A stretch of 64,000 nt of DNA from Candidatus Marivariicella framensis. Lineage in GTDB: Bacteria; Bacteroidota; Bacteroidia; Flavobacteriales; Flavobacteriaceae. A program made the position numbers and the translations under genes. The stretch covers positions 1 through 64,000 of the forward strand of contig CAJJCT010000009.1 of NCBI GenBank assembly GCA_905182735.1, in the 5' to 3' direction. A model generated the notes under the pieces. It was not told the DNA's origin. It saw only the letters and a list, made by a program, of their open reading frames with translations, and searched no databases. Below, piece after piece: positions 1 through 64,000 of this stretch (position 1 is the first letter of the stretch; every line of letters starts with the position of its first letter).

Positions 1-2
1 AA

Positions 3-206
3 GCGACTTCTTTTAATCAAGACATTGGTAGTTGGGACGTTAGTGGTGTAGATACAATGCAGAGGATGTTTAAAGATGCTTCATCTTTCAATCAGGATTT
101 AACTAAATGGTGTGTCACAAATATTACAACAGAACCTATAAGTTTTAATAAGGATTCAGCTTTAACAACAGCCAACCTCCCTATTTGGGGAACTTGTCCA
201 GATTAG
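3..206 (+). CDS. BspA-like (DUF285) surface repeat protein, C-terminal fragment
   Basis: Frame 3 is open from the window edge to TAG at 204-206, giving 67 codons of a gene that begins outside the window. Two copies of the BspA/DUF285 leucine-rich-like repeat are readable: an FNQDIGSWDVSGV unit followed by M-x-x-MF-x-x-A-x-x-FNQDL. The tail (CVTNI, later WGTCPD) resembles the usual end of such flavobacterial proteins. In this family tandem repeats make cell-surface or secreted proteins of adhesive or unknown function. No type IX sorting domain follows the repeats. Family call is firm; function is not known. Confidence 0.75.
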   Translation, partial: ATSFNQDIGSWDVSGVDTMQRMFKDASSFNQDLTKWCVTNITTEPISFNKDSALTTANLPIWGTCPD

Positions 207-290
207 GCATATCCATAGCAGTCAATTCAGCTATTTCTAATCCTCGTAAGTAGGTTAAACAAGCTATAATCGTCCAGTATTATACAAGGA

Positions 291-351
291 TGTCGTATTG
301 CTAAATGGTAAAGTCGTTATAAAATTCGTTTAAGGAAACGATACTACGACA
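291..351. repeat. Nested inverted repeat in the spacer between the BspA-like gene and the tRNAs
   Basis: In the gene-free 207-446 stretch, TGTCGTA (291-297) is the reverse complement of TACGACA (345-351). Inside lies a perfect hairpin, TCGTTT-AAGG-AAACGA (326-341). No T-run follows on either side, so it is not a convincing terminator. The rest of 207-446 shows nothing recognisable. Confidence 0.4.
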
Positions 352-446
352 AAATAGAGAACTCCAAAACAACTAATTTGTTTAAAAGTTCACTATAAAT
401 TCACATTAAGATTATAGTTTGTGAAGGAAAGGTGAGTTTTCCTCAG

Positions 447-518
447 AGCCAATGACGAGATTTGAACTCGTGACCTCTTCCTTACCAAGGAAACGCTCTA
501 CCCCTGAGCTACATCGGC
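447..518 (-). tRNA. tRNA-Thr (anticodon GGT)
   Basis: The reverse complement folds as a full cloverleaf: acceptor GCCGATG pairs with CATTGGC, the D arm contains GCTCAGGGGTAGAGC, the anticodon stem TTTCC/GGAAG encloses loop TTGGTAA (anticodon GGT), and the T arm has TTCAAAT. CCA is not encoded. It is the last of four tRNAs transcribed together from the right. Confidence 0.93.
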
Positions 519-534
519 TAAAAAAAATATTTTG

Positions 535-607
535 AGCGGGAGACCGGGTTCGAACCGGCGACATTCAGCTTGGAAGGCTGACGCTCTACCAACTGAGCTA
601 CTCCCGC
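535..607 (-). tRNA. tRNA-Gly (anticodon TCC)
   Basis: Cloverleaf on the minus strand: acceptor GCGGGAG/CTCCCGC, anticodon stem TCAGC/GCTGA around loop CTTCCAA (anticodon TCC), T loop TTCGAAC. Third member of the Thr-Tyr-Gly-Thr cluster. Confidence 0.94.
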
Positions 608-639
608 TTAATTTTTTTTAACTAATAAAGTAAAGGATG

Positions 640-721
640 TGGGGAGAGCAGGATTCGAACCTGCGAAGTTAAAAACAGCAGATTTACAGTCTGCCCTCGT
701 TGGCCGCTTGAGTATCTCCCC
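640..721 (-). tRNA. tRNA-Tyr (anticodon GTA)
   Basis: Class II tRNA of 82 nt with a long variable arm. Acceptor GGGGAGA/TCTCCCC, anticodon stem GCAGA/TCTGC around loop CTGTAAA (anticodon GTA), T loop TTCGAAT. Second member of the cluster. Confidence 0.94.
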
Positions 722-733
722 AAAAAAAGTGTG

Positions 734-807
734 AGCCGATGGAGGGACTCGAACCCACGACCTGCTGATTACAAATCAGCTGCTCTAGCCAGCTGAGCTA
801 CATCGGC
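734..807 (-). tRNA. tRNA-Thr (anticodon TGT)
   Basis: Acceptor GCCGATG/CATCGGC, anticodon stem GCTGA/TCAGC around loop TTTGTAA (anticodon TGT), T loop TTCGAGT. First gene of the cluster in the direction of transcription. The order Thr-Tyr-Gly-Thr is the one that precedes tuf in many bacteria; here no tuf follows. Confidence 0.94.
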
Positions 808-936
808 ATTTACTTTATTGATGGTACTTACGAAAGGTTTTAAAGAATTGAAAAAGTCAAAATAACTATCTATTTACGTATTTATTTACGTATTTCTTAA
901 AAGCACCTTCCTTCTATAATTTTCAATGAACAGGCG

Positions 937-944
937 CAAATATA
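937..944 (-). promoter_or_regulatory. Bacteroidota -7 box for the tRNA cluster
   Basis: Minus strand reads TATATTTG, a match to TAnnTTTG, 130 nt upstream of tRNA-Thr(TGT). No TTTG box is visible at the usual 19-20 nt further upstream, so this rests on the -7 element alone. Confidence 0.4.
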
Positions 945-1000
945 AAATACTTTATTAGAAAAAAGAAGAAACATACTGTAGAATTTCCTTAATAAATAGT

Positions 1001-1036
1001 TCTTGTCTACTGCCTGTCTGTCTAAGGCAGACAAGA
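1001..1036. repeat. Bulged inverted repeat
   Basis: TCTTGTCT (1001-1008) pairs with AGACAAGA (1029-1036), and GCCT (1012-1015) with AGGC (1025-1028), making a 12-bp stem with a 3-nt bulge and a 9-nt loop. It is more GC-rich than its surroundings and has no T-tract. It may be a dispersed palindromic element or a processing site of the tRNA transcript. Confidence 0.4.
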
Positions 1037-1222
1037 TTGCTTACATTAATTTTTCTGCTAAAGAGAATAAATCTTCTTTTTGTTTCACTAATTCGTCAAA
1101 GGTTTCTTGTTAGATTAAGTGTATATTTAAATAACACAAAATAAAAATAATATTTATCATCTAAAAATCATTGATTTTGTGAAATATAAAAATTTTCATA
1201 ACTTACTTAAAATTAAACAAAT

Positions 1223-1447
1223 ATGAATACTGATTTTTTAGTTACCATTATTTTTATAACAATTCTTGTTATTTTTATTTATTGGTATGCAGGATACTCA
1301 ACAAGAACTGGAAAACTTGAAGATGCTAATAAAAATTTAATTCCTGATTCATGGGAAGAAAACTTTATGTGGTTTTTCTCACTAAAAGGATTAATAATGT
1401 TTGTTCTTGGAGTTGCTTTAGGATACACAATTCATGCAGTAATATAG
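1223..1447 (+). CDS. Small single-pass membrane protein with Asp-rich loop
   Basis: 74 residues. One hydrophobic segment at about 5-24, then a soluble stretch with a Ca-loop-like motif DANKNLIPDSWEE (about 34-46), then a second hydrophobic segment at about 54-73, so two membrane passes are possible. The motif resembles the D-x-N-x-[D/N]-G-I-P-D repeats of Ca-binding proteins but has Leu where Gly is usual. ATG follows an A-rich leader with no Shine-Dalgarno, as usual here. It stands alone between the tRNA cluster and hpf, on the opposite strand to both. Function unknown; likely real because composition and length fit a conserved small membrane protein. Confidence 0.6.
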   Translation: MNTDFLVTIIFITILVIFIYWYAGYSTRTGKLEDANKNLIPDSWEENFMWFFSLKGLIMFVLGVALGYTIHAVI

Positions 1448-1478
1448 AATCCATCTCTACAGGGGTTTTTCTAATCTG

Positions 1479-1778
1479 TCAGGTGCTTTTTGATTTTTTT
1501 TTGTGCTTTTTAAGCAATCTTTCTATGGCTGATGAAACTAAATTAAGAGAAGTTTCAAAAGAATAAGAGGTTTTTTTTACAATTAATTGTTCTCCAGGAA
1601 GACTAATTATAAGTTCTACTTGTTTATTTAAGGGTGTAGTATTATTTTTCAACTTGGCATATACCTGAATTGAAAGAATTTTATTGAAAAACAAGCCCAA
1701 CTTACTTGTCCTCTTCTTTGCTAAATCAATCAGTTTATATTCTGAATTAAAATTAATAGATTGAAAGTTATATTTCAT
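1479..1778 (-). CDS. hpf: Ribosome hibernation-promoting factor, short form (HPF/RaiA family)
   Basis: 99 residues, the length of short HPF/YfiA proteins. These bind the decoding centre of idle 30S subunits and promote dimer formation or inactivation. Beta-alpha-beta layout is visible: N-terminal strand-helix (1-35), middle strands, and a C-terminal helix (about 74-90) followed by a very basic tail, KKHKKKSKST. The long-form C-terminal dimerisation domain is absent. It lies 14 nt downstream of xerC on the same strand, in the order rpsU-xerC-hpf that is common in Flavobacteriia, all ribosome-linked or cell-cycle functions. Confidence 0.85.
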   Translation of the reverse strand: MKYNFQSINFNSEYKLIDLAKKRTSKLGLFFNKILSIQVYAKLKNNTTPLNKQVELIISLPGEQLIVKKTSYSFETSLNLVSSAIERLLKKHKKKSKST

Positions 1779-1792
1779 ATTTAAAAATTTAA

Positions 1793-2689
1793 TTATTTAT
1801 TGTTTTCTCCTCTTGGATGAGCTTTTGAATAAATAGCTTTTATTTTCTGCATACTAGTATGAGTGTAGTTTTGAGTTGCAGCGACACTAGAATGGCCTAA
1901 AAGGCCTTTAACAGCGTTTAAATCCGCGCCTTGATCTAGCATATGAGTTGCAAAACTGTGTCGAAGCATATGAGGGCTTTTTTTGGATTTAGATGATACC
2001 ATATTAAAGTACGTATTTACGGTTTTATAAACAAATCCTGGACTGATTTTTTTTCTATTTTCTAAACAGAAAAATGTTTTTATTTTAGAGGATTCTTTAA
2101 GTTTTATCCTGTAGGTTAAATAAAGTTCAAGCTGTTCGTTTAATAAATCATGAATGGGTATTAATCGTTCTTTATTTCTTTTACCAAGAACTTTTAGAAC
2201 ACCTTGTTTTAAATCTACTGAGTTATAATTCATTTCAATAATTTCACTTCTTCTAGCTCCTGTAAAATATAGAATATAGATTAATGATTTTTCAAGAACA
2301 CCTTTAAAATCAGATGAGAAAAAATCACTTTTTAAAACAGAAAAAATCTCATCTTCAGAAAATGGTACATGAATTTTTTTTTGAATTTTTAAAGGCTTAT
2401 GCTCTCCCATTGGAGAAACCTTAATACTAGATGTTTTTACTAAAAATTTATAGAAGGATCTTAAGGTGGAAAGTTTTCTGTTAATACTTCTATTTGATAT
2501 CCCTTCTTCGATTAAAGCAACAATCCATGACCTAATTATGAAATATTCTATCTTATCTAAAGATGAAACACTATGCTCGTTAAGAGAAAAAATTGAAAAA
2601 TTTTTTAAATCATTCTTATAGGCTAAAACTGTATGTGAAGAATAATTCTTTTCTAACGAAACATAATCTAAAAATTTTTCTAAATACAT
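1793..2689 (-). CDS. xerC: Site-specific tyrosine recombinase (XerC-like)
   Basis: 298 residues, the normal XerC/XerD length. Residues 1-90 form the SAM-like core-binding domain and about 105-295 the catalytic domain. The full catalytic set is visible: R146 (GARRSE), K170 (LGKRNKER), H240 and R243 (HMLRHSFATH), H266 (GLLGHSS) and nucleophile Y275 (NYTH). It would act at dif to resolve chromosome dimers. The start codon lies directly after the T-tract of a strong hairpin that follows rpsU, so most rpsU transcripts may end before xerC. XerC versus XerD cannot be decided from sequence alone. Confidence 0.87.
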   Translation of the reverse strand: MYLEKFLDYVSLEKNYSSHTVLAYKNDLKNFSIFSLNEHSVSSLDKIEYFIIRSWIVALIEEGISNRSINRKLSTLRSFYKFLVKTSSIKVSPMGEHKPLKIQKKIHVPFSEDEIFSVLKSDFFSSDFKGVLEKSLIYILYFTGARRSEIIEMNYNSVDLKQGVLKVLGKRNKERLIPIHDLLNEQLELYLTYRIKLKESSKIKTFFCLENRKKISPGFVYKTVNTYFNMVSSKSKKSPHMLRHSFATHMLDQGADLNAVKGLLGHSSVAATQNYTHTSMQKIKAIYSKAHPRGENNK

Positions 2690-2695
2690 AAAAAA

Positions 2696-2738
2696 AAAGG
2701 TTGAAACTTGAAGCGTTTAGTTCAAAGTTACAACCTTT
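2696..2738 (-). terminator. Strong hairpin with T8 between rpsU and xerC
   Basis: On the minus strand the arm AAAGGTTGTAACTTTGAA (2738-2721) pairs with TTCAAGTTTCAACCTTT (2712-2696), leaving an 8-nt loop, and is followed by eight or more T residues running to the xerC ATG. This is an intrinsic terminator that separates high rpsU expression from xerC-hpf. Confidence 0.75.
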
Positions 2739-2759
2739 ATTTAATTTTTTTATTCAGTT

Positions 2760-2954
2760 TTACTGGTTCTCTTGATCCCTTAAATTTTGAATATATTGAG
2801 CTTTTTGAATTTTAGCACGATTTTTTACAGAAGGCTTTAAAAACTGCTTACGACTTCTTAATTGACGCATTCCCCCCGTTTTATCAAATTTTCTTTTAAA
2901 ACGCTTTAACGCTCTATCAATATTCTCTCCCTCTTTAATTGGTATAATTAACAT
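2760..2954 (-). CDS. rpsU: 30S ribosomal protein bS21
   Basis: 64 residues, very basic, with the S21 signature of ENIDRALKRFKRKFDKTG near the N terminus (about 10-27) and the helix with QLRSRKQFLKPS. In Flavobacterium johnsoniae bS21, with bS6 and bS18, is reported to sequester the anti-Shine-Dalgarno end of 16S rRNA, and rpsU is one of the few genes with a strong Shine-Dalgarno. The same feature is visible here (2962-2970), so autogenous translational control is likely. Confidence 0.93.
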   Translation of the reverse strand: MLIIPIKEGENIDRALKRFKRKFDKTGGMRQLRSRKQFLKPSVKNRAKIQKAQYIQNLRDQENQ

Positions 2955-2961
2955 ATTTACG

Positions 2962-2970
2962 ACCTCCTTT
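2962..2970 (-). promoter_or_regulatory. Unusually strong Shine-Dalgarno before rpsU
   Basis: Minus strand reads AAAGGAGGT, ending 7 nt before the ATG at 2954. I saw no other match of this strength upstream of the genes inspected in the window; neighbours have A/T-rich leaders. It decides the rpsU start and fits bS21-dependent autoregulation in this class. Confidence 0.8.
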
Positions 2971-2985
2971 CAATTATAATTTGTG

Positions 2986-2993
2986 CAAATATA
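2986..2993 (-). promoter_or_regulatory. -7 promoter box for rpsU
   Basis: Minus strand TATATTTG (TAnnTTTG) lies 32 nt upstream of the rpsU ATG, which leaves room for a short leader carrying the Shine-Dalgarno. The upstream TTTG box is not clear. Confidence 0.5.
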
Positions 2994-3028
2994 ACAAAAC
3001 AAACCTTATAGAAAAAAAAAGATTATTT

Positions 3029-4618
3029 CTATTTTTTTACTAATCCAGCTATTGCATTGGTGTACTTAACAAGCTCTTCCTTAACTTTTGGGAAGAGAAA
3101 GAAGAGTCCAATCATATTAGGAAAGACAAGACCTAAAATCATTGCATCTGAAAAGCCCCATACCGAAGACATATCTCCAGCAGCTCCAATAACTATAAAT
3201 AATAGAAATATTATTTTGTATGTTAAATCAGCAGCTTTACTTTTTCCAAAAACATAAATCCATGATTGAAGACCATAATATGACCAAGATATCATTGTTG
3301 ATACTGCAAAAAGAACAACAGCAATTGTCAGAAATGGGCCTGAAAAAGAAATATATTTTGAAAAAGCTGCAGCTGTAATACTTGCTCCCTCTGCAGGAAC
3401 TCCATCAATAATAACCACCCCTCCTTGTCCACCATAATCAAAAACAGTGCTATCGCCGTTAAAAATTATAATTACTAAAGCAGTTAGAGTACAAATAACA
3501 ACCGTATCAATAAAAGGTTCTAAAAGTGCAACTAAACCTTCAGATGCTGGATATCTAGTTTTTACTGCTGAGTGGGCGATTGATGCTGAACCTGCACCAG
3601 CTTCATTAGAAAATGCAGCTCTCCTGAATCCAGTTACTAAAACTCCTAAAAAGCCACCTAAGCCTGCATTTGGATTAAATGCTTGAGAAATTATCATTCC
3701 AAAGGCATCATCAACAAAAGTAATATTAGTTAATATTATATATAAACATGCTGCTATATACATGAGAGCCATAAAAGGAACTATTTTTTCTGTAACAGAT
3801 GCAATTCTCTTAATTCCACCTATTATAATTATACCTACAAAAACCATCATTATTAAACCAATAATTGTTCTAGCACTTCCACCAGTCATACCAAAAGAGT
3901 TAGCAAGCTGAACTGCAGCCTGATTTGACTGAGCCGCATTACCCCCTCCAAATGAAGCTCCAATACATAAAAATGCAAAAACAATTGCAAGAAATTTACC
4001 CAACTTTTCAAAACCTATTTCTTTTAAACCTTTTGTCATATAATACATCGGGCCTCCATAAACAGTACCATCTTCACCAACATCTCTATACTTAACACCA
4101 AGAGTACATTCAACAAATTTTGTTGACATACCTAGTAGTCCACATAAAATCATCCAAAAAGTAGCTCCAGGACCACCAATAGCAATAGCCATTGCGACTC
4201 CTGCAATATTTCCATTACCAACAGTTCCTGAAACTGCAGTTGCTAATGCTTGAAAATGAGTAACCTCTCCATCAGTGTCATTGTCATTGTCATCCTTTTT
4301 ATCAAGGGAATCGAACTTACCACGAACTGTGTTTATCGCTGTAGGAAAATGTCTGATATTAACAAAGCCAAAATAAATAGTAAAAAATAACGCACCCCCT
4401 ACCAATAAAATTATAATAGTTGGTATTCCCGTTCCAAACAAAGAGGCCGTAAAAGGAAAATCATGAAGGATTACTGCTTCAAACCAATTGGCAATTGGCT
4501 TGAATGCTTCGTTAATTTTATCATCAAGTCCCTTTTTATTCGATTCTTGAGCTATAGAAACAAAAGGAGTAAATAAAAACAGAAGTAGAGCACTAAGTTT
4601 TTTGTGTTTTAAATTCAT
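3029..4618 (-). CDS. Alanine:cation (Na+) symporter, AgcS family
   Basis: 529 residues with about ten or more hydrophobic segments and an N-terminal hydrophobic stretch at 1-23 that resembles a signal peptide. AgcS hallmarks are visible: the FVNIRHFPTA region (about 85-95), TAVSGTVGNGNIAGVA (about 128-143) and GFRRAAFSNEAGAGSASIAH (about 330-349). Members import alanine or glycine with Na+. The cytoplasmic loop near 105-118 is Asp-rich. The Na+ coupling would draw on the gradient made by Nqr encoded further along. Single gene, no clear operon partner. Substrate is inferred from family only. Confidence 0.88.
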   Translation of the reverse strand: MNLKHKKLSALLLFLFTPFVSIAQESNKKGLDDKINEAFKPIANWFEAVILHDFPFTASLFGTGIPTIIILLVGGALFFTIYFGFVNIRHFPTAINTVRGKFDSLDKKDDNDNDTDGEVTHFQALATAVSGTVGNGNIAGVAMAIAIGGPGATFWMILCGLLGMSTKFVECTLGVKYRDVGEDGTVYGGPMYYMTKGLKEIGFEKLGKFLAIVFAFLCIGASFGGGNAAQSNQAAVQLANSFGMTGGSARTIIGLIMMVFVGIIIIGGIKRIASVTEKIVPFMALMYIAACLYIILTNITFVDDAFGMIISQAFNPNAGLGGFLGVLVTGFRRAAFSNEAGAGSASIAHSAVKTRYPASEGLVALLEPFIDTVVICTLTALVIIIFNGDSTVFDYGGQGGVVIIDGVPAEGASITAAAFSKYISFSGPFLTIAVVLFAVSTMISWSYYGLQSWIYVFGKSKAADLTYKIIFLLFIVIGAAGDMSSVWGFSDAMILGLVFPNMIGLFFLFPKVKEELVKYTNAIAGLVKK

Positions 4619-4704
4619 GATTTAGTTTTGGTAAATATTCCAGCAATATCCAAAAAAACAAAACAAAATTCAAATTAAATTAAGTCTAACTTTTATTGGC
4701 GGTA

Positions 4705-4932
4705 TTACAAATCAAAAACAGAACTTCGCTTAGTGTAAATCATATCTTTCAGTTTTATCCAGAACCCAAGAATTAAATAAATTAAAAAACCTCCAATGAT
4801 TGTTGTGAACGATGCATAAATAAAAAATAGTCTGACATTTTTTGTTCTAATACCAAGAATATCAGCAAGTTTAGAGCAAACCTCAAATCCGTTTTGCTCA
4901 AAAAACATTCGTAAAATATTAATTTTATTCAT
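4705..4932 (-). CDS. PspC-domain membrane protein
   Basis: 75 residues. The central part (about 20-60) has the PspC pattern: CSKLADILGIRTKNVRLFFI followed by a hydrophobic, Gly-containing membrane segment ending in GFWIKLKD. Stand-alone short PspC proteins are common in Flavobacteriia. In other bacteria PspC is part of the envelope-stress (phage-shock) response; no pspA or pspB is nearby, so the role here is open. It is 11 nt downstream of the rhodanese gene and probably co-transcribed with it. Confidence 0.7.
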   Translation of the reverse strand: MNKINILRMFFEQNGFEVCSKLADILGIRTKNVRLFFIYASFTTIIGGFLIYLILGFWIKLKDMIYTKRSSVFDL

Positions 4933-4943
4933 TAAAAATTAAA

Positions 4944-5249
4944 TTACTCCGTTTCCCCTTCCCATTCAATAATACCTCCAGCTAAGTTGTATGTTTTATC
5001 AAAACCCACACTCGCCATAACACTACAAGCCTGCGAGCTTCTATTTCCAGATCTACAATAAATGAAATATGATTTTTTTTTATCCATTGAATCGAGGCCT
5101 TCCATGAAATCACTTGGTGAAGCTATATCGAGAAGTTTAGAATTAGGAATTCGCTTTAAATTAGACTCTTCAGTAGTTCTAACATCGAGAATTATACTGT
5201 CTTTAATTTCATTTTGTTTTAAGGTCCATTCCTCTTGTGATAAATCCAT
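4944..5249 (-). CDS. Rhodanese-like single-domain protein
   Basis: 101 residues, a single rhodanese domain. The active-site loop CRSGNR (65-70) has catalytic Cys65 and the six-residue loop typical of sulfurtransferases. The LDVRTTEE motif (about 21-28) is also typical. No signal peptide, so it is cytoplasmic. Such proteins move sulfane sulfur between thiols; the physiological partner is unknown. It runs divergently from the trp operon and heads a two-gene unit with the PspC-like gene. Confidence 0.85.
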   Translation of the reverse strand: MDLSQEEWTLKQNEIKDSIILDVRTTEESNLKRIPNSKLLDIASPSDFMEGLDSMDKKKSYFIYCRSGNRSSQACSVMASVGFDKTYNLAGGIIEWEGETE

Positions 5250-5312
5250 TTTTTTTTATAAAGTTAGTCTCTCTTACCAATCTTACAAAATTAAATTATA
5301 ATTGAAAAGAAT

Positions 5313-5344
5313 TTTTGATTTATGACAACATAAAACTATATTTG
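5313..5344 (+). promoter_or_regulatory. trp operon promoter
   Basis: TTTTG at 5313-5317, a 19-nt spacer, then TATATTTG at 5337-5344, a full match to the Bacteroidota vegetative promoter. Transcription should start about 5-8 nt after the box, i.e. near 5350, at or just after the first ATG (5348). This favours the second ATG (5366) as the leader-peptide start. Confidence 0.7.
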
Positions 5345-5347
5345 AGC

Positions 5348-5395
5348 ATGATTTTAAAAAATACAATGATTTGGTGGACAATTCAAATAACTTGA
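5348..5395 (+). CDS. trpL: trp leader peptide with tandem Trp codons
   Basis: The frame from ATG 5348 encodes MILKNTMIWWTIQIT and stops at TGA 5393-5395; from the in-frame ATG at 5366 it is MIWWTIQIT. Two consecutive TGG codons (5372-5377) in a very short peptide just upstream of trpE and before an intrinsic terminator are the classic sign of ribosome-mediated attenuation: stalling at Trp codons when charged tRNA-Trp is scarce. The TGGTGG segment is also complementary (GGTGG/CCACC, 5373-5377 with 5407-5411) to the segment after the stop codon. Confidence 0.75.
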   Translation: MILKNTMIWWTIQIT

Positions 5396-5401
5396 AGTAG
5401 T

Positions 5402-5457
5402 GAAGACCACCTATATAAAAAACAAAAAAGGCTTGTCAACACGACAAGCCTTTTTTT
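5402..5457 (+). terminator. trp attenuator (antiterminator segment plus intrinsic terminator)
   Basis: The terminator is GGCTTGTC (5430-5437), loop AACAC, GACAAGCC (5443-5450), then T7, extended by an upstream A6 run; it ends 19 nt before trpE. Segment 2, GAAGACCACC (5402-5411), can pair either with the Trp codons (CCACC with GGTGG) or, through AAG-A-CC, with GGCTT (5430-5434) of the terminator's left arm, with one bulged A. So the 1:2, 2:3 and 3:4 pairings needed for attenuation are all present, although the 2:3 helix is short. Confidence 0.7.
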
Positions 5458-5475
5458 GTATAACTAATTTAAAGT

Positions 5476-6876
5476 ATGAAAAAGTATAATTTAAAAACAT
5501 TTGAAAAAAAAATACTAGCAGACACCTTAACTCCTGTTAGTGTTTATTTAAAGCTTAGAGATCATTTTCCAAACACTCTACTTCTTGAAAGTAGTGATTA
5601 TCATGCCAATGATAACAGTTTCTCATACATATGTTTTAATCCTATTTCCTATATTAAAATACAAGGAAATGTTCTAAAGGAAACCTTTCCAGACGGAACT
5701 GAACAATTAACTCCAATTGATAAATCAGTTTCTATTCCAGCTAGAATAGAAAAATATATTAAAAGTTTTAAAACAACTAAAAACAGCCACAAGTTTATAA
5801 ATAATGGGCTTTTTGGTTATTTATCTTATGATTCAGTAAAGTTTTTTGAATCTATTAATTTAGAAAAAAAATCAAATAGTTTAGAAATACCAGAACTTTA
5901 CTATGCAGTATACCAAAATATAGTTGCTATTAATCATTTTAATAATGAGGCGTTTCTATTTTGTCATTGTTTCAATAATAAATCTAATCTTGAAGAAATT
6001 GAACAATTATTGACTGTCAAAAATTTTACAAACTATCCCTTTACAAAAATGGGGAATAGTAAATCCGCAATTTCAGATAAAGAATATAAAGATTTAGTAT
6101 CCAAAGCAAAAAAACACTGTCAAAGAGGCGATGTCTTTCAATTGGTTCTGTCTAGAAGGTTTTCTCAAGAATTTAAAGGTGATGATTTTAATTTGTATCG
6201 AGCTTTAAGAACAGTGAATCCATCTCCATATTTATTTTATTTTGACTATGGTGATTTTAAAATCTTTGGCAGTTCCCCTGAAGCTCAATTAATAGTCAAA
6301 GATAATCAAGCTGAAATTCATCCAATAGCAGGAACTTTTAAAAGAACAGGAAATGATGAAAAAGATGCAAAATTAGCAATAGAACTAAGTCAAGATCCTA
6401 AAGAAAATGCTGAACATGTAATGCTTGTTGATTTAGCAAGAAATGATTTAAGCAGAAATGGATCTTTAGTCAAAGTAAAAACAAACCGAGAGGTACAGTT
6501 TTTTTCTCATGTAATTCATTTAGTCTCTAAAGTTACAGGAATAAAAAAAGCTGAGACACCTACTTTTCAATTAGTTGCTGATACTTTTCCTGCAGGAACC
6601 TTGAGTGGTGCTCCCAAGTATAAAGCTTTAGAATTAATTGAAAAATATGAAAAAATAAATAGAGGTTTTTATGGAGGAGCAATAGGTTTTATGGATTTCG
6701 AGGGAAACTTTAATCATGCAATAATAATTAGATCCTTTTTAAGTAAAAATCATACTTTGTTTTATCAAGCAGGAGCTGGAATAGTTGCTGCATCAGACGA
6801 AGAAAATGAACTGCAAGAGGTATACAATAAATTAGGAGCCTTAATTAGAGCCCTAGAAATAGCTGAAAATATTTAA
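5476..6876 (+). CDS. trpE: Anthranilate synthase component I
   Basis: 466 residues, normal for TrpE. It converts chorismate with ammonia (from TrpG) to anthranilate, the first committed step to Trp. The N-terminal LLES motif (36-39) forms the feedback Trp-binding site in characterised TrpE proteins, so end-product inhibition is expected in addition to attenuation. The C-terminal chorismate-binding domain shows HPIAGT (about 281-286), ENAEHVMLVDLARND and GAPK near 377. First gene of trpEGDCFBA and 3 nt before trpG. Confidence 0.95.
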   Translation: MKKYNLKTFEKKILADTLTPVSVYLKLRDHFPNTLLLESSDYHANDNSFSYICFNPISYIKIQGNVLKETFPDGTEQLTPIDKSVSIPARIEKYIKSFKTTKNSHKFINNGLFGYLSYDSVKFFESINLEKKSNSLEIPELYYAVYQNIVAINHFNNEAFLFCHCFNNKSNLEEIEQLLTVKNFTNYPFTKMGNSKSAISDKEYKDLVSKAKKHCQRGDVFQLVLSRRFSQEFKGDDFNLYRALRTVNPSPYLFYFDYGDFKIFGSSPEAQLIVKDNQAEIHPIAGTFKRTGNDEKDAKLAIELSQDPKENAEHVMLVDLARNDLSRNGSLVKVKTNREVQFFSHVIHLVSKVTGIKKAETPTFQLVADTFPAGTLSGAPKYKALELIEKYEKINRGFYGGAIGFMDFEGNFNHAIIIRSFLSKNHTLFYQAGAGIVAASDEENELQEVYNKLGALIRALEIAENI

Positions 6877-6879
6877 CTA

Positions 6880-7443
6880 ATGAACAAAGTGTTTGTAATA
6901 GATAATTATGATTCATTTACTTATAATCTGGTTCATTACTTAAAAGAATTTAAGGTTGATGTAAAAATTTGTAGAAATGATGAATTTGAAATGAGTGATC
7001 TGTTAAACTATAAGAAGATTTTATTATCACCTGGTCCTGGAATTCCGGATGAAGCTGGCAAACTAAAAGAGGTAATAAAAAAATATGCAAATTCAAAATC
7101 AATATTAGGAGTTTGTTTGGGACATCAAGCCATAGGTCAAGTTTTTGGAGGGAATCTAAAAAATCTTACAGATGTTTATCATGGAATATCATCCAAAATA
7201 AAAATAGTTGAAAATGATTCTCTTTTTAATGGTCTTCCAAGTGAGATTGAAGTAGGTAGATATCATTCATGGGTCATCGACAAACCCTTACCTGAGGACC
7301 TTATAGCTACGGCATTTGATTCTAACAAACAAATAATGGCAATTAAACATAAAATATTTGATGTTAAAGGAGTTCAATTTCACCCTGAATCTATTTTAAC
7401 ACCTTATGGAAAACAAATTATAAATAATTGGTTAAAATCTTAA
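6880..7443 (+). CDS. trpG: Anthranilate synthase component II (glutamine amidotransferase)
   Basis: 187 residues, class I glutamine amidotransferase. Visible parts are IDNYDSFTYN (8-17), oxyanion region SPGPGIP (50-56), nucleophile Cys79 in GVCLGHQ, and the His-Glu of VQFHPES near the C terminus. It supplies ammonia to TrpE. It is a separate gene, not fused to trpD or trpE. It may also serve aminodeoxychorismate synthase (PabA role), which cannot be settled here. Confidence 0.94.
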   Translation: MNKVFVIDNYDSFTYNLVHYLKEFKVDVKICRNDEFEMSDLLNYKKILLSPGPGIPDEAGKLKEVIKKYANSKSILGVCLGHQAIGQVFGGNLKNLTDVYHGISSKIKIVENDSLFNGLPSEIEVGRYHSWVIDKPLPEDLIATAFDSNKQIMAIKHKIFDVKGVQFHPESILTPYGKQIINNWLKS

Positions 7444-7452
7444 TTAATAAAA

Positions 7453-8445
7453 ATGAAGACTATACTAAATCGCTTAATTCAACATGAGGTTTTGGATAAA
7501 AAAGAATCTAAAGAGATTTTATATAAAATAGCTGATGGTCAATATAATACGAGTCAAATTTCAGCATTTTTAACTGTATATATGATGAGAAGTATTTCTA
7601 TTAAGGAATTAGAAGGATTTCGTGATGCTTTATTAGAGCTCTGTATTCATATTAATCTTGATGAATTTGATCCTATTGATTTGTGTGGAACCGGAGGAGA
7701 TAATAAAGACACGTTTAATATCTCCACATTAGCTTCTTTTGTAACAGCTGGAGCAGGCATAAAAGTTGCAAAGCATGGAAATTATGGGGTTTCTTCTAAA
7801 TGTGGATCAAGTAATGTTATGGAATATTTAGGAATTAAATTTTCAAATGATGAAGGTTTCTTAAAAAAATGTATTGAAAAAGCAGGAATATGTATACTGC
7901 ATGCCCCACTATTTCATCCTGCAATGAAAAATGTAGCACCAATTAGAAAAGAATTAGCGGTAAAAACATTTTTTAATATGCTAGGACCAATGGTAAATCC
8001 GTCGTTTCCAAAAAATCAAATTGTAGGAGTTTTTAGTCTAGAACTAGCTAGGGTATATGGTTATATATATCAAAACTCAAATAAAAATTTTAATATAATT
8101 CATTCATTGGATGGTTATGATGAAGTATCGTTAACTGGATCTACTAAACTAATTTCAAACAGTAAAGAAGAATTAATTGAACCAAAAGATTTTGGATTAA
8201 CTGTTTTAAATAAAGAAGAAATAAAAGGTGGAAATTCAATAGAATCATCTGCTAAAATATTCTTTAATGTTCTTTCAGGTAAAGGTACAAACGCTCAGAA
8301 TCAAGTTGTTTGTGCAAATTCAGCATTAGCAATAGCTACGAAAATGAATATAACCCCAAAAGAAGGTTATAAAAAAGCAGAAGAATCTCTTGTTTCTGGA
8401 AATGCAATGCGATCTCTAATTTCTTTACAAAAATTAAGCTCATAA
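7453..8445 (+). CDS. trpD: Anthranilate phosphoribosyltransferase
   Basis: 330 residues, typical length. It transfers phosphoribose from PRPP to anthranilate. The GTGGD motif (79-83) with the following KDTFNIST binds PRPP, and KHGNYGVSSKCGSSNV (about 108-123) is the second conserved loop. It starts 9 nt after trpG, and its stop codon shares a base with the trpC ATG, which suggests translational coupling. Confidence 0.94.
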   Translation: MKTILNRLIQHEVLDKKESKEILYKIADGQYNTSQISAFLTVYMMRSISIKELEGFRDALLELCIHINLDEFDPIDLCGTGGDNKDTFNISTLASFVTAGAGIKVAKHGNYGVSSKCGSSNVMEYLGIKFSNDEGFLKKCIEKAGICILHAPLFHPAMKNVAPIRKELAVKTFFNMLGPMVNPSFPKNQIVGVFSLELARVYGYIYQNSNKNFNIIHSLDGYDEVSLTGSTKLISNSKEELIEPKDFGLTVLNKEEIKGGNSIESSAKIFFNVLSGKGTNAQNQVVCANSALAIATKMNITPKEGYKKAEESLVSGNAMRSLISLQKLSS

Positions 8446-9236
8446 TGACTATTTTAGATAAAATTATAGTAGATAAAAAAATTGAAGTTTCAATACGAAA
8501 AAAATTATTTCCTGTTTTTTATTTAGAGAAATCTCCACTATTTGAAAAATCAATAATCTCCTTATCTAAATGTCTTTTAAAAAGTAAGTCTGGAATTATT
8601 TCCGAACACAAGCGACGCTCCCCTTCAAAACAAAATATTAATAATTCTTTGTCTGTTATTGATGTAGTAAAAGGGTATGATTCTTCAGGAGTTTGCGGAA
8701 TATCAATTCTTACTGATGGAAAATATTTTGGGGGATCACTCGAAGATCTCAACATTGCAAGAGCGTCCACAAAACTACCTTTGTTAAGAAAAGATTTTGT
8801 AATTGATGAATTTCAAATTATTGAGGCAAAAGCTCACGGTGCTGATGTAATTCTTTTAATAGCATCAATTTTAAATCAAAAAGAAATTAAACATCTTTCA
8901 ACTTTTGCTAAAAGTTTAGATTTAGAGGTTTTACTTGAGGTTCATGATCTTGATGAGTTAACCAAATCAATAATGCCATCATTAGATTTAATTGGAGTAA
9001 ATAATAGAAACCTTAAAAACTTTCAAGTGAATTTAGGAGCTAGCAAAAGGTTAGCTGAAAAAATACCTGATGAATTTATTAAAGTTTCAGAGAGTGGCAT
9101 CAGTAGTAGTGAAACAATAATAGATCTAAAAACATATGGTTACAAAGGGTTCTTGGTTGGTGAAAATTTTATGAAGACTGATAATCCTGGAAAAAGTGCT
9201 TTTGAATTTATAAAAAAAATTGAAAATGAAATTTAA
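8445..9236 (+). CDS. trpC: Indole-3-glycerol-phosphate synthase
   Basis: 263 residues, a TIM barrel. Family motifs present: SEHKRRSPSK (about 53-62), ISILTDGKYFGG (about 86-97), LLRKDFVID (about 109-117) and SESGI near the C-terminal phosphate site. It makes indole-glycerol phosphate from CdRP. It overlaps trpD by one base and trpF by up to 17. It is not fused to trpF, unlike E. coli. Confidence 0.95.
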   Translation: MTILDKIIVDKKIEVSIRKKLFPVFYLEKSPLFEKSIISLSKCLLKSKSGIISEHKRRSPSKQNINNSLSVIDVVKGYDSSGVCGISILTDGKYFGGSLEDLNIARASTKLPLLRKDFVIDEFQIIEAKAHGADVILLIASILNQKEIKHLSTFAKSLDLEVLLEVHDLDELTKSIMPSLDLIGVNNRNLKNFQVNLGASKRLAEKIPDEFIKVSESGISSSETIIDLKTYGYKGFLVGENFMKTDNPGKSAFEFIKKIENEI

Positions 9237-9843
9237 AATATGTGGAATGTCCGATTTTGATAACACTAAAGCTGTTTCTATTTTAAATCCTGATTATATG
9301 GGTTTTGTTTTCTGGAAAAAATCTTCTAGGTATGTTAATACCCAAAATTTTAAATTACCCAAAAGGATAAAAAAAACAGGAGTTTTTGTTGATGCATCTT
9401 TAGATTATATTAAGAAGAATATTAAAAAACATGAACTTCAAGCAGTTCAGCTTCATGGAAAAGAAACTCCAGAGTATTGCAACTTAATTAACCAACTAGG
9501 GGTTGAAACAATAAAGGCTTTTAGTATTCAGTACAGTTTTGATTTTAAAAAATTAAAACCTTACGAAGAACATTGTGACTTTTACCTTTTTGACACCAAA
9601 GGCAATCTTCCTGGAGGTAATGGATTTAGTTTTGATTGGAAAATCTTAAAAAATTATCCATATAAAAAATCTTTTTTTCTAAGTGGTGGAATTGGAATAG
9701 AACATATAGAAGAAATTCACAAATTACTAAAGACCAATTTACCAATTTATGCTATTGATGTGAATAGCAAATTTGAAAGCATACCCGGAATAAAAAAAAT
9801 AGATAAATTAACTCAATTTAAAAAAGAATTGTATGAACTATAA
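9220..9843 (+). CDS. trpF: Phosphoribosylanthranilate isomerase
   Basis: 207 residues. The N-terminal KICGM (about 5-9) carries the catalytic Cys, FVDAS follows in strand 3, VQLHG (about 77-81) is conserved, and LSGGIG with IDVNSKFE forms the C-terminal phosphate site. Two starts are possible, ATG 9220 or ATG 9226; both overlap trpC. It catalyses the Amadori rearrangement of PRA to CdRP. Confidence 0.92.
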   Translation: MKMKFKICGMSDFDNTKAVSILNPDYMGFVFWKKSSRYVNTQNFKLPKRIKKTGVFVDASLDYIKKNIKKHELQAVQLHGKETPEYCNLINQLGVETIKAFSIQYSFDFKKLKPYEEHCDFYLFDTKGNLPGGNGFSFDWKILKNYPYKKSFFLSGGIGIEHIEEIHKLLKTNLPIYAIDVNSKFESIPGIKKIDKLTQFKKELYEL

Positions 9844-11014
9844 TGTTGATAAAAAGGGATATTATGGAGATTTTGGAGGTGCATTCATTCCTGAAATGTT
9901 ATATTCTAATATAGATAAACTAAAGGAAAGTTATTTAAAAATAACAAATGAATCAGACTTTAAAAAAGAATTTAATGATCTTTTAAAATCATACGTAGGA
10001 AGACCGACACCTTTATATTTCGCAAAGCGCTTATCTAGGAAGTACAATGCTAAAATATATCTTAAACGAGAAGATTTGTGTCATACTGGAGCTCACAAGA
10101 TAAACAACACTATAGGTCAAATTCTTTTAGCAAAACGGTTAGGGAAAAACAGGATAATTGCTGAAACTGGAGCTGGACAGCACGGAGTTGCTACAGCCAC
10201 TGTATGTGCTTTAATGGATACTGAATGTGTTGTTTACATGGGAGAGTTAGATGTTAAGCGCCAAGCTCCTAATGTAGCTAGAATGAAAATGCTTGGAGCG
10301 GAAGTTCGTCCTGTAGTTTCTGGAAGTAAAACTCTAAAGGATGCTACCAATGAAGCTATTAGAGATTGGATTAATAACCCTATAAACACTCATTATATTA
10401 TTGGCTCAGTTGTTGGCCCACATCCTTATCCAGATATGGTGGCAAGGTTTCAGTCTGTCATTAGTGAAGAGATTAAAATTCAACTACAAGAATTAGAGGG
10501 CAGGGATTATCCTGATCATTTAATTGCTTGTGTAGGAGGGGGTAGTAATGCAGCTGGACTTTACTATCATTACCTAGATGATGATAGAGTAAACATTATA
10601 GCTGTTGAAGCTGCTGGAAAAGGAATTGATTCTGGGAAAAGTGCTGCCACATCTGCTCTAGGAAAAGAAGGTATTATTCATGGTAGTAAAACTTTATTAA
10701 TGCAAACAGAAGATGGGCAAATAACAGAACCTTATTCAATATCGGCAGGTCTTGACTATCCTGGTATTGGGCCTATGCATGCTAATCTATTTAGAACTAA
10801 ACGTGCTGAATTCATTTCTATTCCTGATCAGGAAGCAATGAATTGGGGATTAAACTTGTCTAAAATGGAAGGTATAATCCCTGCAATAGAAACAGCTCAT
10901 GCATTCGCTGTTCTGGATATAAAAAAGTTTAATCTTAATGATGTTGTTGTTTTTAATTGTTCTGGAAGAGGTGATAAAGATTTAGATACATTTATAAATT
11001 ATTTTCAATTATGA
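9833..11014 (+). CDS. trpB: Tryptophan synthase beta chain
   Basis: 393 residues, the TrpB1 (operon) type. PLP lysine K89 sits in KREDLCHTGAHKINN, and the glycine-rich phosphate loop CVGGGSNAAG is at about 230. It condenses indole with serine in an alpha2-beta2 complex with TrpA. It overlaps trpF by 11 nt and trpA by 4 nt, as expected for stoichiometric co-translation. Confidence 0.96.
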   Translation: MNYNVDKKGYYGDFGGAFIPEMLYSNIDKLKESYLKITNESDFKKEFNDLLKSYVGRPTPLYFAKRLSRKYNAKIYLKREDLCHTGAHKINNTIGQILLAKRLGKNRIIAETGAGQHGVATATVCALMDTECVVYMGELDVKRQAPNVARMKMLGAEVRPVVSGSKTLKDATNEAIRDWINNPINTHYIIGSVVGPHPYPDMVARFQSVISEEIKIQLQELEGRDYPDHLIACVGGGSNAAGLYYHYLDDDRVNIIAVEAAGKGIDSGKSAATSALGKEGIIHGSKTLLMQTEDGQITEPYSISAGLDYPGIGPMHANLFRTKRAEFISIPDQEAMNWGLNLSKMEGIIPAIETAHAFAVLDIKKFNLNDVVVFNCSGRGDKDLDTFINYFQL

Positions 11015-11775
11015 AAAATAGAATTGATGAGGTCTTTAAAAATAAAAAAAAAATATTGTCAATTTATTTTTCTGCAGGTCATCCAAATCTTGAGGATACT
11101 ACAAGTATTTTAAAGAAACTCCAAAGCTCTGGAGCTGATATGATAGAGATAGGCTTACCATTCTCAGACCCATTGGCAGACGGACCTGTTATTCAGAAAA
11201 GTTCTTCCAAAGCATTAAGAAATGGAATGACTACAGAAAAACTTTTTAATCAATTAGAAGGAGTTAGAAAAGAAATTAATATTCCATTAATTATAATGGG
11301 ATATTTTAATCCAATAATGCAGTATGGAGTTGAAAAATTTTGTGAAAAATGTAAATTGATTGGAATTGATGGTTTAATTATTCCAGATCTTCCAGTAAGT
11401 GTGTATAAAGATGATTACAAAGAATTATTTGATAAACATGGATTATATAATATGTTTTTAATAACTCCTCAGACATCGGTTGAAAGAATAAATTATATAG
11501 ATAAAGCTTCAAAAGGTTTTATATATATGGTAAGTAGTTCAGGTGTAACAGGGGTAAAAAGTAACTTCAATGAAGTTCAAACAAAGTATTTTAAAAGAAT
11601 AAAATCTATGAATTTAAATACTCCGACCATCATTGGATTTGGTATAAGTAATCAACAGACTTTTAATTCAGCTTCTGAATACTCAAGTGGGGCAATTATA
11701 GGATCTGCTTTTATTAATTTTTTAGAGACAAAAGGTGTTGTGAAAATTAATGAATTTATAAAAAGTATTAGATAA
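11011..11775 (+). CDS. trpA: Tryptophan synthase alpha chain
   Basis: 254 residues. Catalytic acids are E46 (MIEIGLPFSDP) and D57 (LADGP), equivalent to E49 and D60 of the enteric enzyme. It cleaves indole-glycerol phosphate and channels indole to TrpB. It is the last trp gene. Its stop codon directly abuts that of the convergent apbE, with no terminator between them. Confidence 0.95.
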   Translation: MKNRIDEVFKNKKKILSIYFSAGHPNLEDTTSILKKLQSSGADMIEIGLPFSDPLADGPVIQKSSSKALRNGMTTEKLFNQLEGVRKEINIPLIIMGYFNPIMQYGVEKFCEKCKLIGIDGLIIPDLPVSVYKDDYKELFDKHGLYNMFLITPQTSVERINYIDKASKGFIYMVSSSGVTGVKSNFNEVQTKYFKRIKSMNLNTPTIIGFGISNQQTFNSASEYSSGAIIGSAFINFLETKGVVKINEFIKSIR

Positions 11776-12768
11776 TTATTTCATCCAACCTGAAGAATAA
11801 AATGACTCTAATCCATCTTCAGTCGATGTAATCCAAAGTGCTTCTAAATCTGAATCATTTTCAATTAATACTTTTCCATCATCTAGAGATAAAACCATTA
11901 AACTAGTTGCCCATGCATCTGCTGAAATACAATCTTTTGCAGTTACAGATGTGCTTAATATTTGTGATTGGATGGGATAACCAGTTCTTGGATCTATTGT
12001 GTGAACATATTTCTTACCAGTTTTTTTATTAATTCTAAAGTGTCTATAATTCCCTGAAGTAGCAATTGATCTATCCTTAAGATTATAAGTAGTATAAATA
12101 TTTCGTTTGGACAAGTTAGGTTCTGGAGAATCAATTCCTATCTTCCAAGGACCATTGCTTTTTGGACTATATCCTTTTGCTGAAACCTCACCTCCTATTT
12201 CAATTAAATAATTTTTAGCTCCAATAGATTCTAAATATTTAGAAATCACATCTACAGTGTACCCTTTTGCTATGGCATTAAAATCAAGAGTTATATTTTT
12301 ATTAGACTTAGATAAAAATCCATCTTTATTAAGATTTATTTTATTCCATCCAGTAATGTTCAATAAACTATCTAATTGAATATCTGATAATTCATTAATG
12401 AACTTTTTATCTGGTCCAAAACCGTATGCATTAACCAATGCTCCAACTGTCGGATCAAAAGCACCATTTGTTAGCTTCCATATTTTGGAAGATTCGATAA
12501 ACACATCCCTGAAAAAAGAGTCTACTTGAATTTCGAGTCCAGCATTTATTTTAGAAATATCTGAATCTAATTGGTATGTAGACATTGATTTATTGATTTT
12601 CATTAATAAACCATCAATATTAAATGTTAAATCATCATCATCTATTTCAGCGTCATGTTTTATATTCAATGAGGTTCCAAGAGCAAACCCACTCAAAGAA
12701 TAGGATTTTGAACTAGATTCACATGAATAAATTAGAAATGAAAAAGTTATAAATAAAATAAATCTCAT
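11776..12768 (-). CDS. apbE: FAD:protein FMN transferase (lipoprotein)
   Basis: 330 residues. The N terminus is a lipoprotein signal with lipobox YSC (Cys16), so the protein is anchored on the periplasmic side. The ApbE fold is clear from FDPTVGALVNAYGFGP, DFNAIAKGYTVDVI, IEIGGEVSAKG, SGNYRHF and HTIDPRTGYPI. ApbE attaches FMN through a phosphoester to Thr in NqrB and NqrC. It lies directly downstream of the nqr genes, matching that role. It is convergent with trpA, with the stop codons adjoining. Confidence 0.93.
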   Translation of the reverse strand: MRFILFITFSFLIYSCESSSKSYSLSGFALGTSLNIKHDAEIDDDDLTFNIDGLLMKINKSMSTYQLDSDISKINAGLEIQVDSFFRDVFIESSKIWKLTNGAFDPTVGALVNAYGFGPDKKFINELSDIQLDSLLNITGWNKINLNKDGFLSKSNKNITLDFNAIAKGYTVDVISKYLESIGAKNYLIEIGGEVSAKGYSPKSNGPWKIGIDSPEPNLSKRNIYTTYNLKDRSIATSGNYRHFRINKKTGKKYVHTIDPRTGYPIQSQILSTSVTAKDCISADAWATSLMVLSLDDGKVLIENDSDLEALWITSTEDGLESFYSSGWMK

Positions 12769-12795
12769 TTTTTTAATTCTAGTAACACAATAAAG

Positions 12796-13149
12796 TTAAT
12801 CTAATTGAATCCATCCATCAAAGTTAACAACATATGGTTTGTCTTGTTGAATAGGATCTTCATAATTAATTGAATTGGCAAACCCTACTCCAGAAAAATA
12901 AGTTTTAGCATCAAATTTTTTTGCATGCTTTTTTAATTTATCAACTAAAACATTATTATATAATTTTGGATTATCAGGATATATTGAAGCTCTTACGAGA
13001 AAAAAATGAAGTTTTTTTTCTTTTAAACAAATAAATTGAGGATCTTTTTTTAGTTTAGAATTTACTGTCAAAAATTCAAAACCATTCTCTTTTAATGAAT
13101 CTCCAACCGTTTTCATAGCCAAATTATGTAGATCTTGCTTCGATAACAT
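12796..13149 (-). CDS. Conserved hypothetical protein of the nqr cluster
   Basis: 117 residues, soluble, no signal peptide, no cysteine cluster (one Cys). It has an N-terminal helix and alternating strands that suggest a small alpha/beta fold, ending in VVNFDGWIQLD. It sits between nqrF and apbE on the same strand, a position where flavobacterial genomes often carry a gene of this size. A role in Nqr assembly is possible but rests only on position. I do not recognise a characterised family. Confidence 0.6.
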   Translation of the reverse strand: MLSKQDLHNLAMKTVGDSLKENGFEFLTVNSKLKKDPQFICLKEKKLHFFLVRASIYPDNPKLYNNVLVDKLKKHAKKFDAKTYFSGVGFANSINYEDPIQQDKPYVVNFDGWIQLD

Positions 13150-13171
13150 TTAAAAATTAATTTAATAGTAA

Positions 13172-14470
13172 TTATCCACCAAAGTCGTCAAAGCGAACAT
13201 TCTCTGGGGGAACTCCAAAATCATCAGCCATTCGCTCAATAGCCTGATTCATTAATGGTGGGCCACAAAAGTAAACCTCAATATCTTCAGGAGATTCATG
13301 TTTTGATAAATAATTATCTATCACAACTTGATGAACAAAACCAGTAAATCCATCTCCTCCCCCTTCTAAACTCAGCTTTTCTTTCCAATTGTCTTCGGGC
13401 AATGGTTCAGATAAAGCTATGTAGAAATTAAAATTAGAAAAATCTTTTTCCAACGCTCTAAAGTGATCCATGTAAAACAGCTCTCTCTTGGAGCGCCCAC
13501 CATACCAGAAAGTAACAGTTCTTCCTGTTTTAAGTGTTCTAAAAAGCTCATATAAATGAGATCTCATTGGCGCCATTCCAGCCCCCCCCCCTACATATAA
13601 CATTTCTGCTTCTGACTCGTTTATAAAAAACTCTCCATATGGTCCTGAGATAGTTACTTTATCACCTGCTTTTTTTGAAAAAATATATGAAGACGCAACT
13701 CCTGGATTCAAATCTGCCCATCCATTCTTAGCACGATCCCAAGGCGGGGTCGCTATTCGAACATTAAGCATAACTTCTTTACCTTCAGCTGGATATGAAG
13801 CCATAGAATAAGCTCTTTCAACTGTCTCTGGGTTTTTCATAACTAATGGCCATAGGTTAAATTTATCCCATTCCATTTTGAATTTCTCAACTTCATCTGG
13901 GTGCTCCTCTGGATGAGCAGAAATATCAATTTCATCATACTTAACCTCACATTTTGGAATTTCAATTTGTATGTAGCCCCCAGCTTTATAATCCATCTCC
14001 TTTGGTAATTTCACAACAAACTCTTTAATAAACGAAGCAACATTCCAATTACGAACAACAGTAGCTTCCCATTTTTTTATACCAAAGACTTCCTCTGGCA
14101 CCTCTATGACCATATTTTGCTTAACCTTGACTTGACATCCTAAACGCCATCCTTCAGCAATTTCTTTTCTAGTAAAATGAGGTTTTTCAGTTGGAAGAAT
14201 ATCTCCTCCTCCATCTAAAATCTGACATTTACACTGAACGCATGTTCCACCTCCACCGCAAGCAGAAGGTAAAAATATTTTATTGTTTCCTAGGGTTGAC
14301 AACAAAGTTCCTCCAGAAGAAACTTCTAGATCATTTTCTCCATTAATTTGAATATTAACTGGTCCGGAAGGCAATAGTTTTGCTTTGACACCTAATAAAA
14401 CTCCTACTAACAAAAAAGTAAGAATCAAAAAAACAACTATGCTTAATATAATTACTCTATAATCCATCAA
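13172..14470 (-). CDS. nqrF: Na+-translocating NADH:quinone reductase subunit F
   Basis: 432 residues. N-terminal membrane helix (about 5-28), then a 2Fe-2S ferredoxin domain with C71, C77, C80 and C112, then a ferredoxin-reductase domain with FAD motif RAYS (219-222) and NADH-binding motif VGGGAGMAP (293-301). It takes electrons from NADH into the pump. The glycines of VGGGAG are encoded by a run of ten G (13582-13591 on the minus strand); slippage by one base there would truncate the NADH domain. It is followed closely by the small hypothetical gene and apbE. Confidence 0.96.
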
Positions 14471-15088
14471 CTATAATTTAATTCCCATAAAACTCATAAA
14501 ACCTAAAGCCATTAATCCTGTAATGATAAATGTTATACCTAGTCCCCGTAAAGGTTCAGGTACATTTGAATATGCTATTTTTTCTCTTATTGCTGCAATG
14601 GCTACAATAGCTAACAACCAACCAATTCCAGATCCTAAACCATAAACAGCTGATTCTGCAATTCCAGAAAAGTCTTTTTGTTGCATGAATAAAGACCCTC
14701 CTAAAATAGCGCAGTTAACAGCTATTAAAGGCAAGAAAATACCCAAAGCACCATAAAGTTCAGGAGAAAACCTTTCTACTATCATTTCAACTAACTGAAC
14801 CATAGAAGCGATCACAGCTATAAACATTATAAAGCTGAGAAAACTTAAATTGACTGTTTCATATTCAGGTCCTATCCACTTTAAAGCACCTGGCTTAAGA
14901 ATATATGTGTCAATTAAAAAATTAATTGGAACCGTTATTGCCAAAACAAAAATCACTGCAAATCCAAGTCCAACTGCAGTTTTAACAGTTTTTGAGACAG
15001 CTAAATAAGAACACATACCTAGAAAATAGGCAAAAATCATATTTTCAATGAAAATGCTTTTTACAAATAAATTTAAATAAGCTTCCAT
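14471..15088 (-). CDS. nqrE: Na+-translocating NADH:quinone reductase subunit E
   Basis: 205 residues, six hydrophobic segments, strongly NqrE-like (start [17 protein letters not shown]; inner [12 protein letters not shown] with its conserved Cys). NqrD and NqrE are homologous inverted-topology subunits that hold an intramembrane iron centre through conserved cysteines. It directly adjoins nqrF. Confidence 0.95.
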
Positions 15089-15094
15089 AAATTA

Positions 15095-15787
15095 TTAATT
15101 TTTTTCAATTAAAGTTCTGTTTTTGGATCTTTGAAACCATATATATAAACCTACCGTTATTAAAGCCATTGGAGATAAAAGCATTAAACCATTATTAACA
15201 TATCCCATTTCATAGATCATATCTGGAATAACCTGATAACCTAAAAGGTTTCCTGAACCTAATAATTCTCTAAAAAAAGCAACTATAATAAGAATAAAGC
15301 CATATCCTGCGGCATTTCCAATACCATCTAGGAATGATCTCCATACACCATTACCAAGAGCAAATGCTTCTAATCTACCCATAACAATACAATTTGTGAT
15401 AATTAAACCTATGAAAATGGATAGTTCTTTGCTTACATCGTAAGCATAAGCTCTTAAAATTTGATCAACTAAAATAACCATTGATGCTACAACAACTAAT
15501 TGAACTATAATTCTAATTCTATTTGGGATTAAATCTCTCAATAATGAAATTATAACATTGCTAGCTGCCATAACTACCATTACTGAAAGGCTCATTACTA
15601 TAGCTGGTTTTAATTGAACTGTAATAGCTAGAGCTGAACAGACTCCTAGCACCTGAACTGTAATTGGATTATTGTCATCCATCGGATCAGTTAATAATGC
15701 TCTATTTTTTTTTGAAAACAATGGCTCTTTCTCTTCATTTAAGAAAAAAATCATTGGTTTAGTTTCAGAGTTATTTTTCTTGGACAT
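15095..15787 (-). CDS. nqrD: Na+-translocating NADH:quinone reductase subunit D
   Basis: 230 residues with six membrane segments. Conserved pieces are LGVCSALAITVQLKPA (about 48-63), the cysteine-containing IITNCIVMGRLEAFA (about 129-143) and SFLDGIGNAAGYG. An extra, polar N terminus of about 30 residues precedes the usual start of homology. Partner of NqrE at the membrane iron centre. Confidence 0.95.
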   Translation of the reverse strand: MSKKNNSETKPMIFFLNEEKEPLFSKKNRALLTDPMDDNNPITVQVLGVCSALAITVQLKPAIVMSLSVMVVMAASNVIISLLRDLIPNRIRIIVQLVVVASMVILVDQILRAYAYDVSKELSIFIGLIITNCIVMGRLEAFALGNGVWRSFLDGIGNAAGYGFILIIVAFFRELLGSGNLLGYQVIPDMIYEMGYVNNGLMLLSPMALITVGLYIWFQRSKNRTLIEKN

Positions 15788-15791
15788 TTTA

Positions 15792-16523
15792 TTAATTTAT
15801 ATAAGCTATTTTTTCATTTTTAATATTGAAGTATGATAAATAATTTTGCAAACGTTCTTTGATCATATCTGTTACCCCATCTCCTGTAATTGTTGCTCCT
15901 GAAATTGCATCAACTTCATTATCATCTTTGTCATTTCCATCAGGATCATTATTTGTTTTAGAAACATTTATTCCTACTAATTTCCCGTTATTATTAAAAA
16001 TTTTTTCTCCTGTAAATCTGTCTTGAAACCATTTTTGGGTTATCTCTGCTCCCAAACCAGCGGTTTCTCCTTTGTGATCAAAAACAGCTCCTTTTATTGT
16101 GTTTTTATCTGCTTCAAGAGCAACATAACCCCATATTGCATCCCATAAACCAGAACCTCTTAAGGGAACAATATAGTATTGTAAAGAATCAACTTTTGCT
16201 AAATAAAGTGGAAATCTCTGTTGTTCAATTGGTTTTTTAATTTCAAGGTTTAGTTTTAATTTAAATGCATCAATTTCTTTATCGATTGAACCGTCTGAAG
16301 CTAAAGCTAATTCTTCAATGATATACTTTGTATAAATTTCAGGAGCTTTCTCTCTTTCAACTAAAACACCAATAGTTTCCAAAATGTTTTGCATTTTTTC
16401 TTTACGAACATTTTCAGCTTGAATATCTTGAAGAGAAGTGGCAGTTGCAGCAAGAGTTGCGGCTACTATTAAAACCATTATTGCAGAAAATAAAAATGTA
16501 TAAATATTACTATCTCTATCCAT
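15792..16523 (-). CDS. nqrC: Na+-translocating NADH:quinone reductase subunit C
   Basis: 243 residues. One N-terminal membrane helix (about 8-28) and a periplasmic domain. The covalent FMN site is intact: D205-AI-SGAT with acceptor T211, which matches the ApbE recognition motif. An Asp/Asn-rich loop (about 190-203) precedes it and could be metal-binding or simply a low-complexity insert. Confidence 0.95.
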   Translation of the reverse strand: MDRDSNIYTFLFSAIMVLIVAATLAATATSLQDIQAENVRKEKMQNILETIGVLVEREKAPEIYTKYIIEELALASDGSIDKEIDAFKLKLNLEIKKPIEQQRFPLYLAKVDSLQYYIVPLRGSGLWDAIWGYVALEADKNTIKGAVFDHKGETAGLGAEITQKWFQDRFTGEKIFNNNGKLVGINVSKTNNDPDGNDKDDNEVDAISGATITGDGVTDMIKERLQNYLSYFNIKNEKIAYIN

Positions 16524-16528
16524 ATTGT

Positions 16529-17686
16529 TTAAGCTGTTTTAATTTGAGCTGATTCCCAGCGTTTTTTTCGTTTAATCACGTTTGAATTGTATACATAATG
16601 GTCAATAGTTGGCGCAAAAACATTCATCAATAGAATAGCCAACATAACACCTTCTGGATATGCAGGATTGAAGACTCTTATCATAATACAAAATACTCCT
16701 ACTAAAATACCATATATCCATTTGCCTTTTTGAGTCTGAGCAGCTGAAACAGGATCAGTTGCCATAAAAACAATACCAAAAGCAAAACCACCAACTATTA
16801 AATGGTTCATCCAGCTAAAAGTCATAAGTGGATTTGCACCCCACAAATTAAATAAAAGTCCCATTATTGATGCCCCTAAAACACCTCCAGTCATTATTCT
16901 CCAGCTACCGACTCCAGTAGCTATTAAAATAAATGCTCCGACTAAAATCCATAAGGTTGATGTTTCAGCAATAGAACCTGGTATAGACCCAGAAAACATT
17001 TCTAACATTGAATAGCTTACTTGTTCGCCTGAAGCCAAACTACCTAAAATAGTTTCTCCAGAAACTCCATCAACCATACTAGCTTCAGATACCCATACTT
17101 TATTTCCAGACATATATGTAGGATAAGCAAAAAAGGCAAAAGCTCGAGCAGTTAACGCGGGATTTAAAATATTCATACCGGTTCCCCCAAATGCTTCTTT
17201 AGCAATAATAACTGCAAAAGCTACTGAAACTGCAACCATCCATAATGGAATATCAACAGGCATTATCATTGGAACAAGCATTCCTGTTACTAAATAGCCT
17301 TCATTTACCTCATGACCACGATAAATAGCAAATGCAAATTCAATTGTCAATCCCACAACATATGAAACAATAATCATTGGAATAATTTTAAAAGATCCGT
17401 GAATAAATGCATCCATAAAAGTGAAATCAGTCCCTACCTGGCTTAAATATTGAAAACCAGTATTATATATTCCATAAAATAGAGCCGGTAATAAAGCAAT
17501 AATTACAGTAACCATTGTTCTTTTTAAATCAACCCCATCTCGAATATGCGATCCCTTTTGAGTAGTATGATTGGGTACAAATAAAAAAGTGTCAAAAGCA
17601 TTTATAGCAGGAGCAAATTTTGCCCATTTTTCTCCCTTAATGAATGGTCTCTTTATTTCGTCAAGTTTTTTTCTTAGAAAATTCAT
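16529..17686 (-). CDS. nqrB: Na+-translocating NADH:quinone reductase subunit B
   Basis: 385 residues with about ten membrane segments; carries covalent FMN and riboflavin and is the likely Na+ channel. Family landmarks include GTGMNILNPALTARAF (168-183) and MATDPVSAAQT. The covalent-FMN region reads D206-GV-SGET with T212 as acceptor: the usual Ala before Thr is Glu here. That is an uncommon variant of the ApbE motif as I know it; no other SGAT-like site is present in the protein. Confidence 0.95.
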   Translation of the reverse strand: MNFLRKKLDEIKRPFIKGEKWAKFAPAINAFDTFLFVPNHTTQKGSHIRDGVDLKRTMVTVIIALLPALFYGIYNTGFQYLSQVGTDFTFMDAFIHGSFKIIPMIIVSYVVGLTIEFAFAIYRGHEVNEGYLVTGMLVPMIMPVDIPLWMVAVSVAFAVIIAKEAFGGTGMNILNPALTARAFAFFAYPTYMSGNKVWVSEASMVDGVSGETILGSLASGEQVSYSMLEMFSGSIPGSIAETSTLWILVGAFILIATGVGSWRIMTGGVLGASIMGLLFNLWGANPLMTFSWMNHLIVGGFAFGIVFMATDPVSAAQTQKGKWIYGILVGVFCIMIRVFNPAYPEGVMLAILLMNVFAPTIDHYVYNSNVIKRKKRWESAQIKTA

Positions 17687-17696
17687 TTTATTAATT

Positions 17697-19043
17697 TTAA
17701 CCTGCTTCTTTGATCATTAATTCAATTGCATCAGAAATTATTTCTTGAGCTTCAATTTTTGAGGTATTTGCATAGTCAATTAATCCAAAATCCTCTGGAA
17801 CAACCTCATAAATTCCAAAAGCTTCCATTTTTTCAATATCTCCAGTCATACATACCTTTAGGAGCTGCATTGGATAAATATCCATTGGAAATACTTTTTC
17901 CATTTCTCCTGTAACAACTATAGCTCTCTCTTCACCATTAAGATTTGTGTCAATCTCAAATCCTTTCTTCGAAAACAGCCAAGATAAACTTGTCCTTGAA
18001 AGACTGAGGATTGAATTATCTACAAAAGGTAACCATCCAAACATCCTATATTTATTTCCCTCAGGTATGATAGATAATAAATTATTATAAAATCCTATAA
18101 ATCCATCATTTGTTGTTATCGATCCTGACAAAACATCTCCATTAATACATCTTATCTGAGATTTAGACTTAAGTCCAGCTATTTTAATTAATGGTTTAAT
18201 TTGTGCACCAATTTTAGTTTTAAAATACTGTGGTTTTTTTAGTGAGCTACCTGCTAGAGCAATAGTCCTTTGAGCTTGATAAACTCCTGTTTTAAAAAAC
18301 AAACCTATGTTAACTACATCTTCAGGTCTGATCACCCAAACTTTTTCTCCCATATTTATTGGAGATATTTTTTGAATTTGAACGCTAGGGTTAGCAGAAG
18401 GGTGAGGTCCACTTACCTGAATGATTTCTACATTTTTAATATTTTTAAAAAAACTATCAGAGTTGTTTGCAACTGTTAGTATAACTTTACTGTCAGTTAG
18501 TTTCTCGATGATATTTATTCCTGACTGAAAATCATTTTTATTATTTTTCAAAATAAAATCAAAATCCACGTCTAAGGGTGCTGATGTAAAGCAAGAAATT
18601 AAAATAGACTTTGGAACATCTTTCGGATCAGCAATTATATTATAAGGTCTTTGTCTGATAAAAGGCCAACATCCACTATTAGTTAATAATTCAACTACAT
18701 TTTCTCTATTTAAATCTTTGGATAAATCATGAACAATCTCCCTTTCGCCATGATCTTCAATTATAATTGATTCAATTTTTCTTTTAGCACCTCTATTGAC
18801 CGAGCGTATAATTCCTGAAACAGGAGAAACAAAATTAATTGAAGGGTTTTTTTTATCATAAAAGATTGGAGAACCTTTGGAAATTTCTTCTCCTTCTTTA
18901 ACTATCAACTTTGGAGTTAATGCAAAAAAGTCATCAGGTTGTATCGCAAACAAATCCGATTTTGACTTTTCGTTAATTTTTTTCTCAGCTCTTCCAACAA
19001 GATTGAGATCTGCTCCTTTTCTTAAGCGTATGTCTTTGGACAT
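17697..19043 (-). CDS. nqrA: Na+-translocating NADH:quinone reductase subunit A
   Basis: About 448 residues from ATG 19043 (MSKDIRLRKGADLNLVG), which is where homology to NqrA begins. An in-frame ATG at 19070 would add nine hydrophobic residues that do not fit a soluble subunit, so the internal start is preferred. NqrA is a cytoplasmic-side quinone-linked subunit with barrel-sandwich (RnfC-like) parts. First gene of nqrABCDEF; spacing to nqrB is 10 nt. Confidence 0.93.
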   Translation of the reverse strand: MSKDIRLRKGADLNLVGRAEKKINEKSKSDLFAIQPDDFFALTPKLIVKEGEEISKGSPIFYDKKNPSINFVSPVSGIIRSVNRGAKRKIESIIIEDHGEREIVHDLSKDLNRENVVELLTNSGCWPFIRQRPYNIIADPKDVPKSILISCFTSAPLDVDFDFILKNNKNDFQSGINIIEKLTDSKVILTVANNSDSFFKNIKNVEIIQVSGPHPSANPSVQIQKISPINMGEKVWVIRPEDVVNIGLFFKTGVYQAQRTIALAGSSLKKPQYFKTKIGAQIKPLIKIAGLKSKSQIRCINGDVLSGSITTNDGFIGFYNNLLSIIPEGNKYRMFGWLPFVDNSILSLSRTSLSWLFSKKGFEIDTNLNGEERAIVVTGEMEKVFPMDIYPMQLLKVCMTGDIEKMEAFGIYEVVPEDFGLIDYANTSKIEAQEIISDAIELMIKEAG

Positions 19044-19194
19044 ATTTATAAATATTTGCAATAAAATCATGCAAATTTAATCTTTAAACATAGATTGAAA
19101 AAGCGTTTGAAAGAGGAAGTTTTTTATTTATAAAGATTCTAAATAATTAAAAAGTTTTTCTACCTCTAAAATAATTATTTGTAGTTTTGAAATA

Positions 19195-20451
19195 ATGAAA
19201 ATTATTACTCTAAAATTAATATTTACAGCTATTATAATTAATCTTTTCAATTCTATATTTGAATCTGTTAAAGTTGCTAAACCCCCAAATATTAAAACTA
19301 TAATTTTTAAAATCAATAATAATTCTAGTCAATTTCCAATTTTAAAAAAAGATAGTTTTATTGAATTATCCTTTGATGACCTTAATGCTAGTGAGGAGGA
19401 TTATTACTATAAAATATCTTATTATAATTATGACTGGTCAGATTCTATTTTATTCAAAAATGAATTTATCGAAGGATTAGATAATATTAGAGTTTCAAAT
19501 TATGAAAACTCATTCAACACCCTTCAAAGGTATACTCATTACAAATTAACACTACCAAACTCCTCTACTGATTTTAAGTTATCAGGGAATTATAAAATTC
19601 ATATTTATAATAGTAATGATGAATTACAGTTTTCAAGAAGATTTGTTTATTTAAATCCTATAATCTCTGTTTCAGCCAACGTGTTCAGAACAAGGAATTT
19701 AAATTATTTTCAAACTCATCAAAACATTAAGTTTAATTTAACACAGAATGATCTAGGTTTAATTCAAGGCTTGGAAGACAATTTAAATATTATAATAATT
19801 CAAAATAATCAGTGGTCTAATAGTATCTCTGGAATTCAACCTCAATTTAAGAATAATAAAGTGTTGAAATATAGATATGATATAAAGACAAGTTTTGAAG
19901 GAGGAAATGAATATCTTTTTTTTGACACAAAGGACTTGAGAATCACTGGTCCAAATGTTAGCTTTATAAATTTAGGGGTTCTATATGAGTCTTACTTATA
20001 TACAGATATACCAAGAAAAAAATTTCCATATTCGTTTAATCAGGACATAAATGGAGGTTTTCAAATAAGGACAGTTATAGGGAGTCAAAATGCTGAAATT
20101 GAAGCAGATTATAGCTGGGTCTACTTTACTCTAGCTGCAAGTATTGAGCTTCCTGAAACAGATCTTTTTATACTAAGTGACTTTAATAATTACGAACCCA
20201 ATAGAGATAATTTGATGTCATATAATAAAACTCTAGATGTTTATGAAGCTAAAATACTTATCAAACAGGGGTTTTATAATTATAAATATTTTGCGAATAC
20301 GGTCTCAGGGTGGAAGCCTAATCTTGTTTCGGGAAATTTTTTTCAAACGGAGAATAGTTATAAAATTTTAGTTTACTACAAAGCACCTGGTGAAATATTT
20401 GACGAACTTATAGGGATAGGGGAAACGGATTCAAAACAAATTTTGAATTAA
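19195..20451 (+). CDS. Type IX secretion system plug protein (DUF5103 family)
   Basis: 418 residues with an N-terminal hydrophobic signal (about 1-22). The layout fits the DUF5103/T9SS plug family: N-terminal beta domain with paired Tyr and the YNYDWS pattern (about 77-82), GNYKIHI, the VSANVFRTRNLNYFQTHQ region (about 162-179), and a C-terminal CBM48-like segment (TDLFILSDFNNYEPN). In Flavobacterium the plug occupies the periplasmic side of the SprA translocon when substrate is absent. Divergent from nqrA. GldA elsewhere in the window supports a gliding/T9SS genome. Confidence 0.75.
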   Translation: MKIITLKLIFTAIIINLFNSIFESVKVAKPPNIKTIIFKINNNSSQFPILKKDSFIELSFDDLNASEEDYYYKISYYNYDWSDSILFKNEFIEGLDNIRVSNYENSFNTLQRYTHYKLTLPNSSTDFKLSGNYKIHIYNSNDELQFSRRFVYLNPIISVSANVFRTRNLNYFQTHQNIKFNLTQNDLGLIQGLEDNLNIIIIQNNQWSNSISGIQPQFKNNKVLKYRYDIKTSFEGGNEYLFFDTKDLRITGPNVSFINLGVLYESYLYTDIPRKKFPYSFNQDINGGFQIRTVIGSQNAEIEADYSWVYFTLAASIELPETDLFILSDFNNYEPNRDNLMSYNKTLDVYEAKILIKQGFYNYKYFANTVSGWKPNLVSGNFFQTENSYKILVYYKAPGEIFDELIGIGETDSKQILN

Positions 20452-20523
20452 TGCTTTAAATAAAGTTTAAAGTAAATAATAAAGTTCTAAAAGATTTTTT
20501 TTAAAAAAATCAATCACTATTAT

Positions 20524-20531
20524 TACATTTG
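20524..20531 (+). promoter_or_regulatory. Possible -7 box for pruA
   Basis: TACATTTG matches TAnnTTTG 15 nt before the pruA ATG. The upstream region is T-rich but has no clear TTTG at the expected distance, so support is partial. Confidence 0.35.
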
Positions 20532-20546
20532 AAAAAATAATTTGTC

Positions 20547-22172
20547 ATGAATAATAGTAACATATCCATTCCTTACCCTGTTAATGAAACAATTTTAGAT
20601 TATGCCCCCGGAAGTAATGAAAGAAAATCTGTTCTTAAAACTTATGATGATTTATATAAAAAGAAATCAACCGTTTATTTAAAAATTAATGGTAAAGAAG
20701 TTAAAGGAGATATTATAAAAACTATGAGTCCTCCTCACGATCATAAACATATATTAGGAGAATATCATACTGCTAATAAAGATCAAGTTAATCAAGCTAT
20801 AAAAAGCGCTTTAAATGCAAGAGAAAAGTGGAGTCACATGCATTGGACAAGGAGAGCTTCTATTTTTCTTAAGGCTGCAGACTTAATAGCTGGTCCTTAT
20901 AGGAGCAAGATAAATGCTGCTACAATGATAGCTCAATCAAAAACAGTTCATCAAGCAGAAATTGACGCTGCATGTGAATACATTGATTTTTTAAGATTTA
21001 ACGCTTCATATATGCAAGACATATATCAAAATCAACCTGAGAGTAGTCCTGGAATGTGGAATCAATTACATTACCGTCCCTTAGAAGGTTTTGTTTATTC
21101 AGTTTCTCCTTTTAATTTTACAGCAATTTCCGGAAACTTATCTGCTAGCGCAGCATTAATGGGTAATGTAGTAGTTTGGAAACCAAGTGATCATCAAATT
21201 TTTTCAGCACAAGTCGTAATGGAAGTTTTTGAAGAAGCTGGATTGCCAAATGGGGTTATTAACATGGTAATGGGAGATCCAGAAATGATAACTAATACTG
21301 TTTTAGCTTCAAAAGATTTTGCAGGAATTCATTATACAGGCTCAACCTTTGTTTTTCAAAATATTTGGAAGAAAATAGGTGAAAATATATCAAATTATAA
21401 AACATATCCAAAAATTGTTGGAGAAACTGGAGGTAAAGATTTCATAATTGCACATCCAAGTGCAAAAGTAAATGAAGTGGCTACAGCGATTGTTAGAGGT
21501 GCTTTTGAATATCAAGGACAAAAATGCTCAGCTGCCTCCAGAGTATATTTGCCTAAATCAATAAGTGAAGATGTGCTTTCTGAAGTTAAAAAACAATTAA
21601 ACACAATTAAGATGGGGCCTCCAAGTGACTTGAAAAATTATATAAATGCAGTTATTCACGAAGAAGCTTTTGATAGAATAGTTAAGTCTATTGAAAAAGT
21701 GAAATCTGATAGTGATGCTGAAATTTTTCATGGGGGAACTTATGATAAATCAGTGGGGTATTTTATATCTCCCACTGTAGTAACTACACTGAATCCAAAT
21801 TACTTTTCAATGGAACAAGAGCTATTTGGCCCCTTAGTTACAGTGTACACATATTCTGATGATAAATGGGAGGAAACCCTCAAGTTAGTAGATTCTACAT
21901 CAATTTATGCGCTTACAGGGGCGATTTTCTCAGAGGATCGTTATGCAATTGATGAAGCTATTATAGCATTAGAAAATTGTGCTGGAAATTTTTATTTAAA
22001 TGACAAACCAACTGGAGCTGTTGTTGGGCAACAACCTTTTGGAGGAGCAAGAGCATCAGGGACAAATGATAAAGCAGGATCAATGTTTAATCTTTTAAGA
22101 TGGATATCTCCTAGAATGATTAAAGAAAATTTTGTGCCAGTAACAGATTATCACTATCCTTTTTTAGGGTAA
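20547..22172 (+). CDS. pruA: L-glutamate gamma-semialdehyde (1-pyrroline-5-carboxylate) dehydrogenase
   Basis: 541 residues, the length of the single-domain P5CDH group. Aldehyde dehydrogenase motifs are complete: SPFNFTAISGNL (187-198), WKPSD (211-215), general base E293 in VGETGGKD and nucleophile C327 in GQKCSAASR. It oxidises glutamate semialdehyde to glutamate in proline catabolism with NAD+. No proline dehydrogenase gene is adjacent, so the first step must be encoded elsewhere. Confidence 0.92.
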   Translation: MNNSNISIPYPVNETILDYAPGSNERKSVLKTYDDLYKKKSTVYLKINGKEVKGDIIKTMSPPHDHKHILGEYHTANKDQVNQAIKSALNAREKWSHMHWTRRASIFLKAADLIAGPYRSKINAATMIAQSKTVHQAEIDAACEYIDFLRFNASYMQDIYQNQPESSPGMWNQLHYRPLEGFVYSVSPFNFTAISGNLSASAALMGNVVVWKPSDHQIFSAQVVMEVFEEAGLPNGVINMVMGDPEMITNTVLASKDFAGIHYTGSTFVFQNIWKKIGENISNYKTYPKIVGETGGKDFIIAHPSAKVNEVATAIVRGAFEYQGQKCSAASRVYLPKSISEDVLSEVKKQLNTIKMGPPSDLKNYINAVIHEEAFDRIVKSIEKVKSDSDAEIFHGGTYDKSVGYFISPTVVTTLNPNYFSMEQELFGPLVTVYTYSDDKWEETLKLVDSTSIYALTGAIFSEDRYAIDEAIIALENCAGNFYLNDKPTGAVVGQQPFGGARASGTNDKAGSMFNLLRWISPRMIKENFVPVTDYHYPFLG

Positions 22173-22174
22173 AC

Positions 22175-22795
22175 TTAATCTATAGGCAAGTATACTATTT
22201 TTTTTGTTTGAAAAAAATCAGAATCAAAATAAGTTGATAATAATATTTGTTTGGCTCTAGGAAATGATAATAACTCTTCCTCTAAATCACCTCCTTTAAG
22301 ATAAATAACTCCGTTTTTTATCTTATCACAACTTTTAGATTTAATATTTTTGTAAATAAGTGGAACAAAATCATTCATTTTTGCAACAGCTCTACTAACA
22401 ACAAAATCAACTTTATTTTCAAACTCTTCTGCCCTTGTGTGAAAGGTTAATATGTTTTTTAAGCCCAAAGTTTCACTTATTTCTTTCACTACTTTTATTT
22501 TTTTTCCAATACTATCAATTAAATAGAATTTAACGTCTGGAAATAATATAGCTAGGGGAATTCCAGGAAAACCTCCACCAGTTCCAACATCTAAAACTTC
22601 TATTCCAGCTTTGAAATTATGAAATTTTGCAATTCCTAATGAATGAAGAATATGTTTTTCATTCAAAAACTCAATATCTTTCCTTGAAACAACATTGATT
22701 TTAGAGTTCCATTTCTTACACAAAAGATTAAGTTGAGAGTATTGATGAATTTGTTCATAAGATAGACTCGGAAAGTATCGTTCAAAAAGATTCAA
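22175..22795 (-). CDS. rsmG: 16S rRNA (guanine-527-N7)-methyltransferase
   Basis: 206 residues, GidB/RsmG fold. SAM-binding motif LDVGTGGGFPGIPLA (about 68-82), VSRKDIEFLNEKHILHS upstream, and FVVSRAVAKM later. It methylates G527 of 16S rRNA. It ends 2 nt from the end of convergent pruA, and its start is divergent from the desaturase gene. Confidence 0.93.
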   Translation of the reverse strand: MNLFERYFPSLSYEQIHQYSQLNLLCKKWNSKINVVSRKDIEFLNEKHILHSLGIAKFHNFKAGIEVLDVGTGGGFPGIPLAILFPDVKFYLIDSIGKKIKVVKEISETLGLKNILTFHTRAEEFENKVDFVVSRAVAKMNDFVPLIYKNIKSKSCDKIKNGVIYLKGGDLEEELLSFPRAKQILLSTYFDSDFFQTKKIVYLPID

Positions 22796-22858
22796 AAGAT
22801 TATTTTTGGCTAAATTATGACTTGTATTTTATATTTCTTTAACCAAAGCTAATTTTAT

Positions 22859-23965
22859 ATGAAAAAACAAACAATACGTTTCTCAAAAAAAGACTCCAAA
22901 AGGTTTTTCATAACACTAAATAAACGTGTGAATGATCATTTTAAAAAATTAAATACATCTAAAACTGGGAACTGGGAACTTTACTTAAAAACATTAATTA
23001 TGTTTTTACTTTTTGTAACACCTTATTTCTTGATTTTGTTTACTGACTTTGGATCATGGATTAAAATAGGTTTATGTTTTATTATGGGAGTAGGAATGGC
23101 CGGGGTAGGAATGAATGTAATGCATGATGGAAACCACGGCTCCTTTTCTAAGAAAAAATGGATTAATAAGTTAATGGGGTCAAGCATATATATCTTAGCA
23201 GGAAATGTTCATAATTGGAAGGTGCAGCATAACATGCTACACCACACTTATACAAATATTCATGGGCATGATGAAGACCTGGAAGCTGGTAGAATAATAC
23301 GTTTTTCTAAACACAGTAAGTGGTCGGCTTATCATCGTTTTCAACATATTTACTCAGTATTTCTTTATGGACTATTAACTATTAATTGGTCGATAACTAC
23401 TGATATTAAGCAAACTAGAAAATATTTAAAGAAAAAATTAACATACCGAAAAAAACTTCAACCCATAAGGCAATGGTTAATTCTTATACTCACTAAATTA
23501 ATATATTTTGTAATCTGGATAGTTTTTCCAATTGTTTTTCTAGAATTAGAATGGTGGAAAATTCTATTAGGTTTTTTCGTCATGCATTATACAGCAGGAC
23601 TAATACTCAGTCTTGTTTTTCAACTTGCTCATATAATTGAAGATGCTCAAATGCCGCTTCCAGATAAAGATACTGGAACAATGAAAAACACATGGGCAAT
23701 TCACCAACTTTTTACAACTGTAAATTTTGCAACAAGTAATAATTTTATTAATTGGTTTACTGGAGGTTTAAACCATCAGATTGAACATCATATTTTTCCA
23801 CATATTAGCCACATTCATTATACAGATATTGCAAAAATTGTTAAAAACACTACGAAAGAATTTAATTTACCCTACACAGAATATAAAAATATTCAAAGCG
23901 CATTATTTTCGCATTTTAAATATTTAAAAGAAATGGGGCTTCAGCCAATAGGTTTAAAAGTTTAA
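22859..23965 (+). CDS. Membrane fatty-acid (acyl-CoA/lipid) desaturase
   Basis: 368 residues. The three histidine boxes of the integral-membrane di-iron desaturases are present: HDGNH (89-93), HNMLHH (124-129) and HQIEHH (306-311). The variant third box with Gln (QIEHH) is characteristic of front-end/delta-type desaturases. Hydrophobic segments flank the boxes. It introduces double bonds into membrane acyl chains, e.g. for cold adaptation; regiospecificity cannot be read from sequence. The aspartate aminotransferase gene follows after 6 nt. Confidence 0.87.
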   Translation: MKKQTIRFSKKDSKRFFITLNKRVNDHFKKLNTSKTGNWELYLKTLIMFLLFVTPYFLILFTDFGSWIKIGLCFIMGVGMAGVGMNVMHDGNHGSFSKKKWINKLMGSSIYILAGNVHNWKVQHNMLHHTYTNIHGHDEDLEAGRIIRFSKHSKWSAYHRFQHIYSVFLYGLLTINWSITTDIKQTRKYLKKKLTYRKKLQPIRQWLILILTKLIYFVIWIVFPIVFLELEWWKILLGFFVMHYTAGLILSLVFQLAHIIEDAQMPLPDKDTGTMKNTWAIHQLFTTVNFATSNNFINWFTGGLNHQIEHHIFPHISHIHYTDIAKIVKNTTKEFNLPYTEYKNIQSALFSHFKYLKEMGLQPIGLKV

Positions 23966-23971
23966 TTAATC

Positions 23972-25159
23972 ATGAAACAATTATCAAATAGAATTAATAG
24001 TTTACCGATCTCTGCAACACTTGCTATGGCTTCAAAAGCAAGGGAGTTAAAAGAAAATGGAGTCGATATAATTGGTTTAAGCCTTGGAGAACCAGACTTC
24101 AATACTCCCGATTTTATTAAAAATGCAGCCATTCAAGCAGTCCAGGATAATTATAATTCTTATACACCTGTCGATGGCTACCCCGCTCTCAAGAGATCTA
24201 TTAGTAAGAAATTTAAACGTGATAATAATTTAAATTATGAATTAAATCAAATTGTAGTTTCTACGGGAGCTAAACAATCCATAGCTAATACCTGTATGGT
24301 CTTACTTAATCCAGGAGATGAAGTTCTTTTACCTGCTCCTTATTGGGTAAGTTATTCTGCTGTAGTAACATTATCAGAAGCAAAATTTGTTGTAATTCCA
24401 TCAAGCATAGAAACTGATTTTAAAATAACACCTGATCAACTTGATAAAGCAATTACTGCAAAAACTAAAATGGTAATATTTAATTCCCCTAATAATCCAA
24501 GTGGCACAGTATATACTGAAAACGAGTATAGAGAACTAGCAAAAGTATTAGAAAAATATCCTGAAATATATATTATTTCAGATGAGATATATGAGCACAT
24601 AAATTATGGAGAGCCTATATTCAGCTTTGCTTCAATCACTGAGATGTACAATCGAACAATTACCATAAATGGAGTTGCTAAAGCTTTTGCAATGACTGGA
24701 TGGAGAATCGGTTACATAGGAGCGCCTAGTTGGATCGCTAAGGCCTGTAATAAAATGCAGGGGCAAATAACGAGTGGAGCAAACTGTATAGCTCAAAGGG
24801 CAGCTATAGCTGCTTTAGATGCTTCTGTAAGCGAAATTAAATACATGGTAGATGAGTTTAAAAACAGAAGAGAATTGATCATAGGTTTATTAAAAGATAT
24901 TAATGGTTTTAAACTAAATAAGCCAAAGGGAGCTTTTTATGTTTTTCCTGATATTTCATCTTATTTTGGAAAAAATATTAATGGTGTAGAGATAAAAAAC
25001 TCTTCAGATTTTTCATTATTCCTATTAGAAATAGCTCACGTGGCAACTGTTAGTGGAGATGCCTTTGGCAATCCAAACTGCATAAGAATTTCATATGCAG
25101 CATCAACGGAACAAATTAAAAAGGCCTGTTCTCAAATAAAAGAATCATTAATGAATTGA
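23972..25159 (+). CDS. aspC: Aspartate aminotransferase (class I, subgroup 1b)
   Basis: 395 residues. PLP-binding lysine K237 in NGVAKAFAMTGWRIGY; other class I landmarks are FNSPNNPSG (170-178) and SDEIYEH (203-209). The N-terminal SNRINSLPISATLAM and GLSLGEPDF are typical of the Bacillus/Thermus-type aspartate (or aspartate/prephenate) aminotransferases. Given the aromatic operon next door, a prephenate transaminase activity is possible but not shown. It converges on the DAHP synthase gene. Confidence 0.85.
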   Translation: MKQLSNRINSLPISATLAMASKARELKENGVDIIGLSLGEPDFNTPDFIKNAAIQAVQDNYNSYTPVDGYPALKRSISKKFKRDNNLNYELNQIVVSTGAKQSIANTCMVLLNPGDEVLLPAPYWVSYSAVVTLSEAKFVVIPSSIETDFKITPDQLDKAITAKTKMVIFNSPNNPSGTVYTENEYRELAKVLEKYPEIYIISDEIYEHINYGEPIFSFASITEMYNRTITINGVAKAFAMTGWRIGYIGAPSWIAKACNKMQGQITSGANCIAQRAAIAALDASVSEIKYMVDEFKNRRELIIGLLKDINGFKLNKPKGAFYVFPDISSYFGKNINGVEIKNSSDFSLFLLEIAHVATVSGDAFGNPNCIRISYAASTEQIKKACSQIKESLMN

Positions 25160-25168
25160 TTGTTAATT

Positions 25169-26251
25169 TTAACTTTTGAAAATAGCTTGCTGATGATTTA
25201 TCGATTCTTGATGAATTGCTTTAAATATTCTTAAAATAAACTCCTCACTTAGATTTCTTTCCTCACCTTCAAGAATCATTTTACCTAAAATCTCGTTCCA
25301 TCTTTTATTTTGAAGAACAGCAACGTTTTTTGTTTTTTTCAATTCACCTATTCCCTCAGCAACTCTCATTCTATCTCCAAGTAAATCTAATAAAGATTGA
25401 TCAATTACATCGATTTTAGCTCTTAAGTTTTTCAAACCACTTTGATAACTTTCCTCAGTGGTTGTTAACTTTCGAATTCTCCAATCTTTCATATACTGAA
25501 TTAAAGTTTCAGGAGTAATTTGTTGTTTTGCATCACTCCAAGCGTTATCAGGATCACAGTGAGATTCAACCATTAATCCGTCAAAATTTAAATCCAGTGC
25601 TCTTTGACTTATATCGAAAATAAGATCTCTTCTTCCTGAAATATGTGAGGGGTCACATATAATCGGTAAATCCGGAAACTTATTTTGTAATTCAATTGCT
25701 ATTTGCCATTCTGGTTGATTCCTATACTTTGACTTACCAGAAGTTGAAAAACCACGATGAATAACACCAAGCTTTTTAATATCGGACTTATACAATCTTT
25801 CAATCCCTCCAAGCCATAAGTCAAGATCAGGATTTACAGGATTTTTAACTAAAACAATTTTATCTGTCCCTTTCAATGCGTCTGCAATTTCTTGAACTAT
25901 AAATGGGCTTACTGTTGATCTTGCACCTATCCATAAAACATCAACGTCTGCTTCTAACGCTAACTTACAATGATTTGCATTGGCAACTTCAGTAGCTATT
26001 AAAAGACCTGTTTGTTCTTTGACTTTCTTTAACCATCCTAAACCTATAGCTCCAACGCCTTCAAAATTTCCAGGACGAGTTCTAGGTTTCCAAATACCTG
26101 CCCTATATACTGTAACATCTGAATCTTTTAGTTCATGAGCTATTTTCAAAACTTGCTCTTCAGTTTCTGCACTACATGGTCCTCCAATAACCAAGGGGTG
26201 ATCAAGTTCAAAATCTTTAAGCCATTTGTTTAAATTAGTTTGATTTTTCAT
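25169..26251 (-). CDS. Bifunctional DAHP synthase / chorismate mutase (AroQ type)
   Basis: 360 residues. About 1-260 is a type I-beta (KDO8P-like) 3-deoxy-D-arabino-heptulosonate-7-phosphate synthase: GGPCSAET (18-25), YRAGIWKPRTRPGNFEG (about 48-64), VKNPVNPD and CDPSHISGRRD. About 268-350 is an all-helical AroQ chorismate mutase with LRAKIDVIDQSLLDLLGDRM. The fusion puts the first shikimate step and the Phe/Tyr branch point on one chain, where prephenate feedback is known for such enzymes. Last gene of the pheA-aminotransferase-tyrA operon, so the Phe/Tyr attenuator also controls entry to the pathway. Confidence 0.92.
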   Translation of the reverse strand: MKNQTNLNKWLKDFELDHPLVIGGPCSAETEEQVLKIAHELKDSDVTVYRAGIWKPRTRPGNFEGVGAIGLGWLKKVKEQTGLLIATEVANANHCKLALEADVDVLWIGARSTVSPFIVQEIADALKGTDKIVLVKNPVNPDLDLWLGGIERLYKSDIKKLGVIHRGFSTSGKSKYRNQPEWQIAIELQNKFPDLPIICDPSHISGRRDLIFDISQRALDLNFDGLMVESHCDPDNAWSDAKQQITPETLIQYMKDWRIRKLTTTEESYQSGLKNLRAKIDVIDQSLLDLLGDRMRVAEGIGELKKTKNVAVLQNKRWNEILGKMILEGEERNLSEEFILRIFKAIHQESINHQQAIFKS

Positions 26252-26268
26252 TTTAATACTTTTTTATT

Positions 26269-27123
26269 TTACTTAGTTTTTAATTCCTTTAAAACACTTT
26301 TAATAGAATTAGTTTTCTCAATTAAATTGTATATTTTTTTATAATTTTCTTTTTCTAAAAGGGTCTTAAACTCCTCTAAATTTGAAAGATAATGCTTTAG
26401 TGTCTCAAGAATATTATCTTTATTTTCTTCAAAAATAGAACTCCATGTTTCCGGAGAACTTTTTGCTAGTCTAACCGTTGAAGCAAATCCACTTCCTGCC
26501 ATAGCAAAGATAGCAGATTCATCTTTTTCTTTTTCTAAGACTGTTTGCCCTAGAATAAAAGAAGAAATATGTGAAAGGTGAGATACATATGCAATATGTT
26601 TATCATGCTCTTCAGGGTTCATTTCCTTCAAAATCATACCAATAGATTTGAACCAATCTAAAGCCCATTTCAATAGATTACTTTCAGTTTTACCTGACTC
26701 ACATATTATTTGAACTTTACCTTTAAACAAACTTTCACTTGCAGCCGTGGGACCTGAAAATTCAGTTCCAGCTATTGGGTGTGTGGCCAAAAATTGAGAT
26801 CTTTTAGGATGAGAAGAAACAGTTCTACAAATCCTAGATTTAGTGGATCCAAAGTCAATCACAAGTGTTTTATCACAAATCAAGTCTAAAACAGAAGTTA
26901 GTTGATCTGTAATTTGTTTAACAGGATAAGCAAGTAACAGAACGTCTAGATTAGTGAAATCTTTTTTTGAAATTACTTCATCAATCAACCCTGAATCAAA
27001 AGCTTGTTTTAAATGTAACTCTGATGAATCATATCCTAAAATAATTACATTTTTAATCGTTTTTCTTAACTGTATAGCTAAAGATCCACCAATTAAACCA
27101 ATACCTGCAACTCCTATTCTCAT
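26269..27123 (-). CDS. tyrA: Prephenate dehydrogenase
   Basis: 284 residues. N-terminal NAD(P) fold GVAGIGLIGGSLA (4-16); the catalytic histidine region ATHPIAGTEFSGP (about 113-125) and YVSHLSHISSF (about 178-188) are typical of TyrA. It makes 4-hydroxyphenylpyruvate for Tyr. No ACT domain is fused at the C terminus. Third gene of the aromatic operon, 2 nt after the aminotransferase. Confidence 0.9.
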   Translation of the reverse strand: MRIGVAGIGLIGGSLAIQLRKTIKNVIILGYDSSELHLKQAFDSGLIDEVISKKDFTNLDVLLLAYPVKQITDQLTSVLDLICDKTLVIDFGSTKSRICRTVSSHPKRSQFLATHPIAGTEFSGPTAASESLFKGKVQIICESGKTESNLLKWALDWFKSIGMILKEMNPEEHDKHIAYVSHLSHISSFILGQTVLEKEKDESAIFAMAGSGFASTVRLAKSSPETWSSIFEENKDNILETLKHYLSNLEEFKTLLEKENYKKIYNLIEKTNSIKSVLKELKTK

Positions 27124-27125
27124 AT

Positions 27126-28265
27126 TTATAAACGGTTAAGCGCTTCTTTTAATTTTGATTTCTCTAAACACAATGAAATTCTAATATATCTATCTCCTTG
27201 TGATCCGAATATTTTACCTGGAGTAATAAAAATATTTTTTTTGTAAAGTAATTCATCTATCAAAATATCTGAACTTTCAAGGCTATCTGGAATCTTTGCC
27301 CAAACAAAAAGACCAACTGCATTCTTATCATATACAGTATTTAGTTTTCCTGCTATTTTCCATGCAATCTCTCTTCTTTCTCTATAAACTTTATTTAAAT
27401 CATTAAACCATTTTCTATTGAGACCCAGTGCCCTTACAGCCCCTTTTTGAATTCCATAAAACATTCCCGAATCCATATTAGACTTAACCTTCAATACCGA
27501 TTTAATATTTATAGAGTTTCCAATTAACATTCCAACCCTCCAACCAGACATATTAAACGATTTACTCAATGAATTAAGTTCCATTCCAACTTCTAAAGCA
27601 CCTTTATGTGATAAGAAACTTTTAGGAGATTTTGTTAAAATAAAACTATACGGATTATCATTAACTATTAAAATTTTATTTTTTTTAGCAAATGAAATTA
27701 GTTCATCAAAAAAGATGTCGCTTGCCTCTGTGCCTGTAGGCATATGAGGGTAGTTTACCCACATTATTTTAACTTTAGATAAATCTAACCTCTCTAGCAG
27801 CTTAAGGTTAGGTAACCAGCCATTAATCTCATCTAATTCGTATAGTATTGACTTTGCTTCTAATAAATTTGTAACTGCAGAGTAAGTAGGATATCCCGGA
27901 TTAGGAATTAAAACTTGATCTCCTGGATTTAAAAAAGCCATACTAATATGCATTATTCCTTCTTTAGAACCGATTAATGGTAGAACTTCATTTTCAGAAT
28001 TTAGAGTTACACGGTAATGAGATTTGTAAAAATTAGAAATTTCTTGTCTTAATTCAGGAATACCTTGATAGCTTTGATATTGGTGAGCCTTAGAATCATT
28101 AACACTTTCTAATAAGGAAGAAATAACAGCTTTAGGAGGAAATAAATCTGGACTTCCAATACCCATATTAATAATTGGCTTTCCTATTTTAATTAAAGAA
28201 GCTACCTCTCTTAATTTTGAAGAAAAATAATATTCTTTAACATTATTTAGTCTATTAGCAGTCAT
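27126..28265 (-). CDS. PLP aminotransferase of the aromatic operon (class I/II)
   Basis: 379 residues from the ATG at 28265 (MTANRLNNVKEYYFS), chosen because the recognisable N-terminal helix begins there and the start lies just after the pheA stop. ATGs at 28280 and 28295 would overlap pheA by up to 29 nt. PLP lysine lies in SLSKSFNMSGWRVGM; other landmarks are NPGYPTYSAV and NDNPYSFI. Its position between pheA and tyrA suggests the final transamination of phenylpyruvate and 4-hydroxyphenylpyruvate. The fold also covers LL-diaminopimelate-type enzymes, so substrate is inferred from context. Confidence 0.85.
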   Translation of the reverse strand: MTANRLNNVKEYYFSSKLREVASLIKIGKPIINMGIGSPDLFPPKAVISSLLESVNDSKAHQYQSYQGIPELRQEISNFYKSHYRVTLNSENEVLPLIGSKEGIMHISMAFLNPGDQVLIPNPGYPTYSAVTNLLEAKSILYELDEINGWLPNLKLLERLDLSKVKIMWVNYPHMPTGTEASDIFFDELISFAKKNKILIVNDNPYSFILTKSPKSFLSHKGALEVGMELNSLSKSFNMSGWRVGMLIGNSINIKSVLKVKSNMDSGMFYGIQKGAVRALGLNRKWFNDLNKVYRERREIAWKIAGKLNTVYDKNAVGLFVWAKIPDSLESSDILIDELLYKKNIFITPGKIFGSQGDRYIRISLCLEKSKLKEALNRL

Positions 28266-28266
28266 A

Positions 28267-29097
28267 TTATTTATTTCCATTATTATACTTTCCAAAGACC
28301 TTAAGCTCTAATGTCATTATTTCTAAAATTGATTGTGCTTTTTCAAAAAAAGATGAGGAATCAAAAGTCACATCTACAAAAAAAGAATATTTACCTGGAG
28401 TTTCTATAATTGGAAGAGACTGGATTTTTGTTAGGTTAAGTTTGCAATCACTCATAACATTCAAAACAGTTGCCAAACTTCCTCTTTTGTGATCTAAAAT
28501 GAATTTTAGTGTAGCCTTATTATAATTAACTTTTATTGAAGATGATTTTTTTTGGATAATGACAAAACGAGTCACATTGTTACTTATGGTTTGTATCGAA
28601 TCTTCAAGTATATTCAAATCATATAGATCAGCTGCTGTTTTACTTGCAATAGCTGCTCTTTTATATATATTATTTGTAATAATTTCTTTTGCTGCATTAG
28701 CAGTGTCGTCTGACTCAACAAGTTTTATATTTGGATGATTTGAAAAAAATTCTTTGCACTGTAAAAGAGCCATAGGGTGTGAATGAACCTCAAGAAGATC
28801 ATCAATTTTTTGGTTAGGTAACGCTAAGAGTGAGTGCTGAATTTGATAATAATACTCACCAACAATATTAAGGTTGTTTTTGTCAATTAATGCATAATTA
28901 GGAATTATAGATCCTGCTATAGAGTTTTCTATAGCCATTACTCCATGACTTGAATCATTTTTTAAAATTGAAATGACTAAGTCATCAAAAGAACTACAGC
29001 ACTCAATATAAATACTTTTATTAAAATATGATTGAGCAACTGCATGATGAAATGAGCCTTCTATACCTTGTATCGCTATTTTATTTTTTTTTACCAT
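28267..29097 (-). CDS. pheA: Prephenate dehydratase (with ACT domain)
   Basis: 276 residues, monofunctional. Catalytic domain about 1-180: IQGIEGSFHHAVA (8-20), MAIENSIAGSI (about 62-72) and the TRF motif (NVTRFVII, about 174-181). A C-terminal ACT domain (about 195-270) has HKRGSLATVLNVM and ESLP-like QSLPIIETPGKYSFFVD, the usual Phe-binding regulatory site. First structural gene of the aromatic operon. Its ATG lies only a few bases after the attenuator T-tract. Confidence 0.93.
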   Translation of the reverse strand: MVKKNKIAIQGIEGSFHHAVAQSYFNKSIYIECCSSFDDLVISILKNDSSHGVMAIENSIAGSIIPNYALIDKNNLNIVGEYYYQIQHSLLALPNQKIDDLLEVHSHPMALLQCKEFFSNHPNIKLVESDDTANAAKEIITNNIYKRAAIASKTAADLYDLNILEDSIQTISNNVTRFVIIQKKSSSIKVNYNKATLKFILDHKRGSLATVLNVMSDCKLNLTKIQSLPIIETPGKYSFFVDVTFDSSSFFEKAQSILEIMTLELKVFGKYNNGNK

Positions 29098-29101
29098 AAA
29101 A

Positions 29102-29162
29102 CAAAAAAAAGTCCTGATTTATTCAGGACTGTATGTATATATTTTTTTTATTACAAAGTCCT
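29102..29162 (-). terminator. Phe/Tyr attenuator: antiterminator segment plus intrinsic terminator
   Basis: Minus strand: AGTCCTGA (29130-29123), loop ATAAA, TCAGGACT (29117-29110), then eight T (29109-29102), ending four bases before the pheA ATG. Just after the leader-peptide stop, AGGACT (29162-29157) is complementary to AGTCCT of the terminator's left arm and would form the 2:3 antiterminator. A CTTC within the leader codons can pair with GAAG near the leader's end as a weak 1:2 helix. Confidence 0.75.
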
Positions 29163-29219
29163 TCAAGCTTCTGAATAGAAGTAGAAAAAATTGTTGCAGT
29201 AAAAAAAGGTAATCTTCAT
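29163..29219 (-). CDS. Phe/Tyr-rich leader peptide of the aromatic operon
   Basis: ATG 29219-29217 opens an 18-codon frame, MKITFFYCNNFFYFYSEA, ending in TGA at 29165-29163. Five Phe and three Tyr codons in 18 residues, in clusters FFY and FFYFY, directly upstream of an intrinsic terminator and of pheA/tyrA, are the classical design of a ribosome-stalling leader. It would sense charged tRNA-Phe and possibly tRNA-Tyr together, matching an operon that makes both amino acids. It lies about 18 nt after a full promoter. Confidence 0.75.
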   Translation of the reverse strand: MKITFFYCNNFFYFYSEA

Positions 29220-29236
29220 CAATCAGTTTATAAGTG

Positions 29237-29268
29237 CAAATTTATAATCACTTTTGAAATAAACAAAA
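29237..29268 (-). promoter_or_regulatory. Promoter of the Phe/Tyr operon
   Basis: Minus strand TTTTG (29268-29264), 19-nt spacer, TAAATTTG (29244-29237). Full match to the Bacteroidota promoter, placing the start of transcription about 10-15 nt before the leader ATG. Confidence 0.7.
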
Positions 29269-29355
29269 TTTTTATAGATATTTCGTAATATATTCATTGA
29301 TAACGAAACAATTAAGTAACCTTTTAGTTTAAATCATATATTTTTACAACACCTA

Positions 29356-30252
29356 ATGGGACTTTTAATTAAAAATATAGGAAAAAGATACGGTGATAAA
29401 AAAGTTTTATCAAATCTTTCATTAAAGTGTGAAAAGGGAGAAATAATAGGACTTCTTGGCCTAAATGGTGCTGGTAAAACAACACTAATGAAGATTTTGA
29501 CTGGAATTAACTCAAAGTGGGATGGAGATATTTTTTTTAATGGAATAGATTTAAGAAAAAAACTTAAGGATATTCAACAGATAACAGGATATCTTCCAGA
29601 AAACAATCCCCTTTATAATGAATTATTTGTGTCAGAATATTTATTATTTATTTCTAAATTATATAAAGTAAAAAATCCAAAATTTGAAAAGATAATTTCA
29701 ATCACTGGCTTAAATGAATATAAAAATCATAAAATTGAAAAGCTGTCAAAAGGATGTAAACAAAGAGTTGGTATTGCTGCAGCAATAATTCACGATCCTG
29801 AATTTCTTATTCTAGATGAGCCAACAACTGGACTTGATCCAATTCAAATAATTGAAATTCATAAATTAATTAAAAAACTAGGAGAAGAAAAAATAGTAAT
29901 TTTCTCTTCTCACATTTTACAAGAGATTGAAGCACTATGCAATAGGGTAATTCTACTTCATAAAGGTGAAATTATTCTAGATTCATCTTTAGAAAAACTC
30001 AGAAACCCTGATGAACAAATTATTAATGTCACCTTTGATTATAGAATTGAAACTGAAGCTATATCAAGACTTCAATTTGTAGAAACTGTTAAAAATACTT
30101 TTGAGTTTGAATATGAAATTTTATTTAAAACAAATAAAGATCAAAGAAGTAAAATTTTTGATTTTGCACATGATAATGATTTAAAAATCATTAATCTTCA
30201 GCACAAAAACAAAACGCTTGAAGAAGTATTTAAAAGTCTAACAAATGATTAA
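29356..30252 (+). CDS. gldA: Gliding-motility ABC transporter ATP-binding protein GldA
   Basis: 298 residues, the length of GldA. Walker A GLNGAGKTT (about 35-43), signature LSKGCKQRVG (about 129-138), Walker B FLILDEPTTGLDP (about 151-163) and the switch His in FSSHILQEI. The C-terminal region of about 80 residues after the nucleotide-binding domain is typical of GldA. With GldF and GldG it forms an ABC transporter linked to gliding in some Flavobacteriia; gldFG are not adjacent here. It converges on the osmC-like gene. Confidence 0.85.
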   Translation: MGLLIKNIGKRYGDKKVLSNLSLKCEKGEIIGLLGLNGAGKTTLMKILTGINSKWDGDIFFNGIDLRKKLKDIQQITGYLPENNPLYNELFVSEYLLFISKLYKVKNPKFEKIISITGLNEYKNHKIEKLSKGCKQRVGIAAAIIHDPEFLILDEPTTGLDPIQIIEIHKLIKKLGEEKIVIFSSHILQEIEALCNRVILLHKGEIILDSSLEKLRNPDEQIINVTFDYRIETEAISRLQFVETVKNTFEFEYEILFKTNKDQRSKIFDFAHDNDLKIINLQHKNKTLEEVFKSLTND

Positions 30253-30255
30253 TTA

Positions 30256-30687
30256 CTATATTTTAATTCCATTTAAAAATACAGTATAAATTATTTTTGC
30301 AGTATGTTCCAAAGTTTTAGAAACTGAACAATATTTTTCAAATGATAAATCTACAGCTCTTTGAGCTTTTTCAGGAGCAAAATCTCCTTCCAAAACAACA
30401 TCAACATTAATTGTATGAAATAAAGCTGGAACAGCCCCTGGGATTCTTTCTCCATTCACTTCCATCTTTATAGAAGTTGGATTGATTTTTTGTTTACTCA
30501 AAATCGCAACAATATCTATACTACTGCATCCTGCTAAACCCATAAGTAATAATTCCATTGGGCTAATTCCCTTGACACTTCCTTCAGTTTTAGAATTGTT
30601 ATCCAGTAACACTCTGTGTCCATTTGAATTGGCAACTTCAAACAAATAATCATTATTTATTCTTTCTAATAAAACTTTCATTTTCAA
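30256..30687 (-). CDS. OsmC family protein
   Basis: 143 residues. The two reactive cysteines of OsmC/Ohr proteins are present: LAGCSSID (about residue 54) and EKYCSVSKTLEH (about residue 120). Family members reduce organic hydroperoxides or respond to osmotic or oxidative stress. Start at Met1 or Met3. It is the last gene of the metK-metY-metX unit, 5 nt after metX, an arrangement that suggests a sulfur or thiol link, but this is inference. Confidence 0.87.
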   Translation of the reverse strand: MKMKVLLERINNDYLFEVANSNGHRVLLDNNSKTEGSVKGISPMELLLMGLAGCSSIDIVAILSKQKINPTSIKMEVNGERIPGAVPALFHTINVDVVLEGDFAPEKAQRAVDLSFEKYCSVSKTLEHTAKIIYTVFLNGIKI

Positions 30688-30692
30688 TAAAT

Positions 30693-31649
30693 TTAATTTT
30701 TAAAAATAGTGTTTAAAATAGTTTTAACCTGATTATTTTCGATTAAAAAAGCATCATGACCATGAACTGAATTTATTTCATAAAAAAAACATTTTTTTTG
30801 TAATTTCTTTAGCCTATTATATGTACTCTTATCTTCATCAGGAATAAACAACAAGTCAGAATCAACAGAAATGAGATGAATTTCTGCTGATATCGGCTCA
30901 ATTAGTGTATCAAAATTTTGATTATTTCTTAAAATATTAATACTACCAAGCAAATGGTTAACCAATAGGTATCCGTCTAAAGTAAATCTATTTTTTAGTG
31001 CTTGACCGTGATGTAATAACCAACTTTCAACATTAAATATTTTTTTGTATTCATTTTCACTCCTAGCAAATCGACTACTAAATGATTCTGGTGTTCTATA
31101 CAATAACATTGCATGCATCCTCGCATCTACAATAGGATCTTTTGAGTTTTTTAATATTTGTTTTTGAATAAAGGTGTTTGCTATTACCCAGTCGGTTGAT
31201 TTCCAGTCCGAAGCAATTGGTATTAAATGTTTACATAGTTTTGGAGATAACACAGCCATTTCCCATGAAATCCCACCTCCTATTGAGCCACCTATTATAG
31301 CATATAAATCAGTAATTCCTAATTTTTTTAATCCATTTATAAATAGTTTTGCAATGAGTCCAGTATGAATTTTCTCAATAGACTTCCATTTATAAGAATC
31401 AATTCCATTTCCAGGGATATTAAATGAAATTACAGTATATAAATTTGTATCAATCACTTTACTTGGACCTACTATTTCACTCCACCAACCGTCAACCCCA
31501 GAAAAGATTGCATTTGCTGTTAAAGGATGATTAATTAAAACAACAGGAGCTGTTCCAATATTTGGGCCAGACATGTAATAAGTTAGAGGGACTTTAATTT
31601 GTCCCTCTAAAATTTCAACAGCTAAAAAGTTTAGTGGTTTTTTATCCAA
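30693..31649 (-). CDS. metX: Homoserine O-acetyltransferase (MetX-like alpha/beta hydrolase)
   Basis: 318 residues, alpha/beta-hydrolase fold. Catalytic Ser in IIGGSIGGGISWE (about residue 121), Asp in SVDSDLLFIPDE and His in HGHDAFLIE, the normal MetX triad. Early motifs include LINHPLTANA and PGNGIDSYKW. It acetylates homoserine for direct sulfhydrylation by MetY, which is encoded 13 nt upstream in the same unit. Shorter than the approximately 350-380 residues of many MetX, but all landmarks are present. MetX versus serine acetyltransferase-like variants cannot be fully excluded. Confidence 0.83.
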   Translation of the reverse strand: MDKKPLNFLAVEILEGQIKVPLTYYMSGPNIGTAPVVLINHPLTANAIFSGVDGWWSEIVGPSKVIDTNLYTVISFNIPGNGIDSYKWKSIEKIHTGLIAKLFINGLKKLGITDLYAIIGGSIGGGISWEMAVLSPKLCKHLIPIASDWKSTDWVIANTFIQKQILKNSKDPIVDARMHAMLLYRTPESFSSRFARSENEYKKIFNVESWLLHHGQALKNRFTLDGYLLVNHLLGSINILRNNQNFDTLIEPISAEIHLISVDSDLLFIPDEDKSTYNRLKKLQKKCFFYEINSVHGHDAFLIENNQVKTILNTIFKN

Positions 31650-31662
31650 TTTGAATATTAAA

Positions 31663-32928
31663 TTAGCCTATTGATTGTTTTAAATCATCAATCAAATCAT
31701 CGATATTCTCAAGCCCCACAGATAATCTGATTAGATCTTCAGTTACCCCCGTGTTTCTCTGCTCTTCAGAAGAAAGTTGTGAATGAGTTGTACTTGCTGG
31801 ATGAATAATTAAAGATTTTGAATCACCTATATTGGCTAGTAATGAAAATAGTTTTGTATTATCTGCGACTTTTTTTCCCGCATTAAAACCTCCTATAAGA
31901 CCAAAAGTGACAATTCCACTTTGACCTTTTGGTAAATATTTTTTTGCTAATTCATTATATTTACTTGATGATAATCCTGGGTAATTTACCCAAGAAACCT
32001 TTTCTTGACTCTGAAGCCATTTAGCTAAAGCAAGTGCGTTTTTTGAATGTTGCTCCATTCTAACTGCTAAAGTTTCTATACCCTGTATAGTCTGAAAGCT
32101 ATTAAATGGACTTGCTGCAGCCCCTAAATCTCTTAACCCTTCTACTCTTATTCTTGCAATAAAAGCAGCTGGCCCAAGTGCTTCGTGATAATTTAGTCCA
32201 TGATAGCTAGGGGAAGGCTCATTAAGCTCTGGAAATAATCCATTTCCATAATCAAAAGTACCCGCATCTATTATAATACCTCCTAATGCCGTTCCATTTC
32301 CATTAATATATTTAGTTGTAGAATGTATAACAATATTTGCTCCATATTTAATGGGGTTTAATAAATAAGGGGTAGCTACAGTATTATCAACAATAAAAGG
32401 AACCTTAGCCTGTTTTGCAAGCTCAGCTATTGCATGTAAATCAATTACATCAAGCTTTGGATTACCAAGTGACTCAGAATAAAATACTCTAGTATTTTCC
32501 TTAACTGCAGATTTAAAATTTATTGGATCATCTGGATCTACAAAAGTAGTAGTTATTCCAAATCTAGGGAGCGTATTACTTAACATGTTATATGTTCCAC
32601 CATACAAACTATTAGAAGCTACAATATGATCCCCTGCTTTAAGAAGCATAAGTAATGCTGTGGAAATAGCAGAAGTGCCCGAAGCAGTTGACACTGCAGC
32701 AATCCCTCCTTCTAGAGTAGCTAATCTTTGTTCGAGCACGTCGTTTGTTGGATTATTTAACCTTGTATAAATATATCCTGGCTCAGCTAACGAAAACAAT
32801 TTAGCGGCATGATCCGAACTATTGAATTCATATGATGTTGATTGATATATAGGAACAGCTCTTGTTCCTTGTGTTTGACTTGTATCATGCCCCGAATGAA
32901 GAGCATTAGTTTCTGTTTTATAACTCAT
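31663..32928 (-). CDS. metY: O-acetylhomoserine sulfhydrylase (MetY, Cys/Met metabolism PLP enzyme)
   Basis: 421 residues, longer than typical MetB/MetC and matching MetY. PLP lysine in [12 protein letters not shown] (about residue 210), [14 protein letters not shown] (about 66-79), and the C-terminal [11 protein letters not shown] and [16 protein letters not shown]. It makes homocysteine from O-acetylhomoserine and sulfide. Its ATG overlaps the metK stop by 4 nt, so the two are translationally coupled. Confidence 0.92.
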
Positions 32929-34181
32929 AATTGAAATATTTTTTTTAATTTATCTATGTAATCTAATTTTTCCCAAGTGAATAATTCCACTTCTTTTGAA
33001 ACCTTACCACTGTAAGGAGAATCAAAAGTTTTAATCAAAGTTTGAGGCGAACGCCCCATATGACCATATGCAGCTGTTTCAGAATAAATTGGATTCCTTA
33101 ACTTTAATCTATTCTCAATACCATATGGAGTTAAATCAAAGATCTTTGAAAGCTTTTCTGAAATTTGAGAATCAGAAAAATTTACTTTTGATTTACCAAA
33201 AGTATCAACTAAAATTGACGTTGGAGATGAAACTCCAATAGCATAACTCAATTGAATCATGACCTCATCAGCTACTCCTGCAGCTACAATATTTTTAGCA
33301 ATATGTCTTGCTGCATATGCTGCTGATCTATCTACCTTACTAGGGTCTTTACCACTAAAAGCTCCTCCTCCATGACCACCTTTACCTCCATATGTGTCAA
33401 CTATGATTTTTCGACCCGTCAAACCTGTGTCTCCGTGGGGACCTCCAATAACAAACTTTCCAGTAGGGTTAACGTAATATTTTATAGAATCGTTTAAGAG
33501 TGACTTTATATGACTAGATTGACTTTCAAAAACTTTAGGTATAACAATTTTAATGATGTCAGATTTTATTTTTGACAGCATTGCATCGTCATCAGAATCA
33601 AAAGGATCATGTTGTGTAGAGACTACTATTGTATCAATTCTGACAGGCTTGTCATTGTCATTATATTCAATTGTAACTTGAGATTTAGCATCTGGCCTTA
33701 AGTAATTAATACGGGTATTACTTCTACGAAAATCTGCAAGAACCTTTAAAATTTGGTGAGACAAATCTAATGCAAGAGGTATATAATTATCAGTTTCATT
33801 ACAAGCATACCCAAACATAATTCCTTGATCACCTGCTCCCTGTTCTTGTTTGATGTTTTTTTCGACTCCTTGACTTATATCCTGAGACTGCTCATGAATT
33901 AGGGAAATTACACCACATGAATCTCCACTAAATTGATATTCTCCTTTTGTGTATCCAATTTTATTTATAGTTTTTCTTGCTATATCTTGGACATCAATAT
34001 ATGTATTGCTTTTAACTTCGCCTGCCAATACAACTTGACCAGTTGTTACGAGTGTTTCACAAGCTACTTTGCTTTCTTCATCAAAGGCAAGAAAATTATC
34101 TAAAAGTGCATCAGAAATTTGATCCGCTACTTTATCGGGATGTCCTTCACTAACAGATTCAGATGTAAAAAAATATGACAT
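32925..34181 (-). CDS. metK: S-adenosylmethionine synthetase
   Basis: 418 residues. The signatures [17 protein letters not shown] (5-21), [12 protein letters not shown] (about 116-127) and [16 protein letters not shown] are all intact. It makes SAM from methionine and ATP. First gene of metK-metY-metX-osmC and preceded by a SAM-II-like riboswitch, giving direct end-product control. Confidence 0.96.
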
Positions 34182-34196
34182 TATTATTTGCTTTTC

Positions 34197-34285
34197 GGAA
34201 GGATTTAATCACAAATTATGTGAAAAGCAACACTGCTTTAGCATTTTTTTATAGAGGGTGCAATCAGTCAAATCCTTCCTCGTTA
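34197..34285 (-). ncRNA. Likely SAM-II riboswitch with long-range switching helix, metK leader
   Basis: Minus strand from about 34285: GAGG, then GATTTGACTGATTGCA (34274-34259), CCTC, an A-rich linker, and ATGCTAAAG (34244-34236). This order and wording match the SAM-II aptamer as I remember it (GAUUU-AC-AUUGCA, A-rich, GCUAAA). GAGG/CCTC closes P1, and GCA pairs with TGC as the pseudoknot. Downstream, AAATCCTTCC (34206-34197) is exactly complementary to GGAAGGATTT (34279-34270), which overlaps the aptamer 5' side, so the two folds exclude each other. Two small hairpins lie between (AAAGCA/TGCTTT and CACA/TGTG). No terminator; control is probably translational. Confidence 0.7.
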
Positions 34286-34290
34286 GTTGT

Positions 34291-34322
34291 CAAAATTACA
34301 ATTTAATTCTTAATTAACAAAA
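34291..34322 (-). promoter_or_regulatory. Promoter of the metK-metY-metX operon
   Basis: Minus strand TTTTG (34322-34318), 19-nt spacer, TAATTTTG (34298-34291). Transcription would start near 34284, exactly at the beginning of the riboswitch-like fold. Confidence 0.7.
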
Positions 34323-34400
34323 TTAATTTTTAAACGTGATTTAGTAATTATTATATAAAAATATCTGTATTTTGCATTGTAGATAATTAATAAATAATTC

Positions 34401-35015
34401 ATGCAAGTATCTGTAGCTGGAAATATTGGTGCTGGTAAAACAAGTCTTACCGAACTTCTTGCCAAACATTATAAATGGGAAGCAAATTTTGAAGATGTGA
34501 TTGACAATCCATATTTAGATGATTTTTATAATCATATGGAAAGGTGGTCGTTTAATCTTCAAATCTATTTTTTAAAAAGCAGGTTTAGTCAAATCTTACA
34601 AAATCAAAAATCAAATAAAACTGTTATTCAGGACAGAACTATATATGAAGACGCTTTTATTTTCGCTCCCAATCTTAATTCCATGGGGTTAATGAACCAA
34701 AGAGATTTTCAAAATTATAGATCGCTTTTTGAACTCATGGAAAGCACTGTTAGTCCTCCCGATCTAATAATCTATGTAAGAAGCTCAATTCCAAACCTAG
34801 TAAGTAAAATTCACAAAAGAGGACGTGAATATGAAAATTCAATAAGCATAGATTATTTAAGTAGATTAAATGAAAGATATGAGGCTTGGGTCTCAACTTA
34901 TGATAAAGGAGAGTTATTAATAATAGACGTAGATAATATTGATTTTGTTAATAATAAAGAAGATTTGAAGAATATAATTAAGGAAGTTGATAATAAATTA
35001 TCTTCAATCGTTTAG
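34401..35015 (+). CDS. Deoxynucleoside kinase
   Basis: 204 residues, dNK/dGK-dAK family. P-loop GNIGAGKTS (7-15), ERWSFNLQIYFL with Trp-Ser-Phe substrate-site residues (about 47-58), the DRTIYEDA motif (about 79-86; equivalent of the DRS motif) and the lid arginines in KIHKRGREYE. It phosphorylates salvaged deoxynucleosides; the specific nucleoside is not readable. It runs divergently from metK and ends at a bidirectional terminator. Confidence 0.88.
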   Translation: MQVSVAGNIGAGKTSLTELLAKHYKWEANFEDVIDNPYLDDFYNHMERWSFNLQIYFLKSRFSQILQNQKSNKTVIQDRTIYEDAFIFAPNLNSMGLMNQRDFQNYRSLFELMESTVSPPDLIIYVRSSIPNLVSKIHKRGREYENSISIDYLSRLNERYEAWVSTYDKGELLIIDVDNIDFVNNKEDLKNIIKEVDNKLSSIV

Positions 35016-35017
35016 CT

Positions 35018-35047
35018 AAAAAGTCACTTATTAAGTGACTTTTTTTA
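35018..35047. terminator. Bidirectional terminator between dNK gene and hppA
   Basis: AGTCACTT (35022-35029), a 3-nt loop ATT, AAGTGACT (35033-35040), flanked by A-run on the left and T-run on the right, so it can end transcripts from both convergent genes. Confidence 0.85.
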
Positions 35048-35066
35048 TTAGATAAATATAAACTAA

Positions 35067-37457
35067 CTATTCTAATTCTATTATTTCCCCTATTTTAGGT
35101 GTAATACTTTCAACAATCTCCCACACTTCCTTTTCTGTACCTGAAAGTGTAACTTTTATAGTTTTATTAACTTTTGATTGTTCATCATTAGTAGCAGAAA
35201 TTTTTACTGAAAATGTTTCTTTAGTGTCATTATCGGTAATAGTGTTAGTAAATTCAGCAGTAGTTTTATGCTTAATGTTTTCAATCGAAGCTATTCCATT
35301 AGAATCATCATGCCCACCTAAAAGAGGCGCAATTACTAATCCAACCAAGCAGGTAAGTTTAATTAAAATGTTCATTGAAGGACCAGAAGTGTCTTTAAAT
35401 GGGTCACCAACTGTGTCGCCTGTAACAGCTGCTTTATGAGCATCAGATCCTTTAAAGGTCATTTCTCCATTTATCTCAACACCAGCTTCAAATGATTTTT
35501 TTGCATTATCCCAAGCTCCACCTGCATTGTTTTGAAAAATAGCCCACATCACACCACTTACACAAACACCAGCCATATATCCACCCAATGGTTCAGCTCC
35601 AAAAACTAATCCAACAAATATTGGAGTAAGTATCGTAATTAAACCGGGAAGTATCATTTCTTTTAAAGCTGCTTTTGTTGAAATATCAACACACTTTGCA
35701 TATTCAGGAGTTCCTGTTCCTTCCATAATACCAGGAATCTCTCTAAACTGTCTTCTAACTTCCTCTACCATTTCCATGGCTGCTTTTCCAACAGACTCCA
35801 TTGCCAAAGCAGAGAAAACGACAGGAATCATTGCCCCTACAAACAACATAGATAAAACATCAGCTTTAAAAATATTAATACCATCAATTCCTGTAAAAGT
35901 TACATATGCAGCAAACAAGGCTAAAGCTGTTAGAGCTGCAGATGCTATTGCAAAACCTTTACCAACAGCAGCGGTTGTGTTACCAACAGAATCTAGGATA
36001 TCTGTTCTTTCTCTAACTTCTTTTGGAAGATTACTCATTTCGGCAACTCCTCCAGCATTATCAGCTATTGGTCCAAAAGCATCTATTGCCAATTGCATAG
36101 CTGTTGTTGCCATCATTGCAGAAGCGGCTAATGCTACTCCATAAAAACCTGCAAGAGTGTATGATCCATATATTGCTGATGCAAAAAGAATAACAGACAA
36201 AAAGGTTGATTTCATACCAACTGCTAGACCTGCAATTATATTAGTAGCAGCTCCTGTTGAACTATTTTTAACAATATCAAGAACTGGTTTTTTTCCAAGA
36301 CTTGTATAATATGCTGTAACAATTGATATTAGCGCTCCAACTGCTAGTCCTATGCATGCAGCTCCAAAAACATTCATTGAAGAAATTTCTTTATAACCTT
36401 CACCAAAAAACATCATATTCATAGTCTCAGGAAGCATCCAATCAATCAAAAAATAACTTATAACAAGTGTTATTGCTATTGAAGCCCAATTCCCAAGATC
36501 CAAAGCTGCCTGAACTTTAGATTCTTTTGCATCATTATTAGATATTTTAACAAAAAAAGTTCCAATAATTGAAGCTAATATTCCTATACCGGCAATAACA
36601 ATTGGAAGTAAAATCGGTCCCATATTATTAAAGTCATCTGTAAATTGTGTGTCAACTGACATGTCCCGTATTAAATAATTACCTAATACCATAGCAGCTA
36701 AAACTGTCGCAACATAAGATCCAAATAAATCAGCACCCATACCTGCTACATCTCCAACATTGTCTCCAACATTATCAGCAATTGTTGCTGGATTACGTGG
36801 GTCATCCTCGGGAATTCCAGCCTCTACTTTACCAACAAGATCTGCTCCTACATCTGCAGCTTTAGTATATATCCCTCCACCTACACGAGCAAATAAAGCA
36901 ATCGATTCAGCGCCAAGAGAGAAGCCAGCTAAAGTTTCTAAAACTACAGTCATTTCATCATAAAAAGAACCAGTGCCTTTCATAAACTGAGTCATAAAAA
37001 ATAAAAATAAAATGGTTAAGCCAAACACAGCTAATCCAGCTACTCCAAGACCCATAACCGTTCCTCCTCCGAAAGAAACTTGAAGTGCTTTTGGTAAACT
37101 TGTTTTGGCTGCTTCTGCAGTTCTAGCATTCGCTTCAGTAGCAATTCGCATACCAATATTTCCTGCAAGTGCTGAAAAAACTGCCCCTATAACAAATGCA
37201 GGAACAATCATCCAACTTGTTGAACTAACTAAAAGAGAAATACTATATAAAGCTATTGAGGCTATGATTACAAAAATTAAAAGCAATCGATATTCGGCAT
37301 GTAAAAAAGCTAAAGCACCGTCTTTAATGGATTTGGAAATTTCTTGCATTCTTTCACTTCCTGGGTCTTGTTTTCTAACCCAAGTTGCTCGAATAAACAT
37401 ATAGATTAGACCTAAAAGAGAAAAAAATAATGGTATGTAGATTATATTAGCTTCCAT
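35067..37457 (-). CDS. hppA: Membrane-bound, ion-pumping pyrophosphatase (K+-dependent type)
   Basis: 796 residues with about 16 membrane segments. PPi-site motifs are [11 protein letters not shown] (202-212) and DNVGDNVGD (228-236), with more acidic motifs near 459-467. GNTTAAVGK (492-500) has Ala where K+-independent enzymes have Lys, so it is K+-dependent, the group that includes Na+ pumps. It hydrolyses PPi to move Na+ or H+; sodium is likely with Nqr present but not proven. After the last helix there is an unusual polar extension of about 83 residues (714-796). Confidence 0.94.
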
Positions 37458-37526
37458 AAAATAAAATTAAGTTTTTTGTTTTCGCGCGTAAAAATACTAA
37501 TTACCTCTGAATTAGATACAAGGAAA

Positions 37527-38510
37527 CTAAGTATTATGATAAATTACTTTTTTTACTGCTTTTATTACATCTTTAAAATTTGGTAACCACTCCTCAAGCA
37601 GGACTGGCGAAAATGGAGCTGGAGTATCAGCAGTATTTATTTTTTCAATTGGAGCGTCTAAATAATCAAAAATTTGATTTTGAACTTGATAGGTGATTTC
37701 AGTTGAAATATTTCCAAAAGGCCATGATTCTTCTAAGATAACTAACCTATTTGTTTTTTTTACAGATTCAAAAATCAACTTGTGATCCATGGGTCTTATA
37801 GTTCTAAGATCAATTATTTCACAATCAATGCCATCTTTAGCTAGAACTTCAGCGGCTTTATAAGCTTCTTTAATTATTTTACCATAAGAAACAATTGTTA
37901 CATCATTTCCTGGACGTTTTATATCAGCAATACCAATAGGCAATATATATTCACCATCAGGAACTTCTCCTTTATCTCCATACATTTGCTCAGATTCCAT
38001 GAAAATTACAGGATCATTATCTCTTATTGCTGCCTTAAGTAATCCTTTAGCATCATACGGATTGGATGGAACAATAACTTTCAAACCTGGAGTGTTAGCG
38101 TACCAATTGTCAAAAGCCTGAGAATGTGTAGCTCCAAGTTGACCTGCGGAACCAGTTGGTCCTCTAAAAACTATCGGACAAGGAAATTGGCCACCTGACA
38201 TTTGTCTTATTTTTGCAGCATTATTTATAATTTGATCAATTCCAACTAATGCAAAATTAAATGTCATATATTCAATTATGGGTCTAGCGCCAGTCATCGT
38301 TGAACCAACTCCAATACCAGAAAATCCTGCTTCAGAAATTGGAGTATCTATAACTCTCTTTTCACCAAACTCTTCCAACATACCCTTTGAAGCTTTATAT
38401 GCGCCATTATATTCTGCTACTTCTTCACCCATTAAATAAATAGTTTCATCTCGACGCATTTCCTCGGTCATTGCTTCAGCTATTGCTTGTCTAAATTGTA
38501 TGGTTTTCAT
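37527..38510 (-). CDS. pdhB: Pyruvate dehydrogenase E1 component, beta subunit
   Basis: 327 residues, E1-beta transketolase-like fold. Start MKTIQFRQAIAEAMTEEM is typical, with GEEVAEYNGAYKASKGM (about 28-44) and the C-terminal HxxxxPxSPxLE-like region replaced by TADTPAPFSPVLLEEW. With E1-alpha (not in the window) it forms the thiamine-diphosphate decarboxylase of the pyruvate dehydrogenase complex. The related branched-chain 2-oxoacid E1-beta is the main alternative, but the high identity to PDH-type motifs favours pyruvate. Confidence 0.88.
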   Translation of the reverse strand: MKTIQFRQAIAEAMTEEMRRDETIYLMGEEVAEYNGAYKASKGMLEEFGEKRVIDTPISEAGFSGIGVGSTMTGARPIIEYMTFNFALVGIDQIINNAAKIRQMSGGQFPCPIVFRGPTGSAGQLGATHSQAFDNWYANTPGLKVIVPSNPYDAKGLLKAAIRDNDPVIFMESEQMYGDKGEVPDGEYILPIGIADIKRPGNDVTIVSYGKIIKEAYKAAEVLAKDGIDCEIIDLRTIRPMDHKLIFESVKKTNRLVILEESWPFGNISTEITYQVQNQIFDYLDAPIEKINTADTPAPFSPVLLEEWLPNFKDVIKAVKKVIYHNT

Positions 38511-38532
38511 TTAAACTTATTGATTAAGATTT

Positions 38533-38540
38533 CAAATTTA
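38533..38540 (-). promoter_or_regulatory. Possible -7 box for pdhB
   Basis: Minus strand TAAATTTG, 22 nt upstream of the pdhB ATG. The T-rich segment 19 nt further upstream lacks a clean TTTG, so support is partial. Confidence 0.35.
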
Positions 38541-38662
38541 AACATTTCATTCTTATTAAAACTCTATGTTCATTATAGATTTCAATAAACAAAAACTAAA
38601 TTTATATGATATATATACTATATTAAATATAGCTTCGTATTAAATGTTCTGAAACTCTTAAA

Positions 38663-39271
38663 ATGAAATTAATAGAACTTAACGTAAAGGGAATTTCTTA
38701 TAGCGAGACACAATCTGGCGCATACGCACTAATACTTAGTGAAACCAACGGTAATAGAAAGCTTCCAGTAATAATTGGAGGGTTTGAAGCCCAGGCTATT
38801 GCAATCGCATTAGAGGGAGAAATCAAACTAGCAAGACCATTAACTCATGATTTATTCAAAGACTTTGGAACTTGTTTTGAAGTTAATATTAAAAAGGTGA
38901 TTATTCACAAATTGGTTGACGGAGTTTTTTTTTCCAACCTAATATGTGAAAGAGATAAAATTGAAAAAATTATAGACGCTAGAACATCAGATGCAATTGC
39001 AATGGCATTAAGATTTAAAGCTCCAATTTTTATTTATGATTCTATTATGAAATCTGCAGGATTTACTAGCTCTATTAAGACAAAAACAAATGTTTCAGAA
39101 GATAATTGGAGTAAAAAAACAGTTAAAGATTCTAAAGAAAATAAACTCCCAGAAAACATAGAAAATTTTTCAATATCAAAACTTAAAAATATATTAAAAA
39201 AACTTGTTGCTGATGAAGAATATGAAAAAGCAGTAAGAGTTCGTGACCTTATCACTAAAAAAAATATTTAA
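38663..39271 (+). CDS. Bifunctional nuclease (DUF151) with C-terminal UVR motif
   Basis: 202 residues. The DUF151/BFN domain spans about 1-135 (LPVIIGGFEAQAIAIALEG, RPLTHDL, DARTSDAIAMALR). A linker of charged residues follows, then a UvrB/UvrC-type helical hairpin at about 168-200 (LKNILKKLVADEEYEKAVRV). BFN proteins have reported RNase/DNase activity; the UVR tail usually mediates protein contacts in Uvr and Clp systems. The combination is recurrent in Bacteroidota. Role unclear. Confidence 0.82.
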   Translation: MKLIELNVKGISYSETQSGAYALILSETNGNRKLPVIIGGFEAQAIAIALEGEIKLARPLTHDLFKDFGTCFEVNIKKVIIHKLVDGVFFSNLICERDKIEKIIDARTSDAIAMALRFKAPIFIYDSIMKSAGFTSSIKTKTNVSEDNWSKKTVKDSKENKLPENIENFSISKLKNILKKLVADEEYEKAVRVRDLITKKNI

Positions 39272-39337
39272 GTAAATATGTTAATTTTATCTTGATAACT
39301 GTTTGTTTGTTTATTTAAAACAGCTGCTCATTCAGTG

Positions 39338-39345
39338 TATATTTG
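39338..39345 (+). promoter_or_regulatory. -7 box for thyA
   Basis: TATATTTG lies 22 nt before the thyA ATG. A TTTG at 39306-39309 is further away than the usual 19-20 nt, so only the -7 element is convincing. Confidence 0.45.
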
Positions 39346-39367
39346 AGCAATTTATATTTAAATATTA

Positions 39368-40192
39368 ATGCAGCAATATCTTGATCTTATAAGTTACATT
39401 CAAAAAAACGGTGTCGAAAAAACTGACAGAACTGGAACTGGTACTAAAAGTGTTTTTGGTTATCAAATGCGGTTTGACCTCAACAAAGGATTTCCTTTGC
39501 TAACTACAAAAAAAATTCATATAAAATCAGTAGTACATGAATTATTATGGTTTTTAAAAGGTGATACTAATATAGATTATCTTAAGAGAAATGGTGTTAG
39601 AATATGGAATGAGTGGGCTGATGAAAATGGAGATTTAGGTCCTGTATACGGACATCAGTGGAGAAACTGGAATAGTGAAGGTATTGATCAGATAAAAGAA
39701 ATGATTGAAACAATAAAAGTAAATCCAGATAGTCGTAGAATTATAGTAAGCGCATGGAATCCAAGTGTTATGCCAAATAATTCTAAATCATTCTCAGAAA
39801 ACGTAGCCAATAATAAAGCAGCTCTTCCACCATGTCATGCTTTTTTTCAATGCTATATAGCGAATGGAAAACTTTCAATTCAACTTTATCAGCGAAGTGC
39901 TGATGTTTTTTTAGGAGTTCCTTTCAATATAGCTTCATATGCTTTACTGGCAATAATGCTGGCCCAAGTTACAGGATATAAACCTGGAGAATTTATACAT
40001 GCTTTTGGTGATGCACACATATATTCCAATCACAAAAAACAAATTGAGGAACAATTATCTAGAAAACCAAAAAAACTTCCTAAAGTTAAATTAAATTCAA
40101 AAATTAAAAATCTTTTTGACTTTACTTATGATGATATTGAAATAACTGACTATGATCCATATCCTCTAATAAAAGGAGCTGTTTCAATTTAA
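39368..40192 (+). CDS. thyA: Thymidylate synthase (folate-dependent, ThyA type)
   Basis: 274 residues. Catalytic Cys156 in LPPCHAFFQ, dUMP-binding arginine pairs at DSRRIIV (121-127) and QRSAD, and LSIQLYQRS. It methylates dUMP using methylene-tetrahydrofolate and releases dihydrofolate. Dihydrofolate reductase is encoded 1.1 kb further on, with one antiparallel gene between them. Its 3' end overlaps the convergent aminotransferase by 9 nt. Confidence 0.96.
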
Positions 40193-41230
40193 TTTTTTTA
40201 AAATTTTAATTAGTTTATTAATTTCAAACTCTTCATTATAAAAATGAACAGCAACCCTTATTCCTCCTCCTCTTAATGCACATCTGACACCTTTATTTTG
40301 GAGTGTTTCATATAGAATTTGATCACCAGGAATAGTATAGATACTTGAATGATCTTCTCTTTTTTTGACTACTGGATCTAAAAGATTCAATACTTTTAAT
40401 TCCTCCCTAAGGAAACATCCTAAGTCTTTTTTTATTTTAATTAGATTATTAAAATCATTATTTTGTAAAAATTTAATTGCAAAATCAAGAGAGGCTGATC
40501 CCAAAAAATTAATATGTCCAGTATAAACCTTTTTATATATATCTTTTGAAGAAGATTTGGTTTGTTTAAAAAAATTATGAGAAACGGCCATATATGCATT
40601 TCCAAAACCTGCCAACATCCATTTATACCCGCTTCCAATTACAACATCAAAAGGAGAGTTGTTAAAGTCGAAAAAATCTGAGCCTATAAATTGGGTTGAA
40701 TCTCCTATTATAATAAGTTTAGGGTATTTTTCTTTGATTTTCCTTAAAGCACTAAAATCAACTTTAATTCCAGACAAAAATTGGACAAGTGAAATAGCTA
40801 ACACTCCATATTCATTTTTATATAATTTTTTTTCAATTTGAACCTCAAAGTCTGATGTTATGGGGATGTAATCAACTAAAAAATCTCTTTCGTTTAGTCC
40901 TTCTATTAGAGAGTTGTAATCATTTTCTAAAGCCAAAACTTTTGATTCTTTTGGCAAAAGATCTAAAACATACCTATAGCCAGTAGAAAAGTTAGAAGTG
41001 AAAAAGGTGTTTTCTTTTGAGGAATTAATGAATTTTGAAATTGTTTCTCTAAAATCATTAATCCTTTCATGATTGTCAATTTTAAACTTATCGCCTTCTG
41101 TTAAATATTCCTTTTCTAATTTATTGCGAAATTCAAATAGTTGAGTTGACAATAGACCTACATAAGCTGTGTTTAAATATGTGCAAGAATTTAAAACTGG
41201 AAATAGTGAACGTATGTTATTATTCATCAA
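40184..41230 (-). CDS. Class V aminotransferase-fold PLP enzyme
   Basis: 348 residues, class V fold (NifS/CsdA/SPT relatives). PLP lysine in [17 protein letters not shown] (about residue 208) and the Asp/Gln pair in [13 protein letters not shown]. There is no active-site cysteine loop of the SufS type (no Cys in the right place near 330), so cysteine desulfurase activity is unlikely. The substrate is unknown; kynureninase-like and isopenicillin-epimerase-like branches share these features. It lies antiparallel between thyA and folA. Confidence 0.75.
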
Positions 41231-41339
41231 TTAATCTTAGTTTTGCACTGTAAAAATAGATATTTTAATAAATCTTTTATTGTTTAACATAAAAAAATAA
41301 ATACTATTGGATAATAAAACTCTTAACCAAAAATTATTA

Positions 41340-41873
41340 ATGGAAATTGATGATAAAATAGATCCTATAAGCTTACCAAAAACAAATAAAGGTGTTACAA
41401 TAATAGCAGCCGCAGGTGAAAATGATGCTTTAGGAAAAAATAATAAGTTAATATGGTATCTTCCAGAAGATCTACAAAGGTTTAAAAAATTGACGTCAGG
41501 TCATTCTGTAATTATGGGTCGAAAAACGTTTGAATCCATGCCTAAAGCTCTCCTCAATAGAAGGAATATTATTATTACGCGAAATAAAAATTATTCCGCA
41601 GAAGGAGCTGAAGTTTGTTCTAGTATAGAAAATGCATTATCTCTTGTTAAAGAAGACTTACAACCTTTCATAATAGGCGGAGGAGAAATTTACAGACAAA
41701 GTATGGCTCTAGCGGAACAAATAGAACTAACTAGAATTCATAAAGAATTTGATGCTGATACTTTTTTTCCAAATATTCCAGAAACCAAATGGAAACTGAC
41801 TAGTGAAGTACAACATCCAAAATCTACAACTGATGGTTTAAGTTTTTCATATTTAACATACATAAAAAAATAA
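41340..41873 (+). CDS. folA: Dihydrofolate reductase
   Basis: 177 residues from ATG 41340; a TTG at 41307 would give 188. Homology to DHFR starts only at VTIIAAAGEND, about 19 residues in, so there is a short polar N-terminal extension. Conserved features: LGKNNKLIWYLPEDLQRFK (Trp and acidic substrate residue), VIMGRKTFESM, RNIIITRN and GGGEIYRQ. It regenerates tetrahydrofolate after ThyA. Its TAA is directly followed by the fabD ATG. Confidence 0.92.
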   Translation: MEIDDKIDPISLPKTNKGVTIIAAAGENDALGKNNKLIWYLPEDLQRFKKLTSGHSVIMGRKTFESMPKALLNRRNIIITRNKNYSAEGAEVCSSIENALSLVKEDLQPFIIGGGEIYRQSMALAEQIELTRIHKEFDADTFFPNIPETKWKLTSEVQHPKSTTDGLSFSYLTYIKK

Positions 41874-42755
41874 ATGAAAGCATATTTATTTCCAGGCCAG
41901 GGTTCACAGTTTTCAGGAATGGGTGAAGAATTACATAAAATAAATGAAGGGAGTAAGCTATTTGAAATAGCAAATAAAATTTTAGGTTTTGACATTTCTA
42001 AAATTATGTTTAATGGGTCTAAGGAGGATTTAAAACAAACAAATGTTACCCAACCAGCAATATTTATTCATTCCGTAATTTTAAGCAAACTCCTTGGTGA
42101 TTCATTTAATCCTGAGATGGTTGCTGGCCATTCTTTAGGAGAGTTTTCTGCATTAGCAGCAACAGGGTCTATTTCTTTTGAAGATGGATTAAGTCTAGTG
42201 CGTATCAGAGCTGAAGCTATGCGAAATGCATGCGACTTAGAATCTGGAACTATGGCTGCTGTATTAGGAATGGATGATAAATTAGTTGAAGAAATATGTT
42301 TTAATACAGCTGGAATTGTTGTTGCGGCTAATTATAATTGTCCAGGACAACTTGTTATTTCAGGAGAAATAAAAGCTATAGAAAAAGCGTGTGAGTCACT
42401 TAAAACCCAAGGAGCCAAAAGAGCTATCATACTTCCTGTTGGTGGAGCATTTCATTCTCCATTAATGGAGCCAGCAAGAGATCAGCTAGCTCAAGCTATT
42501 GATAGCATATCATTAAACGCCCCCTCGTGTCCCATTTATCAGAATGTTTCTTCAACTCCCACAAAGGATCCTCAAATTATTAAGACTAATCTTATTTCTC
42601 AACTAACTGCTCCAGTAAAATGGACCTCAATCATTAAAAAAATGAATATTGATGGAGCAAAAATATTTACTGAGGTTGGCCCGGGAAGTGTACTTCAAGG
42701 GTTATGTAAAAAAATTGAATCAAATTGCGAAACACAATCTGCATCAATTATTTGA
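41874..42755 (+). CDS. fabD: Malonyl-CoA:ACP transacylase
   Basis: 293 residues. Nucleophile Ser87 in GHSLGE, catalytic His in GGAFHSPLM (about residue 197), N-terminal FPGQGSQ (6-12) and conserved Arg in RIRAEAM. It loads malonyl groups onto acyl carrier protein. It follows folA with no gap and ends 1 nt before the convergent DegT-type gene. Confidence 0.95.
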   Translation: MKAYLFPGQGSQFSGMGEELHKINEGSKLFEIANKILGFDISKIMFNGSKEDLKQTNVTQPAIFIHSVILSKLLGDSFNPEMVAGHSLGEFSALAATGSISFEDGLSLVRIRAEAMRNACDLESGTMAAVLGMDDKLVEEICFNTAGIVVAANYNCPGQLVISGEIKAIEKACESLKTQGAKRAIILPVGGAFHSPLMEPARDQLAQAIDSISLNAPSCPIYQNVSSTPTKDPQIIKTNLISQLTAPVKWTSIIKKMNIDGAKIFTEVGPGSVLQGLCKKIESNCETQSASII

Positions 42756-42756
42756 T

Positions 42757-43887
42757 TTATTTTAAAAATTTTATAATTTTTTCACAAATAAACTCAACCT
42801 GTTCATCATCAAGCTCTGTATGCATTGGAAGAGATATTACTGATTTTGATAAACTATTAGTTACCTCAAAATCTTTTTCTTCATATTTATCATTTTGATA
42901 TGCTTTTTGTTGATGAAGTGGTATCGGGTAATAAACTCCACACGGAATTTGATTTTGATTTAGGTATTTGACTAGTTCATCCCTATCGGCATCCTTAATA
43001 ATTAGAGTATACTGATGAAAAACATGCGAATCTTCATCTCCCAAAACCATAGGTGTTATAATGTTTTTGTGGTTTTTTAATAACTCGGTATATTTTAATG
43101 CTGATTTTTTACGAGAATTATTATAATAGTCTAAGTGCTTCAACTTTATATCTAAAATAGCAGCTTGTATAGAATCTAAACGAGAATTCACTCCAACTAC
43201 ATCATGCTGGTACCTCTCGTACATTCCGTGATTTACAATGCCACGAATTTTATGAGCTAAAGAGTCTTTATTAGTAAAGATTGCTCCTCCATCTCCATAT
43301 GCGCCTAAATTTTTAGATGGGAAAAAAGAAGTTGTCCCAATAAGTCCGATAGTTCCAGCTTTTTGCTTACTTCCATTAGAGAATTTATAATTAGCCCCAA
43401 TAGCTTGAGCAGTATCTTCAATTATTTCCAGGTTATGTTTTTTTGCTACTCGAATTACTTCATCCATATTAGCTACTTGTCCAAACAAGTGAACTGGAAT
43501 AATCACTTTAGATTTCTCAGTAATTGCTGAATCTAATGAATCTATATTAATATTAAAAGTTTCAGAGTCAACATCAACTAAAACTGGTGTCAATTTTAAA
43601 AGAGCTATTACCTCAACAGTGGAAGCAAATGTAAAATCAACAGTAATCACTTCATCACCTGGATTAAGATCTAAAGACATTAAAGCAATTTGAAGAGCAT
43701 CTGTTCCATTTGCACATGGAATTACATGCTTTACATTAAGATAATTCTCAAGGTTTTTTTGAAAATTAGCAACAGCAGGACCATTTATAAATGATGTGTT
43801 TTCTATTACATTGTTAATTACAAGATTAACCTCCTCGGCTATTGGTTTTAACTGTCCAGCCAAATCAACCATGCTAATTTTTTTCAT
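42757..43887 (-). CDS. DegT/DnrJ/EryC1/StrS family sugar aminotransferase
   Basis: 376 residues. PLP lysine K192 in FFPSKNLGAYGDGG; other landmarks are CANGTDALQIAL (58-69), DTAQAIGA (158-165) and VNSRLDSIQAAIL. Such enzymes aminate nucleotide-linked keto-sugars for lipopolysaccharide or glycan synthesis. The neighbouring kdtA and, further on, lpxK fit an envelope role. The exact sugar cannot be read. Confidence 0.87.
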   Translation of the reverse strand: MKKISMVDLAGQLKPIAEEVNLVINNVIENTSFINGPAVANFQKNLENYLNVKHVIPCANGTDALQIALMSLDLNPGDEVITVDFTFASTVEVIALLKLTPVLVDVDSETFNINIDSLDSAITEKSKVIIPVHLFGQVANMDEVIRVAKKHNLEIIEDTAQAIGANYKFSNGSKQKAGTIGLIGTTSFFPSKNLGAYGDGGAIFTNKDSLAHKIRGIVNHGMYERYQHDVVGVNSRLDSIQAAILDIKLKHLDYYNNSRKKSALKYTELLKNHKNIITPMVLGDEDSHVFHQYTLIIKDADRDELVKYLNQNQIPCGVYYPIPLHQQKAYQNDKYEEKDFEVTNSLSKSVISLPMHTELDDEQVEFICEKIIKFLK

Positions 43888-44000
43888 TTCAAAAAATTTG
43901 ATTCAAAAATAAGAAAAACAAAGTTCTAAAAAATAAATATCCCCGCATAATCAATCTTACAAACCATATATTTAAGTTAATTTTATAAAAAATATTTATT

Positions 44001-45287
44001 TTGAAATTTTTATATTCAAAAATAACTTCTTTTATATATTCATCAACAATCAGTTTTCTGAATATTTGTCTCCCATTTTTTTCATGTAAAATATTTAAAA
44101 ATCAATTATTTAGCGACAAAATAAGAGCTTTTTATTTTGGTAGAAAAAAAAACATAGACTTAATTAAAAACAATCAATTCCATGTTTTTCGTACTTTAAA
44201 ATCTTCTGTTATTTGGTTTCATTGTTCTTCATTAGGTGAATTCGAACAATGTAGACCTGTAATAGAAAAAATTAAAGTACTTCTTCCTGAATATAAAATT
44301 GCTCTTACATTTTTTTCTCCATCTGGATATAATGTAGTGAAAAATTCTTCATTGGCAGATTGGGTCGGATATCTTCCATTAGACATATCAAAACAAATGA
44401 ACTTAATTGTCAAATTTATAAATCCTAAAATTCTAATCTTATCAAAAAATGAATTTTGGCCTAACCTGCTTTACTCCTTAAAAAAACATAAAGTCCCTGT
44501 TATATCAGTATCCAGTTATTTTAAACCTTATAATATTTTTTGGATTTCATGGGCAGTATGGTTTAAAGATGCTCTCAAAACTATTGATCATTTCTATTTA
44601 GCTAATAGTGATTCTGAAAAAATATTAAATCAAAACGGGATATCCAACACAACCTTAGTTGGTGACATGAGAATGGACAGAGTTTTAAATATTTTAAATG
44701 AAAAAAGAGATTTAAAAATACTTGATGATTTTTTAAAAAATGATGAATGTTGGATTGCTGGAAGCACATGGGATCTAGATTATTCTTTATTTATAGATTA
44801 CATACATAAAAAAGAAAGTTCAAAAGTAATACTTGCGCCTCACGAGTGTAATGAAAAATCTATTTCATTATTAATTCAAAAACTAAAAATTCCATATGTT
44901 CTTTGGAGTAATTATTCTTATGAAAATGATAAATTAAAAAAAATACTTATTCTTGATAAAGTTGGGGTTTTAAAACATGCCTACAGGTACGCTAAGTGGG
45001 TTTATATAGGTGGTGGAATGGGTCGGTCAGGATTACATAACATTCTTGAGGCTGCAGTTTATGATATGCCTGTTATAATTGGGAAAAATTATAAAAAATT
45101 TCCTGAGGCAATAGATTTAATTAAAAAAGGAGGCTGTTTTTCAGTTTCTTCGAAAACTGAATTTGAAAAAATTGTCTTAAAAATAGATGAAGAATCAAGC
45201 TTTGGAAGAATGATTAACTTTAAATACATAAAAGACCAACAAGGTGCGGCTGAAAAGATTTTCATCGAATTAAAAAAATATTTGTAA
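44001..45287 (+). CDS. kdtA: 3-deoxy-D-manno-octulosonic acid (Kdo) transferase
   Basis: 428 residues. TTG start at 44001 is chosen because the typical N-terminal membrane-anchoring segment begins there and no ATG lies upstream in frame nearby. KdtA features: WFHCSSLGEFEQCRP (about 73-87) with the catalytic Glu, ALTFFSPSGY, LPLD and the C-terminal GGGMGRSGLHNILEAAVY. It adds Kdo to lipid IVA. The inner-membrane face is the site of action. Confidence 0.92.
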   Translation: MKFLYSKITSFIYSSTISFLNICLPFFSCKIFKNQLFSDKIRAFYFGRKKNIDLIKNNQFHVFRTLKSSVIWFHCSSLGEFEQCRPVIEKIKVLLPEYKIALTFFSPSGYNVVKNSSLADWVGYLPLDISKQMNLIVKFINPKILILSKNEFWPNLLYSLKKHKVPVISVSSYFKPYNIFWISWAVWFKDALKTIDHFYLANSDSEKILNQNGISNTTLVGDMRMDRVLNILNEKRDLKILDDFLKNDECWIAGSTWDLDYSLFIDYIHKKESSKVILAPHECNEKSISLLIQKLKIPYVLWSNYSYENDKLKKILILDKVGVLKHAYRYAKWVYIGGGMGRSGLHNILEAAVYDMPVIIGKNYKKFPEAIDLIKKGGCFSVSSKTEFEKIVLKIDEESSFGRMINFKYIKDQQGAAEKIFIELKKYL

Positions 45288-45311
45288 GAGAATAACATTG
45301 TGTTAACTTTG
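45281..45311 (+). promoter_or_regulatory. Promoter of the alkaline phosphatase gene
   Basis: TTTG at 45281-45284, 19-nt spacer, TAACTTTG at 45304-45311; full match. The -33 box lies over the kdtA stop codon. A five-codon frame MKKSI (45321-45338) follows and its TGA overlaps the phosphatase ATG. Confidence 0.6.
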
Positions 45312-45334
45312 AACGCTACGATGAAAAAAAGCAT

Positions 45335-46441
45335 ATGATTAAACACAATAAAAAATATATAATATTTATTTTATTAGCAATAGCAGCAACATCTAATATT
45401 TATTCTCAGGATCAAGAATACCCTAAATCATTTACTTTAGAAAGTTCAAATAAAAACCCTAATATAATTCTTATGATAGGAGATGGAATGGGTTTATCTC
45501 AAATTTCAGCAGGAATGTACTCTAATAAAAACTCAACTGCATTAGAAGATATGCAATATATAGGTCTGTCAAAAACACACTCATACAACCAACTAGTGAC
45601 AGATTCGGCTGCAAGTGGAACAGCAATGGCATGTGGGGAGAAAACATATAACGGGGTTGTTGGTATTGACCCTAAAAATAAACAGCTTGAATCTATTCTT
45701 GAGTACTGTAATTCCAAAAACTTTTCTACTGCTTTAATTGCAACGTCTAGTATTGTTCACGCAACACCTGCTTCATTTTATGCTAATGTAAATTCAAGAA
45801 GACAGTATGAAGATATTGCTCTACAATTAAGATATAATAGTGTTGATTATTTCATTGGTGGAGGTAGAAAACACTTTAATCGTAGGTCGGATAAAAGAAA
45901 TTTAATCGAAGAAATGGAAGAAGAAGGTTATGATATTGTAAATAACCTAGATAATTATAATAAATCAAGTAGTCAAAAATTAGGGTTCTTTACATATGCT
46001 GATGAGCCACCACCAATAAATTCAGGTAGAAAACCTGGACTAAAAGCCCTTGTTGAATCAACACTAGATAAATTAAAGGATGATAAAAAACCATTTTTTT
46101 TAATGGTTGAAGGATCTCAAATAGATTGGGGTGGGCATGCAAATGAGTTAGCTTATGTTATATCTGAGTTTAAAGATTTTAATAATGCCATATCAAGCGC
46201 TCTAAAATTTGCAAAAAATGATGGAAATACACTCATAGTGGTTACAGCAGATCATGAAACAGGTGGGCTTGCGCTAAAAAAAGGTAATTTAAAAAAAAGT
46301 ACGGTTATTGGCGACTTTACTACTATAGGTCATAGCGGAAGTATGGTTCCCGTGTTCAGCTTTGGCCCAAATGCTGAATTATTCAGTGGTATATATGAAA
46401 ATACCGCGATATTTAGCAAGCTAAAAACCACGGTAAATTAA
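45335..46441 (+). CDS. Secreted alkaline phosphatase (PhoA superfamily)
   Basis: 368 residues with an N-terminal signal peptide (hydrophobic 8-22, cleavage likely after YSQ). Metal site and nucleophile: MIGDGMG (48-53; D50), VTDSAASGTAMACG (88-101; Ser91 as nucleophile), and TADHETGG near 308. It releases phosphate from organic esters in the periplasm. It is shorter than the approximately 450-500 residues common in this family, lacking an extended crown insert, and carries no T9SS C-terminal sorting domain. No Pho-box was recognised. Confidence 0.9.
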   Translation: MIKHNKKYIIFILLAIAATSNIYSQDQEYPKSFTLESSNKNPNIILMIGDGMGLSQISAGMYSNKNSTALEDMQYIGLSKTHSYNQLVTDSAASGTAMACGEKTYNGVVGIDPKNKQLESILEYCNSKNFSTALIATSSIVHATPASFYANVNSRRQYEDIALQLRYNSVDYFIGGGRKHFNRRSDKRNLIEEMEEEGYDIVNNLDNYNKSSSQKLGFFTYADEPPPINSGRKPGLKALVESTLDKLKDDKKPFFLMVEGSQIDWGGHANELAYVISEFKDFNNAISSALKFAKNDGNTLIVVTADHETGGLALKKGNLKKSTVIGDFTTIGHSGSMVPVFSFGPNAELFSGIYENTAIFSKLKTTVN

Positions 46442-46460
46442 TTTAAAATTTGAATCTTAA

Positions 46461-47489
46461 TTATTTTGTTCTAGCGGCATCAAGAATTTCAGACTTGAAT
46501 TTTTTATCATTCTCTAAAACTTCATAAAAGCTATTTAGAAACTCATAAGTCTCCTTATACTCTCTTTCATTATCAAATTGGGAAGCATGGGCTTCTAATA
46601 TTGAAGTTAATTCTGCTTTTTTACTTATGTAATGCTGTCTAACTGATTCAAGAATAGAACCATCTCTTTTAAATCCTCTATATACTCTATCCTTAACAGT
46701 TTTTATACCTAATGTTTCATTAACTGTAGCATAGCTTGGATTAACAAAGCCAGTCATGTCGAAATCATATGACAAAGGGATAAGTCTTTTTCCAATATAA
46801 AGTAATTTTGCATTGTGCTGATATGCTACTGAAATATCAGTATTTCCAATTAAAAAATTAAAAAATGCATTTTGAACAGATGTTTCAGCATCCATAGCTA
46901 AAGGATGAATAAATCTGTCTACAACTTTACCATCGAATCGCTTTGCGACTATATCGTCATCCTCTATTAAAAAGCCCTTTAATTGAACCATTTTTCTTTC
47001 CTTACCCTTTCTTCCATAGATTTCAGTAAAATCAACATCTACTCTTCTTGCATTGAAATGATATGGAGAAATTTGCTCATAAAGTTTATAAGCAATGTAC
47101 TCTTTCATAATATTATCATTATTGTCTGGCTCTTTCATACATGGCAAAACAAGTTTTAAACTCTTGTTGCCCTCAAAAATAGTCCCTTTAGCTGCTGATT
47201 TTTTAACTTTAACTTTAACTGGAACCCAATAACATGTATTTCGTCTAAAATTCCCCCTGGATCTGAGTTTCACGTCTAAATCCTTCCAAACTCCATCTTG
47301 TTCATAAGAAATTTGTGAATCAAAAAGAATAGTATCAATAATTTCTTTTTTTAAATTTTTATTATGGTATTTTAATTTAATTTTTAATGGCTCTTCATTT
47401 TGAAAAAGAAGAGTGTATCCGTCAGAATTTTGTCCAAAGGAAAAAAGACCAATAAATAATAACAATAATAAGTTTACTTGTTTATTCAT
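46461..47489 (-). CDS. Secreted protein with distant CotH-kinase-like features
   Basis: 342 residues; signal peptide at about 1-19 (cleaved after FGQ). I do not recognise a named family with certainty, but several motifs in the right order recall CotH-type atypical kinases: RSRGN (76-80) followed by basic residues, KEYIAYKLYEQI (129-140), IGNTDIS (214-220) and an acidic metal-type YDFDMTGF (241-248). If so it would act outside the cytoplasm on protein or sugar substrates. A conserved Cys pair (86 and 117) may form a disulfide. Confidence 0.55.
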   Translation of the reverse strand: MNKQVNLLLLLFIGLFSFGQNSDGYTLLFQNEEPLKIKLKYHNKNLKKEIIDTILFDSQISYEQDGVWKDLDVKLRSRGNFRRNTCYWVPVKVKVKKSAAKGTIFEGNKSLKLVLPCMKEPDNNDNIMKEYIAYKLYEQISPYHFNARRVDVDFTEIYGRKGKERKMVQLKGFLIEDDDIVAKRFDGKVVDRFIHPLAMDAETSVQNAFFNFLIGNTDISVAYQHNAKLLYIGKRLIPLSYDFDMTGFVNPSYATVNETLGIKTVKDRVYRGFKRDGSILESVRQHYISKKAELTSILEAHASQFDNEREYKETYEFLNSFYEVLENDKKFKSEILDAARTK

Positions 47490-47532
47490 GATATAGTGTT
47501 TATTTTTAGGGAATATAAAAAAATTTATTCAG

Positions 47533-48273
47533 ATGCTAAACCGATATCTTGTAATTATCAATTATAAAACATTAATAGCTGTTTTAATTTCTATTGGAGT
47601 TCTCTATTTTGCCGAAAAAAACAAAATAGATTATGAAATAGATCTGACGCTAATAAGTATTGCTATTATTTTTCCATTAGTATTTTGTATTCGATCTGCT
47701 TTTCGAAGACGAGAAAAAGCATTAGAACATTTAAGTCAATTCAGAAGTAACCTAAGAACAATCGAACATTATCTTAAGATGAGTAAACTTGGTGATGTTA
47801 AATCTAAAGAACTTTCTTTACTGATTTCGGGAGTTGAAAATGATTTCTTAAAAGAACTATCAAAGCCAGATATTAACTTAAAAAAAATAGATAATAATAC
47901 TGAAGAGGTATTTAACTTTTTAAAAAACAACGAAGAAGATATTTCAGGAGGAATACGTCAAAAGGTGGTTCGTTTTTTAAGAGATGTTAGCGACAGTCAA
48001 GACAATTTGATCGCAATACACCTTCACAGAACTCCAATCAGTCTGAAGGCTTATTGTTTAATCTTTATTTATCTTTTTCCTCTAGTTTATACTCCTACTA
48101 TAATTCATAAAATGGGAAACGAAGCAGGTGCGATGATTTTAACTTATTTTGTTGTTATTTTAAGCGAATTCATACTTATATCTCTTTATAACATTCAAGA
48201 TCAAATGGAATACCCTTTTGATGATAACGGTTTGGATGATATCCAATTACAGAAATTTAAATTTAAAAGATAA
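47533..48273 (+). CDS. Bestrophin-like membrane protein
   Basis: 246 residues. Hydrophobic segments at about 13-26, 39-54, 170-188 and 200-219. FPLVFCIRSAFRRREKALEHL (in the second segment and after) and the C-terminal IQDQMEYPFD followed by GLDDIQL resemble bestrophin anion channels, whose end of the membrane domain reads E-x-P-F-G-x-D-x-x-D-L. A central soluble helical stretch of about 110 residues lies between helices 2 and 3. Anion transport is inferred from this resemblance. Confidence 0.6.
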   Translation: MLNRYLVIINYKTLIAVLISIGVLYFAEKNKIDYEIDLTLISIAIIFPLVFCIRSAFRRREKALEHLSQFRSNLRTIEHYLKMSKLGDVKSKELSLLISGVENDFLKELSKPDINLKKIDNNTEEVFNFLKNNEEDISGGIRQKVVRFLRDVSDSQDNLIAIHLHRTPISLKAYCLIFIYLFPLVYTPTIIHKMGNEAGAMILTYFVVILSEFILISLYNIQDQMEYPFDDNGLDDIQLQKFKFKR

Positions 48274-48281
48274 TTTAGAAT

Positions 48282-48315
48282 AAAAAAACCTCACTTATAA
48301 GTGAGGTTTTTTTTT
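48282..48315. terminator. Bidirectional terminator
   Basis: AACCTCACTTA pairs with TAAGTGAGGTT, with an A-run on the left and a T-run on the right. It ends the bestrophin-like gene on the plus strand and the tRNA-Leu transcript on the minus strand. Confidence 0.85.
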
Positions 48316-48316
48316 G

Positions 48317-48398
48317 TGCGGGTGAAGGGACTCGAACCCCCAAGCCGTAAAGCACTAGATCCTAAGTCTAGCGTGTCTACCAATTTCACCACACCCGC
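48317..48398 (-). tRNA. tRNA-Leu (anticodon TAG)
   Basis: Class II tRNA, 82 nt. Acceptor GCGGGTG/CACCCGC, D arm with AATTGGTAGAC, anticodon stem CTAGA/TCTAG around loop CTTAGGA (anticodon TAG), long variable arm and T loop TTCGAGT. It stands alone and is followed directly by the terminator. Confidence 0.94.
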
Positions 48399-48505
48399 TA
48401 TTGTTTAAAAAGGTGCACAAATATAAACAAGTTTTTATAAAAATAATTAGATCTTATTAATTTGATTACTAGCTTTTCTTATTTTTACAAACCAATAAAA
48501 AATTC

Positions 48506-49897
48506 ATGTACAAACTATCTCAAAATAAACAAGACCAATATTTAAATGAATTAATTGATTTCCTTAAAATTCCCTCAATTAGTGCTGATCCTAAATATAA
48601 AAAATCTGTTAAAGAAGCAGCAGTTTGGCTAGCTAATTCAATTTCATTAGCAGGTTGTGAAAATATTGAAATCATTCCAACACAAGGGCATCCAATTGTC
48701 TATGGAGAAAAAATAATAAGTCCAAATCTTCCTACAGTTTTAGTTTATGGTCATTATGACGTGCAACCCCCTGACCCAGTTGATCTTTGGGAAAGCCCAC
48801 CTTTTGAACCAATAATAAAAAAGACTGACATACACCCTGAAGGGGCAGTTTTTGCGAGAGGTTCTTGTGATGACAAAGGACAAATGTTTATGCATGTAAA
48901 GGCTCTCGAGTTAATGATAAGCAATAAAGATCTCCCATGTAATGTGAAGTTTATGATTGAAGGAGAAGAGGAAGTAGGAAGTGATAATTTAGAAATTTTT
49001 ATTCGTGAGAATTCTAATCGTTTAAAGTCTGATGTTATTTTAATTTCAGATACTGGGATTTTAAACAATACTCAACCATCTATTACAACTGGTCTTAGGG
49101 GTCTAAGCTATATGGAGGTTAAAGTTACAGGACCTAATCGTGACCTACATTCTGGTTTATATGGAGGAACTGTAGCTAACCCTATAAATACTCTTTGTGA
49201 TATGATAAGTAGTCTAAAAGACAGTGAAGGAAAAATTAATATACCTGGATTTTATGATGATGTTGTTGATTTAAGTGAAGAAGAACGAAAAGAAATGTCA
49301 AAAATACCATTCAATGAACAGTCATTTAAAGATTCTCTTAATATCAATTCAACATCAGGTGAATTAGGTTTTACAACTCAAGAAAGAAAATCCATCCGTC
49401 CCACCTTGGATGTAAATGGAATATGGGGTGGATATACAGGTGAAGGTGCTAAAACCGTGATTCCGAGTGAAGCATATGCTAAAATATCAATGAGATTGGT
49501 GCCTAACCAAAATTGGGAGAAAATAAGTTTACTTTTTGAAAACCATTTTAAAAAAATTGCTCCTTCTTCAGTAAAAGTAAGTGTCACTACTCATCATGGA
49601 GGACAGGCATATGTTACTCCAACAAACAATATCGCTTATAAAGCAGCTCATTTAGCCTATGAAAAAAGTTTTGGAAAGGCTCCTTATTCCGTTAGAGACG
49701 GTGGAAGTATACCAATTGTACCTCTGTTTGAGGAGGTTCTTAAATGCAAAACAATTTTAATGGGTTTTGGTCTAAATAGCGATGCTATTCATTCTCCCAA
49801 CGAACACTTTGGATTATTTAACTTTTTTAAGGGTATTGAAACAATTCCATACTTTTACAAAAATTTTTCAGAATTATTTAAAAAAAGTAAATTATAA
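48506..49897 (+). CDS. M20 family metallopeptidase (dipeptidase)
   Basis: 463 residues, M20A/CNDP-like. Di-zinc motifs: YGHYDVQPP (about 92-100), ARGSCDDKGQM (about 117-127) and the catalytic EGEEEVGS (about 154-161). A dimerisation lid domain lies about 200-365. No signal peptide, so a cytoplasmic dipeptidase is likely. Its stop overlaps that of convergent hemW by 6 nt. Confidence 0.9.
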   Translation: MYKLSQNKQDQYLNELIDFLKIPSISADPKYKKSVKEAAVWLANSISLAGCENIEIIPTQGHPIVYGEKIISPNLPTVLVYGHYDVQPPDPVDLWESPPFEPIIKKTDIHPEGAVFARGSCDDKGQMFMHVKALELMISNKDLPCNVKFMIEGEEEVGSDNLEIFIRENSNRLKSDVILISDTGILNNTQPSITTGLRGLSYMEVKVTGPNRDLHSGLYGGTVANPINTLCDMISSLKDSEGKINIPGFYDDVVDLSEEERKEMSKIPFNEQSFKDSLNINSTSGELGFTTQERKSIRPTLDVNGIWGGYTGEGAKTVIPSEAYAKISMRLVPNQNWEKISLLFENHFKKIAPSSVKVSVTTHHGGQAYVTPTNNIAYKAAHLAYEKSFGKAPYSVRDGGSIPIVPLFEEVLKCKTILMGFGLNSDAIHSPNEHFGLFNFFKGIETIPYFYKNFSELFKKSKL

Positions 49898-51025
49898 ATC
49901 TATAATAAACAAGTCCGAAGCAATTCCATCAGATAAAAATTTAGATTTTTTAGTAACATGTAGATGACCTCTATCCCAATACAAGTCATTTGAAAGAATT
50001 CGATTTTTTGAGTTTTCCTCAAGATAATCTGCAAATTTATTCCCAAGCTTATCCCTTATTTCTTTTAGTGAAACCCCGGTCGATGTTCTTAAACCTGTCA
50101 TAATTGTTTCATTGAATTTATCTTTTAAGCTTAAGTGTTCTTCTGTAAATGGCAGCTTGTTTTCCTTAATCGACTTTATATAAAGATTATTTTGATTAAT
50201 ATTCCAACTTCTTTTATTATTCCCATCAAAACTATGAGCTGAAGGCCCTATACCAAGATAAGGTTTACCTTTCCAATACCCATTATTATTAATTGAATGA
50301 TTTCCAGGCTTTGCAAAACTAGAAAACTCATAATTATCATATTTATTTTTCTGTAAATAGTTAACCATATTTAAATACTGTTCTTCAACTTTAGACTCCT
50401 CAATTAATGAAGTCTCTCCAGAGTCAATCTGCTTTTTCAATAAGGTTTTAGGCTCTACTGTTAGGGCATAACATGAAATATGAGGAGGCTCATAGATGAG
50501 AGAGGTATTCAAATTAAACATCCACTTATCAAGATTACTATTTGGCAAACCATATATTAAATCGATTGAAAAGTTTTTAAAAACAGATTTCACCTTCTCT
50601 ATTGAATCAAATGCTTGATCAGATGAATGTGCTCTTTTCATTAAATTTAAATCTTCTTCAATAAAAGATTGAATGCCCAAACTTGCTCTGTTAACTTCAA
50701 TTTCTTTCAATTCATTTAAATATTCTGTAGATGAATCATCTGGATTTAATTCTACAGTTATCTCTACTAAACGAGAAACATTAAATAATTTTTTTATTTT
50801 TAAAATAAAAAATCCTAAAGATTTTGCTGATAAAAGAGAAGGAGATCCTCCTCCAAAATATATACTATCTATAATTTCATTTTTAAAAAATCTATTTCGT
50901 AATTCAATTTCTCTATACATTGATTCAATTAGGACATCTTTATTTTTTAATGATGTAGAAAAATGAAAATTACAATACGTACAAGCTTGCTTACAAAAAG
51001 GAAAATGAATATATATTCCAGCCAT
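49892..51025 (-). CDS. hemW: Radical-SAM heme chaperone HemW
   Basis: 377 residues. The HemW-type cluster motif C11-KQA-C15-TY-C18-NF is complete, with IYFGGGSPSLL (about 55-65), IDLIYGLPN and the C-terminal HemN-like region. HemW binds heme and delivers it to respiratory proteins; it differs from oxygen-independent coproporphyrinogen oxidase by the C-x3-C-x2-C spacing without the extra C. It starts 2 nt from the ruvC stop. Confidence 0.92.
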   Translation of the reverse strand: MAGIYIHFPFCKQACTYCNFHFSTSLKNKDVLIESMYREIELRNRFFKNEIIDSIYFGGGSPSLLSAKSLGFFILKIKKLFNVSRLVEITVELNPDDSSTEYLNELKEIEVNRASLGIQSFIEEDLNLMKRAHSSDQAFDSIEKVKSVFKNFSIDLIYGLPNSNLDKWMFNLNTSLIYEPPHISCYALTVEPKTLLKKQIDSGETSLIEESKVEEQYLNMVNYLQKNKYDNYEFSSFAKPGNHSINNNGYWKGKPYLGIGPSAHSFDGNNKRSWNINQNNLYIKSIKENKLPFTEEHLSLKDKFNETIMTGLRTSTGVSLKEIRDKLGNKFADYLEENSKNRILSNDLYWDRGHLHVTKKSKFLSDGIASDLFIIDL

Positions 51026-51027
51026 AA

Positions 51028-51597
51028 TTAACTATTAAGGCCTTTTTTTAATAGAGAAGGGTTTTGACTCACATAAGCAGACCATCCTGAATATTTTTTT
51101 TGTGCGGTAGGAGAGTTTCGATTATAAAAATGACAAACTGCAGCAGCTAAACCATCTGTAGAATCTAAATTTTTTGGTAAAACTTTTATTTTAAAAATGT
51201 TCTGTAACATTTTTGCTACTTGTTCCTTGGATGCATTTCCACTTCCAGTAATTGCCATTTTAATTTTTTTAGGAGAATATTCTTTAATTATCAGTTCTCT
51301 GGATAAGCCTGCTGCCATAGCTACACCCTGCGCCCTCCCTAATTTCAACATAGATTGAACATTTTTTCCAAAAAAAGGAGCTTCAATTGCTAATTCATCA
51401 GGGTGGTATTTATCAATTAACTCTATTGTTCTTTCAAAGATTAGTTTCAGTTTTGTGTAGTGATCTTTTTCTTTTTTTAGTTGAAGCTCATTTAATTCCA
51501 ATAAATTCATTTTTTGACCAGTTACACTAATAACTCCAAATCCCATTATAGTTGTTCCAGGGTCAATACCAAGAATAATTATCTCTTTCTCTGTCAT
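51028..51597 (-). CDS. ruvC: Crossover junction endodeoxyribonuclease RuvC
   Basis: 189 residues. Catalytic D12 in LGIDPGTT, then AIEAPFFGKN (Glu about 72), GRAQGVAMA and the C-terminal DSTDGLAAAVCH with the last acidic pair. It resolves Holliday junctions. ruvA and ruvB are not adjacent. Its ATG overlaps the stop of the upstream lipoprotein gene by 4 nt, and hemW follows. Confidence 0.93.
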   Translation of the reverse strand: MTEKEIIILGIDPGTTIMGFGVISVTGQKMNLLELNELQLKKEKDHYTKLKLIFERTIELIDKYHPDELAIEAPFFGKNVQSMLKLGRAQGVAMAAGLSRELIIKEYSPKKIKMAITGSGNASKEQVAKMLQNIFKIKVLPKNLDSTDGLAAAVCHFYNRNSPTAQKKYSGWSAYVSQNPSLLKKGLNS

Positions 51598-52082
51598 TCT
51601 ATTATACTTGCTTTAATTTTAATAGGTATAGTAAACTTAACATTAACATAAGAACCTACATTAGTTTTGATAGCCGGTAAAGCTTTTGGAAGGTTATTTA
51701 CAATATTAATTATTTGTTTTTCTAAGCTCTTAATTTTTTTAAACACCTCATCAGAATCATGAAATTCAACAATACTAAATAATCCTTTTTCATCAATTTT
51801 AATGACAACAATTATTTCAGAAATAAAAGGTTCTAAGGATTCAAGTTTAAGCAATGAAAAACTCGAATAAATCGAGTTTAATAGATTTTCTTCAAAACAC
51901 TTTTGTTGATCAATTAATTCTAACAAAACATCACATTGCTCGAAGGAAGGTGGCTGATCATTTTCCGACCAGGTAGAAGCAAGTTTAATTTCTTCATAAG
52001 AAACTTTTTTTGTGTCTATGAAATCGCAGCCAAAAGAAGAAAAACTAAGAACAGCAATGCTAATTCCTTTGATGATTTGCAT
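51594..52082 (-). CDS. Hypothetical lipoprotein with TonB-C-like domain
   Basis: 162 residues. Signal with lipobox FGC (Cys19) after a short hydrophobic segment. The C-terminal half (about 85-160), with VVIKIDEKGLFSIVEF and VKFTIPIKIK, has the two-strand, helix, strand pattern of TonB C-terminal domains of non-TonB partners common in Bacteroidota. Two cysteines (49 and 58) could form a disulfide. It is co-transcribed with ruvC and hemW through a 4-nt overlap. No characterised function. Confidence 0.6.
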   Translation of the reverse strand: MQIIKGISIAVLSFSSFGCDFIDTKKVSYEEIKLASTWSENDQPPSFEQCDVLLELIDQQKCFEENLLNSIYSSFSLLKLESLEPFISEIIVVIKIDEKGLFSIVEFHDSDEVFKKIKSLEKQIINIVNNLPKALPAIKTNVGSYVNVKFTIPIKIKASIIE

Positions 52083-52182
52083 TTATTTGAAATTTTTTTA
52101 GATTTTCTAAAATACAACTTTTACGTGAACTCTTTTTTTTAATATTTTTGAAATAGCTTACTTTTATCAATCAAATACATTA

Positions 52183-52683
52183 ATGGACCTATTTTATTTT
52201 ATTTTTAGTTTTTTGATGATGATTTTAGGATTGATTGGATGTTTTTTTCCTATAATTCCAGGACCTTTAACCGGATGGTTTGGATTTGTATTTTTATATC
52301 AAATTGAACATATTAAATCCAATAAAACACTTTTACTAATAACATTTGTAATAGCATTATTAATTTTTTTAGTTGATTATTTGTTACCCATATTAGGAAC
52401 AAAAATATTTGGAGGGTCTAAAAAGGGTGTTATTGGAGCTAGTATTGGATTAATAATTGGAGTTGTTTTTTTAGGTCCTTTTGGGCTAATAATTGGCCCT
52501 TTTCTTGGGGCTTTCATTGGTGAATTGTTAAATGATATTAGAAAAATTGATTTAGCTATTAAAGCGTCTTTAGGGACTATGTTGGGATTAATAAGTGGAT
52601 TTTTTTTAAAGTTTTCAGTAACATGTGTGTTTTTTTCAATATATATTTTTCAGGTATGGAAATTTAGGTTTTTTATTTTTTAA
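52183..52683 (+). CDS. DUF456 family membrane protein
   Basis: 166 residues, four to five hydrophobic segments. The DUF456 signature is clear: GCFFPIIPGPLTGWFG at about 18-33 and the glycine-rich LGTKIFGGSKKGVIGASIG (about 71-89), then GPFGLIIGPFLGAFIGEL. Function in this family is unknown. A TATTTTTG box lies at 52143-52150. Confidence 0.85.
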   Translation: MDLFYFIFSFLMMILGLIGCFFPIIPGPLTGWFGFVFLYQIEHIKSNKTLLLITFVIALLIFLVDYLLPILGTKIFGGSKKGVIGASIGLIIGVVFLGPFGLIIGPFLGAFIGELLNDIRKIDLAIKASLGTMLGLISGFFLKFSVTCVFFSIYIFQVWKFRFFIF

Positions 52684-52746
52684 TTTGATTAACCATCAAT
52701 ATCATATAAATATGTAAGCCTTAATTGATTTTTATATCTTTATACT

Positions 52747-52953
52747 ATGAAATTATTTTTATTAACCTTTGTTTTATTGAGCTTTTGTTTTGCCGGTATA
52801 GCCATAAAGATATGGGCTAAAAAGAATGGAGAATTTGCTGGAACATGTGCAAGTCAAAGTCCTTTTCTGAATAAAAATAATGAGCCTTGTGGAATGTGTG
52901 GGAAACTTCCAAAAGATCAAGATTGCAAGGGCATAGACCCCCAAGCTAATTGA
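52747..52953 (+). CDS. Small cysteine-rich membrane-anchored protein
   Basis: 68 residues. N-terminal hydrophobic anchor or signal (about 3-22), then a short soluble part with four cysteines after the membrane: GTCASQ, PCGMCG and DCKG. The CxxC and flanking Cys suggest metal or redox chemistry. It lies 23 nt upstream of an ECF sigma factor gene, a placement seen for similar small proteins in Flavobacteriia. Function unknown; a link to the sigma factor is inference. Confidence 0.65.
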   Translation: MKLFLLTFVLLSFCFAGIAIKIWAKKNGEFAGTCASQSPFLNKNNEPCGMCGKLPKDQDCKGIDPQAN

Positions 52954-52976
52954 GTCTTCAATCTAGAAATTAAATT

Positions 52977-53522
52977 ATGGAAGAAGAATTAATTTTTCAG
53001 GCTAAAAAAAATGATCAAAAAGCATTTCAAGTTTTATTTGATTTAAATTGGGAGTACCTATATAATTATCAACTGAAAAGAATTGGAAATAGTCAAATAG
53101 CTGAGGAAATATCAATTCAAACATTTACTAAAGCATTTGATAGATTAGATTCATTTGATCCAAAATTTACTTTTAAAACGTGGCTAATTACCATATCTAA
53201 AAACTTGCACTTAGACCAAATAAGGAAAGAAAAATCTTTAAAGAAAATACAATCTGATCATATAGATGATTCTAATACTCATATGATAATTGATAATATG
53301 CCCAGTCCGGAGGAAGGTATGATAATTAATCAAAATCTTGATGAGCTTTTAAATACAATTAAAAGCTTAAAAAAAGAATATCGGAAAATTTTACAACTTA
53401 GATTTTTTGAAGATTACAGTTATAAGGAAATAAGTTTAGAGCTTAACCAACCGCTAAACACGGTCAAGGTAAAAATACTTAGAGCAAAACGACTTTTAGC
53501 TGAAAAATTAAATAAAAAATGA
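52977..53522 (+). CDS. ECF-type RNA polymerase sigma factor
   Basis: 181 residues. Region 2 at about 10-80 (ELIFQAKKNDQKAFQVLF; later TFKTWLITISKNLHLDQIRK) and region 4 at about 110-175 (LRFFEDYSYKEISLELNQPLNTVKVKI). No anti-sigma gene follows; instead the Nramp-like gene overlaps by 4 nt (ATGA), so the sigma factor and the transporter are translationally coupled. The regulon is unknown. Confidence 0.9.
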   Translation: MEEELIFQAKKNDQKAFQVLFDLNWEYLYNYQLKRIGNSQIAEEISIQTFTKAFDRLDSFDPKFTFKTWLITISKNLHLDQIRKEKSLKKIQSDHIDDSNTHMIIDNMPSPEEGMIINQNLDELLNTIKSLKKEYRKILQLRFFEDYSYKEISLELNQPLNTVKVKILRAKRLLAEKLNKK

Positions 53523-54742
53523 ATACTTTAAAGAAATTAGGTCCGGGTCTTCTTTTTGCTGGAGCAGCAATTGGAGTATCTCATTTGGTCTATTCAACTA
53601 GAGCAGGAGCTGATTATGGATGGAGTCTAATTTGGGCATTTATTCTCATAAATCTTTTTAAATACCCTTTCTTTGAATTTGGACCTAGATATGCAGTAGC
53701 AACAGGCGAAACACTATTAGATGGATACGCAAAGCTCGGTAAGGGTTATTTGTGGGGGTATGCTCTTTTAAATACTGCAAACATGTTCACTATTCAGGCA
53801 GCAGTAACTATTGTAACTGCCGGTCTTGCTGCCCATCTTTTTGGAATTAGTGTAAATCTAACCGCATGGGCCTCTACAATAATTCTAATTTGCTCTTTTC
53901 TGTTAATTGTCGGTAAATACAAATTATTAGATAACCTAATGAAGTTTATCATTGTTATTCTTTCTATTTGTACCATATTAGCTGTGAGTGTTGCTTTTGT
54001 TAAATCAAATACTTTTCCTCCTTTTGAACAAATACTACCTGAAGGCTCAGGATTATTATTTTTAATAGCGTTTATGGGTTGGATGCCAGCTCCTATGGAT
54101 ATTTCGATTTGGCATTCAATTTGGTCAGTTGAAAAACAAAAAAATTCATCTAAAATTAATCTAAAAGAAAGTTTGTTTGATTTTAATATTGGGTATGGTG
54201 CAACAATATTTTTGGGTTTGTGTTTTATGGGACTAGGTGCGCTAGTTATGTATAATTCTGATATTAGATTTTCAGATCAAGGTTTAGTTTTTGCAGGTCA
54301 ACTAATAGAATTATATACTGAAAACCTCGGTACTTCTTTTGCTGTTGTTATTTCATTAGCAGCATTTACAACTATGTTCAGTACCACAATTACTACTCTA
54401 GATGCTTCACCAAGAGCGTTTTCAAAAACCCTACAAATCCTGATGAATGATAAAAGAGATTTTTACTTACCATTTCTTTTTCTTTTAGCATTAGGAACAA
54501 TCGGAATTTTTGTTTTTTATAAATCTGAGATGGGACTTTTAGTTCAAATAGCTACAGTTTTATCTTTTTTAACTACACCTTTTTTTGCATGGGCTAACTT
54601 AAGGCTAGTGACAAGTAATCACATGCCTAAAGAATTTCAGCCAAATAAATTTATGATTTTCTTAAGCTGGTCTGGACTTGTTTTTTTATCAACTTTCACT
54701 ATCGGATATTTATACAGCTTTAGAGAAGTTTTGTATATTTGA
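53519..54742 (+). CDS. Nramp-family-like transporter lacking canonical metal-site motifs
   Basis: 407 residues with about 11 membrane segments and overall Nramp layout: GPGLLFAGAAIG at the start of helix 1, and a helix-6 region at about 183-195. In metal-transporting Nramp proteins helix 1 has DPGN and helix 6 has MPH; here the corresponding parts read GVSH (19-22) and MPAPM (189-193). So the usual Asp, Asn and His metal ligands are missing. It may move another cation or substrate. It is coupled to the upstream ECF sigma gene. Confidence 0.75.
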   Translation: MNTLKKLGPGLLFAGAAIGVSHLVYSTRAGADYGWSLIWAFILINLFKYPFFEFGPRYAVATGETLLDGYAKLGKGYLWGYALLNTANMFTIQAAVTIVTAGLAAHLFGISVNLTAWASTIILICSFLLIVGKYKLLDNLMKFIIVILSICTILAVSVAFVKSNTFPPFEQILPEGSGLLFLIAFMGWMPAPMDISIWHSIWSVEKQKNSSKINLKESLFDFNIGYGATIFLGLCFMGLGALVMYNSDIRFSDQGLVFAGQLIELYTENLGTSFAVVISLAAFTTMFSTTITTLDASPRAFSKTLQILMNDKRDFYLPFLFLLALGTIGIFVFYKSEMGLLVQIATVLSFLTTPFFAWANLRLVTSNHMPKEFQPNKFMIFLSWSGLVFLSTFTIGYLYSFREVLYI

Positions 54743-54752
54743 AAAAAAAACA

Positions 54753-55700
54753 TTGAATATTTTAGAGAAAAAAAATGTTGAAGTACTTAAATCTAAATGG
54801 AATAAAATTTCTCTTCCAAAAGAAAACATCACTACCAAAACCTCTAAAAATCAAACTAGAGTTTCAAAGCCTAAATGGATTAGAGTAAAGTTACCTACTG
54901 GTAAAAAATATACCGATTTAAGAAATCTTGTTGATAAATACAAACTAAATACCATTTGCACGTCCGGTAGTTGCCCTAATATGGGAGAATGTTGGGCAGA
55001 AGGAACTGCAACTTTCATGATTCTTGGTAATATCTGCACCAGATCCTGTGGTTTTTGTGGAGTTAAGACAGGGAGACCCTCACAAGTGGACTGGGAAGAA
55101 CCTGAAAAAGTAGCTCAATCCATTAAAATAATGAAAATTAAACATGCCGTTATTACATCTGTAGATCGAGATGATTTAAAAGATATGGGTTCGATTATTT
55201 GGGCTGAAACTGTGAATGCTATTAGAAGGTTAAATCCAGAAACAACTTTAGAAACTTTAATACCTGATTTTCAAGGTAATCAAAATATTATTGATAGGAT
55301 CGTTAAAGTATCTCCAGAGGTTGTTTCACATAATGTTGAAACAGTTCGAAGATTAACACGTCATGTAAGAATTCAAGCTAAATACGATAGAAGTCTCGGA
55401 GTTCTCTCTTACTTAAAGGAAAAGGGAGCTAAAAGGACTAAATCAGGAATAATGCTTGGTCTAGGTGAAAAAGAAGATGAAGTATATGAGACATTAGATG
55501 ATTTGATTAAAGTGAATGTAGATGTAGTTACCCTAGGTCAATATCTTCAGCCCAGTAAAAAGCATCTTCCAGTTACATCCTTTATTACTCCGGACATGTT
55601 TAAGAAGTTTGAGGATTATGCATTAAACCTAGGATTTAGACATGTTGAAAGTGGGCCATTAGTGAGATCTTCTTATAAAGCACACAAACACATACATTAG
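54753..55700 (+). CDS. lipA: Lipoyl synthase
   Basis: About 315 residues from TTG 54753, the first plausible start after the Nramp-like gene; the frame is also open from TTG 54678, but that overlaps the transporter by 65 nt, and no in-frame ATG occurs before the conserved core. Auxiliary cluster C69, C74, C80 (CTSGSCPNMGEC), radical-SAM cluster C95, C99, C102 (CTRSCGFC), and the C-terminal RSSYKA loop are intact. It inserts sulfur into octanoyl chains for pyruvate dehydrogenase (pdhB is in this window). The N-terminal tail of about 40 residues is longer than usual. Confidence 0.9.
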   Translation: MNILEKKNVEVLKSKWNKISLPKENITTKTSKNQTRVSKPKWIRVKLPTGKKYTDLRNLVDKYKLNTICTSGSCPNMGECWAEGTATFMILGNICTRSCGFCGVKTGRPSQVDWEEPEKVAQSIKIMKIKHAVITSVDRDDLKDMGSIIWAETVNAIRRLNPETTLETLIPDFQGNQNIIDRIVKVSPEVVSHNVETVRRLTRHVRIQAKYDRSLGVLSYLKEKGAKRTKSGIMLGLGEKEDEVYETLDDLIKVNVDVVTLGQYLQPSKKHLPVTSFITPDMFKKFEDYALNLGFRHVESGPLVRSSYKAHKHIH

Positions 55701-55726
55701 ATTTTTGTCTAAAAGCCTTCACACTC

Positions 55727-56755
55727 TTAATTTTTAATTTTTATAAAAGATTTTATTTTTTCATTAAACTCATGTTCTTCATTTTTTGAAAAAAAAGTTA
55801 GATTAATTGGAATATAATAAAGTTTATTTGATTTTAATAACGGAAAAAGTCTTCCATAGTCTTTTTCAGTAGTAAGAATCAATGAGCTATTTGCTTCCTT
55901 TTTAATTTTTTTGATAGCCATTGTATCATAATTAAAATGATCTCTATATTTCAAGTGATTAAATGAAATATTATTAGAATTCAAAAACTCAACTAAAGGC
56001 TGTGAATCAGATATTCCAGTAACTAAAACTATTTTTTTACTTTTAAGATTAACAAAATCTAATTTTTCATTATTATTAAGAATTGTTTCTGAGTAATTTA
56101 TTTTAGTAAAAAAAATATTTTGAGTGGACAACAAATTACATTTCTTTTCAAAATCTATTCTATTTTGTTCTGAAAAACTAGATGGACACTTAGTAACAAT
56201 AATAGTTTGAGCTCTTTTTTTTCCAACTGCATATTCTCTTAGATTTCCAAAAGGGAGAATAAAATCATTAAAAAAAGGATTAGAATAAGTAGTTGTTAGT
56301 ATAAGATGACTTGGAGTTATCCATCTATGTTGCATTACATCATCAAGGATAAGTAAGTTGATTTTAGGTTCATATTTAAAAATTTTATTTACAGCGCTAA
56401 CCCTATTTTCTCCAACTACTACTTTAATATTGGGATATTTTTTAAAAAACTGAAATGGTTCATCTCCTATTTCAATAGCCGAACTTGAAGAATTAGCTAT
56501 TTTAAATCCAGTAGACTTCCTTCCATAACCTCTGCTCAAAACTGCAATAGAATACTTTGAATGATATATAGAAATTAAATAATCAACAACTATAGATTTG
56601 CCAGTACCTCCTGTAGATAGGTTGCCTATACCGATTGATGGCAATAGAGTATGTTGACTTTTAAAAAATTTAAAATTAAATAATCCATTCCGAATTGATA
56701 ATATTAAGCCATACAACATTGCTATCGGAATCAGTAATAATCGAATCAATTTCAT
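55727..56755 (-). CDS. lpxK: Tetraacyldisaccharide 4'-kinase (lipid A)
   Basis: 342 residues. N-terminal membrane segment (about 5-20), Walker A GNLSTGGTGKS (44-54), SRGYGRKSTGF (about 74-84) and DDVMQHRW (about 138-145; the usual DDGxQHR has Val here). It phosphorylates the lipid A precursor before KdtA acts, matching kdtA elsewhere in the window. Divergent from the Nif3-like gene. Confidence 0.93.
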   Translation of the reverse strand: MKLIRLLLIPIAMLYGLILSIRNGLFNFKFFKSQHTLLPSIGIGNLSTGGTGKSIVVDYLISIYHSKYSIAVLSRGYGRKSTGFKIANSSSSAIEIGDEPFQFFKKYPNIKVVVGENRVSAVNKIFKYEPKINLLILDDVMQHRWITPSHLILTTTYSNPFFNDFILPFGNLREYAVGKKRAQTIIVTKCPSSFSEQNRIDFEKKCNLLSTQNIFFTKINYSETILNNNEKLDFVNLKSKKIVLVTGISDSQPLVEFLNSNNISFNHLKYRDHFNYDTMAIKKIKKEANSSLILTTEKDYGRLFPLLKSNKLYYIPINLTFFSKNEEHEFNEKIKSFIKIKN

Positions 56756-56772
56756 CCCCTGAAAGATAATAC

Positions 56773-56780
56773 TATATTTG
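56773..56780 (+). promoter_or_regulatory. -7 box for the Nif3-like gene
   Basis: TATATTTG lies 16 nt before the ATG at 56797, inside the short divergent spacer shared with lpxK. The upstream TTTG box is not evident. Confidence 0.45.
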
Positions 56781-56796
56781 TAGATTAAGATTATAA

Positions 56797-57579
56797 ATGC
56801 AAATTCAAGATTTTATTGATACAATTGAAGAATGGTCTCCTCTATCTCAAGCAGAAGATTTTGATAACGTGGGTCTATTGGTTGGTAATGCTGATTTAAA
56901 TTTAAAAGGAGTATTAATAACTCTTGATACTACAGAGGGAATTATAAACGAAGCTATTGAGAAAAACTGCAATTTGATTGTTAGTTTTCATCCTATTATA
57001 TTTTCAGGAATAAAAAAATTAACAACAAATAGTTACGTTGAAAAAACAGTTATAAAAGCTATTGAAAATAAAATCTCTATATATTCAATGCACACATCAT
57101 TAGACAATCACAATAGAGGTGTTAACTATAAAATATCAGAAAAAATAGGTCTTAAAAATTCAAAAATACTTGTTTCTAATAAGGAAAATATAAGCATTGG
57201 AATGGGTAGAATAGGAGAATTAGAAACCCCAAAAAGAGAAAAAGAGTTTTTAGAATTTATTAAAATTCAAATGAAAACAAATTCAATAAGACATAGTAAA
57301 TTACTTAACAAAAAAATCAAAAGAGTAGCTGTATTGGGAGGTTCTGGATCGTTTGCTATAAAAGATTCAATTGAACAAAAAGCAGATGCATACATAACAG
57401 CAGATCTTAAATATCATAATTTTTTTGAGGCAAATGAACAGATAGTTCTGATTGATATTGGCCACTATGAAAGTGAACAGTTTACAAAAAATTTAATACA
57501 TGACTATCTTCGGAAAAAATTCCCTAGTTTTGCCATCATTTTAGCTACTACAAACACTAATCCAGTAAATTATTTCTAG
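56797..57579 (+). CDS. Nif3-like dinuclear metal-centre protein (DUF34/YbgI)
   Basis: 260 residues. Motifs: DNVGLLVGN (23-31), VSFHPIIFSG (about 64-73), MHTSLDNHNRGVN (about 98-110), a GGSG loop near 183, TADLKYHNFFEA and DIGHYESE with the last metal ligands. Length matches the compact YbgI form; many Bacteroidota members are about 100 residues longer through a central inserted domain, which is missing here. Proposed roles include GTP cyclohydrolase-related or metal-handling functions; none is certain. It precedes the coiled-coil gene by 1 nt. Confidence 0.88.
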   Translation: MQIQDFIDTIEEWSPLSQAEDFDNVGLLVGNADLNLKGVLITLDTTEGIINEAIEKNCNLIVSFHPIIFSGIKKLTTNSYVEKTVIKAIENKISIYSMHTSLDNHNRGVNYKISEKIGLKNSKILVSNKENISIGMGRIGELETPKREKEFLEFIKIQMKTNSIRHSKLLNKKIKRVAVLGGSGSFAIKDSIEQKADAYITADLKYHNFFEANEQIVLIDIGHYESEQFTKNLIHDYLRKKFPSFAIILATTNTNPVNYF

Positions 57580-57580
57580 C

Positions 57581-58363
57581 ATGGCCAAGAAAAAACAAAT
57601 TTCAGTAGAAAAAAAGCTTAGATCTTTATTTGATCTCCAATTAATAGACTCTCGTATTGACGAAATCAGAAGCGTTAGAGGTGAACTCCCCTTAGAAGTT
57701 GAAGATCTAGAAAATGAAATTGCAGGTCTTACATCTCGTTTAGAAAATTTTAAATCAGAGCTCAAAGATTGTCAGGATGAGGTTGCATTACAAAAAAATA
57801 ATATTGTAGTTGCAAAAGAAGCTGATAAAAAATATGAAACAAATCTAAAAAATGTAAGAAATAATAGAGAGTATAATTCTATTCATAAAGAACAAGAATA
57901 TCAAAAACTTGAAATTGAACTATCTGAAAAAAGAATTAGAGAATTCCATGCTAAGTCAGATCAAAAGTCATTAAGTATTGAAGAGGTTCAAGTTAAGCTG
58001 GATGAACGAACTGCTCATTTGAATGCAAAAAATGAAGAATTAAGTTCAATAATGAGTGAAACTGAAAAAGAAGAAAAATTACTTACAAAAAAATCTAAAG
58101 AATTTTCTGAAAACATAGAAGAACATCTGATGTCAGCATATAATAAAATTCGTTCAAGTGTTAAAAATGGTCTAGCAGTTGTTCCTGTTGAAAGAGGGGC
58201 TGCTGGAGGTTCTTATTTTGCAATTCCACCTCAAACCCAAATGGAAATTGCTTCTCGAAATAAAATAATAACAGATGAACACAGTGGTAGGATTTTAGTT
58301 GATGAAAAGTTAGCAGAAGAGGAACGAGTTAAAATGTCATCTATATTTAAGAAATCTAAATAA
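57581..58363 (+). CDS. Coiled-coil protein of the C4 zinc-ribbon family, cysteines lost
   Basis: 260 residues. Long helical coiled coil at about 35-185, then the family's C-terminal ribbon: ERGAAGGSYFAIPPQ (204-218) and IITDEHSGRILVD (229-241). In zinc-binding members the ribbon reads CGGC...CEHCGR. Here all four cysteines are replaced (A208, S211, D232, S235); the only Cys in the protein is C64 in the coil. The fold is probably kept without zinc. Coupled to the Nif3-like gene. Function unknown. Confidence 0.82.
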   Translation: MAKKKQISVEKKLRSLFDLQLIDSRIDEIRSVRGELPLEVEDLENEIAGLTSRLENFKSELKDCQDEVALQKNNIVVAKEADKKYETNLKNVRNNREYNSIHKEQEYQKLEIELSEKRIREFHAKSDQKSLSIEEVQVKLDERTAHLNAKNEELSSIMSETEKEEKLLTKKSKEFSENIEEHLMSAYNKIRSSVKNGLAVVPVERGAAGGSYFAIPPQTQMEIASRNKIITDEHSGRILVDEKLAEEERVKMSSIFKKSK

Positions 58364-58382
58364 CTCTTTATCTAGAAATGCA

Positions 58383-58408
58383 AAAACCCTCATTATGAGG
58401 GTTTTTTT
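58383..58408. terminator. Intrinsic terminator
   Basis: AAACCCTCATTATGAGGGTTT with following T-run; stem CCCTCAT/ATGAGGG. It closes the Nif3/coiled-coil operon on the plus strand and could also serve the converging sensor gene. Confidence 0.8.
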
Positions 58409-58470
58409 ATATAAAAATATTACTCAGCTAACTATTGATTTAGAATAACTAATAATGAAGGATTTTAGAG

Positions 58471-58974
58471 TTACTTACCTTCATTTTTAGTTCTTGGGGG
58501 GGGGGAGAGTGGATAATCTGAAGACCTCTTATCTCCTTTTTTAATTTTCCTTAATAGCTCTTTCTTAAAACCCTCTTCTGATTGGTGAAGTTCAATAATT
58601 TGCCTGTTAGAAATAATCTTCGAGAATTGTTTAAGGAATTTAATTTTTAATTCCAGGTTTTCTTTTTCTACTTTAAGAAGACCATCAATGATAAAACCTA
58701 ACTCAGTATTATCCATAGAGGATTGGTTTTTATTATAATTTCTTAAAACTTTCTTTTTATTAACTCGAACAGAGTTCATTTCAGAACTATATAAATTATA
58801 CATAGGCCAAAATAATTCGGCTTGATTAGGGGACAATTCTAGGTTGTCAGAAATATAAGCAATTTTTCTGCTTTGCATTCTTTTATGCTTTTCATTCTTA
58901 TAAGTTTCATTTTTATCTTGAGAAAAAATGAAAAGTGGTAATGCAAGTATTATAACAAATTTAGTGATCTTCAT
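58471..58974 (-). CDS. Periplasmic sensor-like protein of an ECF sigma operon
   Basis: 167 residues with a signal peptide (about 1-18). Helical throughout; NLELSPNQAELFWPMYNLY (about 45-63) recalls the L-x-L-x-x-x-Q repeats of Spy/CpxP-type proteins and the proteins labelled 'sensor of ECF-type sigma factor' in flavobacteria. It is third in sigma-antisigma-sensor order. Ten consecutive C residues (coding strand; 58496-58505) encode SPPP near the C terminus; a one-base slip would swap or cut the last eight residues. Confidence 0.65.
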   Translation of the reverse strand: MKITKFVIILALPLFIFSQDKNETYKNEKHKRMQSRKIAYISDNLELSPNQAELFWPMYNLYSSEMNSVRVNKKKVLRNYNKNQSSMDNTELGFIIDGLLKVEKENLELKIKFLKQFSKIISNRQIIELHQSEEGFKKELLRKIKKGDKRSSDYPLSPPPRTKNEGK

Positions 58975-58988
58975 TTTTCCTTTATTAT

Positions 58989-59384
58989 TTATTTAATTAT
59001 TAAATCGTAATCAGTGTTATTATCAATTAGATATTCGATTTCATCAGAAAAAGCATACTCTTCATCTGGTAAAAATTCAAATAAATATTCTTCATCAATA
59101 TTTTCGATTTCAAACTCAACAAATTCAGTGTAAATTTCTTCACTAAGTACATTATCACTTTTTGGATCAAATGTTTTAACATAATTAAATGTAATTAATA
59201 ATAAAAATACTGAAGCTAAGACGGGAACAATTGTTTTAATACTTAAATAATTTTTAAACCCAATTTTTGATTCTAGATTTTCAGTTTTAAACTGAATATC
59301 ACTTTTAAGTTTAGAAAAATAATTTTCTGGAACAATAAAAGATTGTTTTTTATCAAATTGCTCTATGTTATTAGTTTGTTTCAT
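58989..59384 (-). CDS. Putative anti-sigma factor (single-pass membrane protein)
   Basis: 131 residues. Cytoplasmic N-terminal part (1-47) containing IVPENYFSKL, one membrane helix (about 49-66), and a very acidic periplasmic tail (about 75-131, many Glu/Asp and Tyr). It lies 33 nt downstream of an ECF sigma gene and 14 nt before the sensor-like gene. The topology and place fit an anti-sigma factor, but no zinc-binding HxxxCxxC (ZAS) motif is present, so the assignment rests on context. Confidence 0.6.
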   Translation of the reverse strand: MKQTNNIEQFDKKQSFIVPENYFSKLKSDIQFKTENLESKIGFKNYLSIKTIVPVLASVFLLLITFNYVKTFDPKSDNVLSEEIYTEFVEFEIENIDEEYLFEFLPDEEYAFSDEIEYLIDNNTDYDLIIK

Positions 59385-59417
59385 CTCTATAGTAAGATAG
59401 TTAATTTATAAAAAGGT

Positions 59418-59966
59418 TTAATTTTCTTTTAAATATTTTTGAATTTTATTTTTCGCATGATGATAATTTGCTTTTAATGCACCTACAGATGTTCCTAAAA
59501 TTTGAGAGATTTGCTTATATTTCATGTTGTCAAAATATTTCATGTTAAAAGTTAATCTTTGCTTTATTGGCAATGTAAGTATGGCTTTCTGTAATTTTTT
59601 TTCACCCTCATTTCCATCAAAATAATTTTCAGACGTAAGATTTGTTATTAAACTAGAAGACACATTATCTATAGACTCAAAAAAATATTTTCTATTCTTT
59701 TTTAAAAACGATAGAGATTCATTTGTGGCTATTTTATATATCCAGGTATATATTTTAGATTCTCCTTTAAATTTAATAAGATTCTCAAAAACTTTGATAA
59801 AAGTGTTTTGAGTAACATCATTAGAGTCTTCGTGAGATATCAATATTTTTCTAATATGCCAGTAAATTCTTTCCTGATAGAGATTGATTATGTAATTAAA
59901 AGCATAATTTTTCTTTTCAATGCTTTTAAACATAATTAGAAGATCATGGTCAGTATATTTTTTCAT
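59418..59966 (-). CDS. ECF-type RNA polymerase sigma factor
   Basis: 182 residues. Region 2 (about 8-85) with NDVTQNTFIKVFENL and YTWIYKIATNESLSFLKK; region 4 (about 125-178) with LPIKQRLTFNMKYFDNMKYKQISQILGTSVGALKANYHHAK. First gene of a three-gene unit with the putative anti-sigma and sensor genes, likely an envelope-stress module. No -7 TAnnTTTG box is visible upstream, so it may use its own promoter class. Confidence 0.9.
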   Translation of the reverse strand: MKKYTDHDLLIMFKSIEKKNYAFNYIINLYQERIYWHIRKILISHEDSNDVTQNTFIKVFENLIKFKGESKIYTWIYKIATNESLSFLKKNRKYFFESIDNVSSSLITNLTSENYFDGNEGEKKLQKAILTLPIKQRLTFNMKYFDNMKYKQISQILGTSVGALKANYHHAKNKIQKYLKEN

Positions 59967-60121
59967 CTCTTATTTTAAAAAAATAATTTTTTAAATTTTA
60001 TTATTTGACATCTACACAAGTTAAAGGTCTAATTTAAGAGTTTTAAATGGTATAATATAGTTTCTTTTTTATGGGACACATTATCCTCTTTCACTAAAAG
60101 AAAGTTTTGTACGTTTATAAC

Positions 60122-60589
60122 ATGAGATCTCTGACACTAATCACTTTTTTTTTATTAATTACAATTTCTAAGTCTTTTAGTCAAGGAACAAAAATAGACT
60201 TAAACGAAGTAGAAGTTAATATAAAAGCACTTCCAATTATAACTATTTCAGGAGTTGATTATTCATTTAAGGAAAGGGATTATTTTATAACAAGACTATT
60301 GACAGAACCTTTTTGGAGTAAAAATTTTAAGATCAAAATTGATTTAAGTAGTTTTTATGAAGACCGTAATTATAAGTTTATAATTGACGGTAAAACTATA
60401 GTGAAAGTTGATGGTGAAATTTTATTGAGAGGCCATAAGTATCATTCCTACAGGGAGGTAAAAAAACTACTTCCTAAAATAAAAGAAGTTTCAGTTAATG
60501 AAAATGAATCAACAGAGGTGGAAATTAAAACTGAAATAAGTAAAGATATTTTATTGATGAAACTACAAAAAGGAATAGTAAATCGTTAA
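60122..60589 (+). CDS. Hypothetical secreted protein
   Basis: 155 residues from ATG 60122; a TTG at 60107 would add five residues before the signal and is less likely. Signal peptide about 1-20 (cleavage after SFSQ). The mature part is beta-rich with basic patches (KSF..., RNYKFIIDGKT) and an acidic C-terminal segment. It lies divergently next to the ECF sigma gene. No family recognised. Confidence 0.55.
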   Translation: MRSLTLITFFLLITISKSFSQGTKIDLNEVEVNIKALPIITISGVDYSFKERDYFITRLLTEPFWSKNFKIKIDLSSFYEDRNYKFIIDGKTIVKVDGEILLRGHKYHSYREVKKLLPKIKEVSVNENESTEVEIKTEISKDILLMKLQKGIVNR

Positions 60590-60621
60590 GTTTATTTATT
60601 TGGTCACAAAGTTTCATGAAT

Positions 60622-60643
60622 AAAAACCCTGCTTTCGGAGGGT
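60622..60643 (-). terminator. Terminator after the YceI-like gene
   Basis: Minus strand ACCCT-CCGAAAGC-AGGGT followed by TTTTAT. Short 5-bp stem, moderate strength, about 25 nt after the yceI stop. Confidence 0.5.
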
Positions 60644-60667
60644 CTAAACTTCAATCATAAATGATTT

Positions 60668-61234
60668 CTACATTTTAAAAAAAAGATCTGTTTCTATAAC
60701 TATATCATCATAAATTAATTTATCTCCTAGATTTTCAAAAAAAGTTCCTGAACGGAAACGAACATCATACTTAGATCTATCAAAAATAAGATTGGCCTTC
60801 CAGTGATCATCAATAAAACTTATAGTAAAATCTACTGGATGAGTAGTGCCTTTAATTGTTAAATTACCTTGGATATTATATTCTACTGAGTTTTGAACCG
60901 ATGAAGTCGTAAATTCTAAAATAGCTTCTGAAAATTTATCTACTGAGAAAAAATCATCTGATTTTAAATGACCTTCAAGTCTTCCTCGATAGTCTTCAGG
61001 TAAATCTTCATTTTTTAAAGTTATCATGTCAACTATAAATTTACCATATACTGGTTGGTTATCCTTTAGAGTCATTATTCCTGATTTAAAACCAATTGAA
61101 CCATAATGCTCCTTTGTTGTCATTTCTTTTCCAGTCCACTTTAATTTACTTTCCATATTATTTAGAGTAAGACTCTGCCCCATAGTTAATGAAGTAATTA
61201 ATAGGGCTGTAATTGTAAAAATTTTATTTATCAT
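60668..61234 (-). CDS. YceI family periplasmic lipid-binding-like protein
   Basis: 188 residues with a signal peptide (about 1-19, cleaved near MGQ). The YceI beta-barrel pattern is visible: SKLKWTGKEMTTKEHYGSIGFKSG (about 28-51 in two parts), GHLKSDDFFSVDKFSEAILEF (again in two parts) and GNLTIKGTTHPVDFTI. Members bind isoprenoid or amide lipids in the periplasm; ligand unknown. It lies 33 nt downstream of the amine oxidase and is probably co-transcribed. Confidence 0.87.
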   Translation of the reverse strand: MINKIFTITALLITSLTMGQSLTLNNMESKLKWTGKEMTTKEHYGSIGFKSGIMTLKDNQPVYGKFIVDMITLKNEDLPEDYRGRLEGHLKSDDFFSVDKFSEAILEFTTSSVQNSVEYNIQGNLTIKGTTHPVDFTISFIDDHWKANLIFDRSKYDVRFRSGTFFENLGDKLIYDDIVIETDLFFKM

Positions 61235-61267
61235 AGTTTTAAATTTATTATTATTAGGTGCTTTTAA

Positions 61268-62743
61268 TTATATTTTCATTGTTCTTTTCAATTCTTCGGT
61301 TACACGCAAACCTGATTCTATAGCTCCATTCATGGAAGCTCTTTGAGTGGCCGTATGTTCACCAGCAAAATAAACAGATTCCTCAGTTTTTGCCAATATC
61401 TCTCTGAAACCTTTCTGATCAACTCCAGCAAAAGAATAACTGGCTTTTACCCAAGGATCTTCATTCCAATATTTTATAATTCCTTTCTCCCAGTATTGTG
61501 GTGCTTCTGACCATATGTTTTTACAAGTGTTTTTAGCAATCTCTAATCTTTTATTTTTATCAAGCCTTCCAAGTTTTATAGCATCTTCTCCTGAGGTAAA
61601 GCTTAATAATATTCCTCTTGGTCCGGGTTGATCAATAGAGAAATCATAAACTCTTCGTAATGGAGTATCTGTAAAAACTCGTTGTCCAATAGAATTCTTA
61701 TTATTCCAAAATCGCTGACGATATTGCATTGCTATTTTCATAGCATGTCCATATTGTTGATTATTTATACATTTTGTCTTTTCTATAGAAAAACCGGGAT
61801 TGATATTTATATTTTTTAATATCGTGGCTGGGATTGCTAGTACACATTTTGTTGCTGGAATTTGAATTAGTTTTTCATTCTCTTTAACAGTGGCAATAAT
61901 AGAATTAGAACCATAATCAAGACGACACAATGATTGATTATACATAATTTTTGATTCTATTTTTTTTGCAAGTATTTTTGGCAACTGATCGTTACCTCCA
62001 AGAATTCTTCCCTCAACTGTATTTTCACTAAAACCTGATGTTCTTGTGTTAGACAGAACCATGTCCAAGGCAGACATCTTTGAAGGAACTGTTGTTTCTT
62101 CAGTTGCATTTGCATAGGCATATAAATCAATGATATCTTTTGGAGCTCCTCCTTTTATTAAAATCTCTTCAACTGAAATTTTATCTAACCCCTGAACTTC
62201 TGGGGAACTTATACCTTTTAAATTTACTAAATCTATCCACTTTTTAATGTATTGAACTTCCTGACCAAATAATTTACCTTTTAAAGTTCCTTTAAAAGGT
62301 AATGAATCTCTACCCGATCTTAACCCTTCCATGGTCAATCTTTGACCTTTTAAATAGACTCCATCATACTGTTTTGCTGGTAAAACTTTTAAATTAAATT
62401 TTTTACAATATTCATGAACGTACTTGTCTGAACTATCCACATATTCAGCACCCATTTCAGAATATAAATTATCAGAAAACAAATCGCGATAAGTACTGAC
62501 TCTTCCACCTGGACGAGAACGAGCTTCAATCAACATCACATTATATCCAGCTTGGTCTAACTCATAAGCACATGATAAACCAGCAAGACCTGCACCTATA
62601 ACAATTATTCGTTTGTCGTCAGTTGAATTGAAAAAAATCGATGAGATTGATAAAGGTGAAAAAGAAAATAAAGAAGCAGCAACTCCGGTTTTCTTAATAA
62701 ATGATCTTCTTGTTAGTTGATTTTGATTTTTCATTAAATTCAC
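61268..62743 (-). CDS. Tat-exported flavin amine oxidase
   Basis: 491 residues. Twin-arginine signal TRRSFIKKTG (11-20) followed by a hydrophobic stretch to about 37, so it is exported folded with FAD. FAD motif IVIGAGLAGLSCAYELDQAG (about 46-65) with EARSRPGGRV, and C-terminal FAGEHTATQRASMNGAIESG, are typical of monoamine/L-amino-acid oxidases. Start may be Met1 or Met4. Substrate amine unknown. Confidence 0.88.
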   Translation of the reverse strand: MNLMKNQNQLTRRSFIKKTGVAASLFSFSPLSISSIFFNSTDDKRIIVIGAGLAGLSCAYELDQAGYNVMLIEARSRPGGRVSTYRDLFSDNLYSEMGAEYVDSSDKYVHEYCKKFNLKVLPAKQYDGVYLKGQRLTMEGLRSGRDSLPFKGTLKGKLFGQEVQYIKKWIDLVNLKGISSPEVQGLDKISVEEILIKGGAPKDIIDLYAYANATEETTVPSKMSALDMVLSNTRTSGFSENTVEGRILGGNDQLPKILAKKIESKIMYNQSLCRLDYGSNSIIATVKENEKLIQIPATKCVLAIPATILKNININPGFSIEKTKCINNQQYGHAMKIAMQYRQRFWNNKNSIGQRVFTDTPLRRVYDFSIDQPGPRGILLSFTSGEDAIKLGRLDKNKRLEIAKNTCKNIWSEAPQYWEKGIIKYWNEDPWVKASYSFAGVDQKGFREILAKTEESVYFAGEHTATQRASMNGAIESGLRVTEELKRTMKI

Positions 62744-62871
62744 AAAAATAAATATACAATTAAGATTTATATATTTTTAATGTTCATTTAGTATTAATTA
62801 AATCTAGAATAAAAACTATTGATGCTAAGCATGCTATAATTATGTTCAAAATAAACTTTAATCAATTTTGT

Positions 62872-63993
62872 TCATCTGCGGTAAATTTCCACCATTTTTA
62901 CAATTCGTTTTGCTGCTGAAACTGCAGCAGAGTAATCCTGTGAAAAGTTGAGTCGGATACTATCCATACAAGCTGGATCAAATTCTGATCCAGGCGTAAC
63001 TATCACCTTTGCCTGATATCGCAGTAAGTGTATAAAAGTGTATAAATCTATACGAAGCGGGGGTAGTTGTGGGAAAAGATAACTGCCAGCCTGTGGGGTT
63101 GCTGTATAGATATTACCAGCCCTGAAAGTTTGTAGTAATTCATCTCTTATTGATTCATGTTCTCGAATACGATTTTCAATCCAGCCCAAAGGTTCCTGAA
63201 ACCAAGTATCAAGAACTGATTGATTGTATCCTGCAGCACGCAAAGAAACTATAGCTTGAAGGGATTCCATTCTTTCAATCAATTTTGGTGTGCCAAATGC
63301 GACTCCAAGGCGAAATCCGCTAAGAGATTCAGTTTTTGATGGCCCCATGATAGTAATAAGATTTTCAGGCTGAACATCACAAGAACGAAGATGAGTATAG
63401 ACCTCACCACTATATAGCATTCTAGAGTACAGTTGATCCACAATTACACTAACATCATGGGTTGCTGCAAAATCTGCTATTTTAGTTATTGTAGTTTTTG
63501 AATAGACAAGACCTGTAGGATTATTGGGTGTTGAAAAGACTAAAACCTTTGCTCCTGCTTTAAATGCGTCTTCAATTCGATTTAGATCTGGGCTGTTTTC
63601 AAATTGAGTATCCTTGTAGTTTAGAGGAATTGGTAAAATGTCACCTCCGAAAAACTTAACAAGTTTGCGGTTGGCAAAATAGTCAGGTTCAACTACAGCA
63701 ACTTTTGTCCCAGCATTAACCGTTGAAGCAAGTGCCAAAAATAATGCCCCTTGAGTTCCAGGAGTTATAATCAATTCGCTATTAGCTTCAATTGGCCTGC
63801 CAGTAAACTTCCCAAGTCTAGCAGCCAGTCTATTTCTTATTTCAGCCGATCCTCTATACTCAGTATACGCTTGAGATCCACCTCTACTAAAACCCTCTTT
63901 CCAAGCTTCATCAGAACCGGGTGTTGGAGGAAAGGCATCTACATCCCCATGAGAGAAATCAATATGAACTCCATCAAGTTTCTCGCCAAGCAT
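62872..63993 (-). CDS. PLP aminotransferase class I/II, probably cut by the window edge
   Basis: At least 373 residues; the frame stays open to the window end (upstream codons ATT, ACC), and homology seems already under way at DFSHGDVDAFPP, so the true start may be outside. PLP lysine in GPSKTESLSGFRLG (about residue 223), STPNNPTG (about 154-161) and YTEYRGSAEIR. G+C is clearly higher: 119 of 300 bases at 63001-63300 against 48 of 180 at 61801-61980 in the neighbouring oxidase. Codon use also differs (many CGN, GCC, CTG). Likely acquired by transfer. Substrate unknown. Confidence 0.82.
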   Translation of the reverse strand: MLGEKLDGVHIDFSHGDVDAFPPTPGSDEAWKEGFSRGGSQAYTEYRGSAEIRNRLAARLGKFTGRPIEANSELIITPGTQGALFLALASTVNAGTKVAVVEPDYFANRKLVKFFGGDILPIPLNYKDTQFENSPDLNRIEDAFKAGAKVLVFSTPNNPTGLVYSKTTITKIADFAATHDVSVIVDQLYSRMLYSGEVYTHLRSCDVQPENLITIMGPSKTESLSGFRLGVAFGTPKLIERMESLQAIVSLRAAGYNQSVLDTWFQEPLGWIENRIREHESIRDELLQTFRAGNIYTATPQAGSYLFPQLPPLRIDLYTFIHLLRYQAKVIVTPGSEFDPACMDSIRLNFSQDYSAAVSAAKRIVKMVEIYRR

Positions 63994-64000
63994 AATGGTG

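Follow-up and report, generated by a model that had tools for sequence, protein, structure and literature searches.

How is the operon pheA-aminotransferase-tyrA-DAHP synthase/chorismate mutase of Candidatus Marivariicella framensis controlled, and does the short region in front of pheA read Phe only or Tyr as well? We addressed this question in a window of 64 kb, which is the whole stretch of DNA analyzed, and in the corresponding regions of related genomes. The operon lies on the minus strand. The first gene, pheA (28267 to 29097), encodes a prephenate dehydratase with the Pfam PDT domain and a weak C-terminal ACT-like match; the next ORF (27126 to 28295), which overlaps pheA, encodes a class I/II aminotransferase (PF00155, Aminotran_1_2) that, judging from its gene position, is presumably an aromatic aminotransferase. 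They are followed by tyrA (26269 to 27123), which encodes a prephenate dehydrogenase with PDH_N and PDH_C domains and an NCBIfam PRK08507 match over the cut-off, and by the gene of a fused DAHP synthase/chorismate mutase (25169 to 26251; PF00793, DAHP_synth_1, and PF01817, CM_2). The Pfam assignments agree with the operon annotation proposed earlier from the letters of the DNA and its translated frames (here called the sequence-only reading).

The same reading had supposed that the leader gates the fused DAHP synthase too. A candidate for a second DAHP synthase in the genome, the other protein matching DAHP_synth_1 (PF00793), was rejected as a KDO8P synthase, and no match to the class II DAHP synthase family PF01474 was found in the assembly, which is 86% complete. 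The operon therefore contains the only shikimate entry enzyme found in this assembly, and the leader precedes it, as supposed. Polarity from the leader would be expected to extend onto the DAHP synthase gene.

The leader region (29268 to 29097, minus strand) is located between pheA and a divergent ABC-transporter ATP-binding gene, which runs on the plus strand from 29356 onward. It begins with a promoter-like element (29237 to 29268, minus strand) made up of TTTTG at 29268 to 29264, so that the outer boundary drawn earlier at 29268 is the start of this motif, and of the −7 box TAAATTTG at 29244 to 29237. The box is an exact match to TAnnTTTG, which mapping in F. psychrophilum identified as the −7 box of sigma-A (PMC9723704), and the leader ATG is 17 nt downstream of it. 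We deem the promoter to be of the Bacteroidetes type, and the transcription start is predicted from these letters. A match to five of the six promoter-box positions within 45 nt of the ATG was found for 69 of 73 leaders of the class, compared with 53% of shuffled controls.

The leader peptide ORF MKITFFYCNNFFYFYSEA (29163 to 29219, minus strand) runs from the ATG at 29219 to a TGA ending at 29163 and comprises 18 codons: ATG AAG ATT ACC TTT TTT TAC TGC AAC AAT TTT TTC TAC TTC TAT TCA GAA GCT TGA. Eight of the 18 are Phe or Tyr codons, and the five Phe and three Tyr codons counted in the sequence-only reading can be read directly on the minus strand. The frame, which is presumably translated, is thus short and enriched in codons for the end products of the operon, as expected of a classical attenuator. 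Folding with the ribosome placed at successive codons marks F5 to Y15 (FFYCNNFFYFY; 29175 to 29207, minus strand) as the putative control codons.

Between this leader and pheA, the first structural gene, lies an intrinsic terminator, AGTCCTGA-ATAAA-TCAGGACT (29103 to 29130, minus strand), with its hairpin at 29130 to 29110 and a run of eight T at 29110 to 29103, both as described earlier. The earlier statement that the pheA ATG follows after four bases needs correction, since the ATG, at 29097, comes five bases after the T run. This gene therefore starts almost on the T run, and this close spacing of terminator and start codon may affect translation after readthrough; in relatives, between 7 and over 70 nt separate the two (L008, L006, L020, and L012 versus L001). 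The short segment AGGACT found straight after the leader stop (29162 to 29157), and noted before as complementary to the terminator arm, belongs to a longer pairing stretch. This is strand 2, the 5′ strand of the antiterminator (AGGACTTTGT; 29153 to 29162, minus strand), which adjoins the leader stop and pairs with ATACAGTCCT at 29134 to 29125. The latter is part of strand 3 (29123 to 29134, minus strand) and overlaps the left arm AGTCCTGA of the terminator (29130 to 29123), so antiterminator and terminator compete for the same letters. In addition, the ViennaRNA fold predicts a 1:2 structure (29143 to 29207, minus strand), in which, on RNA free of ribosomes, the region of the Phe and Tyr codons folds onto strand 2. 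The RNA ending with strand 3 folds at −16.6 kcal/mol, and the predicted pairing of strands 2 and 3 is then 0. A 1:2 structure was found in some of the relatives only.

We put the probability that this region is a classical ribosome-mediated attenuator, reading charged tRNA-Phe and tRNA-Tyr and setting the expression of the whole operon, at roughly 0.87. If Phe or Tyr became scarce, the ribosome would stall on a Phe or Tyr codon, leaving the downstream strand 2 free to pair with the left terminator arm, and RNA polymerase would continue. With both amino acids plentiful, the ribosome would reach the stop codon and cover strand 2, the terminator would form, and transcription would halt before pheA. 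In the absence of a ribosome, the Phe/Tyr region would fold onto strand 2, which would also favor termination and provide basal termination. The pathway would probably be switched on only when the cell is short of Phe or Tyr. Comparative evidence beyond that of the sequence-only reading, set out below, supports its proposal of a leader for both amino acids; a response to Phe is to be expected from the leader codons, and a response to Tyr is suggested by them.

The geometry of the window leader was modeled by masking the ribosome at each codon in turn and folding the RNA up to strand 3. Strands 2 and 3 pair for every A-site position between F5 and Y15 inclusive; the pairing is lost at S16 and stays absent through the stop codon. 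A change of 3 nt in the assumed footprint moves this boundary by one codon. The aromatic run thus ends where a stalled ribosome would start to cover strand 2, and in most relatives the modeled switch point likewise falls at or beside the end of the run. In the window and most relatives, a stalled ribosome frees strand 2 and a terminating ribosome covers it, while in about one third of the leaders the final codon of the aromatic run already lies at the modeled edge of occlusion. In about 11% of the leaders the ORF continues past strand 2, so that a modeled ribosome at the stop codon does not cover this strand. Therefore, all classical states (1:2, 2:3, 3:4, and the ribosome at the stop) can be written down for the window leader. 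When the complete transcript is folded at equilibrium, the terminator (3:4) wins even with a stalled ribosome, and the switch must therefore act kinetically, during transcription.

Many leaders of the Flavobacteriaceae (e.g., L011, L015, and L019) have an ORF that crosses strand 2 and has a conserved tail (..ETLYV, TTGTATGTATAA). Strand 2 is coding in these leaders; in the genus of the window, the stop comes before it.

To what extent the anatomy is conserved was determined from the pheA genes of relatives, which were retrieved by genome search. A script scanned their upstream regions for three features: an ATG frame containing aromatic codons, a terminator 3′ of it, and a strand complementary to the left terminator arm. 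Among 94 upstream regions of the class Bacteroidia, a set in which one genome appears twice (L002/L031), an F/Y-rich leader with a terminator was found before pheA in 78, and in 68 under a strict rule that demands at least seven F/Y/W codons making up 30% or more of the frame. Five duplicate or doubtful rows were removed from the 78, leaving 73 curated leaders for the statistics. The leader extends from the genus to most Flavobacteriaceae, to further families of the order, and to families belonging to other orders of Bacteroidia. The remaining 16 of the 94 regions have no recognisable leader; in two of them (L050 and L051), another gene directly precedes pheA. None was recognized with the divergent pheA genes of two genomes, G040 and G053 (30% identity), or in the 21 regions upstream of prephenate dehydratase genes that a phylum-wide search returned, all from genomes outside Bacteroidia.

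The sequence-only reading would have fallen had relatives kept the hairpin and lost the short frame or its Phe and Tyr codons. We found hairpin, frame, Phe/Tyr codons, and antiterminator to be conserved together, within the genus and as far away as other orders of Bacteroidia. The compensatory changes that it had asked for are present as well and tie strand 2 to the terminator arm. The arms themselves vary widely (AGTCCT, GTCTCG, GTCCCG, TCCCGC, AGCCTC, GACCGC, CCCGGA, and more), and strand 2 follows them. Its average pairing score is 18.2 with the arm of its own leader and 12.5 with the arms of other leaders (z, 12.6), and none of 20,000 permutations of strands and arms reached the observed mean, in a comparison that is uncorrected for relatedness and in which the control, too, is raised by relatives that have arms in common. 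The pairing of AGGACTTTGT with ATACAGTCCT in the window is therefore backed by covariation. Spacing is constrained too, since the last aromatic codon lies 9 to 18 nt 5′ of strand 2 (the minimum of 9 nt being set by the script) and 10 to 15 nt from it in 63 of the 73 leaders.

If the RNA is an attenuator of this kind, which amino acids does it sense? Both Phe and Tyr codons occur in 72 of the 73 curated leaders, with Trp in addition in 32, and the 1701 residues of all the leaders include 372 Phe, 250 Tyr, and 35 Trp, counts that are favored by the use of aromatic content in choosing the leaders. An alternative, which we consider possible although on the unlikely side, is that the same attenuator senses Phe alone and that the Tyr codons are near neighbors tolerated since they suit a U-rich RNA well, or serve as slow spacers. 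A precedent speaks for it, as the Phe-Tyr-Phe leader aroR of C. glutamicum reportedly answers Phe and not Tyr (PMC11802643). The composition of the aromatic run argues against it. Its last eight codons comprise 294 Phe, 176 Tyr, 2 Leu, 2 Ile, 1 Val, 13 Ser, and 5 Cys. Of the 199 residues that lie one base change away from Phe, 176 are thus Tyr and 23 fall to all remaining neighbors together, where random one-base changes would give Tyr in about one of eight. This indicates that Tyr is favored as such, more than drift from Phe would allow.

Third positions tell a similar story of selection on the encoded residues. Of the 578 T[TA]N codons that stand in frame within the 36 nt closing with the last aromatic codon, 571 have T or C at the third position, compared with 68% and 46% in the other two frames, a bias that is partly due to the absence of stop codons and to the picking of aromatic-rich frames. 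Within the genus of the window, pairwise differences at codons 10 to 15 number 0, 6, and 20 at the first, second, and third codon positions, and are therefore mostly synonymous; the changes at second positions exchange Phe and Tyr.

The only leaders without Tyr, set against the general retention of at least one such codon, belong to one genome, G059 (L043/L077). Here the roughly 300 nt before pheA hold a tandem pair of complete attenuators (MNNLVSTFRFFGFFFFRKEGAMS and MNQNTQQNFSFFGFFFFKWKSEAVD), both with Phe and without Tyr codons, in front of an operon that lacks tyrA and in a genome without a PDH_N match. This coincidence speaks against sensing of Phe only, while the pair, which judged by its anatomy alone would work without Tyr, suits an attenuator for Phe only. 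The coincidence is qualified by G139 and G222, two further genomes without a PDH_N match, which retain Tyr codons, unlike G059. We therefore dropped the idea that the Tyr content of the leader tracks tyrA: the comparison does not discriminate between the two readings, since G139 and G222 keep Tyr and all three genomes have a phenylalanine-hydroxylase-like match. The pheA product of G059 is 185 aa long, without the C-terminal region.

The attenuator might also sense all three aromatic amino acids, in that leaders conserving a codon for Trp (e.g., YYNWFYFFF) would respond to Trp as well, because the operon supplies the chorismate for Trp. The Trp codons of those 32 leaders, mostly placed within the run upstream of the last Phe, are consistent with it, as is the single DAHP synthase found in the 86% complete assembly. 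We regard this extension as rather unlikely, considering that the leader in the window's genus has no Trp codon and that trpE has a Trp leader of its own. In the window, the latter (5348 to 5455, plus strand) has the frame MILKNTMIWWTIQIT, with two Trp codons, and stands before the trpE ATG at 5476; a promoter box, TATATTTG, lies just upstream, and the terminator is AAAAAGGCTTGTC-AACAC-GACAAGCCTTTTT. Of 18 trpE loci, 17 have leaders with WW or WWW, and of 14 hisG loci of the order, 12 have leaders with runs of His (L134 to L145; e.g., MFFNHHHHFTTLLK and MSFIQLHHHHFNTCTQAS), accompanied by terminators. Attenuation by leader peptides is hence in general use in the family. The window also holds a SAM-II riboswitch (34228 to 34287, minus strand; 69.9 bits) upstream of genes for S-adenosylmethionine synthetase and a sulfhydrylase-like protein.

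Riboswitches likewise use a terminator and a competing strand, and one could thus imagine that uncharged tRNA, a metabolite, or a protein controls the terminator, the short frame being incidental. This appears highly improbable to us. No curated Rfam family of riboswitches or cis-regulatory RNAs gave a gathering-level match between 28 and 30 kb, and none was obtained in a focused search; the most constrained part of the element is the reading frame, with synonymous changes at third positions, and the sequences of the arms diverge between leaders with only their mutual pairing kept. The closest known leader family, Phe_leader (RF01859), aligned over the leader stretch with 17.8 bits against a threshold of 55 (E = 1.1); at a score so far below the threshold, the leader is no member of RF01859, though it works alike. 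Finally, we give practically no credence to an artefact in which A+T-rich DNA yields short frames rich in Phe and Tyr, both encoded by T-rich sequence, and the hairpin is the ordinary terminator of an upstream transcript: the strict caller passed 0 of 470 dinucleotide shuffles of the pheA upstream regions and, of the 57 gene upstream regions of the 64-kb window, only that of pheA itself, the upstream neighbor is transcribed away on the opposite strand, and the same pattern stands in front of pheA across many families and orders, so that shuffles, window control, and conservation together rule it out.

With Phe and Tyr as the amino acids read, the consequences would reach beyond this locus. We see even odds that the element is an ancient attenuator spread through the class Bacteroidia and missing from Rfam, in which the charging of tRNA-Phe and tRNA-Tyr, joined in many lineages by tRNA-Trp, sets the shikimate flux via DAHP synthase. 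If so, shikimate entry and the Phe and Tyr branches would be under one switch, and the supply of aromatic amino acids would be coupled to translation in marine and gut bacteria. The 73 leaders are a ready family for Rfam. As natural variants that differ in the presence of Tyr and of Trp and in being single or in tandem, they are suited to study how attenuators read several amino acids, and the set offers a concrete test of whether Tyr codons truly sense Tyr.

Among known systems, leader-peptide attenuation is described mainly from Proteobacteria and Actinobacteria, and the papers we found contain only hints of it for Bacteroidota. Like the enteric pheL-pheA system, the leader has a short frame rich in Phe codons and, between this frame and pheA, an antiterminator and a terminator that exclude each other. 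The pheL frame of E. coli contains Phe codons and no Tyr, and the enteric leader reads Phe only; moreover, it controls pheA alone, whereas the Bacteroidia leader has Phe and Tyr codons and precedes one operon that includes tyrA and DAHP synthase. Leaders for several amino acids are known from E. coli ilvGMEDA (Leu/Val/Ile) and thrABC (Thr/Ile), in which, as proposed here, one leader reads several products of a pathway; the pathways are different and the sequences unrelated.

A parallel in function is aroR-aroF of C. glutamicum, where a leader with Phe-Tyr-Phe is reported to gate a DAHP synthase by ribosome stalling (PMC11802643, citing Neshat 2014; PMC4046766). It belongs to another phylum and gene order and has F-Y-F in place of a long aromatic run, and its response is to Phe, reportedly not to Tyr (PMC11802643).

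Within Bacteroidota, a putative attenuator before the same gene set was listed in 2005 for B. thetaiotaomicron (pheA > hisHb > aroA-aroQ > tyrA; PMC1173090, Table 7, from Merino's database); it is a database prediction, and the text of that paper neither contains the phrase "leader peptide" nor gives a Phe/Tyr content. A 2021 study of F. psychrophilum reported a structured 5′ element upstream of pheA, kept in other Flavobacteriaceae and without an Rfam match, along with general clues to leader peptides for amino acid operons (PMC9723704). Being located at the same gene in the same family, this is very probably the same element; the main text of that study gives no leader sequence, Phe/Tyr content, antiterminator, or occurrence beyond Flavobacteriaceae. 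The sequence-only reading knew of no described dual Phe/Tyr leader in Flavobacteriia. This holds for the Phe/Tyr leader itself, of which no description was found in the open-access literature, the part covered by our search; it does not hold for the element as such, considering the attenuator and the structured element listed for B. thetaiotaomicron and F. psychrophilum. The mechanism, then, is an already known one, and what is new is the Phe/Tyr leader, its conservation throughout the class, and its geometry.

Follow-up and report, generated by a model that had tools for sequence, protein, structure and literature searches.

A SAM-II riboswitch ahead of metK in Candidatus Marivariicella framensis with a predicted strand-exchange, start-masking platform

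The metK leader in the window (the whole stretch of DNA analysed here, 64,000 nucleotides of contig CAJJCT010000009.1 of Candidatus Marivariicella framensis) carries, judged by its covariance-model match, a SAM-II riboswitch aptamer of the known RF01726 type, and we consider it likely that this riboswitch is a translational OFF switch of metK, and via metK also of metY and metX, that operates by strand exchange. The aptamer is already known; the strand-exchange, start-masking platform that accompanies it is on our best reading a new form, because in the open-access literature (for PMC2864571, the main article) we found no description of an anti-aptamer or start-masking platform for the SAM-II class. 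The features on which the argument draws are the following.

34291..34321, minus strand: putative promoter of Bacteroidota type, TTTG at 34321-34318, 19 nt, then TAATTTTG at 34298-34291
34228..34287, minus strand: SAM-II aptamer (RF01726), cmscan 69.9 bits, cut-off 44
34270..34279, minus strand: strand a, GGAAGGATTT, which lies in the aptamer's 5' half and forms the 5' arm of helix H1
34234..34239, minus strand: strand b, AAAGCA, from the aptamer's 3' half, which forms the 5' arm of helix H3 in the predicted free fold
34222..34230, minus strand: strand b', TTGCTTTTC, directly after the aptamer, 5' arm of helix H2
34197..34206, minus strand: strand a', AAATCCTTCC, the anti-aptamer segment that serves as 3' arm of H1
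34188..34196, minus strand: strand c, GAAAAGCAA, 3' arm of H2, ending 6 nt before the ATG
32925..34181, minus strand: metK, methionine adenosyltransferase (SAM synthetase), TIGR01034 507.6 bits, cut-off 309.4, also matched in Pfam
31663..32928, minus strand: metY, O-acetylhomoserine sulfhydrylase, TIGR01326 639.1 bits, cut-off 495.1
30693..31649, minus strand: metX-like homoserine O-acyltransferase (alpha/beta hydrolase), best NCBIfam match MetX

Without SAM, strand a would pair with a' (H1, 10 bp) and strand b with b' (H3, 6 bp), capturing both halves of the aptamer and leaving strand c, beside the AUG, single-stranded so that ribosomes can initiate. With SAM, the aptamer would lock strands a and b and set b' free, and the freed b' would take c (H2, 9 bp), so that the sequence immediately 5' of the AUG is buried. 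The exclusive choices are thus between the aptamer and H1 for strand a, the aptamer and H3 for strand b, and H3 and H2 for strand b'; H1 and H2 are interleaved and geometry need not make them mutually exclusive. The choice is probably made during transcription, at a time when the aptamer exists and a' has yet to be made, and we infer this order of events as we do the sign and size of the regulation. Start masking would in principle be a sufficient OFF mechanism, since initiation in Flavobacterium johnsoniae is described as proceeding without Shine-Dalgarno sites and as tuned by start-codon-proximal structure (PMC6847099); flavobacteria lack such sites and prefer a start region free of structure, so that its concealment would suffice.

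The match to RF01726 spans model positions 1-60 of 60 with an E-value of 1.9e-11 over the window. It bears out the initial annotation in placing a SAM-II core ahead of metK and corrects the Rfam model named there, RF00521 (SAM_alpha), which reaches 13.3 bits, below its cut-off of 36, and is thereby ruled out as the aptamer's family. A P1 stem is formed by GAGG (34281-34278) with CCTC, both parts of the conserved core, GATTTGACTGATTGCA and GCTAAAGCAG, are present in the window's aptamer, and the genes behind it, metK, metY and metX-like, are SAM and methionine genes; the aptamer would be expected to bind SAM. The RF01726 type, known as SAM-II long loops since 2010 from Bacteroidetes and marine sequences (PMC2864571), shares with the window the sequence and fold of the aptamer along the entire model and the Bacteroidetes/marine origin. 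That model covers the aptamer alone, and the window's anti-aptamer strand and start-masking helix fall outside it.

The published description of SAM-II is of a switch that acts by direct occlusion, its ribosome site lying within the pseudoknot (PMC10907184); for the metA riboswitch of S. meliloti, sequestration of the Shine-Dalgarno sequence is described (PMC9373788). The Sargasso Sea metX (PDB 2QWY) and S. meliloti metA representatives belong to the same class as the window's element and are likewise thought to repress translation of SAM/methionine genes (PMC10907184, PMC9373788). In both, as described, the Shine-Dalgarno sequence is hidden directly in the pseudoknot, whereas in the window some 50 nt separate the aptamer's end from the ATG, and the predicted exchange is between separate helices. 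Accordingly, one alternative is that the pseudoknot alone blocks the ribosome and the downstream helices merely tune this effect. It has the textbook mechanism behind it (PMC10907184), as well as one relative, L177 (G083:C3), in which the 3' strand of the aptamer lies within a few nucleotides of the ATG of a metH-like gene (GCTAAAACAATG), an arrangement that looks like direct start-codon occlusion. In the window, however, the aptamer's CAG ends at 34233, 51 nt upstream of the metK ATG, with no ribosome-binding site in or beside the pseudoknot, and direct occlusion needs no anti-aptamer pairing, yet such pairing is selected in most leaders (below). We therefore regard it as unlikely for the metK leader.

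Directly before the aptamer lies TTTG, 19 nt and TAATTTTG, which we take, from the Bacteroidota consensus, to be a promoter in front of the metK leader. A TAnnTTTG box is found in 172 of the 184 regions upstream of such aptamers, where shuffling predicts 11.1, and its usual place is 9-17 nt 5' of the first G of P1; the full form, TTG-N17-23-TAnnTTTG, occurs in 71 of the 184 (0.7 expected). Given this position, transcription is expected to start almost where the aptamer does, with a minus-strand metK leader of about 110 nt. As had been proposed, metK heads metY and metX: metK and metY score above their cut-offs and overlap by 4 nt, and the third gene is metX-like, its MetX match of 159.2 bits lying under the cut-off of 331. 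Divergently from metK, at 34401-35015 on the plus strand of the window, lies a gene for a deoxynucleoside kinase (PF01712, 190 bits).

The leader could also act on transcription, through SAM-dependent termination (Rho-dependent, for instance) or decay of the leader mRNA, with H1 as the anti-termination fold. In alphaproteobacteria SAM-II is described as often followed by terminators (PMC1273637, PMC2258182), and most leaders outside the H2 group lack clear start masking in our predictions. The alphaproteobacterial SAM-II/SAM_alpha elements (RF00521) share with the window the class, the OFF logic and a promoter just before P1 (PMC1273637), and differ from it in the low RF00521 score given above and in having terminators: we found no terminator-like site in 34000-34450 of the window, and the 3' arm of H2 is followed by ATAATA and the start codon instead of a U run. 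Control of transcription is on these grounds quite unlikely, and we return to control of translation by strand exchange.

To follow the leader across the family Flavobacteriaceae, we examined 202 loci, which yielded 185 distinct aptamer leaders; in 177 of these, the leader belongs to metK. For the 283 of 299 family genomes positive for RF01726, the loci examined are the best-scoring ones plus 40 further stretches. Eleven of the 80 named loci, together with L195, gave no match to the aptamer pattern and were left out of all leader counts; an Rfam recheck of five left-out loci found RF01726 in L144, L151 and L153 and none in L125 or L129. In 3 of 144 leaders (L003, L008, L068) the start codon was set by hand.

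Strand a (34279-34270) and strand a' (34206-34197), with 15 nt between the latter and the ATG at 34181, are exact reverse complements, as the initial annotation had noted. A 10-bp exact match arose in 0 of 200 dinucleotide shuffles of the window's leader (p 0.005), and the duplex energy of H1 is -18.3 kcal/mol against a shuffled mean of -10.8 (p 0.015). Nor is the complement lost in close relatives: its longest exact run is 8-12 bp in all seven genomes of the genus (10 bp in L001, 9 in L002, 8 in L003, 12 in L004, 11 in L005, 9 in L009 and 12 in L011). Beyond the genus, the aptamer 5' strand pairs with its own leader at p<0.05, relative to shuffles, in 114 of 177 metK leaders, compared with 3 for an upstream 24-mer against the leader, 4 for the aptamer against coding sequence, 10 for the aptamer against the upstream region and 12 for the reversed aptamer against the leader, each out of 177. 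Swapping in the leader of another locus costs the aptamer 2.1 kcal/mol of pairing on average (z -13.9, 2000 permutations), with z-scores of -2.5 for the reversed aptamer, 0.3 for an upstream segment and 0.8 for a coding segment.

The two arms of H1 also change together. One variable position couples G or A in the aptamer to C or T in the leader (26/4 versus 11/39, Fisher p 2.4e-8); at a second the counts are 44/28 versus 2/9 (Fisher p 0.0098); both tests ignore shared ancestry, and rows with other letters at either position are left out. A MetK tree yielded 2 and 3 independent pairs on supported branches, too few for significance, and among the pairs on this tree the differing leader letters had nearly always changed in the same direction. 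Which aptamer segment is matched depends on the clade: the window's group uses GGAAGGATTT, Marixanthomonas AAGATTTGAC, Lacinutrix GGATTTGAC and some Mesonia CTGATTG. This variation favours pairing over a fixed sequence motif. Together, these comparative data indicate that H1 is not a chance complement, being locus-specific, conserved and coevolving with the aptamer. That the complementary segments are kept for some cause other than alternative RNA helices (a protein site, shared ancestry or AT-rich composition) is very unlikely: the aptamer core is conserved, the leaders are AT-rich, whole leaders are common to related species and the phylogeny-corrected test of H1 is underpowered, yet the four control pairings stay close to background, the matched segment varies between clades, and self-preference is absent from the upstream and coding control segments and weak in the reversed aptamer.

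In the initial annotation, the aptamer and H1 were themselves the mutually exclusive folds of an expression platform without a terminator. The exclusion of the aptamer by a conserved H1 stands, as does the lack of a terminator between 34000 and 34450, but H1 alone does not explain repression: it is a feature of the fold without SAM, and 15 nt lie between its 3' arm and the ATG. The strand-exchange reading draws here on a second helix that the initial annotation did not contain, H2, formed by strand b' (34230-34222) with strand c (34196-34188; p 0.003 in the window), and on H3, a 6-bp helix of TGCTTT of b' (34229-34224) with AAAGCA of b that is predicted in the free RNA. H2-like helices are found at p<0.05 in 26 of 144 leaders and at p<0.01 in 22, and in 31 and 20, respectively, of 177 leaders; the H2 label is missing from 152 of the 177. 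We aligned 21 of the 26 leaders with p<0.05, omitting L015, L079, L136, L145 and L160, whose arms differ in place or sequence. In this alignment, chosen for H2, the arms covary, with 18 double-change cells against 6.1 (sd 2.0) after shuffling and 0 of 500 shuffles as high, and 86.2% of cells are paired compared with 37-53% after a column slide of 1-3.

Of the 7 genus genomes, 5 have H2; it is interrupted in L004 (by eye) and missing from L009 while H1 is retained in both, so H2 is not universal even at this level. Leaders with H2 cluster on the MetK tree (6 changes against 18.9 shuffled) and come mostly from small genomes of about 1.3-2.7 Mb; H3 is weak in L025, L072 and L088 despite their retained H2. 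A start-masking element shared by the leaders without H2 was sought and not found, a weak average shift being all that emerged. In Lacinutrix-type leaders a small GACG/CGTC hairpin was seen by eye.

Folding predicts that H2 forms once the aptamer is in place. In the window, the unpaired probability of positions -15 to -1 is predicted to be 0.32 with the aptamer formed and 0.70 in the free RNA. For the 21 H2 leaders the mean predicted change in accessibility is -0.308 against +0.045 in shuffled leaders, a shift that is partly circular since the set was selected for H2, and for the other 156 leaders it is -0.055 against +0.032. The start region is predicted to be less accessible in the bound fold in 20 of the 21 leaders chosen for H2 and in 113 of the 156 others. 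With the pseudoknot and ligand uncounted, the SAM-free fold of the window (-24.2 kcal/mol) exceeds P1 plus H2 (-12.6 kcal/mol) in stability by 11.6 kcal/mol, which makes an equilibrium switch doubtful and points to a decision during transcription.

The metK leader would be a compact two-state RNA of about 100 nt from P1 to the ATG, with a bare start region as the masked element, and the natural leader variants of its relatives are ready test material. To our knowledge, riboswitch control of translation has been little explored in this phylum, whose mRNAs lack Shine-Dalgarno sequences. Like other shared-strand riboswitches, in which an aptamer strand joins either the bound fold or an alternative helix (PMC2258182), the window's element would use its strands twice; it differs from them in that the predicted capture involves both halves of a pseudoknot aptamer, and in its hidden element, a start region that has no Shine-Dalgarno sequence. 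The locus also suggests that the direct-occlusion description of SAM-II may not hold across a large bacterial family. Tentatively, and with somewhat less than even confidence, we propose that the SAM-II riboswitches of the Flavobacteriaceae, perhaps of Bacteroidota as a whole, form a mechanistic group of their own, which would dispense with direct Shine-Dalgarno occlusion, dismantle the aptamer at low SAM by leader anti-aptamers and free a start-masking strand when SAM is present, and that the switch of the window's genus also took over the methionine-synthesis genes that in relatives are under separate SAM-I control.

RF01726 is present in 53 of 60 relatives. Although metK had been flagged as an unusual SAM-II target, it is the norm here, standing behind the aptamer in 177 of the 185 distinct leaders (best-scoring loci plus the 40 further stretches). 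The metK-metY-metX order was rejected as a general arrangement: of 79 named relatives with enough sequence, at least 1 has a metY motif in the 1.7 kb behind metK, a lower bound because the motif missed metY in the genus members G002 and G006. Within the genus, metY directly follows metK in 5 of 7 genomes (G000, G001, G002, G004 and G006), as it also does in G026; in G005 the contig ends behind metK, and G003 shows no metY within 1.6 kb. The latter (L009/L205), 68% complete, is also the genus member without H2.

SAM-I (RF00162) is found in 37 of the 60 relatives and in 0 of 7 genus genomes, these being incomplete. An operon of metK, metY and metX without SAM-I is a mark of the window's genus. 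Between metK and metY of G007, G017, G024 and G032 there is a SAM-I riboswitch; set against its absence from the seven genus genomes, this suggests that SAM-I was lost in the window's lineage and that SAM-II took over the methionine genes. Both classes occur in 36 of the 60 relatives, and in L012, L015, L021, L022, L023, L084, L089, L096, L112 and L119 they are neighbours, for the most part back to back within one intergenic region. By contrast, a 2007 survey reports no species with both SAM-I and SAM-II (PMC2258182).

Among seven non-metK leaders tested, the anti-aptamer reached p<0.05 in three (L008, L031 and L167) and not in L032, L060, L164 or L166. L008 (G010:C13) and L167 (G267:C7) have SAM-II before metY, each with its own anti-aptamer (p 0.007 and 0.02). 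L031 (1501-2656, G001:C2) is a second SAM-II aptamer in its genome, placed before a short QueF-family gene (TIGR03139 89.1 bits, cut-off 86.9) that is followed by a DUF6580 membrane protein (PF20221); a queuosine-type gene behind a SAM riboswitch is unexpected. In L060, L164 and L166 the gene start behind the aptamer resembles that of the QueF-family gene of L031, and in L032 (G010:C2; anti-aptamer p 0.75) the aptamer lies directly before a gene start that, by eye, is like that of the DUF6580 protein of L031.
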